Shown here: piece after piece, positions 1 to 64,000 of the stretch
Layout: each line of letters begins with the position of its first letter
Numbering within the stretch: position 1 is the first letter of the stretch
NCBI GenBank assembly: GCA_946699065.1
Contig: CAMPDV010000282.1
Coordinates: 186,001 to 250,000 of the forward strand
Source: Loxodes magnus
Taxonomy: Eukaryota; Ciliophora; Karyorelictea; Loxodida; Loxodidae
Length of the DNA stretch: 64,000 nucleotides
Direction: 5' to 3'
The notes under the pieces: model-generated
Database searches by the model: none
Told to the model about the DNA's origin: nothing
Seen by the model: only the letters and a program-made list of their open reading frames with translations
Translations under genes and position numbers: made by a program

Positions 1-790
1 CTAATTTTGGAATTAGTTAGTTAAATCATTTTATGCCTTTTAAATCTAATCCTATAAATAATTCTTTTCTAATTGTACTTGCTAGATTTAGTTTGGAAAA
101 TCTTGCTCTTTTAATTTTACTTCTTCCTAAAAAATAAGTTAAAAGTTGTTTCTTTATTCTGTGTCATTAATTATTTCTTCTTAGTATTTTTATCTTAACT
201 AGTACATTATTCCTGGCTTTTTTTACGAATAATACTACTCTACTTTTTCAGGATTATGCTTATATATTCAAGCTATTTTATGTAATACTTATTCTTCTTG
301 ACTGCTTATTTTATTTTCCTTCGAAAAAGAAGTCTAACCTTTATTAAAATATGCAAGCAACTGTAAACACTTAGATTATAACTCGTCCATTTGTTTCATT
401 CGCTAGCACATTTATTCCATTTCATTTAGACTTTATCTGTACTTTTCTTCTTTTGTATTCATTTTTAAGTTTCTATCTAATACATCTAGATCTCATTGAA
501 TCTACTTTAATAAGTCGTAATCCTATCTAGGTTCTAATATTTTAGCTATCTTTTCTCTTTCTCTAAACTCCTAAATTATTTGAGTAGTTTTTTAAGTTTT
601 TTCATCGAATTCAGCAAGATCTGACCTGGTTATTTTACTAAGTTCATTTAAGTTTTCCGTAATCCAATTAATGATATTCAAACACCGCTATGATACCAGG
701 TCATAGAGAGACTACTAGATATCTGGCTGTTAGCATAGCTCAATAGTTTTGGTTAGCTATTATATCCCTTAATAAAATTGATTAGTCTCA
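1..790 (-). CDS. FW-domain/CaaX family gene, 5' part only (copy 0), cut by window edge
   Basis: On the minus strand this matches the first half of the FW-domain gene described at 8884-11311, and matches the 26.04-26.86 kb part of the palindromic copy almost base for base from about 50 to 835. It holds the N-terminal helical region only; the FW domains would lie left of the window. Its 5' end is the variant also seen at 26.82 kb: it lacks the ATG that the copies at 8884 and 36879 share, so either translation starts elsewhere or this end is broken. Positions 1-50 diverge from the other copies. Whether the gene is functional cannot be judged. Confidence 0.5.
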
Positions 791-835
791 CTAGGTTTTT
801 ATGGATTAGACTAATAATTAGGCTACATTTTTAAA

Positions 836-1150
836 TAATAATATATTTGAAATGAAGCTTTAAATGTAACTAACTATCCACAAGTTATTTATAGCTCTTT
901 TTATATAAATATTTTCTTTTAGTTTCCACTTTAATAGTAAATAAATAATTTAAAGGTAAAAATTAAATTAAAATCAAGATACGGATTTTTTAATTTAAGA
1001 ACAAGGTTATGCTCTTAAGCGCCTGGTTTAAGAGCAGAGATTGTGTTAGCTAGTAATAGAAGATACACTATAAAGACTTTGCAATAGCATTTAATAAAAT
1101 CTACTCATTTTAAAACTTTTGTTTTGTAAATAGTTTTGTATAATAATACC
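836..1150. other. AT-rich spacer, no gene seen
   Basis: No motif, conserved frame or repeat is recognised here. It separates the truncated FW-domain copy from a weak minus-strand coding stretch. Confidence 0.4.
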
Positions 1151-1154
1151 TAAA

Positions 1155-2960
1155 CCACGTGATTACCCCAGGTTTAAATATTCACGACGCAAATTATCAA
1201 ATCAAAACTCTGTTTGGCTCTATATTCCTTAGATACCTTGACTAAGCGATTTTTGTCTTCATAATGTACAATACTATCTTTCGATCTAGCTAGACTTTCT
1301 AGTAAATTATATATAGTAAAATCCCTATTAAACACTGTACTTTTTCGGAGTATAATATTCCGATATAAATTTATTGATTTTCATTATAGAATTAGCAAGA
1401 TACTAGTATATAGCACTAGTTACTTTTTTAAGTATCTTTCTATAGTTTCTTTATACTCAAGAGATACTATTTTGCATGCTTTTTCTTCTTCATTTATTCT
1501 AATTTAAGAGCAAGAAGGAAATATTAAGCTAATAGACAAATGAAGTATGTTGCATTCTAAAATGGGAAGTTGTAAACGCTTTTAACTCTAAATCTGCTAT
1601 ATATTTTTTATCCTTATTTGATATAAGAAATTTCTTATAAGTTGCTTATTTAATCTTGTGTAATCTAAAGGCACTCCTTAAATAAACTAGCAAAGAGAAG
1701 CTAAAATCTCCTCTATTAAATACTCCAATTTTTATATATCAAACTGAAGAAAAATATATTGAACTCTCTTACTCAAGTAGAGCAAATTAACTGATACTAA
1801 GCTCTTGAAATCACAAGTAAAACTATCGTATCAAGTATTAGGGGTTAAGCATTTTAAATGATTATTTCTATGAAAATAGCTTCATTTTCTAAAGGAATGC
1901 TTTCTTTAAACTTTTCCTTCAAATTTGAAACCGTGGATTTCCTCTGAAAACAACGCTATACGACTGTCTTTTTAGCATAAGCTTACTACTCTAAGCAGAT
2001 AATCTATCCGCTTCTTAATTATGAACAGAAAGGGTTATTCAATGTTCTCCAAGTTTATTCTCTATTCTATAGCTGAAATATGTAAACTATTATCAGTAGC
2101 TTTGGAATTATTGCTATTTACATATAAGACAAGGAAAGGCTAATTATTTTCTGAGAAGCATTAATTTGATAAGTTGCTGATTTACTCAGCTTCCTTATTA
2201 TTAAAAGAAACAGCTATTAGATTATAAAGCTTAGATCATTATTACTTTATAAAAAGCTATCATAAAGCCTATAGTTTTATTAACTAATAAATATGCCTTT
2301 AGGTAAATCTGTAAGTTAAGGACTTCAAATATAATATAAAAGGCATATTGCATTTGACAGACTAATTAAGACCTATCTAATTTAGATGATAAGCTTCAGC
2401 TATAATATTTCTAATTGGCAGATCCTTTATTTATGAGATCAGTATATAAAATAATGACTTTAGCTTTTTGATTATATTATTTAAAGTTAATAGGATATTT
2501 AAACATTAATTAAAGGATGTCATTTTTATCTGGTCTTTCACAAATCACCATTACTAGTCTAAATAATTTGTAACTATCTCTTCCAAGGATACTAAGGTTC
2601 TTCATCCTTCTATTAACAAAAGTTAGTTGATATATAATTCAAAGATCTGGTTATCTTATAGAAGTTTAGAAATTCGTTACTAATCTTTTTCTACAACTTC
2701 TGAAGAACTAAAAATTGATAGGAATTCTATATGGCAATTTTATAAACCAATTGAGTTCATCAAATTATTCCTTATCTCCTCTTAATATACTAAATCAAGA
2801 ACTAAATGCGTTTGTTATATTCATAAGCTTCACTCTCTTAGATTTACTATAGCAATACCATTTAAACTCCTTTAAATCATTTCTAATCTTCTACAAGTCA
2901 TTGGACCAAATGATATCACTTGCTACTTTTTACTATTAGACTCTTTTCTAATTTAGCATG
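1155..2960 (-). CDS. Unrecognised protein, paralogue family P (copy 1)
   Basis: The minus strand has stretches with protein-like composition in the TAA/TAG=Gln, TGA=Trp code, for example a run reading RDFTIYNLLESLARSKDS around 1.2-1.3 kb. Stretches in 1.15-1.6 kb align with plus-strand sequence at 30.4-31.26 kb and 35.73-36.6 kb, so this is one of three dispersed copies. Leu/Asn-rich segments further upstream resemble ciliate leucine-rich or kelch-like proteins only vaguely. Frame changes between segments could be tiny introns or decay; start and stop are unresolved. No function is proposed. Confidence 0.35.
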
Positions 2961-3138
2961 ATCACTAACTAAGCTATTTAGATATATTTTGCACTATTTA
3001 GTAACGCTCAGAGAGTGATTAATCAAGTCATTCAGCTTTAGTACTTTTAGATTATTGGTCTCTTCTTAGTATTCAATAACCCGATATTCTGACTTTATAA
3101 GTTATCGCAAGTTAGAGATTTAATTAAGATTATTAAGC

Positions 3139-5300
3139 ATGTCAATAGAATTAGTTAAACTAGAAGAAATAGATAGTTAAATAGCATCTTAATTATATGA
3201 AGATTATAGTAGAAGAAAAGGAGACTAAGATGAAGGAATAGAGTTAGGCGATAAGATGCTAATTTTGATAAGAATGAAGATTATAAGCAGAAAAAACTCC
3301 TAAGATACTAAAAGTAAGGGAAAGGGATAAAAATAGAGAGATTTAATTGTATGAGTAATTATAAGGAAAAGCTTTCTATATTTAATTATATAAAAACCAA
3401 AGGAGGATGCGAAAAGTCTAAAAATACAGCTGACAATAGAGTAAAAAAGTTTGAATAAAACAAAAGAAAACAATCAAAATAACCTTTTGGTGAAACTATT
3501 AAAAAGCAGAAGAAAATCGAAGTATTATTGAATCAAATGAGTAGATAGATTATCAGCAAGATGTTAAGACGATGGAAGAAGGACTTTGGAAATTGGATAT
3601 AGCGTTAGTAGTATAAGGAATTAAGCTTATTAAGAAGGTTAAATTTAGTAATGTAAAAGATTCTTTACTATTGGTCAATAAGCTGGTGTGAACACTTAAG
3701 AACAAAAAGGCAGAAGAATGGACTTGACTGCTTAAAGAAAGTTTAATTAGATATTTTTACAGAACTACTGAATATTTACCAATAATGCGAAGACGCTTAG
3801 CAAGCTATTTCAATTTGTACTAAGAACTAGCTGATTTAAAAAATAAATAAAGGTCTTGAGTTAGTAAAAGCGAAAGAATAGGAGGATCTAAGCTTGAATT
3901 TACTTTAAAATAAAGCTAATTAATACTATAAAATATCCCAGATAATGGGAAATCTGATTATTTTGGAATTGCACTAAAAATAATTAAAGTAGTCAAAGGC
4001 ATTGCAAGAAAGAAAGTGGGATTAGGAGTAATAAATGCTGAGGCCGTCTAGTTTATCAAGCAATTTTTCGAATGATAAGCAAACTAAATAGAGAACAAAA
4101 TATATCTAAAACTACATATCAAGCTAAGAAAGCTAAGATGGTTATATCTTCATTATATAGTTTACTAGTAATCCTTCTTTAGAAACATTTTAGTAATTAA
4201 AGTAAATAGTTAGTTGCAAGCAAAAAGAAAGATTCAGAGTTATTTTTCTATTGAAGGTGTAATAGATTAGAAGTTACAGCAGTTTAAAAGCACAATTTTT
4301 TAAGTTAAGAAAAAATTTCTCTCATAAACTACAAAAAAATCAAATAATTACATTACTTACACAATCTGAAACTATAATATAGAACCTAACCTCATTAGAA
4401 GAAAACTGACTATCTCTTACAGGAATATCTGAGAAAGTCTATAGCTTAATCATTGAAGAGCTAGAATAAGAACTATAGGATTAAAAAAGTTTATATGACA
4501 ATTTATTTTGGACATATAATCCTAGCTCTGAAAACTCTTAAGAATTTTAGCATGAAATAGATGAATAATTTTTGAACGAAGACAAGAAAACAGAAATACC
4601 ACCATTTGATTATTCAGGAGCAGGAAATGGCGTTGCTTATAAAGCAACTAGCCTTAAGTTTACTAAAGAAAAACATGAATGCCTGCCAGTTTATGCATAC
4701 TTACCTATCATAAAAGAGTTTAGAAATAGCTTAGCTTAACAGGCATTAAGCATATACAGCATTAAAGCTCAGAGCAACTGAAGCTTAGGAAGATAGTATT
4801 CCTTCTAGATGCTTACGATGACATTGGAAATTATGTGTTTATAATGAACAAAAATAAGCGTACAACGAAATTACCACAGGCGAAGTATATAATAGCATGT
4901 AGAAGTAACTATGTCTTGAAAACTAATAGCTATAAGCAGTTCTTTTTTTCTTTATTATGAGAAAAAGCAAATGAACCAGCTGTATGAGCTTTATAAAAAG
5001 CCTTTTACGATAAGCTAGATCCAAGACTATTCAAAGTTAATTCTTTGAAATAGACAGAAGAATAAGAGATCAATCCTAGTGGAGATAAGGGAAAAAATAA
5101 TTTATAGGCAAAATGGCATTCAAGCAAAGAAGTGATGATGTTTATAACATCAATCTCAGGAATACTGGAAATACTAAAAGACTCTTTCTTATTAGAGATC
5201 TTTGTAACAGATGTAGAGATACTAAAGAAATAAAAGGAAGCAGCAAGCGGAAGATATTTAAGTCTAATTTTTATGCATTTTTTATTAAAAAATGATATAA
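3139..5300 (+). CDS. Unrecognised coding-like region
   Basis: An ATG at 3139 opens a charged, helical reading (starting MSIELVKLEEIDSQIASQ) that is protein-like for about 40 codons. Further protein-like segments follow in changing frames, including a Lys/Glu-rich stretch at 3.5-3.85 kb and a run reading FDYSGAGNGVAYKATSLK at about 4.6 kb. Frame changes would need short introns or indels that I could not place. The region is transcribed divergently from the minus-strand family P copy if both are real genes. No family is recognised. Confidence 0.3.
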
Positions 5301-5949
5301 GGATAAGAAAGAAAAACTTATACTATAAGGGTAAAAAATGGAAATGATAGAAGAGTTGAAAATATCTTTACTAAATATCCACAATGACTGTACATAAACT
5401 ACTTAACCACAAGAGCATTCCAATTAGGTGCAAGGAAAGCGATGAAGAATGATTCAGGCTACTAATTGAGGAAAATTACTAAAAAATTTACCCTAATCCT
5501 TAAAATCTAAAGAATGAAAATCGTATCTTTCCTGAAAGTGTAGGTAATGAGGAGCTATGATGATACGGGCTTCAGTAATGCTATATTGCGTTGAGTGAAT
5601 TTTAAGTTTCCTTTGAATAAAAAAAAAGAAAAACGAAAATCAAGGGATAAAAATTGAGATGAGAGAGTCATCTGAATAGTATTTAGGTTTTGACTTGCCT
5701 AAATATCTTACGGTATATTAATTTCTTAGGTATTATTAGTTTTGATATATAATCATAATGAACTTTTTTAGCGCTAGCTATGGATTTTTACTACCACCTT
5801 CACTTAAAACAATAGATTCTGATAAATTAATAATTTGAGCAAGCGCCTGGATTAACTAATGAATAATCAAGAATTCTGAAGATTATTCATAGATAATTAA
5901 GGATTTTAAAAATATACTCATTGATCTTGCTTCAACAAGTCACTTTTCC

Positions 5950-8120
5950 TACTTTATTATATATAGTAAAGCACGAGCTGGTGTACATAATATGGGTCAA
6001 ATAATCAATGGCTTGCTAAGGAGTACATTTTGTTATGATGCCGACTGTAACTATAAAATGTTTGGACATATTACGGATAAAATTTTTATTTCTCTCTACA
6101 GATAAATGTTTAGCAGACATATTTGGAATATTTTCTACAAGTATGATAAAAGAATTAAATCAATGACAAGGAATTTACATTGCATACAGTCTAATAAACC
6201 TAGCAAACTTAATATTTCTAATATGATTATAAGATGAATCGGATTGGAGATAAATACTCTAAAATGAGAAAAGCAAGCAAATGACTGAAAAGTAGTAACT
6301 CATATTAAGCCATTCGCACTGATACGACTACTAAACTTCAACATTTTGTTTATAATTTAAATATGAAAAAATGATTGCATTGCAATATATAACTTTGGTT
6401 TAAAGCTTTTCGCTTTTTAAAGATGTTTCACTTAATTCTTCTTTAATATATCTATTCAAGGTTTTTCTTTTTTTAGTTCAATCTATTGGAATGTATTTTA
6501 TTAATTTAGTGTTTTTTTATTTTTATATATTAATTTAGATATAAGACAATATCGGAAATTTGTCTCATGGTATTACTATGAGCCCCTTTTTCTTAAAGAA
6601 CTAATATTCAGCAGTTCCGATATAATTCAGAATGTTTAACTCATATTATTTCACATAGTAATACTTTATTTTGGTTTCATATGAAATGTAAAAAGCATTT
6701 TTTAAGATTTTGCTTTTAAGGCCACAATAACAATCAACAGACAGTATTTGTTAAGATTTTCTCTACATACTTTTAATTTTTATAAAAAGGATATTATTTT
6801 TCATTAATTCTGATATTAAAGTCCTTATATTTATTTGGCGGAAAATTAAGATAACTGAATCAAAGAAACTAATGAAGATGTTTAATTTCGTTTTTTTACT
6901 CTCCAGTTGTTTGAATCTTTAAAATCTTTGAACGTTAAAAATCTTAGGTTGAGATTTCAAACTTTGCAAACTTTATGCGGCTCCTCAGAGAGTCTAAATT
7001 AGTCACCATTGTTCAGTTACAATACTTAAAAGCTTCTTACTATAGAATCTGCATTTTATGTATAAGTTTATTACACTGACATCCAGTTCCATTAATGTAG
7101 AATATAATAAGAAATTATTGTAAACTAATAGAATGTCTAGCTATCGATGATTAAACTGATATTTATATAGAAGGATCATAAATGAATTTATTAATACTCC
7201 AAAGTCTGAAATTAATGACTCTGACTTTAGCAGTTTCTTCCTAAAATTAGAGAATTTGAACGAAAAAAATTAAATTAAATTGCTGAAAATATTGGCAAGA
7301 TTGAATTAGAAGCATTCCTTAACATGCTTGAAGCTTTACCTATTTTTAAAGCTTCAGCAATAAATTATTTTCATTTGTTGAAAGAAAAAAATTGATGCTA
7401 CTATAATTAATACTGAATAATCCTTAAATCTCTGATCTTTAATTTAAAAGCATTAGTTAAATCTAATTTAAACCCAAAGGCATATATTACAGTTAGTTAA
7501 TTTTTAGTGATCTACTCTACTATGATATGTTCCTCAATTAATTTTTATTTTTTCTTCCAAGGGTTCAAACATATATATGCAAGGTTATGGAAAAAAAGCA
7601 ACTAGAAGTTTTGATCTGAGTATAAAGAATTGAGCAGAAATAATTATATTGTGAATAGATAATTTAATCCTTATTACCTTACTCTTACACATAATAGAAA
7701 GTTTCCCTAAGACCAGAGTTAAAATCTATGGGATGTAGATTTTAATTTAAAGCAATATCATTAAATATCTCTATACCCTATATCTGCTTAAGTAAAGCTA
7801 ATTTTAATTCAAATCTCTAAATCTTAGTTTCTATTAATGAAAACTCTGAATTAGATATAATAGAATATAGCTTAAGTTTAAAGGTAGCTATGTAATAAAC
7901 TTCTAATAAGACTAAACTTAAAATAAATATGCAGTAATGGGTATATAGATGTAATATTGGCGATGATGTATAAGTGTAATTAGTTCTATGTTGTATCATA
8001 AAAATAGAATTACTAAGAAGATATAAGTGAAGGCTGATGTAGGAAACTTAATTGTAATTTTTTAAAAGAAATGCTAAATTGATGCTATAAACTAACTGAG
8101 GCATACTACAACTATTAATT
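5950..8120 (+). CDS. Unrecognised Cys-motif protein, paralogue family Q (copy 1)
   Basis: A segment encoding FCYDADCNYK at 6028-6057 is matched on the minus strand by FCFDADCYYK at about 30.26-30.29 kb, and later parts also align (the region around 7.25-7.35 kb with 29.05-29.1 kb). Conservation of a paired-Cys motif between two diverged copies suggests a real protein, perhaps metal-binding. A Leu-rich part lies between about 7.15 and 7.4 kb. Frame, start and stop are unresolved, so coordinates are approximate. The two copies face each other across the palindrome and may be an older, outer part of the same inverted duplication. Confidence 0.35.
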
Positions 8121-8883
8121 ATTAATATTCTTAAAATATCGAATTTTAATCCTTTAGATTTCACACCACATGCTATAAATCTCACTATATACCAAAATCA
8201 GCTAAATTTCTCATTAGAATAGCTTTTATCTCTTCTTTAACTAATGACATACATGCTCACTTTATAGTTTGGTTATAATACTTTAATTACATGATTTATA
8301 AAGGAGTCTATAACTTAATTAATGGATAAACTTAGATTATCTTTAATAAAATATTATCTTGTAATTTATTCCTTATGGACTTAGAAAATTCCCTTATAGC
8401 TAGTAATTTTTATATTATACTACTCCTTTGCTTTACTGCCAGTTATGAATATACTTTTTCTATTATTTTCTCTAATAATTAGAGTAAGTAGAAAGTTCTA
8501 AATCAACCTTTTGAGGTTAATTTTTATCTAGTTAACTTTTTTTAGTTTCAAAATGATTGAGCAAATGTAAGTAACTCGTAGCTTTCTTCGAAGGCTAATT
8601 TAAACTAAACTAAATAACTAACTTGAAATGACTATCTATGTAATGTTGAAATTATATGGTATAATAACTATAAATAAAGCTTAAGTTATCATCTTCTAGT
8701 AAAAACTCTACTTAGAGCTTTATTTTTAATTCCCTTTCTAGTTAAATATATTTTGCATCTAAGCTACTTTTTATAAAACTACCATTAAATAAATTAGTGA
8801 CTAAGCATTCTAATACTTAGCTTCTTTGATTTTCTATTTTAACATTAATAAAAATGTAACCTATCTTTTAGTCTAATGTCTAA

Positions 8884-11311
8884 ATGCTTAACAAAGCTAA
8901 TAAATTTGACTATGGGATATAATAGCTAACCAAAACTATTGAGTTATGCTAACAGTCAGATATCTAGTATTCTCTCTATGGCCTAGTATCATAGCGGTGC
9001 TAGAATATCATCAATTGGATTACGGAAAACTTAAATGAACTTAGTAAAATAACCAGGTCAGATCTTGCTGAATTCGATGAAAAAACTTAAAAAACTACTC
9101 AAATAATTTAGGAGTTTAGAGAAAGAGAAAAGATAGCTAGAATATTAGAACCTAGATAGGATTACGACTTATTAAAGTAGATTCAATGAGATCTAGATGT
9201 ATTAGATAGAAACTTAAAAATGAATACAAAAGAAGAAAAGTACAGATAAAGTCTAAATGAAATGGAATAAATGTGCTAGCGAATGAAACAAATGGACGAG
9301 TTATAATCTAAGTGTTTACAGTTGCTTGCATATTTTAATAAAGGTTAGGCTTCTTTTTCGAAGGAAAATAAAATAAGCAGTCAAGAAGAATAAGTTGCGC
9401 ATAAAATAGCTTGGATATATAAGCATAATCCTGAAAAAGTAGAGTAGCATTATTTGTAAAGAAAGCCAGGAATAATGTACTAGTTAAGATAAAAATACTA
9501 AGAAGAAATAATTAATGACACAGAATAAAGAAACAACTTTTAACTTATTTTTTAGCAGGAAGTAAAATTAAAAGAGCAAGATTTTCAAACTAAATCTAGC
9601 AAGTACAATTAGAAAAGAATTATTTATAAGATTAAAAATTTTAAAACTGGTAAGAGATTGTTCGTAAGTTTTACCTATTATTTTAGCATAAAAAACTGAG
9701 GGAATGAAAATGAAAATTGATAGTAACCAAGAAGAAATAATTAATGAAACAGAATAAAGAAACAACTTTTAACTTGTTTTTTAAAAAGAAAATCAAATAC
9801 AAGAATAAGGCTTACCAAGCGAAGTCTTTCCAGTCTAGTAAACATAAAATTAATAATAAACTTAGGAGCTTTATAACTAGTAGTAAGCTTACTGTAAGTT
9901 TTTTATATTATATTAGTATAATAAACTGAGGAAATAAAACATGATTATGAATTAGAAGCCACAATAATTTAGAAGGGGAATTACATGCAAAACTTAACAC
10001 CATCTAATGTATAAAATTAATAACTTCAAGATAAACAGCAAATGAAAGGTAATTACGAAGCTAATCAATAATAGCAATACTAAGGATTCCATATACAAAG
10101 TTAAGAATAGTATGCTCCTTATTAATAAGATTAAATCTAATAGATAAAAGCTGATATTGCTAACTAGTACCAAAATTAGTTAGAAAATATGTAGCTAAGC
10201 TATGAAAATCAAATTTTTGAACTTACTAAAAGGTTGTAAGAGAAAGATGAAGAGTTAAGAAAGAGATAACAGCTATTCATCAATCTAAAAGAAAACGAAA
10301 AATATTAGAAACCATAAAAGGAGGAATAAAAGAGTGAATAAAGTTCAATATATGAAGTAAGTTTTTATGCAGGGATAATTAGAATGTGCTAAGAATAATT
10401 TAAGAGTATATAGTGGATAGAAAGCTGAACTAGAATTGTAAGTTTTATAAATTAGCTAAATTTAAAATATTGGTAAAGATAAATGAAGCAAGCCTATTAG
10501 TCTTTTTGAAACAGATAAGTAATAATCTTTTAAACTTGATAGAACATTAAATTCCTCCGAAGTTATCAAGAAAAAGGTATAAATTAGTTTTATTAGTTAT
10601 GAGGAAAATTCACTAGTACAGACATTTGTACTTAAGAAAAGCGATAAGTAAAATATTTCAAATGAATGCTAAGTCCACTTTGAAGTGATGCAATTACCTT
10701 AAGGCTCTATTAAGTTAAAATAAGAATCTAATTATTATTTAAATGAAGAAGTGGCTAAAATATAGTTAGAAGTATAAAATATTGGAAAAGAGTAATGACC
10801 ATAAAATATTTATATAGAAAGTCTAGATAATTTTACTTAAAAATGCTTTGTAGGAAATTTAAGGCCAGAATAAAGTAAAATAGTAGAAATAGAAATTATC
10901 ACAGAGAAAGATTCAGGAACTTACGAACATAAATTACAACTAGAAGTAGAAGGAAACCGCTTTGGAGAGATTTTGGCTTATTAATACACTGTTTATAATC
11001 CTTTAACTGAATAAGATTAGTAGTTAAGACAAAGTTACTGAGACTTCGTAAAAAATTTAGATGAAGAAAGTTTAAAATAGTTTAAATAGCTAAAAAAGAG
11101 AAGAGACATTGCCTGGTATTTAATATATTCTTAGAAAGATAGATTTTAGTAGATAAAGAAGGAAAATTTAGTTGAATCTATTTTAAGATAAAGCTCAAAT
11201 ATGACTTAAGAGGATTTGAAAAATGATTTATAAAATTTTTCACAAAGATAAGGTAAGACCAACTAAGTGCTGATAGTGAGAAAATCAGGATGTAACTGTG
11301 CGATTTTTTGA
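8884..11311 (+). CDS. NBR1-type FW-domain protein with C-terminal CaaX box (copy A)
   Basis: Read from ATG 8884 (MLNKANKFDYG) to TGA 11309-11311, with introns of about 37, 23, 16 and 18 nt removed, this gives about 777 residues in one frame. Residues 1-480 are helical, charged and Gln-rich (coiled coil). At about 490-580 and 585-665 lie two beta-sandwich repeats of the NBR1/ILRUN four-tryptophan (FW) type: NIGKDKW, then NIGKEQWP, LRPEQ, DSGTYEH and GNRFGEIL. The tail ends CNCAIF, a CaaX-type prenylation signal. FW domains in NBR1 bind cargo or partners; a membrane-anchored adaptor role is inference. The copy at 36879 shares the same start and stop. This one has a tandemly duplicated 229-bp module (9502 and 9731) that the other lacks. 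Trp of NIGKDKW and EQWP is TGA. Confidence 0.82.
9650..9686 (+). other. Probable intron 1 of FW gene copy A (37 nt)
   Basis: Splicing GTAAGAG...TTTTAG here joins the first 229-bp module to the second in frame. An inner GTAAG at 9664 would give a 23-nt intron as in the second module, but then the frame is lost, so the 37-nt form is preferred. Confidence 0.5.
9894..9916 (+). other. Intron 2 of FW gene copy A (23 nt)
   Basis: GTAAG...TAG of 23 nt. Removing it restores the frame into the ELEATI segment. A 23-nt intron lies at the equivalent place in the copy at 36879 (37660-37682) with a different internal sequence. Confidence 0.75.
10357..10372 (+). other. Intron 3 of FW gene copy A (16 nt)
   Basis: GTAAGTTTTTATGCAG. 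Removal, together with the next intron, joins the coiled-coil segment to the FW domains in one frame. The equivalent intron at 38114-38129 differs by one base. Confidence 0.8.
10438..10455 (+). other. Intron 4 of FW gene copy A (18 nt)
   Basis: GTAAGTTTTATAAATTAG, identical in the copy at 38195-38212. It splits a Phe or Lys codon and its removal leads directly into the first FW repeat. Confidence 0.8.
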
Positions 11312-11427
11312 ATCTCAAAAATAAAAAATTTAATATTTATGACTCTTTTACTTTTATACTAATTATCTAAATATAAAATCTTCTAATCTCATACATTTTA
11401 ATTTAATTCATTTCCTATATCTAAATA

Positions 11428-11733
11428 ATTAATTATGGAGCTGATGGAAATCACGCACTCTTCGAAATCCAGGTTCAATTTGCTAATGGTTTGAATACTT
11501 TAAATGGGGTGAAGTATTTGCTATTTCGGTTGGAGAAGGCTTCGATAAAGACAATTGGCGCTTAATCCCTGCTCAGCCTGTATTCAATTACAGAGTATCA
11601 CTGGGCTTATCAGTTCTTGAAGTAGGGGCATGAAGATTAATCCAACAACAAAGCTGACTTTGATTATTATATATCGTAAATTATGGGGTGGAAAGTCCTT
11701 ACTGTTCTGCTATTAAGCATAAAAATGCTTACA
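11428..11733 (+). repeat. GC-richer cassette bounded by TTAATTAA tracts (left arm)
   Basis: A roughly 300-bp block with clearly higher GC than its surroundings, lying between TAATTAATTA and TTAATTAATTAATT. It ends with a hairpin at 11714-11731 (7-bp stem, AAAA loop). It can be read as protein for most of its length but I recognise nothing. A mirror copy is at 23.98-24.29 kb. It may be a small RNA gene, a regulatory cassette or part of a mobile element. Confidence 0.45.
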
Positions 11734-11757
11734 TTTAATTAATTAATTTTAACTAAA

Positions 11758-12040
11758 AGAGTTTTTGGGACTGGAAACTACTTTCCGATTAGACGACCCA
11801 ACACTCTCTTTTTAAGGAATAACGGGTTATCCTGTTGAGCTCCAGGCACAGCTACTATGGAGCTCCATCGCTATGAGCAGCTAGGCTTCAACCCCTACCA
11901 GTAGAAGATAATCTCGTAGACAGCGCTCCTTCAGAAAATGACTCTGACCGGGGACTTTTTCAGCGAAAGGAAAGGAATTCGTTCCTAGCCATAAAATCAG
12001 AAAGCTTAGCCAAGAAGGCCAAAATCTGCTCTCACCATCT
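11758..12040 (+). ncRNA. Candidate structured RNA, about 285 nt (left-arm copy)
   Basis: A GC-richer block, flanked on both sides by TTAATTAATT tracts, that recurs at 45052-45334 with much sequence divergence but conserved hairpins. The hairpin at 11973-11986 is AGGAA-TTCG-TTCCT (a UUCG tetraloop); the 45 kb copy has CTTG at the same place. The first hairpin keeps its stem through a base-pair swap (GGAAA/TTTCC here, GCAA/TTGC there). An internal hairpin after ATCCTGTT differs completely in sequence between copies but is present in both. I do not recognise the RNA; it does not match rRNA, tRNA or SRP patterns I know. A short interspersed element is the main alternative. Confidence 0.5.
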
Positions 12041-12244
12041 GTTCAGTTATCATTAATTAATTAATTCAGCCTTACATTTTATTTATTTTGGGAATTGAAC
12101 AGAAACAGAAGATATTCATAAAATTATCATAAATACATAAGTATTGCTTAAGATACTATGTGAAACTTTTCTAGAAATGAGCTTAAATTGAAAAATAATA
12201 ATAATAATTAATTAACATAATTCCATCTATATTTGGCTCATCAT

Positions 12245-12914
12245 TAATTAAAAATTTAATGTTAAATCAAGCATTAACTTACAATTTGCTTGGATAATGT
12301 CTATTATAAGTTTTGATGACTTTCAGCTTGCTCTGTCTAATAGTTTCGATAGGTCGATTCCCATTTATTTCTTATTGAATTAATTAGCTGCATATTAGAT
12401 GTATGGAGCTTCTTTGTTAAGTTGGAATATTTTTTTCCTGTAAATTTTTCCTTCTTAATTGCAATAAAATCTGAATATATTTTTCCATTCATTCTCTATG
12501 ATTCTCTTTTCTTTTAGTCTAATCTTGATACAATTTCGCACTTTATGTCCTGGACTCTTGCAATATCAGCATCTAATTATTTTCCGATAGGGAATATAAT
12601 TTATCGTAGGTTGTTGTTCTAATTAATCAGATAATTCATCGATATATTTTAGAGAAATATGCTTTCCATCAGTTCTGCGAATTGAATTTAGTTTCTAGTT
12701 AATCGATTCTGATATTTGCTGCCTACTTATTTTCTGTATTTTGTGCATTTGTACTAATCATAAGGCATTCAATTTTTCTTTCGTGCTCTTAAAGTTAAAA
12801 GTTTAGAATTTTGTTATTGCATAATTTTGAGGTCTTAAAGTATTGTTTACTGATTGTAGTTTGGCTGAGATGAACACTTTAAATAAGAGATTTGATGGGA
12901 AAAAGTTCCATTTT
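12245..12914 (-). CDS. Gag-like protein with CCHC zinc knuckle (left arm)
   Basis: On the minus strand the reading contains, at 12571-12530, a C-x2-C-x4-H-x4-C zinc knuckle (CWYCKSPGHKVRNC) of the kind found in retrotransposon Gag nucleocapsid domains; its Trp is encoded by TGA. It is preceded by about 100 residues of helical sequence in one frame. No protease, integrase or reverse transcriptase motif is seen next to it. The right-arm partner has lost the first Cys. The start is not resolved. It is probably the remnant or domesticated gag of a Ty1/copia-like element; other nucleic-acid-binding CCHC proteins are possible. Confidence 0.55.
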
Positions 12915-12919
12915 ATATA

Positions 12920-14110
12920 ATATATAATAATAATGAAGCAAGCTATAAAAAAATCTTAAAACAGTACCAAAAAGATAATAAGCAAATAAAATAGATAAAA
13001 GGGATAAATTTGTCTCCTAATATGCTAATGATAATGATTAACTTTGGATGTTTGAGAGCAACTAAACTCTAGTAGTGTTGCTTTACATAAACTATTCTTT
13101 TTGGAAATAACTGGGACATTCTACTGATAATTTTTTGAAAGCAAGGATCATCATGTGTAATGAGAGCATATTTTATAATTATAAACTTCCTTTCCTAAAC
13201 TTTGAGATGCGCTTACTTAAAAATTTTGGATTAAACTAGGGACTTCTCTATAGTAGAGATACAATCAAAAAATAAAAATGTTGCTCCCACCATTTTTAAT
13301 CTTTCTAACTTGTAATATATTAATATTTAAAAAATTACATTAAAGAGTCTAGATTACATGATAGACATTTTTAATTAAACAAAGCAAATAATGTCACTTG
13401 TTAAATTTGGACTAAAAATAAGAGTCAAAATAGTAGATAGTTTAGCTTAAAGTAGATGATATGATTTATAAATATACTTAGAGAAATAATAATTTAAATA
13501 CTGAATTTCTAATAAATACAATAATAAAAAACTAAGCATAAGCACAATGAATAATTATAATTAGAAGTAAAATATCTAAAGCTATATATTATAATATAAT
13601 TAATAAAGTAATCTTATTTAAAATATATTAAGTTTAAATTAGAATCATTTTATTTATATTCTACTGTAATTAACTTATAGTAATTATCCAATTTTTATTG
13701 TGCTTACATATCTTTAAAATCATTTTCTTAAATAATAATATTCAAATAATATAATGAAAATAGCTTTTCAAAATCTTTAAATTCAATATAGCCCTATTGG
13801 TTTTCAATAAGGCCTTTTTTATATAATTTAAATTAGTTTAACTTTATTTAATCGATTCTTTAATATATTAGTGAAGCTTAGATACTTTTAACTATATTAT
13901 AATTTAACTTCTTAATAGTAAATAAGAAACTATTTTTAAATGGATGTGCTTATTTTTTATTGTAGTAATGTTAAAAATATTATTATCTATTTATTCTTTA
14001 TGCTTTATATTTAATATTTAAACATTTTATCCTACTTTATTATCAATTATTAATTAATGAGATTATAGATCGCTCAATGGCTCGCAGCTCTTTAGTCTAT
14101 TTTTAATTCA
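12920..14110. other. AT-rich interval, no gene seen (left arm)
   Basis: Very AT-rich sequence, mirrored at about 21.6-22.8 kb. No motif or convincing reading frame. Conservation here reflects the palindrome only. Confidence 0.4.
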
Positions 14111-14112
14111 AC

Positions 14113-14318
14113 TCATTATTTCCTCAAGTCTTTCATAGTGTACCATTATTTTTTTAGTCTTGTCTTTTATAAGCCATCATCGGAATGCTACCCTAAGAGA
14201 CTTTAGTATCTGTCATCTTTCATCATTAGCGTTACTTATGTCTCTTCAATCTTGTCTTCTCTTGACTCCTACCAAGATTCTTGTCCGATTCTTCATCCAT
14301 GGGTACTTGCTGTAGCAT
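14113..14318 (-). pseudogene. Small ORF, left-arm copy with 1-nt deletion
   Basis: This is the minus-strand counterpart of the 68-codon ORF at 21397-21603. It is one base shorter: a base is missing in the segment corresponding to GGTAGCACTATG of the right arm, which breaks the frame in the last third. If the ORF is real, this copy is damaged. Confidence 0.35.
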
Positions 14319-14790
14319 AATTAAGCTAATCTTAGTTTTAGGATTGTTCCTTGCTATTTAAGATATGAATATAAGAGCATTAAATTAAGATTAGATTTGT
14401 TCTTTTAAGATAATATAAGGTAGAATAAAATAAATAGTTAGCATTGATTCAGACTATAATATTAGGATGCTATTTTTATTTATTTTTAGATCTATTTTTT
14501 ACATTTTTTTATATTAAAGAATTAAAATTATTTTAGAACCAATTTAAATAGTAAGAAATAACAGCCAGTTTATATAGAAATTCCATTTAAACCAAAATTA
14601 AATCCATAATCTTAATAAAAAAGAAACTACCTACCAATAATAAATTCAACATTATCAATTGTCAATACAAAATGTATACCATAAAATACTAAACTTATAA
14701 TCATCATTTATTATCAAAAATATCAAATTGCCTTATAAACACGCAATAGTCGATTCCTCTAGAAACTAAAAAACAACAGTTAAGAGGAAG

Positions 14791-16020
14791 ATGGCTAAGG
14801 AGAGTTAAAAGTAGATTATTACATCATCATCTGGCTCCTCTTCCCAAGGTAAAGTGATGGTTGGAACAGTACAAGCAATCTAATATAAGAATGATCATCA
14901 ATAAAGATTTTAAAACTAAATTGAACAAATGAAGACTATAATTACCCAAAAAAATTATTTATAGCAGAGTTTTTTAATAAGATAATTAAGGAACATAATT
15001 GATTTTCAGAATAATTAACTAACAATTTTAAGAAAATAAATAATATAAAATCAATTAGTAACTTAAGAATGATTATGGAAGATAATTATATTTAAACTTA
15101 ACCAATCAAAAATCAATGGAATTAGAAAAATTCCAGCTTAAATTAAAAGAAGAACTCTCAGAATTAAAAATTTAAGATCAGAATTTAATTAAAAGAAGAG
15201 AAAAGAATGAAAACTAGATATTTACAAAAAATTAATAAAGATAAAAATCAAGCGGTTATGGTTTTGTAAATCAAGATTTTATTTTCTAATAAAATGCATT
15301 ACCTAAAGCAAACTGAATGAAAAAGAGCAAAAATGAATATGAGCCTAGATTAACAAGCTATGGATTACATCAACAGGAGTCTATAAGAGAAAAATACAGG
15401 CTGGATCAACTGAGAGCCAGAAATGTAACCTTACACTTAATCAAGAAGGTCGCGATAACCATCCTAGCTAAAAAAATAGCAGTTGGTACTTTGTAGAAAT
15501 CCAGAGAAAGCTAAACTCGTTTTTTACATTTAGTTTATAAAAATAATAAATTCTTCAATTTAAAAGAAATGACTTACGAATTTTCAATGAAATGAAAGAA
15601 GTAAGATTAAATGAAATTTTTGATAAAAAGCATAATATATAAAAAATAACTTATTAAAAATATGTTGATATAGAGAATAATAATAGTTTTAAAGCAAATA
15701 AAATTAAAGTTATTTAAAGGAAATAAAATTTATAAATAAAATTAGTAAATTATTGACTATATAAGCAAATTAAAAATTTGCATTAATTTTTTAAGTAAAA
15801 TAGAAAAAAATGAGAGAATAATTAAATTGTAAACATATAAGATAAAGAGTAAAGGCGTTATCAATATTGCAGATAAAAATTGATATGAATAAATAATTTA
15901 AGACTCTAATTGTTATAAATTAAATAAAAATTATCTTAAAAAATTAGTAATAGATTTGAAATGTAGAAAATGAAAGAATATGTAATTAAATGAAGAGACT
16001 CTGTATTTAACTAAATATCT
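14791..16020 (+). CDS. Unrecognised ORF (left arm)
   Basis: ATG 14791 begins MAKESQKQIITSSSGSSSQG and the frame stays protein-like for roughly 250-400 codons, rich in Lys, Ile and Gln, with a more complex segment near 15.37-15.54 kb (TGVYKRKIQAGSTES, then SSWYFVEIQRKL). Mirror copies lie at about 19.7-20924 (minus) and 62.3-63395 (minus), and the complex segment is conserved in all three. The end is unresolved because no stop is distinguishable from Trp. It could encode an element protein; no domain is recognised. Confidence 0.35.
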
Positions 16021-16099
16021 GGCTTAAATAAATTAAAATTTAATTAAAAAAATATTTTAGATATTTTAAACTTTTAATTTTAATTATTTGCATATTCAT

Positions 16100-17100
16100 T
16101 GATTATTTTATTATTTTCAACTATGATTTATTAATTAACAGCTTTAACTAACCCTTATTTTATAATATTTAAGACTACTATTACTCTTCTGTTACAATTT
16201 TTATTAAAATTTGCTTGTAAGTCTATTTGTTTCTTTATACAAAGTTTCAGAATAAATCATTTTTTAATTTTTGGAGATGTCAGAAATTATTTCTTCTAAT
16301 TATGAATTTTCTGCTAAATGCTTTTAGTTTATTTTTAGAATTATAAATTTTTGCTGTTTATTAACTTCTAGCATTTTCAGTAAGGATCTGATTTCCATTT
16401 TCTAAGTAGAGAGAATCTAGGTATTACTTAGGATTTCCTATTTTTAGTAAAATGATTTAGTTAGTAAATAGTATAATTCTGAATGGTCTTACAAAAAAGA
16501 CTAATTAAGTATTCTATTATTTAATCTAATTATAAGTTAATATAATAACTTTAATCTAGCTATTATTTATTTAATTTTAATCAAATTACAAATTTAATTC
16601 TAGCAAAAATGAATCTGAAAAAGCAATTTGATATTTAAATAATCTCACATTATCAAGCTAAAAGATAAATTATTTAATTTTAAGTCTATTTAGATTATTT
16701 TTATTTCTAGTAGGATTAATAAAAAACAATTTCTAACTGAAAAAGCAAAAAATAGAGTTAAAAGAATAAATAAATGATATTAAAAAAGTTTATTTTAAGC
16801 AATATTATAGAATAACTGAATAATTTAATATTTTAGTTATATTCCTATTAGTTTTATATATTAGTCAGTTGCTAATAAAATTAAATATACATAGACTTTT
16901 TCAAATATATTAAAGAACTAGTTTGAAATATAATCTATTTAATTTACCTTAGTATTAAAATATTTCCTAGAGTTTATTTATTTTTCATCATTAAAATTTA
17001 TTCAACTTATTTTATTTTAAATAAACAATATTATCATATTTTAAGATCTTTTTCAATAAAGGAAAATAGTTTTAAGATTTTATAAATAAATAAGTAATTA
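16100..17100. other. AT-rich interval, no gene seen (left arm)
   Basis: Low-complexity AT-rich sequence mirrored at about 18.6-19.6 kb and repeated again at 61.2-62.2 kb. It holds a pair of 12-bp direct repeats, 122 bp apart, relevant to a deletion in the third copy. Confidence 0.4.
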
Positions 17101-17105
17101 ATATT

Positions 17106-17480
17106 ATTATAGAGCGTGTAGAATCTCATTGGCGAGTAATTTTTTCAATATTAATATTAATAAAAAGTGTTCTCGTACTTCTTTTTGTAATTCGAGCCAT
17201 TCAATGAATCAGCTTCTCCAAATGAGAAATCTGCTTATTAAAAATTATTTTTTAATTTAGAACTAAATACTCTATTCTTCTTGAATAAGATTCAAATATG
17301 AACTAGTAATTAAGTGATTAATAGGTCCTTCAGTCAAATGTACATAATGCTAGCAAGAATCCTCGGGCAAGTTAGGATTTCTCTTCCAAACTTAACTACC
17401 CTTCCCTGTGGTGGCATCTAGTGCAAGTTTACTCGTAATGTAATAAGCACTGCACCAGGTTACCTATTAGTTATCCTGAC
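17106..17480 (+). repeat. 0.38-kb inverted block, left member (pair 1)
   Basis: It runs from ATTATAGAGCGTGTAG to TTATCCTGAC. It is GC-richer at its inner end and carries AATATTAATATT near its outer end. Six copies of this block occur in the window, in three inverted pairs (17.1/18.6, 40.7/43.6 and 59.7/61.2 kb). Confidence 0.85.
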
Positions 17481-18266
17481 CACAGCTGATTTCGATGTTT
17501 TTATTTTTAATAATAAAATAAAGTGTTGAAAAGTTGATAATAATTATTACTTATTAATATATCCTTTTTCCAATTTAAAGGTAATTTAATTATATTTATC
17601 AGTATTTTTATTATATTTAAAGCAAAAATTGTACTTTATAATAGATACTTTGCTTAGCTGTTTATTCTATAAGTTATTAAATTTAAGTTTTATATATATA
17701 TTAATAAACTTTTGGCATTATTTTAAGTTTTAAAAATTCAGAAGCATAGTTAAACTAGCTATAAATCAAATAGGTACTTCGAAGAGTAAGTTTCTACAAA
17801 TTTTATTTTATCCTTTGTAAAGAGAATAATTTCTGATACGATTGCCTTAAAGATTTCTTTAATTAAACTAGGAATTAATCCTTTATCTTTAAATTAACTG
17901 AAATTAATAATCTTGATATATTGGAAAGGAACATTACAATGAAACTAGATTCTATTTAAGATTCAGTATTTTATGTATTCTAATTGTCTTATAAATTTGC
18001 TGGATGGACCTATTTATTGACTAATTAATATCTATTCAAAGTTATATTTAAGAACTAGTATAAATACAATGGAAAAATAATAAATTATATATCAGAATCT
18101 AAAGTAAAAATATAGTAGCATTTAAGTTAAATCTGAAAAGAAAGAAATCTAACTTTATTATATTATTTTTAACTTATAACTTTTATTTACATAAATTAGA
18201 TTTACCACCATTTACTTATTTTTATTTTCAATTTGCTTTATTATAAAAATATCCATATCGGCCACG
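17481..18266. repeat. Spacer of the palindrome, repeated at 60.07-60.85 kb
   Basis: About 785 bp of AT-rich sequence between the two inverted blocks. An almost identical copy lies at 60065-60849 between the third pair of blocks, so the spacer belongs to the repeated unit and is not random flanking DNA. No gene is recognised. Confidence 0.8.
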
Positions 18267-18610
18267 GTCAGGATAACTAATAGGTAACCTGGTGCAGTGC
18301 TTATTACATTACGAGTAAACTTGCACTAGATGCCACCACGTGGAAGGGTAGATAAGCTAAAGAGACAATCTAAACTTTTGACTGACGAACCTTCTAATGA
18401 TTTAATTACTAGTTCATATTTGGATCTTATCAAGAAGACTGGAGTATTTAGTTCTAAATTAAAAAATAATTTTTAATAAGCAGATTTCTCATTTGGAGAA
18501 GCTGATTCATTGAATGGCTCGAATTACAAAAAGAAGTACGAGAACACTTTTTATTAATATTAATATTGAAAAAATTACTCGCCAATGAGATTCTACACGC
18601 TCTATAATAA
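18267..18610 (-). repeat. 0.38-kb inverted block, right member (pair 1)
   Basis: Reverse complement of 17106-17480, beginning GTCAGGATAAC and ending CTCTATAATAAT. It is shorter because of a deletion after the GAAGGGTAG segment, where the other right-hand copies keep the ACTTGCCCGAGG region. Confidence 0.85.
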
Positions 18611-19699
18611 TATTAATTACTTATTTATTTATAAAATCTTAAAACTATTTTCCTTTATTGAAAAAGATCTTAAAATATGATAATATTGTTTATTTAAAAT
18701 AAAATAAGTTGAATAAATTTTAATGATGAAAAATAAATAAACTCTAGGAAATATTTTAATACTAAGGTAAATTAAATAGATTATATTTCAAACTAGTTCT
18801 TTAATATATTTGAAAAAGTCTATGTATATTTAATTTTATTAGCAACTGACTAATATATAAAACTAATAGGAATATAACTAAAATATTAAATTATTCAGTT
18901 ATTCTATAATATTGCTTAAAATAAACTTTTTTAATATCATTTATTTATTCTTTTAACTCTATTTTTTGCTTTTTCAGTTAGAAATTGTTTTTTATTAATC
19001 CTACTAGAAATAAAAATAATCTAAATAGACTTAAAATTAAATAATTTATCTTTTAGCTTGATAATGTGAGATTATTTAAATATCAAATTGCTTTTTCAGA
19101 TTCATTTTTGCTAGAATTAAATTTGTAATTTGATTAAAATTAAATAAATAATAGCTAGATTAAAGTTATTATATTAACTTATAATTAGATTAAATAATAG
19201 AATACTTAATTAGTCTTTTTTGTAAGACCATTCAGAATTATACTATTTACTAACTAAATCATTTTACTAAAAATAGGAAATCCTAAGTAATACCTAGATT
19301 CTCTCTACTTAGAAAATGGAAATCAGATCCTTACTGAAAATGCTAGAAGTTAATAAACAGCAAAAATTTATAATTCTAAAAATAAACTAAAAGCATTTAG
19401 CAGAAAATTCATAATTAGAAGAAATAATTTCTGACATCTCCAAAAATTAAAAAATGATTTATTCTGAAACTTTGTATAAAGAAACAAATAGACTTACAAG
19501 CAAATTTTAATAAAAATTGTAACAGAAGAGTAATAGTAGTCTTAAATATTATAAAATAAGGGTTAGTTAAAGCTGTTAATTAATAAATCATAGTTGAAAA
19601 TAATAAAATAATCAATGAATATGCAAATAATTAAAATTAAAAGTTTAAAATATCTAAAATATTTTTTTAATTAAATTTTAATTTATTTAAGCCAGATAT

Positions 19700-20924
19700 T
19701 TAGTTAAATACAGAGTCTCTTCATTTAATTACATATTCTTTCATTTTCTACATTTCAAAGATTATTCTTAATTTTTCAAGCAAATTTTTTATTTATTTTT
19801 ATAATAAGTAGAGTCTTTAAAATATTATATATATCTATTTTTACCTGTAATACTGGCAACGCCTTTACTCTTTATCTTATATGTTTACAATTTAATTATT
19901 CTCTCATTTTTCTATTTTACTTTAAAAATTAATTCTAATTTTTAATCTGCTTATATAGTCAATAATTTACTAATTTTATTTATAAATTTTATTTCCTTTA
20001 AGTAAATTTAATTTTAATTACTTTAAAACTATTATTATTCTCTATATCAACATATTTTTAATAAGTTATTTTTTATATATTATGCTTTTTATCAAAAATT
20101 TCATTTAATCTTACTTCTTTCATTTCATTGAAAATTCGTAAGTCATTTCTTTTAAATTGAAGAATTTATTATTTTTATAAACTAAATGTAAAAAACGAGT
20201 TTAGCTTTCTCTGGATTTCTACAAAGTACCAACTGCTATTTTTTTAGCTAGGATGGTTATCGCGACCTTCTTGATTAAGTGTAAGGTTACATTTCTGGCT
20301 CTCAGTTGATCCAGCCTGTATTTTTCTCTTATAGACTCCTGTTGATGTAATCCATAGCTTGTTAATCTAGGCTCATATTCATTTTTGCTCTTTTTCATTC
20401 AGTTTGCTTTAGGTAATGCATTTTATTAGAAAATAAAATCTTGATTTACAAAACCATAACCGCTTGATTTTTATCTTTATTAATTTTTTGTAAATATCTA
20501 GTTTTCATTCTTTTCTCTTCTTTTAATTAAATTCTGATCTTAAATTTTTAATTCTGAGAGCTCTTCTTTTAATCTAAGCTGGAATTTTTCTAATTCCATT
20601 GATTTTTGATTGGTTAAGTTTAAATATAATTATCTTTCATAATCATTCTTAAGTTACTAATTGATTTTATATTATTTATTTTCTTAAAATCGTTAGTTAA
20701 TTATTCTGAAAATCAATTCTGTTCCTTAATTATCTTATTAAAAAACTCTGCTATAAATAATTTTTTTGGGTAATTTTAGTCTTCATTTGTTCAATTTAGT
20801 TTTAAAATCTTTATTGATGATCATTCTTATACTAGATTGCTTGTACTGTTCCAACCATCACTTTACCTTGGGAAGAGGAGCCAGATGATGATGTAATAGT
20901 CTACTTTTAACTCTCCTTAGCCAT
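19700..20924 (-). CDS. Unrecognised ORF (right arm)
   Basis: Mirror of the ORF starting at 14791; the start codon is at 20922-20924 on the minus strand. It has the same conserved complex segment at about 20.17-20.35 kb. Small indels relative to the left arm lie beyond 19.87 kb, in the part I consider least likely to be coding. Confidence 0.35.
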
Positions 20925-21396
20925 CTTCCTCTTAACTGTTGTTTTTTAGTTTCTAGAGGAATCGACTATTGCGTGTTTATAAGGCAATTTGATATTTTTG
21001 ATAATAAATGATGATTATAAGTTTAGTATTTTATGGTATACATTTTGTATTGACAATTGATAATGTTGAATTTATTATTGGTAGGTAGTTTCTTTTTTAT
21101 TAAGATTATGGATTTAATTTTGGTTTAAATGGAATTTCTATATAAACTGGCTGTTATTTCTTACTATTTAAATTGGTTCTAAAATAATTTTAATTCTTTA
21201 ATATAAAAAAATGTAAAAAATAGATCTAAAAATAAATAAAAATAGCATCCTAATATTATAGTCTGAATCAATGCTAACTATTTATTTTATTCTACCTTAT
21301 ATTATCTTAAAAGAACAAATCTAATCTTAATTTAATGCTCTTATATTCATATCTTAAATAGCAAGGAACAATCCTAAAACTAAGATTAGCTTAATT

Positions 21397-21603
21397 ATGC
21401 TACAGCAAGTACCCATGGATGAAGAATCGGACAAGAATCTTGGTAGGAGTCAAGAGAAGACAAGATTGAAGAGACATAAGTAACGCTAATGATGAAAGAT
21501 GACAGATACTAAAGTCTCTTAGGGTAGCATTCCGATGATGGCTTATAAAAGACAAGACTAAAAAAATAATGGTAGCACTATGAAAGACTTGAGGAAATAA
21601 TGA
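21397..21603 (+). CDS. Small basic ORF, 68 codons (right arm)
   Basis: ATG 21397 to TGA 21601, reading MLQQVPMDEESDKNLGRS and continuing Lys/Arg/Gln-rich; two adjacent TGA codons in the middle would be Trp. The part present at 63868-64000 is identical at its start. The left-arm copy has a 1-nt deletion. It is GC-richer than its neighbourhood. No family is recognised; it could also be a non-coding conserved patch. Confidence 0.35.
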
Positions 21604-21609
21604 GTTGAA

Positions 21610-22800
21610 TTAAAAATAGACTAAAGAGCTGCGAGCCATTGAGCGATCTATAATCTCATTAATTAATAATTGATAATAAAGTAGGATAAAATGTTTAAAT
21701 ATTAAATATAAAGCATAAAGAATAAATAGATAATAATATTTTTAACATTACTACAATAAAAAATAAGCACATCCATTTAAAAATAGTTTCTTATTTACTA
21801 TTAAGAAGTTAAATTATAATATAGTTAAAAGTATCTAAGCTTCACTAATATATTAAAGAATCGATTAAATAAAGTTAAACTAATTTAAATTATATAAAAA
21901 AGGCCTTATTGAAAACCAATAGGGCTATATTGAATTTAAAGATTTTGAAAAGCTATTTTCATTATATTATTTGAATATTATTATTTAAGAAAATGATTTT
22001 AAAGATATGTAAGCACAATAAAAATTGGATAATTACTATAAGTTAATTACAGTAGAATATAAATAAAATGATTCTAATTTAAACTTAATATATTTTAAAT
22101 AAGATTACTTTATTAATTATATTATAATATATAGCTTTAGATATTTTACTTCTAATTATAATTATTCATTGTGCTTATGCTTAGTTTTTTATTATTGTAT
22201 TTATTAGAAATTCAGTATTTAAATTATTATTTCTCTAAGTATATTTATAAATCATATCATCTACTTTAAGCTAAACTATCTACTATTTTGACTCTTATTT
22301 TTAGTCCAAATTTAACAAGTGACATTATTTGCTTTGTTTAATTAAAAATGTCTATCATGTAATCTAGACTCTTTAATGTAATTTTTTAAATATTAATATA
22401 TTACAAGTTAGAAAGATTAAAAATGGTGGGAGCAACATTTTTATTTTTTGATTGTATCTCTACTATAGAGAAGTCCCTAGTTTAATCCAAAATTTTTAAG
22501 TAAGCGCATCTCAAAGTTTAGGAAAGGAAGTTTATAATTATAAAATATGCTCTCATTACACATGATGATCCTTGCTTTCAAAAAATTATCAGTAGAATGT
22601 CCCAGTTATTTCCAAAAAGAATAGTTTATGTAAAGCAACACTACTAGAGTTTAGTTGCTCTCAAACATCCAAAGTTAATCATTATCATTAGCATATTAGG
22701 AGACAAATTTATCCCTTTTATCTATTTTATTTGCTTATTATCTTTTTGGTACTGTTTTAAGATTTTTTTATAGCTTGCTTCATTATTATTATATATTATA
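21610..22800. other. AT-rich interval, no gene seen (right arm)
   Basis: Mirror of 12.92-14.11 kb. It holds AT-rich sequence without recognisable motifs. Confidence 0.4.
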
Positions 22801-22805
22801 TAAAA

Positions 22806-23475
22806 TGGAACTTTTTCCCATCAAATCTCTTATTTAAAGTGTTCATCTCAGCCAAACTACAATCAGTAAACAATACTTTAAGACCTCAAAATTATGCAAT
22901 AACAAAATTCTAAACTTTTAACTTTAAGAGCACGAAGGAATAATTGAATGCCTTATGATTAGTACAAATGCACAAAATACAGAAAATAAGTAGGCAGCAA
23001 ATATCAGAATCGATTAACTAGAAACTAAATTCAATTCGCAGAACTGATGGAAAGCATATTTCTCTAAAATATATCGATGAATTATCTGATTAATTAGAAC
23101 AACAACCTACGATAAATTATATTCCCTATCGGAAAATAATTAGACGCTGATATTGCAAGAGTCCAGGACATAAAGTGCGAAATTGTATCAAGATTGACTA
23201 AAAGAAAAGAGAATCATAGAGAATGAATGGAAAAATATATTCAGATTTTATTACAATTATAAAGGAAAAATTTACAGGAAAAAAATATTCCAACTTAACA
23301 AAGAAGCTCCATACATCTAATATGCAGCTAATTAATTCAATAAGAAATAAATGGGAATCGACCTATCGAAACTATTAGGTAGAGCAAGCTGAAAGTCATC
23401 AATACTTATAATAGACATTATCCAAGCAAATTGTAAGTTAATGCTTGATTTAACATTAAATTTTTAATTAATGAT
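22806..23475 (+). CDS. Gag-like ORF, zinc knuckle damaged (right arm)
   Basis: Reads in one frame through about 100 helical residues into the zinc-knuckle segment at 23145-23186. The first Cys codon is CGC (Arg), whereas the left arm has TGC, so the C-x2-C-x4-H-x4-C motif is incomplete. The reading continues about 95 codons to a TGA near 23.47 kb. Of the two palindromic copies, the left one is the intact version. Confidence 0.5.
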
Positions 23476-23674
23476 GAGCCAAATATAGATGGAATTATGT
23501 TAATTAATTATTATTATTATTTTTCAATTTAAGCTCATTTCTAGAAAAGTTTCACATAGTATCTTAAGCAATATTTATGTATTTATGACATTTTTATGAA
23601 TATCTTCTGTTTCTGTTCAATTCCCAAAATAAATAAAATGTAAGGCTGAATTAATTAATTAATGATAACTGAAC

Positions 23675-23952
23675 AGATGGTGAGAGCAGATTTTGGCCTT
23701 CTTGGCTAAGCTTTCTGATTTTATGGCTAGGAACGAATTCCTTTCGCTGAAAAAGTCCCCGGTCAGAGTTATTTTCTGAAGGAGCGCTGTCTATGAGATT
23801 ATCTTCTACTGGTAGGGGTTGAAGCCTAGCTGCTCATAGCGATGGAGCTCCATAGTAGCTGTGCCTGGAGCTCAACAGGATAACCCGTTATTCCTTAAAA
23901 AGAGAGTGTTGGGTCGTCTAATCTGAAAGTAGTTTCCAGTCCCAAAAACTCT
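23675..23952 (-). ncRNA. Candidate structured RNA (right-arm copy)
   Basis: Minus-strand mirror of 11758-12040 with only a few differences, one of which changes the 3' side of the first hairpin (TTTCAG in place of TTTCCG). It has the same TTAATTAATTAATT borders and the same UUCG hairpin. Confidence 0.5.
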
Positions 23953-23981
23953 TTTAGTTAAAATTAATTAATTAAATGTAA

Positions 23982-24290
23982 GCATTTTTATGCTTAATAG
24001 CAGAACAGTAAGGACTTTCCACCCCATAATTTACGATATACAATAATCAAAGTCAGCTTTGTTGTTGGATTGATCTCATGCTTTCATGGCTTCGTGGCCT
24101 TACTTCAAGAACTGATAAGCCCAGTGATACTTTGTAATTGAAAACAGGCTGAGCAGGGATTAAGCGCCGATTGTCTTTATCGAAGCCTTCTCCAACCGAA
24201 ATAGCAAATACTTCACCCCATTTAAAGTATTCAAACCATTAGCAAATTGAACCTGGATTTCGAAGAGTGCGTGATTTCCATCAGCTCCAT
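23982..24290 (-). repeat. GC-richer cassette bounded by TTAATTAA tracts (right arm)
   Basis: Mirror of 11428-11733, with a few substitutions and small indels near 24.08-24.1 kb that disrupt any long shared reading frame. That favours a non-coding role. Confidence 0.45.
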
Positions 24291-24413
24291 AATTAATTAT
24301 TTAGATATAGGAAATGAATTAAATTAAAATGTATGAGATTAGAAGATTTTATATTTAGATAATTAGTATAAAAGTAAAAGAGTCATAAATATTAAATTTT
24401 TTCTTTTTGAGAT

Positions 24414-26850
24414 TCAAAAAATCGCACAGTTACATCCTGATTTTCTCACTATCAGCACTTAGTTGGTCTTACCTTATATTTGTGAAAATTTTTATAAATC
24501 ATTTTTCAAATCCTATTAAGTCATATTTGAACTTTATCTTAAAATAGATTCAACTAAATTTTCCTTCTTTATCTACTAAAATCTATCTTTCTAAGAATAT
24601 ATCAAATACCAGGCAATGTCTCTTCTCTTTTTTAGCTATTTAAACTATTTTAAACTTTCTTCATCTAAATTTTTTACGAAGTCTCAGTAACTTTGTCTTA
24701 ACTACTAATCTTATTCAGTTAAAGGATTATAAACAGTGTATTAATAAGCCAGAATCTCTCCAAAGCGGTTTCCTTCTACTTCTAGTTGTAATTTATGTTC
24801 GTAAGTTCCTGAATCTTTCTCTGTGATAATTTCTATTTCTACTATTTTACTTTACTCTGGATTTAAATTTCCTACAAAGCATTTTTAAGTAAAATTATCT
24901 AGACTTTCTATATAAATATTTTATGGTCATTACTCTTTTCCAATATTTTATACTTCTAACTATATTTTAGCCACTTCTTCATTTAAATAATAATTAGATT
25001 CTTATTTTAACTTAATAGAGCCTTAAATTAATTACATCACTTCAAAGTGGACTTAGCATTCATTTGAAATATTTTACTTATCGCTTTTCTTAAGTACAAA
25101 TGTCTGTACTAGTGAATTTTCCTCATAACTAATAAAACTAATTTATACCTTTTTCTTGATAACTTCGGAGGAATTTAATGTTCTATCAAGTTTAAAAGAC
25201 TATTACTTATCTATTTCAAAAAGACTAACAGGCTTGCTTCATTTATCTTTACCAATATTTTAAATTTAGCTAATTTATAAAACTTACAATTCTAGTTCAG
25301 CTTTCTATCCACTATATACTCTTAAATTATTCTTAGCACATTCTAATTATCCCTGCATAAAAACTTACTTCATATATTGAACTTTATTCACTCTTTTATT
25401 CCTCCTTTTATGGTTTCTAATATTTTTCGTTTTCTTTTAGATTGATGAATAACTGTTATCTCTTTCTTAACTCTTCATCTTTCTCTTAAAACCTTTTAGT
25501 AAGTTCAAAAATTTGATTTTCGTAGCTTAGCTTCATATTTTCTAACTAATTTTGGTATTAGTTAGCAATATCAGCTTTTATTTATTAGATTTAATCTTAT
25601 TAATAATTATTATTTTGAGGAGCATACTGTTCTTATATAGGGAATCCTTAGTATTGCTATTATTGATTAGCTTCGTAATTACCTTTCATTTACTGTTTAT
25701 TTTGAAGTTATTAATTTTATACATTAGATGGTGTTAAGTTTTGCATGTAATTCCCCTTCTAAATTATTGTGGCTTCTAATTCATAATCATGTTTTATTTC
25801 CTCAGTTTATTATACTGATATAATATAAAAAACTTACAGTAAGCTTACTACTAGTTATAAAGCTCCTAAGTTTATTATTAATTTTATGTTTACTAGACTG
25901 GAAAGACTTCGCTTGGTAAGTCTTATTCTTGTATTTGATTTTCTTTTTAAAAAACAAGTTAAAAGTTGTTTCTTTATTCTGTTTCATTAATTATTTCTTC
26001 TTGGTTACTATCAATTTTCATTTTCATTCCCTCAGTTTTTTATGCTAAAATAATAGGTAAAACTTACGAACAATCTCTTACCAGTTTTAAAATTTTTAAT
26101 CTTATAAATAATTCTTTTCTAATTGTACTTGCTAGATTTAGTTTGGAAAATCTTGCTCTTTTAATTTTACTTCTTGTTAAAAAATAAGTTAAAAGTTGTT
26201 TCTTTATTCTGTGTCATTAATTATTTCTTCTTAGTATTTTTATCTTAACTAGTACATTATTCCTGGCTTTCTTTACAAATAATGTTACTCTACTTTTTCA
26301 GGATTATGCTTATATATCCAAGCTATTTTATGCACAACTTATTCTTCTTGACTGCTTATTTTATTTTCCTTCGAAAAAGAGTCCTAACCTTTATTAAAAT
26401 ATGCAAGCAACTGCAAACACTTAGATTATAACTCGTCCATTTGTTTCATTCGCTAGCACATTTATTCCATTTCATCTTGGCTTTATCTGTACTTTTAATC
26501 TTTTGTATCCCTTTTTAAGTTTCTATCTAATACATCTAGATCTCATTGAATCTACTTTAATAAGTCGTAATCCTCTCTAGGTTCTAATATTCTAGCTATC
26601 TTTTCTCTTTCTCTAAACTTCTAAATTATTTGAGTAGTTTTTTAAGTTTTTTCATTGAAATCAGCAAGATCTGACCTGGTTATTTTACTAAGTTCATTTA
26701 AGTTTTCCGTAATCCAATTGATGATATTCTAACACCGCTATGATACCAGGTCATAGAGAGAATACTTTATATCTGGCTGTTAGCATAGCTATATAGTTTT
26801 GGCTAGCTATTATATCCCTTAATAAAATTGATTAGTCTCACTAGGTTTTT
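24414..26850 (-). CDS. FW-domain/CaaX protein, palindromic copy (copy B)
   Basis: Mirror of the gene at 8884-11311, with the same stop TGA (24414-24416), the CAIF end, the two FW repeats, the TGA-encoded Trp of the WP motif (24927-24929), both N-terminal modules and the tiny introns. The 5' end differs: the ATG used by the copies at 8884 and 36879 is missing, and the sequence matches the 1-0.8 kb fragment instead (an in-frame 9-nt insertion and altered bases upstream). Either another start is used or this copy is 5'-defective. I did not verify every codon. Confidence 0.65.
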
Positions 26851-26889
26851 ATGGATTAGACTAATAATTAGGCTAAATTTTTAAATAAT

Positions 26890-27800
26890 AATTAATTTAA
26901 AATAAATAAAACTAGGGATTAGGCTACTTTAACTAAGTTCTTTAATAGCTGCCATTCAATAAATAAAAGGTTTTAATTTACTTTTTTCAGAAAGGAAAAT
27001 AGAAAAGGCTTATATAAAATTTTTATTATAAGATGACATCTTCAGTTATATTTTTAGTTATTGCGTAATAATAAATTCAATTTCGTAGTGATAGTCAATT
27101 TAAGGTAAATATGGATGCTAACGTTAAAAGATGTAAAAGGAAAACTTAGAGTTGCTTACCATAAAAATTAAAAAATTAGCTGAATATCATTATGTCTAAA
27201 AAATAAATTGATAACTTACAACTTACTTAAGCTTTCATCAAAAATTAAGAATAGAATACTCATAACCAGCAGAAAAAGGTTAGGAGTAATATATTATAAA
27301 ATATCTAGTTTAAAAGAGTTTTTCGAAATCAATTAAGAAATAAATTTATAATATAATATTTTTTAATATCAAACGAAGATTATAACAATCACTTAGATAT
27401 AAAACAATTTTATAAATCACATATTAAAGTATCAAGTCAGAGAGAATAGATTAATATATAACACTTATAGAAAAGGAAATTTATTTAATTGAGGAACTTT
27501 GTTGGTTTAGGATGATGATGAGATTTAATGCATGCGATTTAAAATCTATGTGATTTAACTATAAACATTTTAGGGCTTTAGTATTTTTAGGTTTAGTATG
27601 CTTCTCTTCTAAAATTAAAATAATAATTTAGTCATTAAGCTATAGTAAAATATACTTATAAACTTGAATATATAAGAAAAGTTTAAATATCGTTAAGACT
27701 ATTTTGTTCGGTACCTTCACGTAAAAAAGATATTTGATTATTTAAGAAACTTCGAAAAATAATATAATTAGGTAGAAGTTGAAAAGCAATAGCATTTTCC
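26890..27800. other. AT-rich interval, no gene seen
   Basis: It lies just outside the right palindrome edge. Neither strand gives a recognisable protein or repeat. Confidence 0.35.
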
Positions 27801-30330
27801 TCTTATGTCTCTTCATGTTCTCCTAGAGTGTAAAAGATGTTATGTAATTTAGTTTTGAATGATAGTAAATTTAGCAAATAATAAATAGTTTCATATCTTG
27901 ACTTATCCCTTAGCTAATTTAGTTATCTTATACTAAATATTAGTTTTTAGATTTTAGCTTAAACATAATTAATCTCCTTCATTCTTATGTTTCTTCTACC
28001 TATATTAATTTAGCTAATAAAATATACTCTAATAAATATATGAAGATTATTATTTAATTTAAATTTTTAATAGCTTTTATGCTTAAAATTAGAGTAAAAG
28101 AGTATATAATAGTAAAACTTTTAGCTTATTAGTTTCAATCATAGCTTTCATTTTTAGCTTGAGAATCAATTTATGAACATTTTATATTTTTGATTTATCT
28201 TTGCAGCATTTTCATAAAATGACTTAATTTATATTTAATTAGACGGTATGAATTTCTTATTTTGTACAAAGAAGATTATTTAAAGATTTATTCTTTTATC
28301 TCCATTGAGATAAATATCTTTCTATAGTACAAATCTTACTTAATTTTCTTCTATTTACTTGATTCATTTCTATACCTCATCAATTTACCATATCTCACTT
28401 TTTAGAAGCTACTCCTTATGATATCATCATATTTATACCTAAATTTATTTCATAGATTTGCATATAGCTTTTGATAAATGTTTATTTAATCTTATAAGAT
28501 ACTTATTACATCCTTTGCTATTCAACTAAATTTAAACTCTAATTCATTACTTTTTACCTTGTTCTTAAATTTATCAAATTTCGATACTTAAAACATTTTA
28601 TTTACTTAAATAGATATAGAGTTTAGAGATATTTAACCAATATTCAATTATCTAAAAACTAGATTTATTAGCTTCAATCCTGCCCAAAATTCCTATATGT
28701 AAGAGATAGCTAATCTAAATCATTTTTTATAGATTCAAATACATTATTTTTAAGCCTTCAAATCACCCTATTAAACCAACTTCCAAAATATAATATATAT
28801 GTACGTTTAGATCTTTGCTAGTAAAAAAGGTTTATGGAACTGATTAATCAATAAATAGTTTGGGTAAAGCAATTGAGAAGATGAATAAAGACTAGCTAGT
28901 TTTATCATAAGACTTTAGACAATTTAGTTAAACTATAGTTAAAGATCAGAGGATTGAGAGTTTCTCAGCATAAATCATTTATGATCCATTTTTTTTGTTC
29001 TTTCATCAAAGGAAAATTACTTGCTGTTGAAGTTATGGAAAAAATTATAACTTTATGCATATTAAGGAATGCTCCAGCTTCAATCTTTATCAATATTTAA
29101 TTTACTTATTTTCCATCAAAAAGATACATTTTCTTCACTTCATATTTACTATTTTGAAATACGAATATAACTTATTTAAGTAGTCGTACTCAGCAAATTA
29201 TCGAGAATTGAGGAAGAGGTTTCTCAAGTTTGAGTCATTATTTTTGAGTATTAATAAATTTCATTTATAACTCTTCTATTTGAAATCCACCAAAACATAA
29301 GTACATCTCTCAGAAATGAGCAATTATGCTTTAAGACGCTATAGGATAATCAGTAATCTCTTTTTTTTTTATTTTTACTAAGATCAAATATCTCACACTT
29401 ATATTTAGATAATCATCCATATATTAGGTATATTAATCCATCTTAATTAATTTCTATTCCAATATTTCATATTTCTTAAACAGATTAGAGTTCTTCAGGA
29501 TTTACTTTACCAACAAGAATCAATCTTTAACTATGATTTCTCCTTCTGATACTATTATACTTTAATTATTTATCTATAAAGTTCTATGATATTGAGTGAA
29601 GTTGTTTGTTTATATTTATCTTATTTCTTTAATTTGATAATTAGTTTTAATCATCTATATACAATTAAGGCTTTCTTAAGAAAAGAATAGAACTTTTTTT
29701 TTTATCTTTAGGAGATAATAATGCCTTAATCCTAAGCTAAATAGCTCTAATTTCCCTTTCAATTTACTGAAGTATATGCTCTGTCATTTAGTTTACTAAG
29801 TAGAATTGTATTTTAAAAGGTAGTCAATTTCTGACTTATTATCTTTTGACGCTTTCTGTATAAATCTAAGGATTTGAATAGCATAACATTCATGCATGTT
29901 TGACTATTTTTAGTTATCAACGTTTACTATTTAGATAATGATTCATCACAACTGAGTGAAAAGGATTCAATTAGCTTGTCAGTTATTAATAGTCTTAAAT
30001 TAGCTTCTTTTTTATCTTTATTATTCTCTTCATTTAGTTCTTTACTAATTTGCAATGCTCAATCCTGGATTTTTTTATAAATCCTTCGGTTTTTAAACTA
30101 GTTAATCTGAAATTTCTTGGATCTTTACTAGATTCTAGATAATTTGTTCATAAGCTTAAAAGATAAAATGCTAAGATTTATCTCATTCATTAATTTAATG
30201 CTACTGACTCTCTTTCTGAAGAAAAGAGAGTAAATTTTTGATTCTGTCTCAGGTTCAAAAATGTTTATAGTAACAGTCAGCATCAAAGCAAAATGAGCTC
30301 CTAAACAAGTTTTGAGCATATGATTCATAA
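27800..30330 (-). CDS. Unrecognised Cys-motif protein, paralogue family Q (copy 2)
   Basis: On the minus strand an N-terminal-like segment encodes FCFDADCYYK (Cys codons within 30273-30290), the counterpart of the 6.03 kb motif, followed by long Lys/Gln/Asn-rich helical stretches and a Leu-rich part at about 29.1-29.25 kb that aligns with 7.15-7.3 kb. Several frame changes are needed and I could not place introns for them. The copy may be degenerate. Confidence 0.35.
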
Positions 30331-30399
30331 TATTTGCTTATTTTGTTCTTACTGTATAATAAAGTAGGAAAGCTACTTTGATTAGCAAGGTAAATTAGT

Positions 30400-31265
30400 A
30401 TATTTCAAATTAGTAGTTATCTATGAATAAGCTTCAGATGATTCTTGATGATTCTTGATGATTAGTTACTTAAGCCTGAAAGCGATAGAGTTAAAAACAA
30501 GTAGTCATAAATTTGAGCATCAGGTAATGCTTAAAGAAGATATGAATAACTAAGACTAAAAAAGTTAATTAAGAATATTAATAAAAAAGTATAATGCCCA
30601 AGATATTAGTATAGCAGAAGATATTAAGGAACTCTTAATTAATTGTCAAAAGAGTTTTTTCATATTTACTTGAAGTTAATTAAGCAGTTGTATGAAATTT
30701 CGCTATCAAATAGTTTTAGAATATTTAGCAGATTTAGAGTTAAAAAGCTTTTACAATCTTCATTTGAGAATACAGCAAATTTCATTTATAAAGACTAAAA
30801 TTAACAGCTAGAAAATAAAGAACATTAGAACAATAATAATGTAATCCTTTCACTTCTTTTGTAGCATTCCAATCTTGTACTTAAAATAAGAATAAACGGA
30901 GATTAAAAAGCATGTAAATAGTATCTATTAAGAAGTAAAAAATGATAGATAGATACTTATGAAAGTAACTAGCACTATATGCTCACATCTTATTTAAAGC
31001 TTTTATGCAAAATAATAATTTACAGCAGAATATGATATTCAGAAAAATTGTAATGCATACTAGTGATTTTACTAAGAGATTATTGCTATACAATCTATCT
31101 ATATCATAATATTATTATGCTTTATAGAAGAAAAACATTATTTAGTCAATGTATCTTAGGATTAGAGAGTCAAACAGATTTTTGTCATGAGAACTTTGTT
31201 AGGTGAGAAGAAAACTAAGAAAGAATCATATTATTTATGATTATACTAAGTTATTTACTAAATTA
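30400..31265 (+). pseudogene. Paralogue family P, copy 2, joined to FW fragment
   Basis: Sequence up to about 31265 aligns with 35.73-36.6 kb and with the minus strand at 1.15-1.6 kb, including a YKVSLEYQE-like segment and a stretch before TTATTTACTAAAT. It then switches abruptly into the C-terminal part of an FW-domain gene. Reading frames are broken relative to the 36 kb copy, so this looks like a truncated duplicate. Confidence 0.4.
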
Positions 31266-31684
31266 GAAAAAGTAGCAGAGAAAGATTCAGGAAAGTATTA
31301 GCATTTATTACAACTTGAAGTAGATGGAAATCTTATTTGAGAGATTTTAACTTATTAGTACATTTCTTATAATCCTATAACTAAATAAGATTAGTAGTTA
31401 AGACAAGTTACTTAGATTTCATAAACAACTTAGATCAAGAGTGTTTAAAATAGTTTAAATAGCTGGAAAGGAGAAGAGATATTGCCTGATATTTTAATTG
31501 CAAAAAGAAAGACCAATTTAAGAAGGTAAAGATGGAAAATTTAGTTAAATCTATCCTAAGATAAAATTAAAATATGACTTAATAGGATTTGAAACAAGAT
31601 TTATAATACATTTCACCAAGATAAATCTTGATAAGCTATATAAAGGTAGTGAGTAAATCAGGTTGCAACTGCTATATTTTATGA
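31266..31684 (+). pseudogene. FW-domain gene fragment, frameshifted (copy D)
   Basis: It begins inside the second FW repeat (EKDSGKYQH) and runs to TGA 31682-31684 after CNCYIL, a CaaX-type end. A single-base deletion after the LRQ codons shifts the frame relative to the other copies, and the conserved FGEIL Gly is changed (GGA to TGA). The DIAW tryptophan is TGA here. Lacking the N-terminus and the first FW repeat, this is a 5'-truncated pseudogene. Confidence 0.75.
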
Positions 31685-31689
31685 AGTTA

Positions 31690-32680
31690 AACTTTGATAA
31701 ATTGAATATAAATAATTAAATTTTAAATAAGCAAGAATGATAAGCTTTAACCACTTAATCTTTTATTTTATTTTTTAATGAATAGAAGTGTAAAGAGAAA
31801 GCAAGCATAAGAGTTATCTTCAATACTAAATAATTATTTTGAAATAAAAATGAAAAGTTTCTAAAGATGATATCAACTTAGTAAGATAAACAATGTAATA
31901 GATTAAAGATTATATTAATTATATTTAATTTAAAATATTAACTAAATAGAAAATATTTTTAATTAATCAACTAAAAATTTAGGCTAAAAATAAAATGTAA
32001 TAGCAATCTATTATTTTATTAGTTTATAAAATAGAAAAATAATCTTAAAGTAAAAAATTTAATTTAACATCAAATTCATTTAAAAGAAACCATTAATCTA
32101 AAATTTAAAAATATCAATAAGAATTATTAGATTTACAACTAAAGTAAAATTATTAGGTTATAAAAAAACTTAAATAAAGCTAAATAAAATTATTAATTCA
32201 CATCAATTTTTAAATTCCGTCAAAGCTTTCACTTAATATTATTAGATTTTTTAGGTTTGTGGTTTAAAGCTCTAACATATTATCATCTCATGATTAAGAA
32301 ATTGATCTATCTAAATAATTTAATCACTAGAAGGAAGGTTATGATCCTATCTTTTAACTTACTTAATAATTGTTCACACTCATTTCTCTTTTATATGAAA
32401 TCCTAGATCATACCGAGATTTTAAAATGTATAGGATATTTATTAGATTATTTACTATTTGTTTGATTCTATTTTATTTATATTGAAATATAAGCCTTTAA
32501 TCATAAGCTTCTTTATAATATATAGCCAAACCATTAATTTATTAGCAGTTAATAGGCATATTAATCCTACTCTTTGCTTAGGATCCATCTAGGTTTGCTT
32601 AAATAAATGGGATTGCTACTTAGTAAGTAGCTGTTAGTAAATTATGATACATTATTAGCTTTAAATGATTATTCTAGCTC
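31690..32680. other. AT-rich interval, no gene seen
   Basis: No motif or convincing frame. The far end may include 3' sequence of the minus-strand ORF that follows. Confidence 0.35.
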
Positions 32681-32689
32681 TCTGTTGAG

Positions 32690-33445
32690 TTATTACATAA
32701 TAGCTCCTATTTATCTTCTATGTTTACTACTATCATTCTCTTAAACTTAAAAATTAACTTTTGTCTTAATTTAAATCCTAAACCTTCATTTATTTATAGT
32801 TGAACCATTTCTTTTATTTACTTTATTCAGTTTATTTTCAAAAGTTTAACATAAGGTATTATCGTAGTTGCTTGCTTATTAAATTTCTCTTTAACAAAGA
32901 AATATAAATAGAGCTTTTATTTTTGCTCTATAGCAAGATTAACTTTAACTAAAAAAGATTTAAAATACTTTTATATCCTTAAAAACTACCTTTTCTATAT
33001 TATAGCTCTGTATATCTCTTCTTATATTGCTATTTTATTTCATCTAATTATCTTTCCCTTGCTGGTTAAAGAAGCAAAAATATCTATAATTTTCATAGAT
33101 ACCCATTTTTGTTTCATTAAAAGCTACCATTTAATAGATATCCTTATTCACTCTTCTTACCATTAAATAAACTGAAATAAAAGCTTTTATTGCATCTGTT
33201 TCTTTAAATGCCTTGCAAAGACTGATGGATGTTAGTGGCTTTTCATTTGTTCCTTACACTTTAAAAGTTAACTTGATATTATTTATCCCTAACAGCCTAT
33301 ATAGTTAAGTTAAGGCTACATTTCCTATTTTTAATTAAGTAATAGAAGGTATTTCTAGAATCCTTATCTCTCTATTGTTTCCTTTATTATTCTTTGACTG
33401 ATTTAACTAAGCTTTTCTATTTTTTACCCTATAAATAAGAAATGT
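32690..33445 (-). CDS. Unrecognised ORF
   Basis: The minus strand reads in one frame for over 100 codons with good protein character: ILEIPSITQLKIGNVALTQL, later TSISLCKAFKETDA, then MVAFNETKMGIYENYRYFCF. TAA and TAG appear as Gln throughout. No domain is recognised and the ends are approximate. Confidence 0.4.
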
Positions 33446-33949
33446 TTAAGCAAAGAGAAAATAAAGAATAAAGCAGCAGCTATTTCCTCTTTTTTAATAT
33501 CACAATTCACTGCGAGCTCACTTAGGTAGATCACTCTTTATAAGGTTATTAACAAGAATTACACAAGAATTATATTAGAAAATAGAGGAATATAAGAAAG
33601 AGATAGCATTGTCCCTTTTGAAGGTTAATAGTTAATTTCTTTAAAAGAGGTGTTTTAGTAACTGTAATTTGTTGAATTTTTAAGTTTAAAATAATTATTT
33701 TTCTTAAATTAGAAGAAGTTTAGATCTATAATTGTGACTAGACTCTTATTTTTAAGTGTTTAGCTTATATTTTGATGTATGAAAAGTAGGAATTTATCTA
33801 GTATATTTGATTTATCTATTTTTAGTATTTTTCCTTGTATTTAAGAGTTTTCAGTGGCCTTTTAGTGAAATTAGGTTCCATTTATAAAGAATTTAAATTA
33901 GAAATGTTCTTATTTTTAAACTTCCATTTCATTATTTTAATAACTAAAA

Positions 33950-34817
33950 ATGGGGTTAGGAAAAAGCAAGCAAAAGCCTAAGATCTATTTAGAAATGGAT
34001 CCTGTAAAAGTTTAAAGTTTTGATGCTTTATTGGAAAGCATTTCTGAATGCATGGAATCCATAAATTAATATCATAACAATTTTTATGAAGAAATTGATT
34101 AAATCTAGTACTACACTGGACTACACTGGTATATCAAAGATCCTTCTTTTGTATAAGCACTAAAGGTTTTTGTATTCACAGTTGCTACAGCTGCGGAAAA
34201 ATCCTAGATTGACTTCAAGAATATTGTAAAACTTCACAATGGACCTCCTTTCATTGAAATCGATGAAAATAGATTCAATGAACTTACTAATGGACTCGAT
34301 GATTTTAAAAATGTCTGCCCACACTTTAAAAATCTAGTTCGAGTACTAATTGAAGCTCCTTCCAGACTCCCATAAATAAAAGAAAGCATAATACCAGTTA
34401 TTTAAAAAGCAAATGGTAAGGATTTTATATATAGAAATGTTTGAAAAAGCTAAAGAAGAAATATCCAGTTCAGGCATGAATGCATTAGAGAAAGCTAGAT
34501 CTTTTGGTATGCTTTATGGTAATATTGGACAACTTAATAGAGCACCAAAAATTGCCTTGAATCTTTTAGATGAAATAGAAAAAACAACTAAAGATATAGC
34601 CAGTATTAATTAATGGATTGAATCAAAAGAAGGAGAACAGTAAATTAAAACTATTTCCTAAGCAGCTCAGTAAGCTAAAGCATACAAAACTTGGGAAATA
34701 GTTAGATAATTTTGGCCTGACAAAAATGATTTAAAAGGAAGTAAACTACTTAAAAACACAGCTAGACAGGAAGGAGATAAAAATGTAGGTGGTGAGAAGG
34801 AAGGAGAACATGCGTGA
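33950..34817 (+). CDS. Probable N-myristoylated helical protein, 282 residues
   Basis: ATG 33950 to TGA 34815-34817 with one 19-nt intron removed. The exons join in frame and give 282 residues. It begins MGLGKSKQKP, a good N-myristoylation signal (Gly2, Ser6, Lys7), so the protein is probably anchored to a cytosolic membrane face. The rest is alpha-helical and mixed-charge, with four Trp, all TGG, and a hydrophilic C-terminus. There is no in-frame TGA before the terminal one, and many TAA/TAG codons act as Gln. I recognise no domain. It is the cleanest complete small gene in the window and its codon use is richer than that of neighbouring sequence. Confidence 0.8.
34416..34434 (+). other. 19-nt intron of the myristoylated-protein gene
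   Basis: GTAAGGATTTTATATATAG. The protein-like frame before it (codons in phase with 33950) and the one after it (MFEKAKEEISSSG) differ by one base; removing 19 nt joins them through a Glu codon. Confidence 0.85.
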
Positions 34818-34829
34818 GAACTCATAAAC

Positions 34830-35720
34830 CCCAAATAGATATTTGATTGTTAAAATAATTATAAATAATCAGTATTAATAGCCTCTATCATTATATAAAA
34901 TAGTCTCTTCACTCTTATGATGTAATACTCTAACTCTTTCTATTTTGTTATTTAATCTGACATTTTATTTGAATGGCATTTTTATCTAGAAGATTGACTT
35001 AGAAATGATAAGAATGAGCTAAATGGAAGATGTTAGATAGTTATAAATTTAGAGAAGCGATAAAGTTTAAAACTAAATAAGTTTAATGAAAGAGAATAAA
35101 GAGCTGCATATTTTCTTTATTCTTCATACTAAAATAAAATCTAAGTATTTAGCTATCAACTTTTTACGCTTTTAAAAGCTAGTAATCATCGACTAAGTAC
35201 AGCTAGCTTATTGCATAAAAGCTTTATTACTCAATCTTAAAGAAGGGTTATAGTGTTAGCAATTGACTTATTTGGATATTCTTAAATTATAAATAAAGAA
35301 CTCAATCTTACATCAAGAAGTTTGATCTTTCAAGAATATTCTAATATATTAAAGGATATAGATTGAGTCTAAGGAGTTTAACCTACATTAATAAGAAGGA
35401 TGGTTAAATCTGGAATTATTTTAGATGAGATAGATAAATTAAATAATTAATCACCTTTTTAACACTAAAGAAGAATATCAGAAATAACCTTTTAGGTTAT
35501 CATTAATAATAGCATCAGTTCCATATTCATATTTCTCTTAATGAGAATATTAAATCACTTAGTATATTTAAGTTAATATACTATTTCAATCTAAAACTTT
35601 AATAATAAAAGATCAAGTAAATATGAGGAATAAATATCAGGTTAGTATTAGGTGGAATTTGATAATAAGTAACTATAAGCTGATTTAAATTAATAATATT
35701 ATTAGCTAAGATAAATGTTT
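34830..35720. other. Undecided interval
   Basis: Some plus-strand segments look protein-like but change frame often and match no known family. No repeat or RNA is seen. Confidence 0.3.
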
Positions 35721-35729
35721 AGCTTAATA

Positions 35730-36620
35730 AATATTAATGCTTAGAAGAAAGTTACTATGATAAACATGCTATTCATTTAATCATTCTATTTATATATTTC
35801 AATAGTGGATTTATACTCTTTATATAACTAAGCTTATAGCCTACTCTACCTTATCCATGCATTACCATTTTAAAAGGAAAATAAGTATAGTAATTTCCCT
35901 ATTTGAGTAAAGAGAGTATCTTATGTTTCTTCAGTTGAATATATAAAAATTGGAGTATATAATAGAAGTGATTTCGATAACTAAATTAGAGTGTTTTCAT
36001 ACTTACTAGATCTTAATTAAGTAGCTTATATGAAATTTTATATATCAAGCAGGTTAAAAATATTTATCAGGCTTGAATTAAAATCATTTAGCATTCTCTA
36101 TTTAGGATAGTAGCACATTTGTAAAAACTAAAAAAGAACTACTAGAAAATTAACTACAGCAAAACAATAATCTTGCAGCTATTCTTTACTTGTTTAGCAC
36201 TCCATTCTTGTACTTAAAGTTAGAATAAGCGAAAAATAATAAGTATTTATAAAGTATCTCTTGAGTATTAAGAAACTATAAATGGAAGCTTGTTAAAGTA
36301 ACTATTGGAGTATACTCTCATCTTTTAAATAAACTTTAATGCAAATCAATTATTTTACATCTCAATACGAAATTACGAAAAAGTATACTGTATACTTGTA
36401 AATTTTTCTAAGAGATTATTAATAAAAAATCTAGCTGCATTTTATGAAATTATTATGCTTTATTGAAGACAAAAATTATATAATCAAGGTATCAAAGCAT
36501 TAGAGAGCAAAACAAACTTTTAAATTAGATTTTTCGTCGTGAAAATGTATAACCAAGACAGTATTATATGATTTAACTATTATAATAAGCTATTTACTAA
36601 ATATTTGAAATATATAACTC
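35730..36620 (+). CDS. Unrecognised protein, paralogue family P (copy 3)
   Basis: It reads in one frame for more than 150 codons in the TAA/TAG=Gln, TGA=Trp code, including LAAFYEIIMLYWRQKLYNQG and ALESKTNFQIRFFVVKM. Homologous stretches occur at 30.4-31.26 kb and on the minus strand at 1.15-1.6 kb. Helical and rich in aromatic residues; no domain is recognised. It lies just upstream of the intact FW gene, the same order as at 30.4/31.3 kb. Confidence 0.4.
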
Positions 36621-36878
36621 TTGTTATACGCTTTTCATATACTATTTCTTCTAATACTAGATATCAAGTCTGCCAATCATACTCTTATACTTGTAATAAT
36701 AAATCAGCATCAAGTCCTTTATCTAATTCTTATATTTCAATAGCACTACTTCTTTAAGTTAAAACTACAGGTCTTCAAAAACTTTTATGAGAAAATGTCA
36801 AATAAGCCAATCATTATAATTTCATTATAAATCTATAATCATTTCAAAATCTAAGCTAACTATTAGTCTAATGTTTAA

Positions 36879-39065
36879 ATGCTTAACAAACCTAATCAAT
36901 TTTATTAAGGGATATAATAGCTAACCAAAACTATATAGCTATGCTAACAGCCAGATATCAAGTATTCTCTCTATGGCCTAGTATCATAGCGATGCGAGAA
37001 TATCATCAGTTGGATTATGTAAAACTTAAATGAACTTAGTAAAATAACCAGGTCAGATCTTGCTGAATTCGATGAAAAAACTTAAAAAATGACTCAAATA
37101 ATTTAGAAGTTTAGAGAAAGAGAAAAGATAGCTAGAATATTAGAACCTAGAGAGGATTACGACTTATTAAAGTAGATTCAATGAGATCTAGATGTATTAG
37201 ATAGAAACTTAAAAATGGATACAAAAGATTAAAAGTACAGATAAAGTCTAAATGAAATGGAATAAATGTTCTAGCGAATGAAGCAAATGGATGAGTTATA
37301 ATCTCAGCGTCTGCAGCTACTTGCATATTTTAATAAAGATTAGGCTTCTTTTTCGAAGAAAAATAAAATAAACAGTCAAGAAGAATAATTATTACATAAA
37401 ATAGCTTGGATATATAAGCATAATCCTGAAAAAGTAGAGTAGCATTATTTATAAAGAAAGCCAGGAATAAGGTACTAGTTAAGATAAAAATACTAAGAAG
37501 AAATAACTAATGACACAGAATAAAGAAACAACTTTTAACTTATTTTTTAGCAAGAAATCAAATTAAAAGAGCTAGATTTTCCAAACCAAATAAAGCAAGA
37601 TTTTTTAGCATAGAATTAATAATAAGCTTACCAGGTTTAAAATTAGTAATAGAGCTAAAGTAAGTATTTTTTATTATACTAGGATTAGGAACTGAGGAAA
37701 GAATAAGAGTTTCTAACTAAGAAGCTACGATAAATTAGGAAGAAATTTATAAGAAAAAATTAACACTATCTAATGCATAAAATAAATAGCTTCTTAATAA
37801 TCCTTGAATGGAAGACAATTATGAAGCTAATCAATAATAGTAATACTAAGGATTCCCTATATAAGAATAGTATGCTCCTCAAAATAATAATACTTATTAA
37901 GATTAAGTCTAGGAGATATAAGCTGATATAGCTAATTAATATCAAAGCTAATTATACAATTTGTAATAAAGTTATGAAAATCAAATTTAAAAACTTAGAA
38001 AAAGATTATAAGAGAAAGAGGAAGAGCTAAGAAAAAGTCAATTGCTGTTCAGCGAAAACAACTAAAAGTTAAAAAAGGAGGAATAAAAAAGTGAATTTAG
38101 TTCCATTTATGAAGTAAGTTTTTATACAGGGATGATTAGAGTGTACTTAAAATAATTTAAGAGTATATTATGGATAGCAAGTTGAGCTAGAATTGTAAGT
38201 TTTATAAATTAGTAAAATTTATAATAACGGAGAAGATAAATGGAATAAAAATGTTATTTTGTACTAAATTGAAACGCAATAGCTTTATAAAATAGAAAAA
38301 AAGCTAAATTCCTAAGAATCAACCATTAAAAAAATATAAATAATTATACTTGATCAAGTGAAATCTTTAGATTGTCTAACTTTCGTTCTCTAGAAAATTA
38401 ATTATTCAAATATTTCAAATGAATGCTAAGTCCACTTTGAAGTGATATAACTTCCATAAGGAATAATTACATTAAAATAATAATCTAATAATTACTTAAA
38501 TGAAGAAGTTGCTAAAATCTAGTTTGAAGCACAAAACACTGGAAAAGAGTAATGGCCATAAAACGCTTCAATAGAAAGTTTAGATAATTTTGCATAGAAA
38601 TGTCAAATAGGAGTTTTAAATCCGGAGTAAAGCAAAACAGTGGAATTAAAGATTGTAACAGAGAAAGATTCAGGAAAATATTAGCATAAATTCTAACTTG
38701 AAGCAGATGGAAACCGCTTTGGAGAGATTTTGACTTATTAGTACAGTGTTTATAATCCTTCAACAGAGTAAGATTAGCAGTTAAGATAAAATTACTAAGA
38801 TTTTATTTAAACCTAAAATGAAGAAAATATAAATTAGTTAGAAAAGCTAAAAAAGAGAAGAGATATTGCTTGATATTTCCATTATTCAAAAAAAGAAAAA
38901 TTTTAGAAAGTAAAATTGGAAAATTTAGTTGAATCTATCCTTAATTAAAGCTCAAATATGATATAATATAATTTGAAAAACGATTTATAAATTTCACCAA
39001 GACAAGCCTAGAAAAATTAAGTATAGATAGTGAAAAATTCAAAGCCATACTGCTAGATTTTTTGA
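36879..39065 (+). CDS. FW-domain/CaaX protein (copy C), complete
   Basis: ATG 36879 (MLNKPNQFYQG) to TGA 39063-39065, with introns of 23 nt (37660), 16 nt (38114) and 18 nt (38195) removed: 709 residues in one frame. It has the same architecture as the gene at 8884: a Gln-rich coiled coil, two NBR1-type FW repeats (NNGEDKW; then EQWP, LNPEQ, DSGKYQH, GNRFGEIL), a helical tail and the CaaX end CQIF. It has only one of the N-terminal modules that are tandem in copy A. Trp in NNGEDKW and EQWP is TGG where copy A has TGA; the DIAW Trp is TGA where copy A has TGG. This is the best evidence in the window for the code. Confidence 0.85.
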
Positions 39066-39069
39066 ATAA

Positions 39070-39950
39070 AAAATAGAAAAAATAAGATAAAATAGCATTT
39101 AAATCTCTAATATCTAATTAAAGTATTAAGATTATTAATCTTTCACTCTTAAACTTGAACTATTTATTCCTCTATTTAAATTATTTTAAAAAGGGAAGAG
39201 TAAAGAGAAGATATAAATAATACTTATTTTCAAAATTAACATTACTGTTTTTAATTAAGCAAAAGGCTTTGTATTAGAGTTGTATCATCTGAGTAAATTT
39301 CTTAGTAAAATAGATGAAAAGCAATAACTCTTAAATTAAAGAAAGTATATTTAAATAAAGTATAATAGGAATCTTTATCAACTATGCTCTTAATATATTA
39401 ATATCATATAAGCATATCAAAGAGATTTATTTATCATGATAGATATTTTATCTTAATATAAATCTAAATTATTGGCTTATTTTGCTTGTTTATAAGCTAC
39501 AGCAAGATAATTTCGCTAAAAGTAGATAACTTTGAAAATAAATGTTCTTAAAAGAACTAAATATTGATTACTAGAAATTAACTAATTGTCTTCATAGACA
39601 TCTATTAGGATTAATACCTTACTATTTTTCTATCGAATCTTAAAAATAACTCTTTAAATTTACTGTTTAATCTCTTTAAAACTCTCATATCTGTGTACTC
39701 CCATATATATAAGCTTCTGAAATAGACTAATGGTTAAATAAAGAATAATAATTTATTGATTCTGATAATAGCAGATAATAACCCTTATATTTTCTAAAAT
39801 AAATAACTAATTTAATTTCTGTCTGCTATATAAGCAATTAATCTAAGATAAATAAGTTATTAAGTTTTAAGTTCTCAATAATAATCTTAACTAATTAAAA
39901 TGATACCTTTAGGTTAATATATAAGAAGAAAATAATAATTTTAAGAATTA
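39070..39950. other. AT-rich interval, no gene seen
   Basis: Probably the 3' flank of the FW gene and the 3' end of the minus-strand kelch-like frame. Nothing specific is recognised. Confidence 0.3.
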
Positions 39951-39959
39951 AATTATAGA

Positions 39960-40580
39960 TAACCATTCAAATACTTATATCATTATATTTATTATTTAAG
40001 ATATACCAGTTAAATACTCTCTCCAATTTCATTCTATTTCTTTCCGTCTTTCACTAAGTTATTCAAAACTCAATACTTCATTAGATTAGCTGAACTAGTA
40101 TAAATCACTTTTGCTTATGACTTCCTGATTAAACCAAAGCCTTATTAACCAAATTTTATACCCAATAGCGCAATTTATTTCAAATCGAATATCTGAGTAT
40201 CTATTTAGGAAATCCGTTTTATATACAAGAAAAGAATTAGCTTTATAGTAGAAAATTGCTGTAGCTTTATCTTTTCTAGTTAATACTTAGAACTATATAT
40301 TAACTAATTTTTCTAGTTTTTAATGCCTGTATTTTATTCTAAACTACTCTAAATAATTAAAACCTCAAATTACATACTCCTTTGTGAATGCTTGGTTACA
40401 TCCAAATAAACAAGCAGGGATTCAAATAGATTTGATCCAGTTAGGCTTCTATGAGTTAAAATTAAATACTTCGCATTCTTTTAAATGGGCAAATGCATTT
40501 AAACTATCTTTTCCTGATTTTATGTATATCCTATTTAGCTTGTTAAAGCTAATCCTATGAGTATATCTCTGAAGCTTCAT
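39960..40580 (-). CDS. Kelch-like protein (weak)
   Basis: The minus strand from ATG 40578-40580 (MKLQRYTHRISFNKLNRIY) stays in one frame for about 200 codons. One segment has the kelch-repeat pattern: VFNFNSQKPNW, then a Pro and a Gly-Cys, then YVIWGFN. In kelch blades the last part is usually a diglycine; here one Gly codon is TGA, read as Trp. A single degenerate blade is visible, so this is a diverged kelch protein or a decaying copy. The end is not resolved. Confidence 0.4.
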
Positions 40581-40719
40581 TTAATACTCTTACTTTTTAT
40601 TTTTATTAGAGATAATTTAGATCTTGCCTATTAAAAATTATCTCTCTGATAAGATTAATTATTCTTCAAAGATCTATTCAATTTAGATGAAGTATTATAT
40701 ATATATAAAATGGATGTCG

Positions 40720-41116
40720 GCCGCGTCAGATAAATTAGTAGGTAATCTGGTGTAGTTTATACTACATTGCGAGTGATCTCCACTAGAGGCAACCACGGGG
40801 AAGAGTGGATAAGCTCGTTGAGACGTACCTAACTTACCCCGAGGGTTCTCTCTAGCAATATGAAAGTTTGACTGACGGGCCTTCTAATTACCGACTTAAT
40901 AACTAATTCTTATTTGGACCTTATTCAAGAAGATTGAAGCATTTGGCTCAAGATTTAAGAATAATTTTTAATAAGAAGATTCCCCATTTGGAGAAGCTGA
41001 AATGATTCATTGGACCTCTAGAATTTTAACAAGAAACATGAGAATATTTTCTTAATATTAAATATTAATATTAAAAGAGCTGCGCGCCAATGAGGTGCTA
41101 CGCGCTCTATAATAAT
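40720..41116 (-). repeat. 0.38-kb inverted block, right-type (pair 2)
   Basis: Diverged copy of the 18267-18610 block, ending CGCGCTCTATAATAAT. It keeps the CTTACCCCGAGGG segment that is deleted at 18.35 kb. Confidence 0.8.
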
Positions 41117-41420
41117 TTTTATTTATTTATTAGATTTTCTTTTGTATCTTACTCTTCTGATATTGCATTCTTTGCTATACTTTTTTTAAATTTAACATTA
41201 GAATCATTTTTTATTGAAGCAATATTCTTGATGTAAGGTCTTCAAGAAAGATTAAAGCTAATTTCATACTTGTCTACTCCTATACAAACTTAGCGAATCT
41301 TCTGACTCCATCTCAGTAATTAGATTTATTAAGCTTCCTTAAGATCAAAATATTTATAAATAAATTTGATTATAGAGCGCGTAGCACTCTCGTTGGAACA
41401 GCTCTTTAAAAAAATGTTTC

Positions 41421-41534
41421 ATACTGACAAGAATGTTTGTTACTGATAAAATTATCAGATACTGATAAACCTTGTTCAATACTGGTATAATTATTCAGTA
41501 CTGATAAAAATGTTCAATACTGATATAATTTAAG
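41421..41534 (+). repeat. About six tandem copies of a 20-bp TACTGAT repeat
   Basis: Units of about 19-20 bp each carrying TACTGATA or TACTGACA/TACTGGTA, with A/T-rich remainder and several TTCA before the unit. It lies inside the inverted-repeat element. Confidence 0.75.
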
Positions 41535-41576
41535 AATATTCGTAATCTTATCTACTTGTTGGAGGTCCAAGGACAT

Positions 41577-41816
41577 GGCAGGATTGTGTCTCATTGCATC
41601 ACCAAAGCAGAGGACGACATGTGTCAATTATGGGTACTTAAATTCCCCACCTCTGATGAAGCTCGCAATATTATTTCTTTTTCGTTCCAGAATTATATTA
41701 AATTTAAATTAAGCCAGTGCCGAAGGTCTAAGAATCTTATGTCTCGATGCCAAACCAAAGCAGAGGAAGACATAAAGTCGATTATGGGTACTTAACTTCC
41801 CCAATCTCTGATGAAG
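41577..41816 (+). repeat. Two 90-bp direct repeats, GC-richer
   Basis: Segments 41577-41661 and 41727-41816 share ACCAAAGCAGAGGA, GACAT, ATTATGGGTACTTAA and CTCTGATGAAG. An open frame spans them, but the repeat offset (about 150 bp) and the shared terminal TGATGA (box C-like) leave open a pair of small RNAs. Function unknown. Confidence 0.5.
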
Positions 41817-41829
41817 ATGACCTTGTTGT

Positions 41830-43185
41830 TCACCTTCGAACAACTATGGCGGTTTTAAAAAATATATAGTAAATACTCAAAAAATAAGTACAAAATAAAT
41901 ATTTGGGCCAAAAAGAGATTGAACCAAGATTCCTATGGTCAAGAAAGGCTAAATTTGTGCAAATATTTACGCAATAGAAGAAGTGAGCTCTGAAGGAGAC
42001 TGCAATGATCCTATGATCGCATGAAATAATTCTATCATCTCATAAAACAACTTATAAATTTATCATTGATAAACCTAATAATGGAAATATCACTTTAATT
42101 ATCTTATCTTATCTTATAGTAAAACATGATTCTGCTAATAATAAGAAAATAGAAAATTTCTGAAGCAAATAATTTAAAAATAATAAATGCTTTTATGAAA
42201 GGATTAAAGCATATACGAAAATAAAAAATAGAGTATAAGTAAATCTTAAATTTACAATCTATATAAAGTACAAAAAGATAAAACAGGAAACTTAGAGAAC
42301 AAAAATTATAAAAGTAATAATAAATTGCTAAAGAATTAAATAAAATAAATATGATAAAAAACTAACATAATTTAACTGCCTAAAATACAGCAAATCTTAT
42401 CTTTTTATAGAATGAAATTTCTTACCTTTTAAATATTATATTACAATATCAAATACTTAAAATACTTATTCTAAAAAGATTTTTTTTATTTTATTACTTC
42501 TTTTTAATAGAAAAAAGATATTAATCTCAGTTACTTTAAAATTTTAAAATATCTTATAGTATTTTACAAAATGTGTTAATGAAAATAGTACCAGTATATC
42601 CTATCTTGACAATAGATAAAAAAATAATTTAATAAAAATTTATTTTTTACATAATAAGTTGATTAATTAAAATATTTATAGCATTCCTTAATTTAAAAGA
42701 ATCAAAAATAATAAAAAATATTTTATTTTATTCATATAAGCCTCTAAAAAATAATTAATCTAAAAATTGATTTCTTATTTAAAACAAGAATTTTAAATTA
42801 CAATTTTTTCATAATTTGAAACAAAAATACCAATAAAACAATTTTGAGCTTTAAAAATAAGATTCTTAAAATAATAATTAGTAGAATAAAAAATTTTATT
42901 CAATTATAAGATTTCAGATTTTTAAATTTGGTAGTTTTTTCATTATTTATTTAAGAAATTTTTGTAATTTTCCGTCCAAGAAAACTTTAATAGTTTGATT
43001 AAAGGGTTAAATTAGATTATCGAAGGAGATTAATGAAATCCTTAAGCAAATGACAAAATTATAAAAAAGTTAAATCTAATTGGATGACTTGAAGAAAAAA
43101 CAAATAAATATATATGAAAGAAATTGAAACAAGATTATTGAGCTATTAATTTATAAAATAATACTTCTATTAATAAATAAGTAAA
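41830..43185. other. AT-rich interior of the 2.9-kb element, no gene seen
   Basis: Low-complexity AT-rich sequence with poly-A and poly-T runs; no reading frame with motifs. Confidence 0.4.
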
Positions 43186-43189
43186 TGTG

Positions 43190-43600
43190 ATTATAGAGCG
43201 CGAAGCACCTCGTTGGCGCACAGTTCTTTCAGTATTAATATTTAATATTAAAAAAAGTGTTCTCAAAAGCTTGATTTCATTCTATTAGTCCAAAGAATCA
43301 CTTCATCTTCTCCAAATGGGGAATCATCTTTTTAAAAATTATTCTTAAATCTTGAATCAAATGCTTCGGTTTTCTTAATTAAGATTCAAATAAGAATTAG
43401 TAATTAAGTCATTAATTAGAAGGCCCGTCAGTCAAACTTTCATACTGCTAGAGAGAAATCTCGGAGTAAGTTAGGCATATCTCAATTGAGTTTATCCACC
43501 CTTTTCCGTGGTGGCATCTAATGCAAGATTACTCGCAATGCAGTATACACTGCACCAGATTACCTACTAGTTTTTCTGACGCGACCGACATCCATTTTAT
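43190..43600 (+). repeat. 0.38-kb inverted block, left-type (pair 2)
   Basis: Starts TTATAGAGCGCGAAGC and ends CTGACGCGACCGACATCC. It is the inverted partner of 40705-41116. Confidence 0.8.
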
Positions 43601-43609
43601 CTTAATATT

Positions 43610-45045
43610 TAAATATGGTGAAATTTTTGAATCTTTTAGTTTAATAAAATAAAAATTGAATATTTTATATACCATGATAATTTTTTTAATTTGATATTTC
43701 TTGTTATTTTTTACTTAAAAAATAAGGAAAAATATTTTTTATAACTTAGAAATTAAAAAAATAAATAGATAAATGATTAGAGTAAAAATAAAGAAGCAAA
43801 AATACTAATAGTATTAAATATACAGAAATAATAAATATTAATAAAAAGTTATGAATATATATTAAATAAAATTAAAATATTTTATAGGAAAATTTAATTT
43901 TTCTATAAAAAACTCTCACCTTCTGATTATCTATCAGGTTGCAAATTCTCTAGTTTTAAAAAAATTCATTTATGTTTATATTTCATCCAATAATTAAATT
44001 CATTCTTCCATAGTTTTCCATCACTTGTAGGATAAAAATTAGTAAAGCTTTTCTAAACCTTCTTAGAGATTATCTTATTTTATTTACAATTTCTCCAGAA
44101 TTGCTATGTGCTATTACAGATTTAGTATTTTTTTCTAGAATTTTTTTGCTCTTGTTAGAGTTCTTTCTATTTTTATTAGGATTGCTTAGTTGATCATTTA
44201 GAATTGTTATTATCCCATTATATTTAAAACTACTTTTATTTATTTCTCTTATTTTTTTTTCTTGGATTATCTTTTCTTGCTTCTTAAAATTTTTTATTTT
44301 TTATGATAATTACAAAAAAATAAGAAACTGATTATAAAAATATTATATTAAATAACAATTAAATTTAATCTAATTTTTTATTTTATTTAATTTATATAAA
44401 ATTTATTTTTTAAAGCTTAAATAGTAAAAATATTATATTAAGTTAATTTATACCCAGACAATTTTAAGAAGATTGTTTATAGTTACAAATTTAAAAAATT
44501 AAATTCCATTTAAAATATTTTTGTTTTTTCAAAGCACTACATAGGAAAAATATTTTTTTTTGAATTTTTTTGTTTATTCAAAAATACTTTCATATAACTC
44601 TTTTTTATAAATTATTTAACGTTTATTAATCTTTAAATAATTTTGATAATGCATTATTCTGAAATTGTATATAGAAATCTGTTTTCTTAAAAAATATTTT
44701 TAAATTATTCCAATTTTAATATCCCAATTTTAATATCCCAATAAATCCCTGTTCATCCTATAACTATCCTATCATATAAAACTCTATATTAAAAAAGTAA
44801 GATTTTTATGATTTTTTCCACATTTTATCCTCTTCCTTTTTTCAACATTTTGCATGCTAGCAATCTCACCATCTCCTTTATTATTTTTTCATTTTAATTT
44901 TACTTAGTTTACAAAATTTTGGACTCTTCTCTTCTATACTATTAATCTCTTAAATAAAATTGCATTTTCAAATTTATATATTTTTCTTAACTTTTATACT
45001 TTCCAACTTTTTTTTATTTTTTTTATTTATTAATTAATTAATTTC
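43610..45045. other. AT-rich interval, no gene seen
   Basis: Contains a short repeat of CCAATTTTAATATC (about 44708-44740) and long T runs. Nothing else is recognised. Confidence 0.4.
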
Positions 45046-45051
45046 AACTTA

Positions 45052-45334
45052 AAGAGTTTTGGACTGCAACTTCTTGCAGTTTAACGACCCCAGCACTCCC
45101 TTCATGGGATAACGGGGATATCCTGTTGCTTTCGAAAAGCAGCAGCCAGGGAGCTCCATCGCTATGGGCAGCCAGGCTTCAAGCCCCTACCAGGAGTGGA
45201 TAATCAAAAGGAAGGCGTTCCCTTGCAAAGGTTGACTTTGACCAGGGACTTTCTCAGCGACAGGAAAGGAACTTGTTCCTAGCCATAAAACCAGAAAGTG
45301 AGATTCAGAAGGTCAATCTCAGCTCCCACCATCT
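45052..45334 (+). ncRNA. Candidate structured RNA, diverged copy
   Basis: It follows a TTAATTAATTAATT tract and aligns with 11758-12040 over its whole length, with many differences. The conserved core includes ATAACGGG, ATCCTGTTG, GGAGCTCCATCGCTATG, AGGCTTCAA and TCAGCGA. Hairpins: ACTGCAA-CTTC-TTGCAGT at 45063-45080; a 10-bp stem CTGTTGCTTT/AAAGCAGCAG near 45.12-45.15 kb; AGGAA-CTTG-TTCCT at 45267-45280; GAGATT/AATCTC near 45.3 kb. The first hairpin carries a compensatory change against the 11.8 kb copy, and the third swaps one stable tetraloop (UUCG) for another (CUUG). This pattern favours selection on RNA structure. Confidence 0.55.
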
Positions 45335-45479
45335 TTTTAATTATCAAATAATTTAAAATAGCATACCTATTATTATAGTCTAAATTTATATCAAAAAAGT
45401 TATCTTTATTACTGCTAATATAATCATAAAAAATAGCAAATATTTTGCTATTAATTTAAGTTTTTATAATTAGTCATTA

Positions 45480-46274
45480 AACATTAAAATAACTGTTCGC
45501 CTTCCGGATTAATTGAAGTTTTAAATGTATAAAATCTCCGTTCCTGCATGTTATGTCCTTGCACTGCACTTTTTCCTTGACTTCTCTCTTTTATATAATC
45601 TGAGTTGAGAATTTTTTGCAGATTTTTCCATTTCCCGATGAAAAGAATTCCGTCACTCACTACTTCATTTGCTATTAGTTAACATTTCTCCAGATATTCA
45701 TTCTTATTTTTTTCTATTGGGAACATTTCCGTCATAAATGTAAAGTGCTGTTGCAAATGTAGTATCTTTTTCTTGCTTAAAGAAATGTCTTTTCTTGTTT
45801 CTCTATTTCCATTAGAGTTCCTTATGAAGGTTTCTAGAGATTTTCTTCTATTAATTTGAGTCTTAAATCTAATTTTACTCAGTTTTTCTCGTCCCGCTCT
45901 TCCATTATTCAAATATCATTCTCTAAACTTGCAATTTGCTTATAAACTCCGATTTTAGCTCTTCGGTCTACCATATGGGCTTCATCATCTTCATGATTTA
46001 TCAAATCCTGACTTAATACAAGCATCTCTTCCTTCTGGGAGTTTAATTCCTCTTCGAGTTTTTTTATGTTTCTAATAAGTTGATAAATCAGCTGTTTTAT
46101 CTAAGAGACCATTTGTTCTATTTCAGTATAGTCTAAATCAAAGGTAATAGGATCTATATTGAATTATCGTACTTTGCCTTCTTCGTTTATTTTTTATTTT
46201 TTCGTTATTATTTTTATCGATTCAGTTGAGTGGTCTCTTTTTTCAGTTCCCAATGGAGGTGTTAAGAGCTACAT
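45480..46274 (-). CDS. Coiled-coil protein, unrecognised
   Basis: The minus strand from ATG 46272-46274 reads MQLLTPPLGTEKRDHSTESI and continues in frame into a strong heptad-like coiled coil (KKLEEELNSQKEEMLVL, then IASLENDIWIMEERDEKNW, with TGA as Trp). Near 45.75-45.8 kb the best frame changes; the second part contains VSDGILFIGKWKNLQKIL and ends SINPEGEQLF. No GTAAG...AG intron fits the change, so an indel is likely. It lies beside the structured-RNA block and the gag-like ORF, and could be host or element-derived. Confidence 0.45.
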
Positions 46275-46359
46275 TAACTTTTCTATTCTGAATTTTTATC
46301 TCGGTTCTTACTTGTCCTTTGATGGAAGAGATCTGGTTTATTTTAATTTGTAGGAGTTA

Positions 46360-47030
46360 ATATTTTGATAAGTTATTCTAATCTATTAGAAGAGCGTTAA
46401 GTTGAAGAAGACGTGGGGAGAATATATGGTTATGGTTTTGTCTCCTGTTCTGAGGAATTGGTAAAAAAGGGTTGTTGAAGGGAGGCATTTGATATTATAG
46501 GTTTTTATAATGAAATGAAAATAAAAGGTTAAATAAATTGATTAAAGAGTTAATTAAATTAGTAGATCTATACTAAGTACAAAAGGTTCTAACTAAAACC
46601 AATAGAACTTAAAGCTTATTTATTTAGTTACTTTTAGAAGTTCCTTAAATTTATTGATTAATTTAAAAAATGATTTAAAATTATGAAAGTAAGTAAATAA
46701 AAGGTATAAATTAGATAATTAATTTAACTGAGATAGAATAAGGCTAAATCAAGTTTATAATACAGTTAAAGACTTAAAATTTAGAAATAATATATAGTAT
46801 TTATATTTTTATCTTCATTCCCTAATTTTATTGTAATACCAACAAAATATTAGTATTTAGATTAATTTTATAAGTAAAGATAATTATAGCTTAGTTAGAG
46901 AAAAAAGAACTAACTAATTTTTATATCTGTTAAATCCTTCAAACTTTTAAGATATTTTTGAAATTGATAAATCTTAGAATTTAATTATTTAGATTGTATT
47001 CTAAACAAATTTAATAATCTTACTTCTCAA
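46360..47030. other. AT-rich interval, no gene seen
   Basis: Between divergently oriented ORFs; probably holds their upstream regions. No specific element is recognised. Confidence 0.3.
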
Positions 47031-47037
47031 ATAAAAA

Positions 47038-48420
47038 TGCTAGAAGCCATATATAAAGGAGCTTTTCCAAATTCTAGGAAATAGGAGCAAGCGATATCCT
47101 AGAAATTCTAGGACTAGGAAAAGAACACTTGGAAGGTTATCCATTAAGCTACAACTCCACTTTCAGAGAAAAGAAAAGGAAGTATATAAGAATATCTTAA
47201 ATTAAGAGAACACGCACAACAATGGAGCTAATAGATTTTAGTAACTTGTAAAAGTAGTGATGAACCTTTAGGAAGAGATAAAAAGGTTTAAAAAGGACAA
47301 TAGTTAACTAACTTAATGATTCAATAAGTAGGAGGAAATTAGCAAGAGACTTGTGTATCAGAAAGAGAAATCCTTACCTTATAGAAAAAGAAGTAAAATT
47401 AAATTAGTCAATTCTCAAAGACGAAAGCAACTAAAAGATAATTAAAATAAAGTAGAAAAGTTAGTTGAGATGCAATAGCAATATAAAATTAAATAGATTT
47501 TCATTAATTTATGTAAGATAGAATGCAAATCGAAAAGATTGAGATTTAAGTTATTAAACTTAAAGAGAAGAATGCTTATTTTATAAGATAAAAGGACATT
47601 TTTATAAGCAATACATTAAGATAAAATATTTTAATCCTAGAGGTTGATAAAATGAAAGATAAATGCAATAAAAAAGATATATTTAACAAGAATAAAAAGA
47701 GAATAAGTTTCACTATGCTGAATGGATTAGAAAAAATTAAAAGGAAAAAATCAACAGAACTTATAAAATACAGAATCATTTAAGACATTAAGATAGGTAG
47801 AGAGCATAAAAAACTTTTAAGAAACGTATAAGAGCTTACAGGAAAAATAATGTATATCTAACACATAAGAATAAAAACTGTAAATAATTGCTCAGCAAAG
47901 ATAATAATTTAATAATTAGAAACTAAATTCAACTAATTCAAAGAGCTGACCGAAAGAATAATCCTTTAAATTATACCGATGAATGATTATGGATATTGAA
48001 CCTAAAGATCAGCCAGAAAGAATTTTCTTATATAAGAGTTTAAAAAATGCTGATAATGCAGGAGATATGTACATCACTAAGATACTATTGGTATTTCAAA
48101 CGAAAGCAATAAAAAGAAAATTTAAAATTATGATAATCTTTTAGTAATTTATATTGTACTCCAGAAGAGTTATTATACAGGAAAAAATGAACAAGGAAGA
48201 GAAACCTTGATGGATATTGCTCATACTCAACAAAGAAGAAATTATAATATGATTGGAAATGAACTCGACTGAAGCAAGATACTTTTAATAAAAAAGAGTT
48301 AATGTAGTACATCCAGATATGTATTAAGAAAATGATATGAAGAAGATTGGAAAAGGAATATTAAGAAAAATTTAAAAACTTTACAGCAATGAACCTGATT
48401 AAAAGGTGGAATTACTATAA
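47038..48420 (+). CDS. Diverged gag-like ORF
   Basis: An ATG near 47038 begins MLEAIYKGAFPNSRKQEQ, and a frame of about 140 codons is protein-like. From about 47.88 kb the DNA aligns with the zinc-knuckle ORF of the palindrome (INQKLNS-like segment, then the CWxC site at about 48.05 kb). Here the knuckle reads CWQCRRYVHH without the final Cys, and frames shift between segments. It is best seen as an old relative of the palindromic gag-like ORF, probably inactive. Confidence 0.4.
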
Positions 48421-48429
48421 TAATTATTA

Positions 48430-49020
48430 TATATAATTATTATATAATAATGTTTTGTCAATCACAAGTATACTAAATTTATTTATCTTGATTTTTAATT
48501 AATAATGTCAACTATTTTTATATTTCTTAATAAATTTTGCATTAGTTAATTTCAACTTTCATGGTTAGATATTAAAGTTAAGATAAAATATAAAAATTAA
48601 TTAAAAATAGTAAAAATAAAATTTAGTAATATGAATAATTAAAATGCTAAAGTAACTAAATGGTAACTTTTATATCTAATTGAAAGATAAACTAATAGAG
48701 TATCTTTTTGTTAAAATAAAGTTATTATTATTGAACTTATCTCTAAGCATATAATATAAAACTAGACATTTTTATAATATATATCTTATAATTCTTATAA
48801 GTCTCCTAATATCTTTTAGCTTTATTATATCTAACTATTTTCTATAAAACTCAAAATTTAGCTTCATTATTTGATGTGAATTAAAGCTTTTAATATAATT
48901 TTGGATTTTATCATTTTAAATTATGTATATTATTTGCTTTAATCTAAAGTAGTTTAATTAAATATTAAGTTAAGAGTTTTTGTTTAAATCTTAAAATATT
49001 TAACTCAATTTATTTAAGAT
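48430..49020. promoter_or_regulatory. AT-rich upstream region of the kinase-MORN gene
   Basis: It contains an AT palindrome (about 48420-48450, TAATTATTATATATAATTATTA) and no coding signal. It should include the promoter of the gene starting at 49029, but no element is recognisable. Confidence 0.3.
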
Positions 49021-49028
49021 ATTATAAT

Positions 49029-52000
49029 ATGGGAACTACCAGTTAGTAGGGAATTATAATTCCTTATGAAAAATTATAAAAGGTAAAACTATTAGGGTAA
49101 GGAAGCTTTGGAGTGGTATATGCTGGAAAATGGAATTAAGTTAATGATGTAGCGATAAAAGAATTCTATGAAGAGAATCTGACTTATAATGCTTAGATAG
49201 AGTTGGAGATGCAATTGCAAATAATGTCATAGATGAAGCATACGAACGTGGTTAGGCTATATGGATACTGTATTTCTCCAACAAGTTTGGTAATAGAGTT
49301 AATGCATCAATCTTTATCCAATTTGTTATATAGTAATGAAGAGATAAATTGAAATAAAAGGTATTAGATAACTTTAGATATAGTAGAAGGATTGAAATAC
49401 ATTCATGGAAAAGGGATAGTACATAGAGACCTGAAAAGTCCTAATGTTTTATTGGATAGAAACTAAAAAGCAAAAATATGCGACTTTGGCTTATCAAAAT
49501 AAAAATTAGTATCTAGATAAAAAATATTTTAGTAGGGAAGCAATTAATAAAAAGAATAATTATATTGAATGGCACCAGAATTATTTAGGACGAGACCGGA
49601 ATTCAGCTTTTAATCTGATATATATGCGTTGGGAATTATCATGTGAGAAATAGCTGAGAGAAGATTACATTATACGAAAGTGGTAGAAAACTTTGCTATG
49701 GAGGAAGTGAAGAGTGGAGAAGGAGAATAAATGTGCTCAAACTTTCCTTAAGAGTATAGAGAGTGTATATTGGAGTGTTTGAGAGATGAAGCTTAGTAGA
49801 GAATAAATTTGTAAGTTTTATAGAAAAAATTGTTAGAAGGAAAGTTAAATTTGGATATCTTTGAGCAAATAAAGAGTTTAACAAAAATATCTCATTAATA
49901 AGTCAAGAAAGAGAATCAAGAATAAATCGAGGTTTTCTCTATTTAAAAAGTAGAAGAAGAAATAAAGTATAAGAATGGTGATAGATGTAGGGGATAATGA
50001 TTATATGGAAAAAGATAAGGCAAAGGAGTTTATTATTACTAAAATGGAGACATTTACGAAGGAGATTGATAAGAAAACAAGATAACAGGATATGGAGTTT
50101 ATAAATACAGAGAAGGAGATAGATACGAAGGATAAAGAATAAATGGAAAAAAATAAGGCAAAGGAACATAATATTACTAAAATGGAGACATTTACGAAGG
50201 AGATTGATAAGAAAACAAGATAACAGGATATGGAGTTTATAAATACAGAGAAGGAGATAGATACGAAGGGTACTGATTAAATAGTAAGAGATAAGGTAAA
50301 GGAACATAATATTACTAAAATGGAGACATTTACGAAGGAGATTGATAAGAAAACTAGATAACAGGATATGGAGTTTTTAAATACAGAGAAGGAGATAGAT
50401 ACGAAGGGTACTGTTTAAATAGTGAGAGATAAGGTAAAGGAACATAATATTACTAAAATGGAGACATTTACGAAGGAGATTGATAAGAAAACTAGATAAC
50501 AGGATATGGAGTTTATAAATACAGAGAAGGAGATAGATACGAAGGGTACTGATTAAATAGTAAGAGATAAGGTAAAGGAACATAATATTACTAAAATGGA
50601 GACATTTACGAAGGAGATTGATAAGAAAACTAGATAACAGGATATGGAGTTTATAAATACAGAGAAGGAGATAGATACGAAGGGTACTGATTAAATAGTA
50701 AGAGATAAGGTAAAGGAACATAATATTACTAAAATGGAGACATTTACGAAGGAGATTGATAAGAAAACTAGATAACAGGATATGGAGTTTTTAAATACAG
50801 AGAAGGAGATAGATACGAAGGGTACTGATTAAATAGTAAGAGATAAGGTAAAGGAACATAATATTACTAAAATGGAGACATTTACGAAGGAGATTGATAA
50901 GAAAACTAGATAACAGGATATGGAGTTTTTAAATACAGAGAAGGAGATAGATACGAAGGGTACTGATTAAATAGTAAGAGATAAGGTAAAGGAACATAAT
51001 ATTACTAAAATGGAGACATTTACGAAGGAGATTGATAAGAAAACTAGATAACAGGATATGGCATTTTTAAATACTGAGAAGGAGATAGATACGAAGGGTA
51101 CTGATTAAATAGTAAGAGATAAGGTAAAGGAACATAATATTACTAAAATGGAGACATTTACGAAGGAGATTGATAAGAAAACTAGATAACAGGATATGGA
51201 GTTTTTAAATACAGAGAAGGAGATAGATACGAAGGGTACTGATTAAATAGTAAGAGATAAGGTAAAGGAACATAATATTACTAAAAGGGAGACATTTACG
51301 AAGGAGATTGATAAGAAAACTAGATAACAGGATATGGAGTTTATAAATACAGAGAAGGAGATAGATACGAAGGGTACTGATTAAATAGTAAGAGATAAGG
51401 TAAAGGAACATAATATTACTAAAATGGAGACATTTACGAAGGAGATTGATAAGAAAACTAGATAACAGGATATGGAGTTTTTAAATACAGAGAAGGAGAT
51501 AGATACGAAGGGTACTGATTAAATAGTAAGAGATAAGGTAAAGGAACATAATATTACTAAAATGGAGACATTTACGAAGGAGATTGATAAGAAAACTAGA
51601 TAACAGGATATGGCATTTTTAAATACTGAGAAGGAGATAGATACGAAGGGTACTGATTAAATAGTAAGAGATAAGGTAAAGGAACATAATATTACTAAAA
51701 TGGAGACATTTACGAAGGAGATTGATAAGAAAACTAGATAACAGGATATGGAGTTTTTAAATACAGAGAAGGAGATAGATACGAAGGGTACTGATTAAAT
51801 AGTAAGAGATAAGGTAAAGGAACATAATATTACTAAAATGGAGACATTTACGAAGGAAATTGATAAGAAAACTAGATAACAGGATATGGCATTTTTAAAT
51901 ACTGAGAAGGAGATAGATACGAAGGGTACTGATTAAATAGTAAGAGATAAGGTAAAGGAACATAATATTACTAAAATGGAGACATTTACGAAGGAGATTG

Positions 52001-55000
52001 ATAAGAAAACAAGATAACAGGATATGGAGTTTATAAATACAGAGAAGGAGATAGATACGAAGGGTACTGATTAAATAGTAAGAGATAAGGTAAAGGAACA
52101 TAATATTACTAAAATGGAGACATTTACGAAGGAGATTGATAAGAAAACTAGATAACAGGATATGGAGTTTATAAATACAGAGAAGGAGATAGATACGAAG
52201 GGTACTGATTAAATAGTAAGAGATAAGGTAAAGGAACATAATATTACTAAAATGGAGACATTTACGAAGGAGATTGATAAGAAAACTAGATAACAGGATA
52301 TGGAGTTTTTAAATACAGAGAAGGAGATAGATACGAAGGGTACTGATTAAATAGTAAGAGATAAGGTAAAGGAACATAATATTACTAAAATGGAGACATT
52401 TACGAAGGAGATTGATAAGAAAACTAGATAACAGGATATGGAGTTTTTAAATACAGAGAAGGAGATAGATACGAAGGGTACTGATTAAATAGTAAGAGAT
52501 AAGGTAAAGGAACATAATATTACTAAAAGGGAGACATTTACGAAGGAAATTGATAAGAAAACTAGATAACAGGATATGGCATTTTTAAATACTGAGAAGG
52601 AGATAGATACGAAGGGTACTGATTAAATAGTAAGAGATAAGGTAAAGGAACATAATATTACTAAAATGGAGACATTTACGAAGGAGATTGATAAGAAAAC
52701 TAGATAACAGGATATGGAGTTTATAAATACAGAGAAGGAGATAGATACGAAGGGTACTGATTAAATAGTAAGAGATAAGGTAAAGGAACATAATATTACT
52801 AAAATGGAGACATTTACGAAGGAGATTGATAAGAAAACTAGATAACAGGATATGGAGTTTTTAAATACAGAGAAGGAGATAGATACGAAGGGTACTGATT
52901 AAATAGTAAGAGATAAGGTAAAGGAACATAATATTACTAAAATGGAGACATTTACGAAGGAGATTGATAAGAAAACTAGATAACAGGATATGGAGTTTTT
53001 AAATACAGAGAAGGAGATAGATACGAAGGGTACTGATTAAATAGTAAGAGATAAGGTAAAGGAACATAATATTACTAAAATGGAGACATTTACGAAGGAG
53101 ATTGATAAGAAAACTAGATAACAGGATATGGAGTTTTTAAATACAGAGAAGGAGATAGATACGAAGGGTACTGATTAAATAGTAAGAGATAAGGTAAAGG
53201 AACATAATATTACTAAAATGGAGACATTTACGAAGGAGATTGATAAGAAAACTAGATAACAGGATATGGAGTTTTTAAATACAGAGAAGGAGATAGATAC
53301 GAAGGGTACTGATTAAATAGTAAGAGATAAGGTAAAGGAACATAATATTACTAAAAGGGAGACATTTACGAAGGAAATTGATAAGAAAACTAGATAACAG
53401 GATATGGCATTTTTAAATACTGAGAAGGAGATAGATACGAAGGGTACTGATTAAATAGTAAGAGATAAGGTAAAGGAACATAATATTACTAAAATGGAGA
53501 CATTTACGAAGGAGATTGATAAGAAAACTAGATAACAGGATATGGAGTTTATAAATACAGAGAAGGAGATAGATACGAAGGGTACTGATTAAATAGTAAG
53601 AGATAAGGTAAAGGAACATAATATTACTAAAATGGAGACATTTACGAAGGAGATTGATAAGAAAACTAGATAACAGGATATGGAGTTTTTAAATACAGAG
53701 AAGGAGATAGATACGAAGGGTACTGATTAAATAGTAAGAGATAAGGTAAAGGAACATAATATTACTAAAATGGAGACATTTACGAAGGAGATTGATAAGA
53801 AAACTAGATAACAGGATATGGAGTTTATAAATACAGAGAAGGAGATAGATACGAAGGGTACTGATTAAATAGTAAGAGATAAGGTAAAGGAACATAATAT
53901 TACTAAAATGGAGACATTTACGAAGGGATTGATAAGAAAACTAGAGGATATGGATTTTTAAATACAGAGAAGGAGATAGATACGAAGGGTACTGATTAAA
54001 TAGTAAGAGATAAGGTAAAGGAACATAATATTACTAAAATGGAGACATTTACGAAGGAGATTGATAAGAAAACTAGATAACAGGATATGGAGTTTTTAAA
54101 TACAGAGAAGGAGATAGATACGAAGGGTACTGATTAAATAGTAAGAGATAAGGTAAAGGAACATAATATTACTAAAATGGAGACATTTACGAAGGAGATT
54201 GATAAGAAAACTAGATAACAGGATATGGAGTTTATAAATACAGAGAAGGAGATAGATACGAAGGGTACTGATTAAATAGTAAGAGATAAGGTAAAGGAAC
54301 ATAATATTACTAAAATGGAGACATTTACGAAGGAGATTGATAAGAAAACTAGATAACAGGATATGGAGTTTTTAAATACAGAGAAGGAGATAGATACGAA
54401 GGGTACTGATTAAATAGTAAGAGATAAGGTAAAGGAACATAATATTACTAAAATGGAGACATTTACGAAGGAGATTGATAAGAAAACAAGATAACAGGAT
54501 ATGGAGTTTATAAATACAGAGAAGGAGATAGATACGAAGGGTACTGATTAAATAGTAAGAGATAAGGTAAAGGAACATAATATTACTAAAATGGAGACAT
54601 TTACGAAGGAGATTGATAAGAAAACTAGATAACAGGATATGGAGTTTATAAATACAGAGAAGGAGATAGATACGAAGGGTACTGATTAAATAGTAAGAGA
54701 TAAGGTAAAGGAACATAATATTACTAAAATGGAGACATTTACGAAGGAGATTGATAAGAAAACAAGATAACAGGATATGGAGTTTATAAATACAGAGAAG
54801 GAGATAGATACGAAGGGTACTGATTAAATAGTAAGAGATAAGGTAAAGGAACATAATATTACTAAAATGGAGACATTTACGAAGGAGATTGATAAGAAAA
54901 CTAGATAACAGGATATGGAGTTTTTAAATACATTTTTAAATAGAGAAGGAGATAGATACGAATACTGATTAAATAGTAAGAGATAAGGTAAAGGAACATA

Positions 55001-58000
55001 ATATTACTAAAATGGAGACATTTACGAAGGAGATTGATAAGAAAACAAGATAACAGGATATGGAGTTTATAAATACAGAGAAGGAGATAGATACGAAGGG
55101 TACTGATTAAATAGTAAGAGATAAGGTAAAGGAACATAATATTACTAAAATGGAGACATTTACGAAGGAGATTGATAAGAAAAAGATAACAGGATATGGA
55201 GTTTATAAATACAGAGAAGGAGATAGAACGAAGGGTACTGATTAAATAGTGAGAGATTAAAGGAACATAATATTACTAAAATGGAGACATTTACGAAGGA
55301 GATTGATAAGAAGACTAGAGAACATGATATGGAGTTGTATAAATACGCAGAGAAGGAGATAGATACGAAGGGTACTGTATTAAATAGTGAGAGATAAGGT
55401 AAAGGAACATAATATTACTAAAATGGAGACATTTACGAAGGAATTGATAAGAAGACTAGAGAACAGGATATGGAGTTTATAATTACAGAGAAGGAGATAG
55501 ATATGAAGGGTACTGATTAAATAGTAAGAGATAAGGTAAAGGAACATAATATTACTAAAATGGAGACATTTACGATAAGGAGGATTGATAAGAAAACTGA
55601 TTAAATAGTAAGAGATAAGGTAAAGATAACAGGATATGGAGTTTGGAGTTTTTAAATACAGAGAAGGAGATAGATACGAAGGGTACTGATTAAATAGTAA
55701 GAGATAAGGTAAAGGAACATAATATTACTAAAATGGAGACATTTACGAAGGAGATTGATAAGAAAACTAGATAACAGGATATGGAGTTTATAAATAAGAT
55801 AGATACGAAGGATAAAGATGGAAAAAAATAAGGAGATAGATACGAAGGGTACTGATTAAATAGTAAGAGATAAGGTAAAGGAACATAATATTACTAAAAT
55901 GGAGACATTTACGAAGGAGATAAGAAAACTAGATAACAGGATATGGAGTTTATAAATACAGAGAAGGAGATAGATACGAAGGATAGAATAAAAGTAAGAG
56001 ATAAGGTAAAGGAACATAATATTATAAAATGGAGACATTTACACTAGATAACAGGATATGGAGTAAATACAGAGAAGGAGATTGATACGAAGGGTACTGA
56101 TTAAATAATAAGAGATAAGGTAAAGGAACATAATATTACTAAAATGGAGACATTTACGAAGGAGATTGATAAGAAAACAAGATAACAGGATATGGAGTTT
56201 ATAAATACAGAGAAGGAGATAGATACGAAGGGTACTGATTAAATAGTAAGAGATAAGGTAAAGGAACATAATATTACTAAAATGGAGACATTTACGAAGG
56301 AGATTGATAAGAAAACTAGATAACAGGATGGAGTTTTTAAATACAGAGAAGGAGATAGATACGAAGGATAAAGAATAAAGAAAAAGATAAGGCAAAGGAA
56401 CATAATATTACTAAAATGGAGACATTTACGAAGGAGATTGATAAGAAGACTAGATAACAGGATATGGCAGTTGTAAATACGCAAGTGGAAATAGATATGA
56501 ATTGTAATTATTAAATAGTAAGAGATAAGGTAAAGGAACATAATATTACTAAAATGGAGACATTTACGAAGGAGATTGATAAGAAAACTAGATAACAGGA
56601 TATGGAGTTTATAAATACAGAGAAGGAGATAGATACGAAGGGTACTGATTAAATAGTAAGAGATAAGGTAAAGGAACATAATATTACTAAAATGGAGACA
56701 TTTACGAAGGAAATTGATAAGAAAACTAGATAACAGGATATGGAGTTTTTAAATACAGAGAAGGAGATAGATACGAAGGGTACTGATTAAATAGTAAGAG
56801 ATAAGGTAAAGGAACATAATATTACTAAAATGGAGACATTTACGAAGGAAATTTTAGATAAATACAGAGAAGGAGATAGATACGAAGGGTACTGATTAAA
56901 TAGTAAGAGATAAGGTAAAGGAACATAATATTACTAAAATGGAGACATTTACGAAGAGACATTTACGAAGGAGATTGATAAGAAAACTAGATAACAGGAT
57001 ATGGAGAAATACAGAGAAGGAGATTGATAAGAAAACAAGATAACAGGATATGGAGTTTTTAAATACAGAGAAGGAGATAGATACGAAGGGTACTGATTAA
57101 ATAGTGAGAGATAAGGTAAAGGAACATAATATTACTAAAATGGAGACATTTACGAAGGAGATTGATAAGAAAACAAGATAACAGGATATGGAGTTTATAA
57201 ATACAGAGAAGGAGATAGATACGAAGGGTACTGATTAAATAGTAAGAGATAAGGTAAAGGAACATAATATTACTAAAATGGAGACATTTACGAAGGAGAT
57301 TGATAAGAAAACAAGATAACAGGATATGGAGTTTTTAAATACAGAGAAGGAGATAGATACGAAGGGTACTGATTAAATAGTGAGAGATAAGGTAAAGGAA
57401 CATAATATTACTAAAATGGAGACATTTACGAAGGAGATTGATAAGAAAACAAGATAACAGGATATGGAGTTTATAAATACAGAGAAGGAGATAGATACGA
57501 AGGGTACTGATTAAATAGTAAGAGATAAGGTAAAGGAACATAATATTACTAAAATGGAGACATTTACGAAGGAGATTGATAAGAAAACTAGATAACAGGA
57601 TATGGAGTTTTTAAATACAGAGAAGGAGATAGATACGAAGGGTACTGATTAAATAGTAAGAGATAAGGTAAAGGAACATAATATTACTAAAATGGAGACA
57701 TTTACGAAGGAGATTGATAAGAAAACAAGATAACAGGATATGGAGTTTATAAATACAGAGAAGGAGATAGATACGAAGGGTACTGATTAAATAGTAAGAG
57801 ATAAGGCAAAGGAACATATTATTATTAAAATGGAGACATTTACGAAGGAGATTGATAAGAAGACTAGAGAACATGATATGGAGTTGTAAATTACGCAAGT
57901 GGAAATTGATATGAAGGGTAATTATTAAATAATAAGAGATAAGGTAAAGGAACATAATATTACTAAAATGGAGACATTTACGAAGGAAATTGATAAGAAG

Positions 58001-58797
58001 ACTAGAGAACAGGATATGGAGTTGTAAATTACGCAAGTGGAAATTGATATGAAGGGTAATTATTAAATAATAAGAGATAAGGTAAAGGAACATAATATTA
58101 CTAAAATGGAGACATTTACGAAGGAGATTGATAAGAAAACAAGATAACAGGATATGGAGTTTATAAATACAGAGAAGGAGATAGATACGAAGGGTACTGA
58201 TTAAATAGTAAGAGATAAGGTAAAGGAACATAATATTACTAAAATGGAGACATTTACGAAGGAGATTGATAAGAAAACAAGATAACAGGATATGGAGTTT
58301 ATAAATACAGAGAAGGAGATAGATACGAATGGTACTGATTAAATAGTAAGAGATAAGGTAAAGGAACATAATATTACTAAATCGGAGACATTTACGAAGG
58401 AGATTGATAAGAAAACAAGATAACAGGATTTGGAGTTTAAAAATGTGTAGATGGTACTATATATGAAGGGCAATGATTAAATGGTAAAAGGTAAGGCAAA
58501 GGAATTTATTATTAGAGTAATGGTGATATATACGAAGGAGATTGATAAGAAGACTAGATAACATGATTTGGAGTTTTAAATTACGCAAATGGAGATGGAT
58601 ACGAAGGGTAATGATTAAATAATAAAAAATAAGGCAAAGGAACATATTATTGCAATAATGGCGATATATATGAGGGAGATTGGGTAGAAGATAAAAGAAC
58701 AAGATAAGATGCATATTAATGTTTTAATGGCAAGTGTTAAATAGAAATTTAACAAAAGGGAACGCTAATAAAAGTATTAATTTAATAATAAATTTGA
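49029..58797 (+). CDS. TKL-type protein kinase with giant MORN-repeat tail
   Basis: ATG 49029. Residues about 15-290 form a kinase domain: glycine loop LLGQGSFGVVYAGKW, VAIK lysine, catalytic HRDLKSPNVLL, CDFGLSK, then YWMAPE and GIIMWEIAER, typical of tyrosine-kinase-like kinases. The Trp of YWMAPE and MWEIAE is TGA. After a short linker, MORN repeats (YEGDWQENK, YEGYWLNSK, GYGVYKYREGD) start at about residue 315 and continue to 58.74 kb. All catalytic residues are present, so activity is expected. MORN repeats commonly bind membranes or organise cytoskeletal assemblies. The frame is open from 49029 to about 53.92 kb; indels then change it, and the final block reads in another frame to a TGA at 58795. 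This is either assembly error in the repeats or real damage. Unbroken, it would be about 3,250 residues. Confidence 0.75.
53920..54960 (+). other. Frame-shifted stretch in the MORN array
   Basis: Three deletions (1, 5 and 1 nt) near 53925-53960 move the frame by 7 nt. An insertion of 10 and a deletion of 3 near 54930-54970 move it back by exactly 7. Between them the units are perfect but out of phase with the kinase. Confidence 0.7.
55160..57060 (+). other. Disordered part of the MORN array
   Basis: Unit spacing is irregular (131, 142, 137, 134, 109 and 201 bp, among others), with partial units, internal duplications and many small indels. The regular 138-bp period resumes at 57.06 kb in a different phase. 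This looks like consensus error in a repeat, or true decay. Confidence 0.7.
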
Positions 58798-58799
58798 AA

Positions 58800-59690
58800 A
58801 GAAAATAAATGCTTTTATCAAACAAAAGAAAAACAGTTTAATAATGCTTTTATATTAATAAAATTAAAAAATTAGCGTATAAAGATGTTTTTAGTTATAT
58901 ATTTTATTTAAGATGAAATTAAATTAATTTCTTATGATTTATTGAAGGAAATATTATTTTAATTAATATAGCAATTTTTATGATACTCAAGAAGAGAAAT
59001 TTTATATGTATAAAATGCAAAATTTTTTATATAGATAATTAGTTCAATGAGTAAGTAATTTTAATTAGCTTTTTTTAGTATTTAAAATGGATATGAAATG
59101 TGATAGTAAGAAATAAAATGAATATAAGATATTTTATATATATTTAGTAAATTATTAAAAGTTTAAGAGTTATAAGCAAGAAAAAGTTTGAAAGTAAAGT
59201 AAAACGGAAAGAGTTAAGAGTAGAAAGAGAAAAAGAAAGGAAAAGAGAAGAGAAGAGAGTGTGATCAGATTGGAGAAGCAATAAAAAGAAGAGTAAAAGA
59301 TTAGAAATTGCTAAAAAATATAAATTAAAAAATGAGAGATAAGAAATGAAAGAAAAATTGTAAACATTTTGTAAGTATTTTTGTTCAGCAATTAAAATGA
59401 TAAGGAAAAGTGAGATTGACTAAAAATTTATAAAAAGGAAATAATAATAAAGAATGATTCATATGATAGTGAGAAGGGAAATATGGAAGGATTAAAAAAA
59501 AGGAAAAAAGAATGAAAAGTGAAAAAGATTCGTAAAAAGTTATATACTTTATTAGAGCTTTATGTAATAAGAGAATTTTTGGATGATTAAGGATAGAGCG
59601 ATTGAATTAATACAAATAATTAAGCCGGCAGATAAAAATTGTGACTATTTTTAAGATCCAAAAGTTTTATAATAAATAATAAATTAATGT
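58800..59690. other. AT-rich, purine-biased interval, no gene seen
   Basis: The 3' flank of the kinase-MORN gene. From 59.15 to 59.55 kb the plus strand is strongly A/G-biased (many GAAAAG and AGAGAAG runs). No RNA or coding feature is recognised. Confidence 0.4.
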
Positions 59691-59691
59691 T

Positions 59692-60064
59692 ATTATAGAG
59701 CGCGTAGCATCTCGTTGGCGAGTAATTTTTTCAATATTAATATTAATAAAAAGTGTTTTCATACTTCTTTTTGTAAGTCGAACTTTCAATGAGTCAGCTT
59801 CTCCAAATGGGAAATTTGCTTATTAAAAATTATTTTTGAATTTAAAACTAAATACTCTATTCGTCTTGAATAAGATCAAAATATGAACTAGTAATTAAGT
59901 GATTAATAGGTCCTTCAGTCAAATGTACATAATGCTAGCAAGAATCCTCGGGCAAGTAAGGATTTCTTTTCCGAGCTTAACTACCCTTCCCCGTGGTGGC
60001 ATCTAATGCGAGTTTACTCGTAATGTAATAAGCACTGCACCAGGTTACCTATAAGTTTTTCTGT
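59692..60064 (+). repeat. 0.38-kb inverted block, left member (pair 3)
   Basis: Near-identical to 17106-17480. Its start (ATTATAGAGCGCG) is the junction with unique DNA downstream of the kinase-MORN gene. Confidence 0.85.
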
Positions 60065-60849
60065 CCACAGCTGATCTCGATGTTTTTATTTTTAATAATA
60101 AAATAAAGTGTTGAAAAGTTGATAATAATTATTAATTATTAATATATCCTTTTTCCAATTTAAAGGTAATTTAATTATATTTATCAGTATTTTTATTATA
60201 TTTAAAGCAAAAATTGTACTTTATAATAGATACTTTGCTTAGCTGTTTATTCTATAAGTTATTAAATTTAAGTTTTATATATATATTAATAAACTTTTGG
60301 CATTATTTTAAGTTTTAAAAATTCAGAAGCATAGTTAAACTAGCTATAAATCAAATAGGTACTTCGAAGAGTAAGTTTCTACAAATTTTATTTTATCCTT
60401 TGTAAAGAGAATAATTTCTGATACGATTGCCTTAAAGATTTCTTTAATTAAACTAGGAATTAATCCTTTATCTTTAAATTAACTGAAATTAATAATCTTG
60501 ATATATTGGAAAGGAACATTACAATGAAACTAGATTCTATTTAAGATTCAGTATTTTATGTATTCTAATTGTCTTATAAATTTGCTGGATGGACCTATTT
60601 ATTGACTAATTAATATCTATTCAAAGTTATATTTAAGAACTAGTATAAATACAATGGAAAAATAATAAATTATATATCAGAATCTAAAGTAAAAATATAG
60701 TACCATTTAAGTTAAATCTGAAAAGAAAGAAATCTAACTTTATTATATTATTTTTAACTTATAACTTTTATTTACATAAATTAGATTTAGCACCATTTAC
60801 TTATTTTTATATTCAATTTGCTTTTATAAAAATATCCATATCGACCATG
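60065..60849. repeat. Spacer of pair 3, near-identical to 17481-18266
   Basis: Only scattered differences from the palindrome spacer over about 785 bp, in the same orientation. Confidence 0.85.
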
Positions 60850-61224
60850 GTCAGGATAATTAATAGTTAATCTGGTGCAGTGCTTATTACATTACGAGTA
60901 AACTCGCATTAGATGCCACCACGGGGAAGGGTAGTTAAGTTTGGAAGAGAAATCCTAACTTGCCCGAGGATTCTTGCTAGCATTATGTATATTTGACTGA
61001 AGGACCTATTAATCACTTAATTACTAGTATATATTTGGATCTTATTCAAGACGAATAGAGTATTTAGTTCTAAATTCAAAAATAATATTTAATAAGCAGA
61101 TTTCCCATTTGGAGAAGCTGACTCATTGAAAGTTCGACTTACAAAAAGAAGTATGAGAACACTTTTTATTAATATTAATATTGAAAAAATTACTCGTCAA
61201 GGAGATTCTACACGCTCTATAATA
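60850..61224 (-). repeat. 0.38-kb inverted block, right member (pair 3)
   Basis: Inverted partner of 59692-60064. It keeps the ACTTGCCCGAGGATTC segment that is deleted in the 18.3 kb copy. Confidence 0.85.
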
Positions 61225-62249
61225 ATATTAATTTATTATTTATTTATAAAATCTTAAAACTATTTTTCTTTATTGAAAAATATCTTAAAATATTATAATA
61301 TTGTTTATTTAAAATTAAAAAGGTAGTAATAATTTTAATGATGAAAAATAAATAAACTCTAGGAAATATTTTAATACTAAGGTAAATTAAATAGATTATA
61401 TTTCAAACTAGTTCTTTAATATATTTGAAAAAGTGTATGTATATTTAATTTTATTAGCAACTGACTAATATATAAAACTAATAGGAATATAGCTAAAATA
61501 TTAAATTATTCAGTTATTCTATAATATTGCTTAAAATAAACTTTTTTAATATCATTTATTTATTCTTTTAACTCTATTTTTTGCTTTTTCAGATTCATTT
61601 TTGCTAGAATTAAATTTGTAATTTGATTAAAATTAAATAAATAATAGCTAGATTAAAGTTATTATATTAACTTATAATTAGATTAAATAATAGAATACTT
61701 AATTAGTCTTTTTTGTAAGACCATTCAGAATTATACTATTTACTAACTAAATCATTTTACTAAAAATAGGAAATCCTAAGTAATACCTAGATTCTCTCTA
61801 CTTAGAAAATGGAAATCAGATCCTTACTGAAAATGCTAGAAGTTAATAAACAGCAAAAATTTATAATTCTAAAAATAAACTAAAAGCATTTAGCAGAAAA
61901 TTCATAATTAGAAGAAATAATTTCTGACATCTCCAAAAATTAAAAAATGATTTATTCTGAAACTTTGTATAAAGAAACAAATAGACTTACAAGCAAATTT
62001 ATTTAAAAAATATTGTAGCAGAAGAGTAATAGTAGTCTTAAATATTATAAAATAAGGGTTAATTAAAGCTGTTAATTAATAAATCCTAGTTGAAAATAAT
62101 AAAATAATAAATGAATATGCAAATAATTAAATTAAAAGTTTAAAATATCTAAAATATTTTTTTAATTAAATATAAATTTTAATTTATTTAAGCCAGATAT
62201 TTAGTTAAATACAGAGTCTCTTCATTTAATTTTATATTCTTTCATTTTC

Positions 62250-63395
62250 TACATTTCAAATCTATTACTAATTTTTCAAGACAATTTTTATTTATTTTTA
62301 TAATAAGTAGAGTCTTTAAAATATTTATTCATATCTATTTTTACCTGTAATACTGACAACGCCTATACTCTTTATCTTATATGTTTACAACTTAATTATT
62401 CTTTCATTTTTCAATTTTACTTTAAAAATCAATGCAAATTTTTGATCTGCTTATATAGTCAATAATTTACTAATTTTATTTATAAATTTTATTTGCTTTA
62501 AAACTATTATTATTCTCTGTATAAACATATTTTTAATAAGTTATTTTTTATATATTATGCTTTTTATCAAAAGTTTCATTTAATCTTACTTCTTTCATTT
62601 CATTGGAAATTCGTAAGTCATTTCTTTTAAATTGAAGAATTTATTATTTTTATAAACTAAATGTAAAAAACGAATTTAGCTTTCTCTGGATTTATACAAA
62701 GTACCAACTGCTATTTTTTTAACGAGGATATCACGACCTTCTTGATTAAGTGTAAGGTCACATTTCTGGCTCTCAGTTGATCCAGCCTGTATTTTTCTCT
62801 TATAGACTCCTGTTGATGTAATCCATAGCTTGTTAATCTAGGCTCATATTCATTTTTGCTCTTTTTCATTCAGTTTGCTTTAGGTAATGCATTTTATTAG
62901 AAAATAAAATCTTGATTTACAAAACCATAACCGCTTGATTTTTATCTTTATTAATTTTTTGTAAATATCTAGTTTTCATTATTTTCTCTTCTTTTAATTA
63001 AATTCTAATCTTAAATTTTTAATTCTGAGAGCTCTTCTTTTAATCTAAGCTGAAATTTTTCTAATTCCATTGATTTTTGATTGGTTAAGTTTAAATATAA
63101 TTATCTTTCATAATCATTCTTAAGTTACTAATTGATTTTATATTATTTATTTTCTTAAAATCGTTAGTTAATTATTCTGAAAATCAATTCTGTTCCTTAA
63201 TTATCTTATTAAAAAACTCTGCTATAAATAATTTTTTTGGGTAATTATAGTCTTCATTTGTTCAATTTAGTTTTAAAATCTTTATTGATGATCATTCTTA
63301 TACTAGATTGCTTGTACTGTTCCAACCATCACTTTACCTTGGGAAGAGGAGCCAGATGATGATGTAATAGTCTACTTTTAACTCTCCTTAGCCAT
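62250..63395 (-). CDS. Unrecognised ORF (third copy)
   Basis: Third copy of the ORF at 14791 and 20924. The minus-strand start is at 63393-63395. The complex segment at about 62.65-62.82 kb is conserved but with small differences, including a short deletion in the segment corresponding to AGGATGGTTATCGCG. Confidence 0.33.
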
Positions 63396-63867
63396 CTTCC
63401 TCTTAACTGTTGTTTTTTAGTTTCTAGAGGAATCGACTATTGCGTGTTTATAAGGCAATTTGATATTTTTGATAATAAATGATGATTATAAGTTTAGTAT
63501 TTTATGGTATACATTTTGTATTGACAATTGATAATGTTGAATTTATTATTGGTAGGTAGTTTCTTTTTTATTAAGATTATGGATTTAATTTTGGTTTAAA
63601 TGGAATTTCTATATAAACTGGCTGTTATTTCTTACTATTTAAATTGGTTCTAAAATAATTTTAATTCTTTAATATAAAAAAATGTAAAAAATAGATCTAA
63701 AAATAAATAAAAATAGCATCCTAATATTATAGTCTAAATCAATGCTAACTATTTATTTTATTCTACCTTATATTATCTTAAAAGAACAAATCTAATCTTA
63801 ATTTAATGCTCTTATATTCATATCTTAAATAGCAAGGAACAATCCTAAAACTAAGATTAGCTTAATT

Positions 63868-64000
63868 ATGCTACAGCAAGTACCCATGGATGAAGAATCG
63901 GACAAGAATCTTGGTAGGAGTCAAGAGAAGACAAGATTGAAGAGACATAAGTAACGCTAATGATGAAAGATGACAGATACTAAAGTCTCTTAGGGTAGCA
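63868..64000 (+). CDS. Small basic ORF, third copy, cut by window end
   Basis: Starts at ATG 63868 and is identical to the 21397 ORF over the visible part. See that entry; function unknown. Confidence 0.33.

What the first reader, a model, noticed from the sequence alone, without database searches (positions are those of the whole stretch)
36879..39065. TGA is both Trp and stop, shown by paralogue comparison inside the window
Aligned Trp codons: TGA at 10484 versus TGG at 38241; TGA at 10796 versus TGG at 38553; TGG at 11114 versus TGA at 38871 and at 31487. All lie in conserved FW-domain or tail positions. The same three genes end at an aligned TGA (11309, 39063, 31682). In the kinase, TGA also encodes the Trp of WMAPE and MWEI. 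This is direct internal evidence for an ambiguous, context-read TGA (code 27 style) with TAA/TAG as Gln.
Basis: partly seen in the sequence, partly recalled or inferred. Interest (0 to 1): 0.8.

Follow-up and report, generated by a model that had tools for sequence, protein, structure and literature searches.

The report
UGA read as Trp and stop
This stretch of a ciliate genome, almost certainly Loxodes magnus, uses the codon UGA both for the amino acid tryptophan and as the stop signal, a genetic code already published for this organism and its relatives.

Summary
In detail: all ten quoted codons are as stated. The window lies in a 705,730,643-base assembly, matching the 706-Mbp Loxodes magnus macronuclear assembly, for which NCBI table 27 (UGA = Trp or stop) is reported (PMC11441545).

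Tests made here agree:
- In 29 genomic paralogues three internal columns swap TGA and TGG (12/14, 12/15, 15/14). The stop column is TGA 25, TAA 3, TTG 1, TGG 0.
- Conservation collapses after the stop; in 24 of 29 copies a CaaX-like tail ends at an in-register TGA.
- A histone H4 tail pattern has 10 places: 9 before TGA (two read in full as H4), one before TAA that is not H4.
- At the MORN Trp site of a kinase-MORN gene, 108 of 121 codons are TGA, 1 TGG.
- Trp scores best in 3 of 5 profiles; two kinase profiles prefer Tyr.

The genome also has tRNA-Sec and thioredoxin reductases ending Gly-Cys-UGA-Gly-UGA before a SECIS-like hairpin: very probably a third meaning, as reported for the karyorelict Parduczia. 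Their stop UGAs lie about 100 nt before the hairpin's end, which questions a purely distance-based rule.

The parts
36879..39065 (+). FW-domain (NBR1-type Ig) paralogue family gene; internal TGA at 37182, 37805, 38133, 38871; terminal TGA 39063-39065
   Evidence: inferred introns 37660-37682 and 38114-38129 give one 2148-nt open frame
39063..39065 (+). terminal TGA directly after the CaaX-like tail YCQIF
   Evidence: TGA in 25 of 29 copies at this column (24 in register), TGG in 0 of 29; conservation collapses after it
38871..38873 (+). internal TGA = Trp; TGG in the 98%-identical copies L002 and L003
   Evidence: TGA 15, TGG 14 of 29
38241..38243 (+). TGG here, TGA in 12 of 29 copies
38553..38555 (+). 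FW-domain TGG here, TGA in 12 of 29 copies
8884..11311 (+). paralogue with TGA at 10484 and 10796, TGG at 11114, terminal TGA 11309
   Evidence: genome place C282:194884-197287
31261..31684 (+). partial paralogue, 3' part, TGA 31487 and terminal TGA 31682
   Evidence: C282:217261-217684
24438..26835 (-). further paralogue on the minus strand (L018)
   Evidence: C282:210438-212835
38..785 (-). 5' part of a further paralogue that runs off the window start (L027)
   Evidence: C282:186038-186785
49056..49955 (+). protein kinase domain; TGA at 49350, 49566 (WMAPE), 49644 (MWEI)
49956..58700 (+). MORN repeat array fused to the kinase, about 138-bp double units; at the MORN Trp site 108 of 121 pattern matches are TGA, 1 TGG, 12 other codons; frame breaks after about 53926

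Best explanation
The window is nuclear DNA of a karyorelict ciliate, almost certainly Loxodes magnus, which uses NCBI genetic code 27. UAA and UAG encode Gln. UGA encodes Trp inside genes and is the stop codon at gene ends. Shown here: the same codon has both uses in the same genes. Inferred mechanism: the tRNA-Trp genes read here have anticodon CCA and a weakened 4-bp anticodon stem, so they can misread UGA. They compete at UGA with an eRF1 that keeps its NIKS motif. Release wins close to the mRNA 3' end, presumably through poly(A)/PABP proximity, and the tRNA wins elsewhere. A SECIS hairpin very probably gives UGA a third meaning, selenocysteine, in thioredoxin reductase.
For: Codons confirmed. 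Paralogue columns over 29 copies, with at least 3, 2 and 4 changes between TGA and TGG on a tree built without those codons. L001 and its 98%-identical copies L002/L003 differ by TGA/TGG at 38871. Profile scores with TGA set to each of 20 residues: Trp best for PF07714 (180.5; Tyr 173.9) and MORN (52.5; Phe 49.5). For the FW copy Trp scores 28.0, the best of 9 others tried 18.9. MORN Trp site: 108 TGA, 1 TGG, 12 other codons of 121. GPx IFKWL: TGA in 1 copy, TGG in 2, Phe in 1. Stop: 0 of 29 TGG; C-x-I-F/L tail directly before an in-register TGA in 24 of 29; divergence rises right after it. H4 tail pattern: 9 of 10 places before TGA, two of these read in full as H4, the single TAA place not H4. 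tRNA-Trp(CCA) with an A.C top anticodon-stem pair in the two loci folded, L051 and L060. A UCA-type pattern of fixed spacing has 0 matches. Assembly size and code match PMC11441545. A 4-bp-stem tRNA-Trp already reported in Loxodes: passages of PMC13092985.
Against: Two of the five profiles over their cut-off prefer another residue: PF00069 Tyr 160.3 against Trp 157.4, and PF14531 Tyr 30.3, His 30.1, Phe 28.5 against Trp 26.4. Tyr at the WMAPE site of many kinases is my recalled explanation. 3 of 29 copies have TAA and 1 has TTG at the stop column; one of the 25 TGA (L007) is out of register with its upstream frame. Five other columns hold some TGA beside residues such as Phe, Gly or Gln. Upstream gap runs are multiples of three in only 14 of 35 cases (downstream 54 of 243), so that frame test is weak. 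Seven of the nine H4-pattern places before TGA were not read. 376 of the 476 tRNA-Trp pattern matches were not listed. No RNA or peptide was available. The organism's name is inferred from assembly size and traits; no record title was seen.
Confidence: 0.97

Rival explanations
1. Code 6 (UGA only stop): copies with internal TGA are pseudogenes.
For: Large, recently duplicated family in a repeat-rich genome; some copies are broken (L028 and L007).
Against: TGA sits on Trp sites and swaps with TGG in otherwise open frames; dN/dS is 0.21-0.59 in all 9 compared pairs not within L012-L014. Trp gives the best score in 3 of 5 profiles. 108 MORN Trp sites, a GPx copy and thioredoxin reductases carry in-frame TGA.
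Confidence: 0.01
2. UGA is only Trp and the aligned terminal TGA is chance; the real ends lie further downstream.
For: In L001 the next in-frame TGA after the shared one is 31 codons on.
Against: Sequence conservation stops at the TGA; CaaX-like tail right before it in 24 of 29; 9 of 10 H4-pattern places are followed by TGA and the tenth is not H4.
Confidence: 0.01
3. UAA can also terminate near the mRNA end (closer to code 28, Condylostoma) in addition to UGA.
For: 3 of 29 copies (L012-L014, one clade) carry TAA right after an intact CYIF tail; the next in-frame TGA is 52 codons on (L014), 192 (L013) or not found in the stretch held (L012). PMC11441545 reports UAA, like UGA, depleted in the last about 20 codons.
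Against: A single lineage and one inferred change; dN/dS among the three is 0.8-2.3 on few changes, so the copies may simply be decaying after stop loss. The one H4-pattern place before TAA is not H4.
Confidence: 0.15
4. The decision is made by local bases around UGA rather than by position.
For: Stop TGAs are followed by A or C only (14 and 11 of 25), and the next 60 nt are poorer in G+C (0.150 against 0.229).
Against: Sense TGAs are followed by A 21, T 15, C 14, G 5 of 55, so A and C occur in both classes. The copies are related, so these counts are not independent.
Confidence: 0.1

Closest known systems
NCBI genetic code 27 in Loxodes magnus (Seah et al. 2024, PMC11441545)
   Same: UGA = Trp or stop; short introns; assembly size 706 Mbp
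   Different: Nothing in the finding itself. The paralogue TGA/TGG test and the thioredoxin reductase and tRNA-Sec data are additions made here.
Parduczia sp. and Condylostoma magnum ambiguous codes, with 'codon triality' of UGA (Swart et al. 2016, PMC4967479)
   Same: UGA as Trp, stop and Sec; thioredoxin reductase with a Sec codon close to its SECIS (passages)
   Different: C. magnum is inferred there to stop at all three codons; in this window's genome only UGA is shown to stop.
4-bp anticodon-stem tRNA-Trp(CCA) (Kachale et al. 2023, recalled; described in passages of PMC13092985)
   Same: tRNA-Trp(CCA) with an unpaired top anticodon-stem position, and no match to a UCA pattern; that paper already lists Loxodes
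   Different: Here the mismatch is A.C, and the genes sit in long tandem arrays (pattern: 476 matches against 25 backward controls).

Membership tests
NCBI genetic code 27 | UGA encodes Trp within genes | tested here: met
   two kinase profiles (PF00069, PF14531) prefer Tyr
NCBI genetic code 27 | UGA is the stop codon | tested here: met
NCBI genetic code 27 | UAA and UAG encode Gln | tested here: inconclusive
   Sense use is plain (62 TAA and 31 TAG in one gene). Of 10 residues tried for both codons together Gln scores best, by a small margin (PF07714 181.4; Lys 180.3, Glu 177.1). TAA/TAG columns also show CAA/CAG, but AAA and GAA more often.
NCBI genetic code 27 | UGA is the only stop codon | tested here: inconclusive
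   H4 pattern: 9 of 10 places before TGA, the TAA place not H4; FW family: 3 of 29 TAA and 1 TTG at the stop column
NCBI genetic code 27 | Sense or stop is decided by distance to the poly(A) tail | not testable with these tools
   no RNA data
Selenoprotein thioredoxin reductase | C-terminal Gly-Cys-Sec-Gly with UGA at Sec | tested here: met
   4 of 4 copies read (of 5 over the family cut-off, of 10 matches) end GC-TGA-GGT-TGA; Sec itself not measured
Selenoprotein thioredoxin reductase | SECIS element in the 3' UTR | tested here: inconclusive
   For: hairpin after the stop in 4 of 4, energies reached by 0, 0, 1 and 3 of 200 single-base shuffles; GTGA aligned in 4 of 4. Against: my recalled GTGA..AA..GA expression matched the expected place in only 2 of 4 (L090, L091); Rfam cmscan of L090, the one copy scanned, gave only a chance S15 match at E 5; RNAalifold covariation is slight.
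Selenoprotein thioredoxin reductase | tRNA-Sec in the same genome | tested here: met
   3 of 52 matches are over the RF01852 cut-off (73.9, 70.5, 63.5 bits) and are tRNA-Sec(tca) by ARAGORN in flanks of 26-28% G+C; three of the weaker ones checked are tRNA-Ser
Prenylated CaaX protein (FW family C-terminus) | Cys-aliphatic-aliphatic-X at the very C-terminus | tested here: inconclusive
   tails CQIF, CAIF, CMIF, CLIF, CQIL, CYIL directly before TGA in 24 of 29 copies; motif recalled, prenylation not tested

The most novel reading that the evidence does not exclude
In this genome UGA has three meanings (Trp, Sec, stop), very probably within single thioredoxin reductase genes. The stop UGA of those mRNAs must lie about 100 nt or more upstream of the mRNA end, because the SECIS-like hairpin follows it. 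That is the zone where other UGAs are read as Trp, so distance to poly(A) cannot be the only cue. All four copies read share a tandem UGA-N6-UGA with variable spacer bases, which may be the back-up that secures termination there.
Probability: 0.4. Interest if true: 0.6.

Novelty: already known. Interest (0 to 1): 0.32.

Why it matters
Dual-meaning stop codons break the textbook rule of one codon, one meaning. This locus is a compact internal proof: gene copies swap TGA and TGG at Trp sites but, in the 29 copies examined, never at the stop. For Loxodes the code itself is in print. What could matter is the thioredoxin reductase case: Sec and stop UGAs six bases apart, far from the probable mRNA end, make a direct test of whether poly(A) distance alone explains termination.

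Tried and rejected
Rejected: code 6 with pseudogenes; UGA as Trp only; chance (see rivals). Glutathione peroxidase as a selenoprotein: all 4 matches have Cys at the site. The best PF03463 hit (C2) reads as pelota-like, not eRF1; of the two C196 hits the one read is eRF1 with NIKS intact (RAQNIKS) and FxCxxxF (motifs recalled). The TAA match among the 10 H4-pattern places is not H4; only C10 and C27 of the 9 TGA places were read in full. L031-L040 (10 loci) match only the 5' part of the family; a C-terminal profile gave no match in them or in L024. L024 matches the query only up to base 1010 and was left out of the 29. The 53 matches are a lower bound. ARAGORN was run on two of the 30 tRNA-Trp loci fetched. 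A SECIS search of the genome (RF00031) did not complete and was given up. The Peer Community Journal paper on karyorelict codes and the eLife critique on UGA as Trp were seen only as references, not read. Searches for selenocysteine or selenoprotein with Loxodes listed one 2015 review (PMC4695839), not read; karyorelict with selenocysteine listed five papers including PMC4967479.

Papers: PMC11441545: abstract, Results parts 1-2 of 3 and passages. PMC4967479: passages. PMC13092985: passages. Others: search listings only.

Full report
WHAT WAS CLAIMED AND CHECKED. The gene at 36879-39065 has two inferred short introns (23 and 16 nt) and then forms a single 2148-nt frame with four internal TGA, four TGG and a terminal TGA. 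Its C-terminal part carries the NBR1-type FW/Ig domain (PF16158, E 3.7e-9). The kinase TGAs are at 49566 and 49644, with a third at 49350.

WHERE IT COMES FROM. The window is contig C282, 186001-250000, of an assembly of 705,730,643 bases in 7843 contigs, 25% G+C. The published Loxodes magnus macronuclear assembly is 706 Mbp, its introns average 19.3 bp, and its code is NCBI table 27 (PMC11441545). The identification is an inference from these matches; no record title was visible.

PARALOGUE TEST, EXTENDED TO THE GENOME. BLAST finds 53 matching stretches, a lower bound. Thirty fuller loci (L001-L030) were taken, of which 29 match through the 3' part; L024 does not. In those 29, column 38241 is TGG 14, TGA 12, TGT 1, gap 2; column 38553 is TGG 15, TGA 12, gap 2; column 38871 is TGA 15, TGG 14. 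The stop column 39063 is TGA 25, TAA 3, TTG 1 and never TGG. One of the 25 (L007) is out of register with its upstream frame. On a tree built without the three Trp codons, at least 3, 2 and 4 changes are needed at them. L001 and its 98%-identical copies L002 and L003 differ by TGA/TGG at 38871. Five further columns hold a minority of TGA next to other residues, for example 38286 with TTT 18, TGA 6, TAT 3, and 38721 with GGA 24, GGG 3, TGA 2; these neither help nor harm the Trp reading much.

WHICH AMINO ACID. With TGA set in turn to each of the 20 residues in 49056-50231, Trp scores best for PF07714 (180.5 bits; Tyr 173.9) and MORN (52.5; Phe 49.5). PF00069 prefers Tyr (160.3) over Trp (157.4), and PF14531 prefers Tyr (30.3), His (30.1) and Phe (28.5) over Trp (26.4). 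In the FW copy at 10379-11308 Trp gives 28.0 bits and the best of nine others tried 18.9. So Trp is best in 3 of the 5 profiles. Over 49900-58800, three frames pooled because the array has frame breaks, the MORN Trp site is TGA in 108 of 121 pattern matches, TGG in 1 and another codon in 12. In glutathione peroxidase the IFKWL Trp is TGA in one copy, TGG in two and Phe in one. For TAA and TAG together Gln is best of ten residues tried, only slightly ahead of Lys (181.4 against 180.3).

WHICH STOP. Pairwise differences among eight representatives are 0.15-0.36 per codon position before 39063 and 0.30-0.48 after 39065. The same call's gap-length test is weak (14 of 35 upstream gap runs are multiples of three, 54 of 243 downstream). 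In 24 of 29 copies the residues just before an in-register TGA form a CaaX-like tail, C-x-I-F or C-x-I-L; such boxes are known, from recall, to work only at the exact C-terminus. A histone H4 tail pattern followed by TRR has 10 places and no backward-control match: nine end in TGA and one in TAA. The TAA place is not H4; two of the nine were read in full as H4 and seven were not read.

MECHANISM. The tRNA-Trp genes in the two loci folded have anticodon CCA and an A.C mismatch at the top of the anticodon stem. The tRNA-Trp pattern has 476 matches against 25 backward controls; the 100 listed are identical and CCA, the rest were not seen. A UCA version of the pattern, with fixed spacing, has none. 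A 4-bp-stem tRNA-Trp in Loxodes is already reported (passages of PMC13092985). The eRF1 N-domain read keeps NIKS (motif recalled). The base after TGA does not separate sense (A 21, T 15, C 14, G 5 of 55) from stop (A 14, C 11 of 25), though the 60 nt after stops are poorer in G+C (0.150 against 0.229). This fits, but does not prove, the published model in which nearness to poly(A) favours release.

A THIRD MEANING. The genome holds three tRNA-Sec genes over the family cut-off in AT-rich surroundings. Thioredoxin reductase has ten matches, five over the cut-off with 3-5 in-frame TGA each. Four of those five were read at the 3' end only, and all four end Gly-Cys-TGA-Gly-TGA, then TGA again after six variable bases. 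The TGAs further upstream in these genes, presumably Trp, were counted but not read. A hairpin follows whose energy is reached by 0, 0, 1 and 3 of 200 single-base shuffles; its last paired base lies 96-106 nt after the stop. GTGA is aligned in 4 of 4. Against a firm SECIS call: my recalled core expression matched the expected place in only 2 of 4, Rfam did not report SECIS in the one copy scanned, and covariation is slight. The Sec reading therefore rests mainly on the GCUG ending in four copies, the tRNA-Sec genes and the hairpin. UGA as Trp, stop and Sec is already described for C. magnum and the karyorelict Parduczia (passages of PMC4967479). For Loxodes, searches listed only one 2015 review, unread. 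If the hairpin is in the mRNA, these stop UGAs lie about 100 nt or more from its end, while the published 3' UTR has mean 53 and median 41 bp. That is the open point worth testing.

UNEXPLAINED. Three copies (L012-L014, one clade) have TAA directly after an intact CYIF tail. Either they lost their stop and are decaying, or UAA can still end translation near the mRNA end.

VERDICT. The added value is the clean internal test and the selenoprotein case.

Noticed in passing
window 49056-58700: Kinase fused to a very long MORN array with TGA at most MORN Trp sites (108 of 121); the frame breaks several times after about 53926, which may be assembly error or decay.
   Followed up: partly
G000:C67:482323-491201 and C148:155464-169421: Long tandem arrays of tRNA-Trp(CCA) genes (about 187- and 241-base spacing); 476 pattern matches genome-wide, 100 listed.
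   Followed up: partly
L090-L093 (C202, C1, C42, C332): Thioredoxin reductase ends GC-TGA-GGT-TGA-N6-TGA in 4 of 4 copies read, followed by a SECIS-like hairpin.
   Followed up: yes
L012, L013, L014: TAA instead of TGA at the stop column after an intact CaaX-like tail.
   Followed up: partly
G000:C282, C180, C1445: The FW family lies in repeated, partly inverted clusters on these contigs, with groups of copies 96-99% identical, suggesting recent segmental duplication or haplotypes.
   Followed up: no
L044, L047, L049; C1173:21361-28060: Below-cut-off matches of the tRNA-Sec search: the three checked are tRNA-Ser(UGA); matches of the same score repeat every 1655 bases on C1173.
   Followed up: no
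window 36879-39065 family C-terminus: Basic stretch plus CxCxI[FL]-like end in many copies suggests a prenylated, possibly palmitoylated, membrane-bound FW protein.
   Followed up: no
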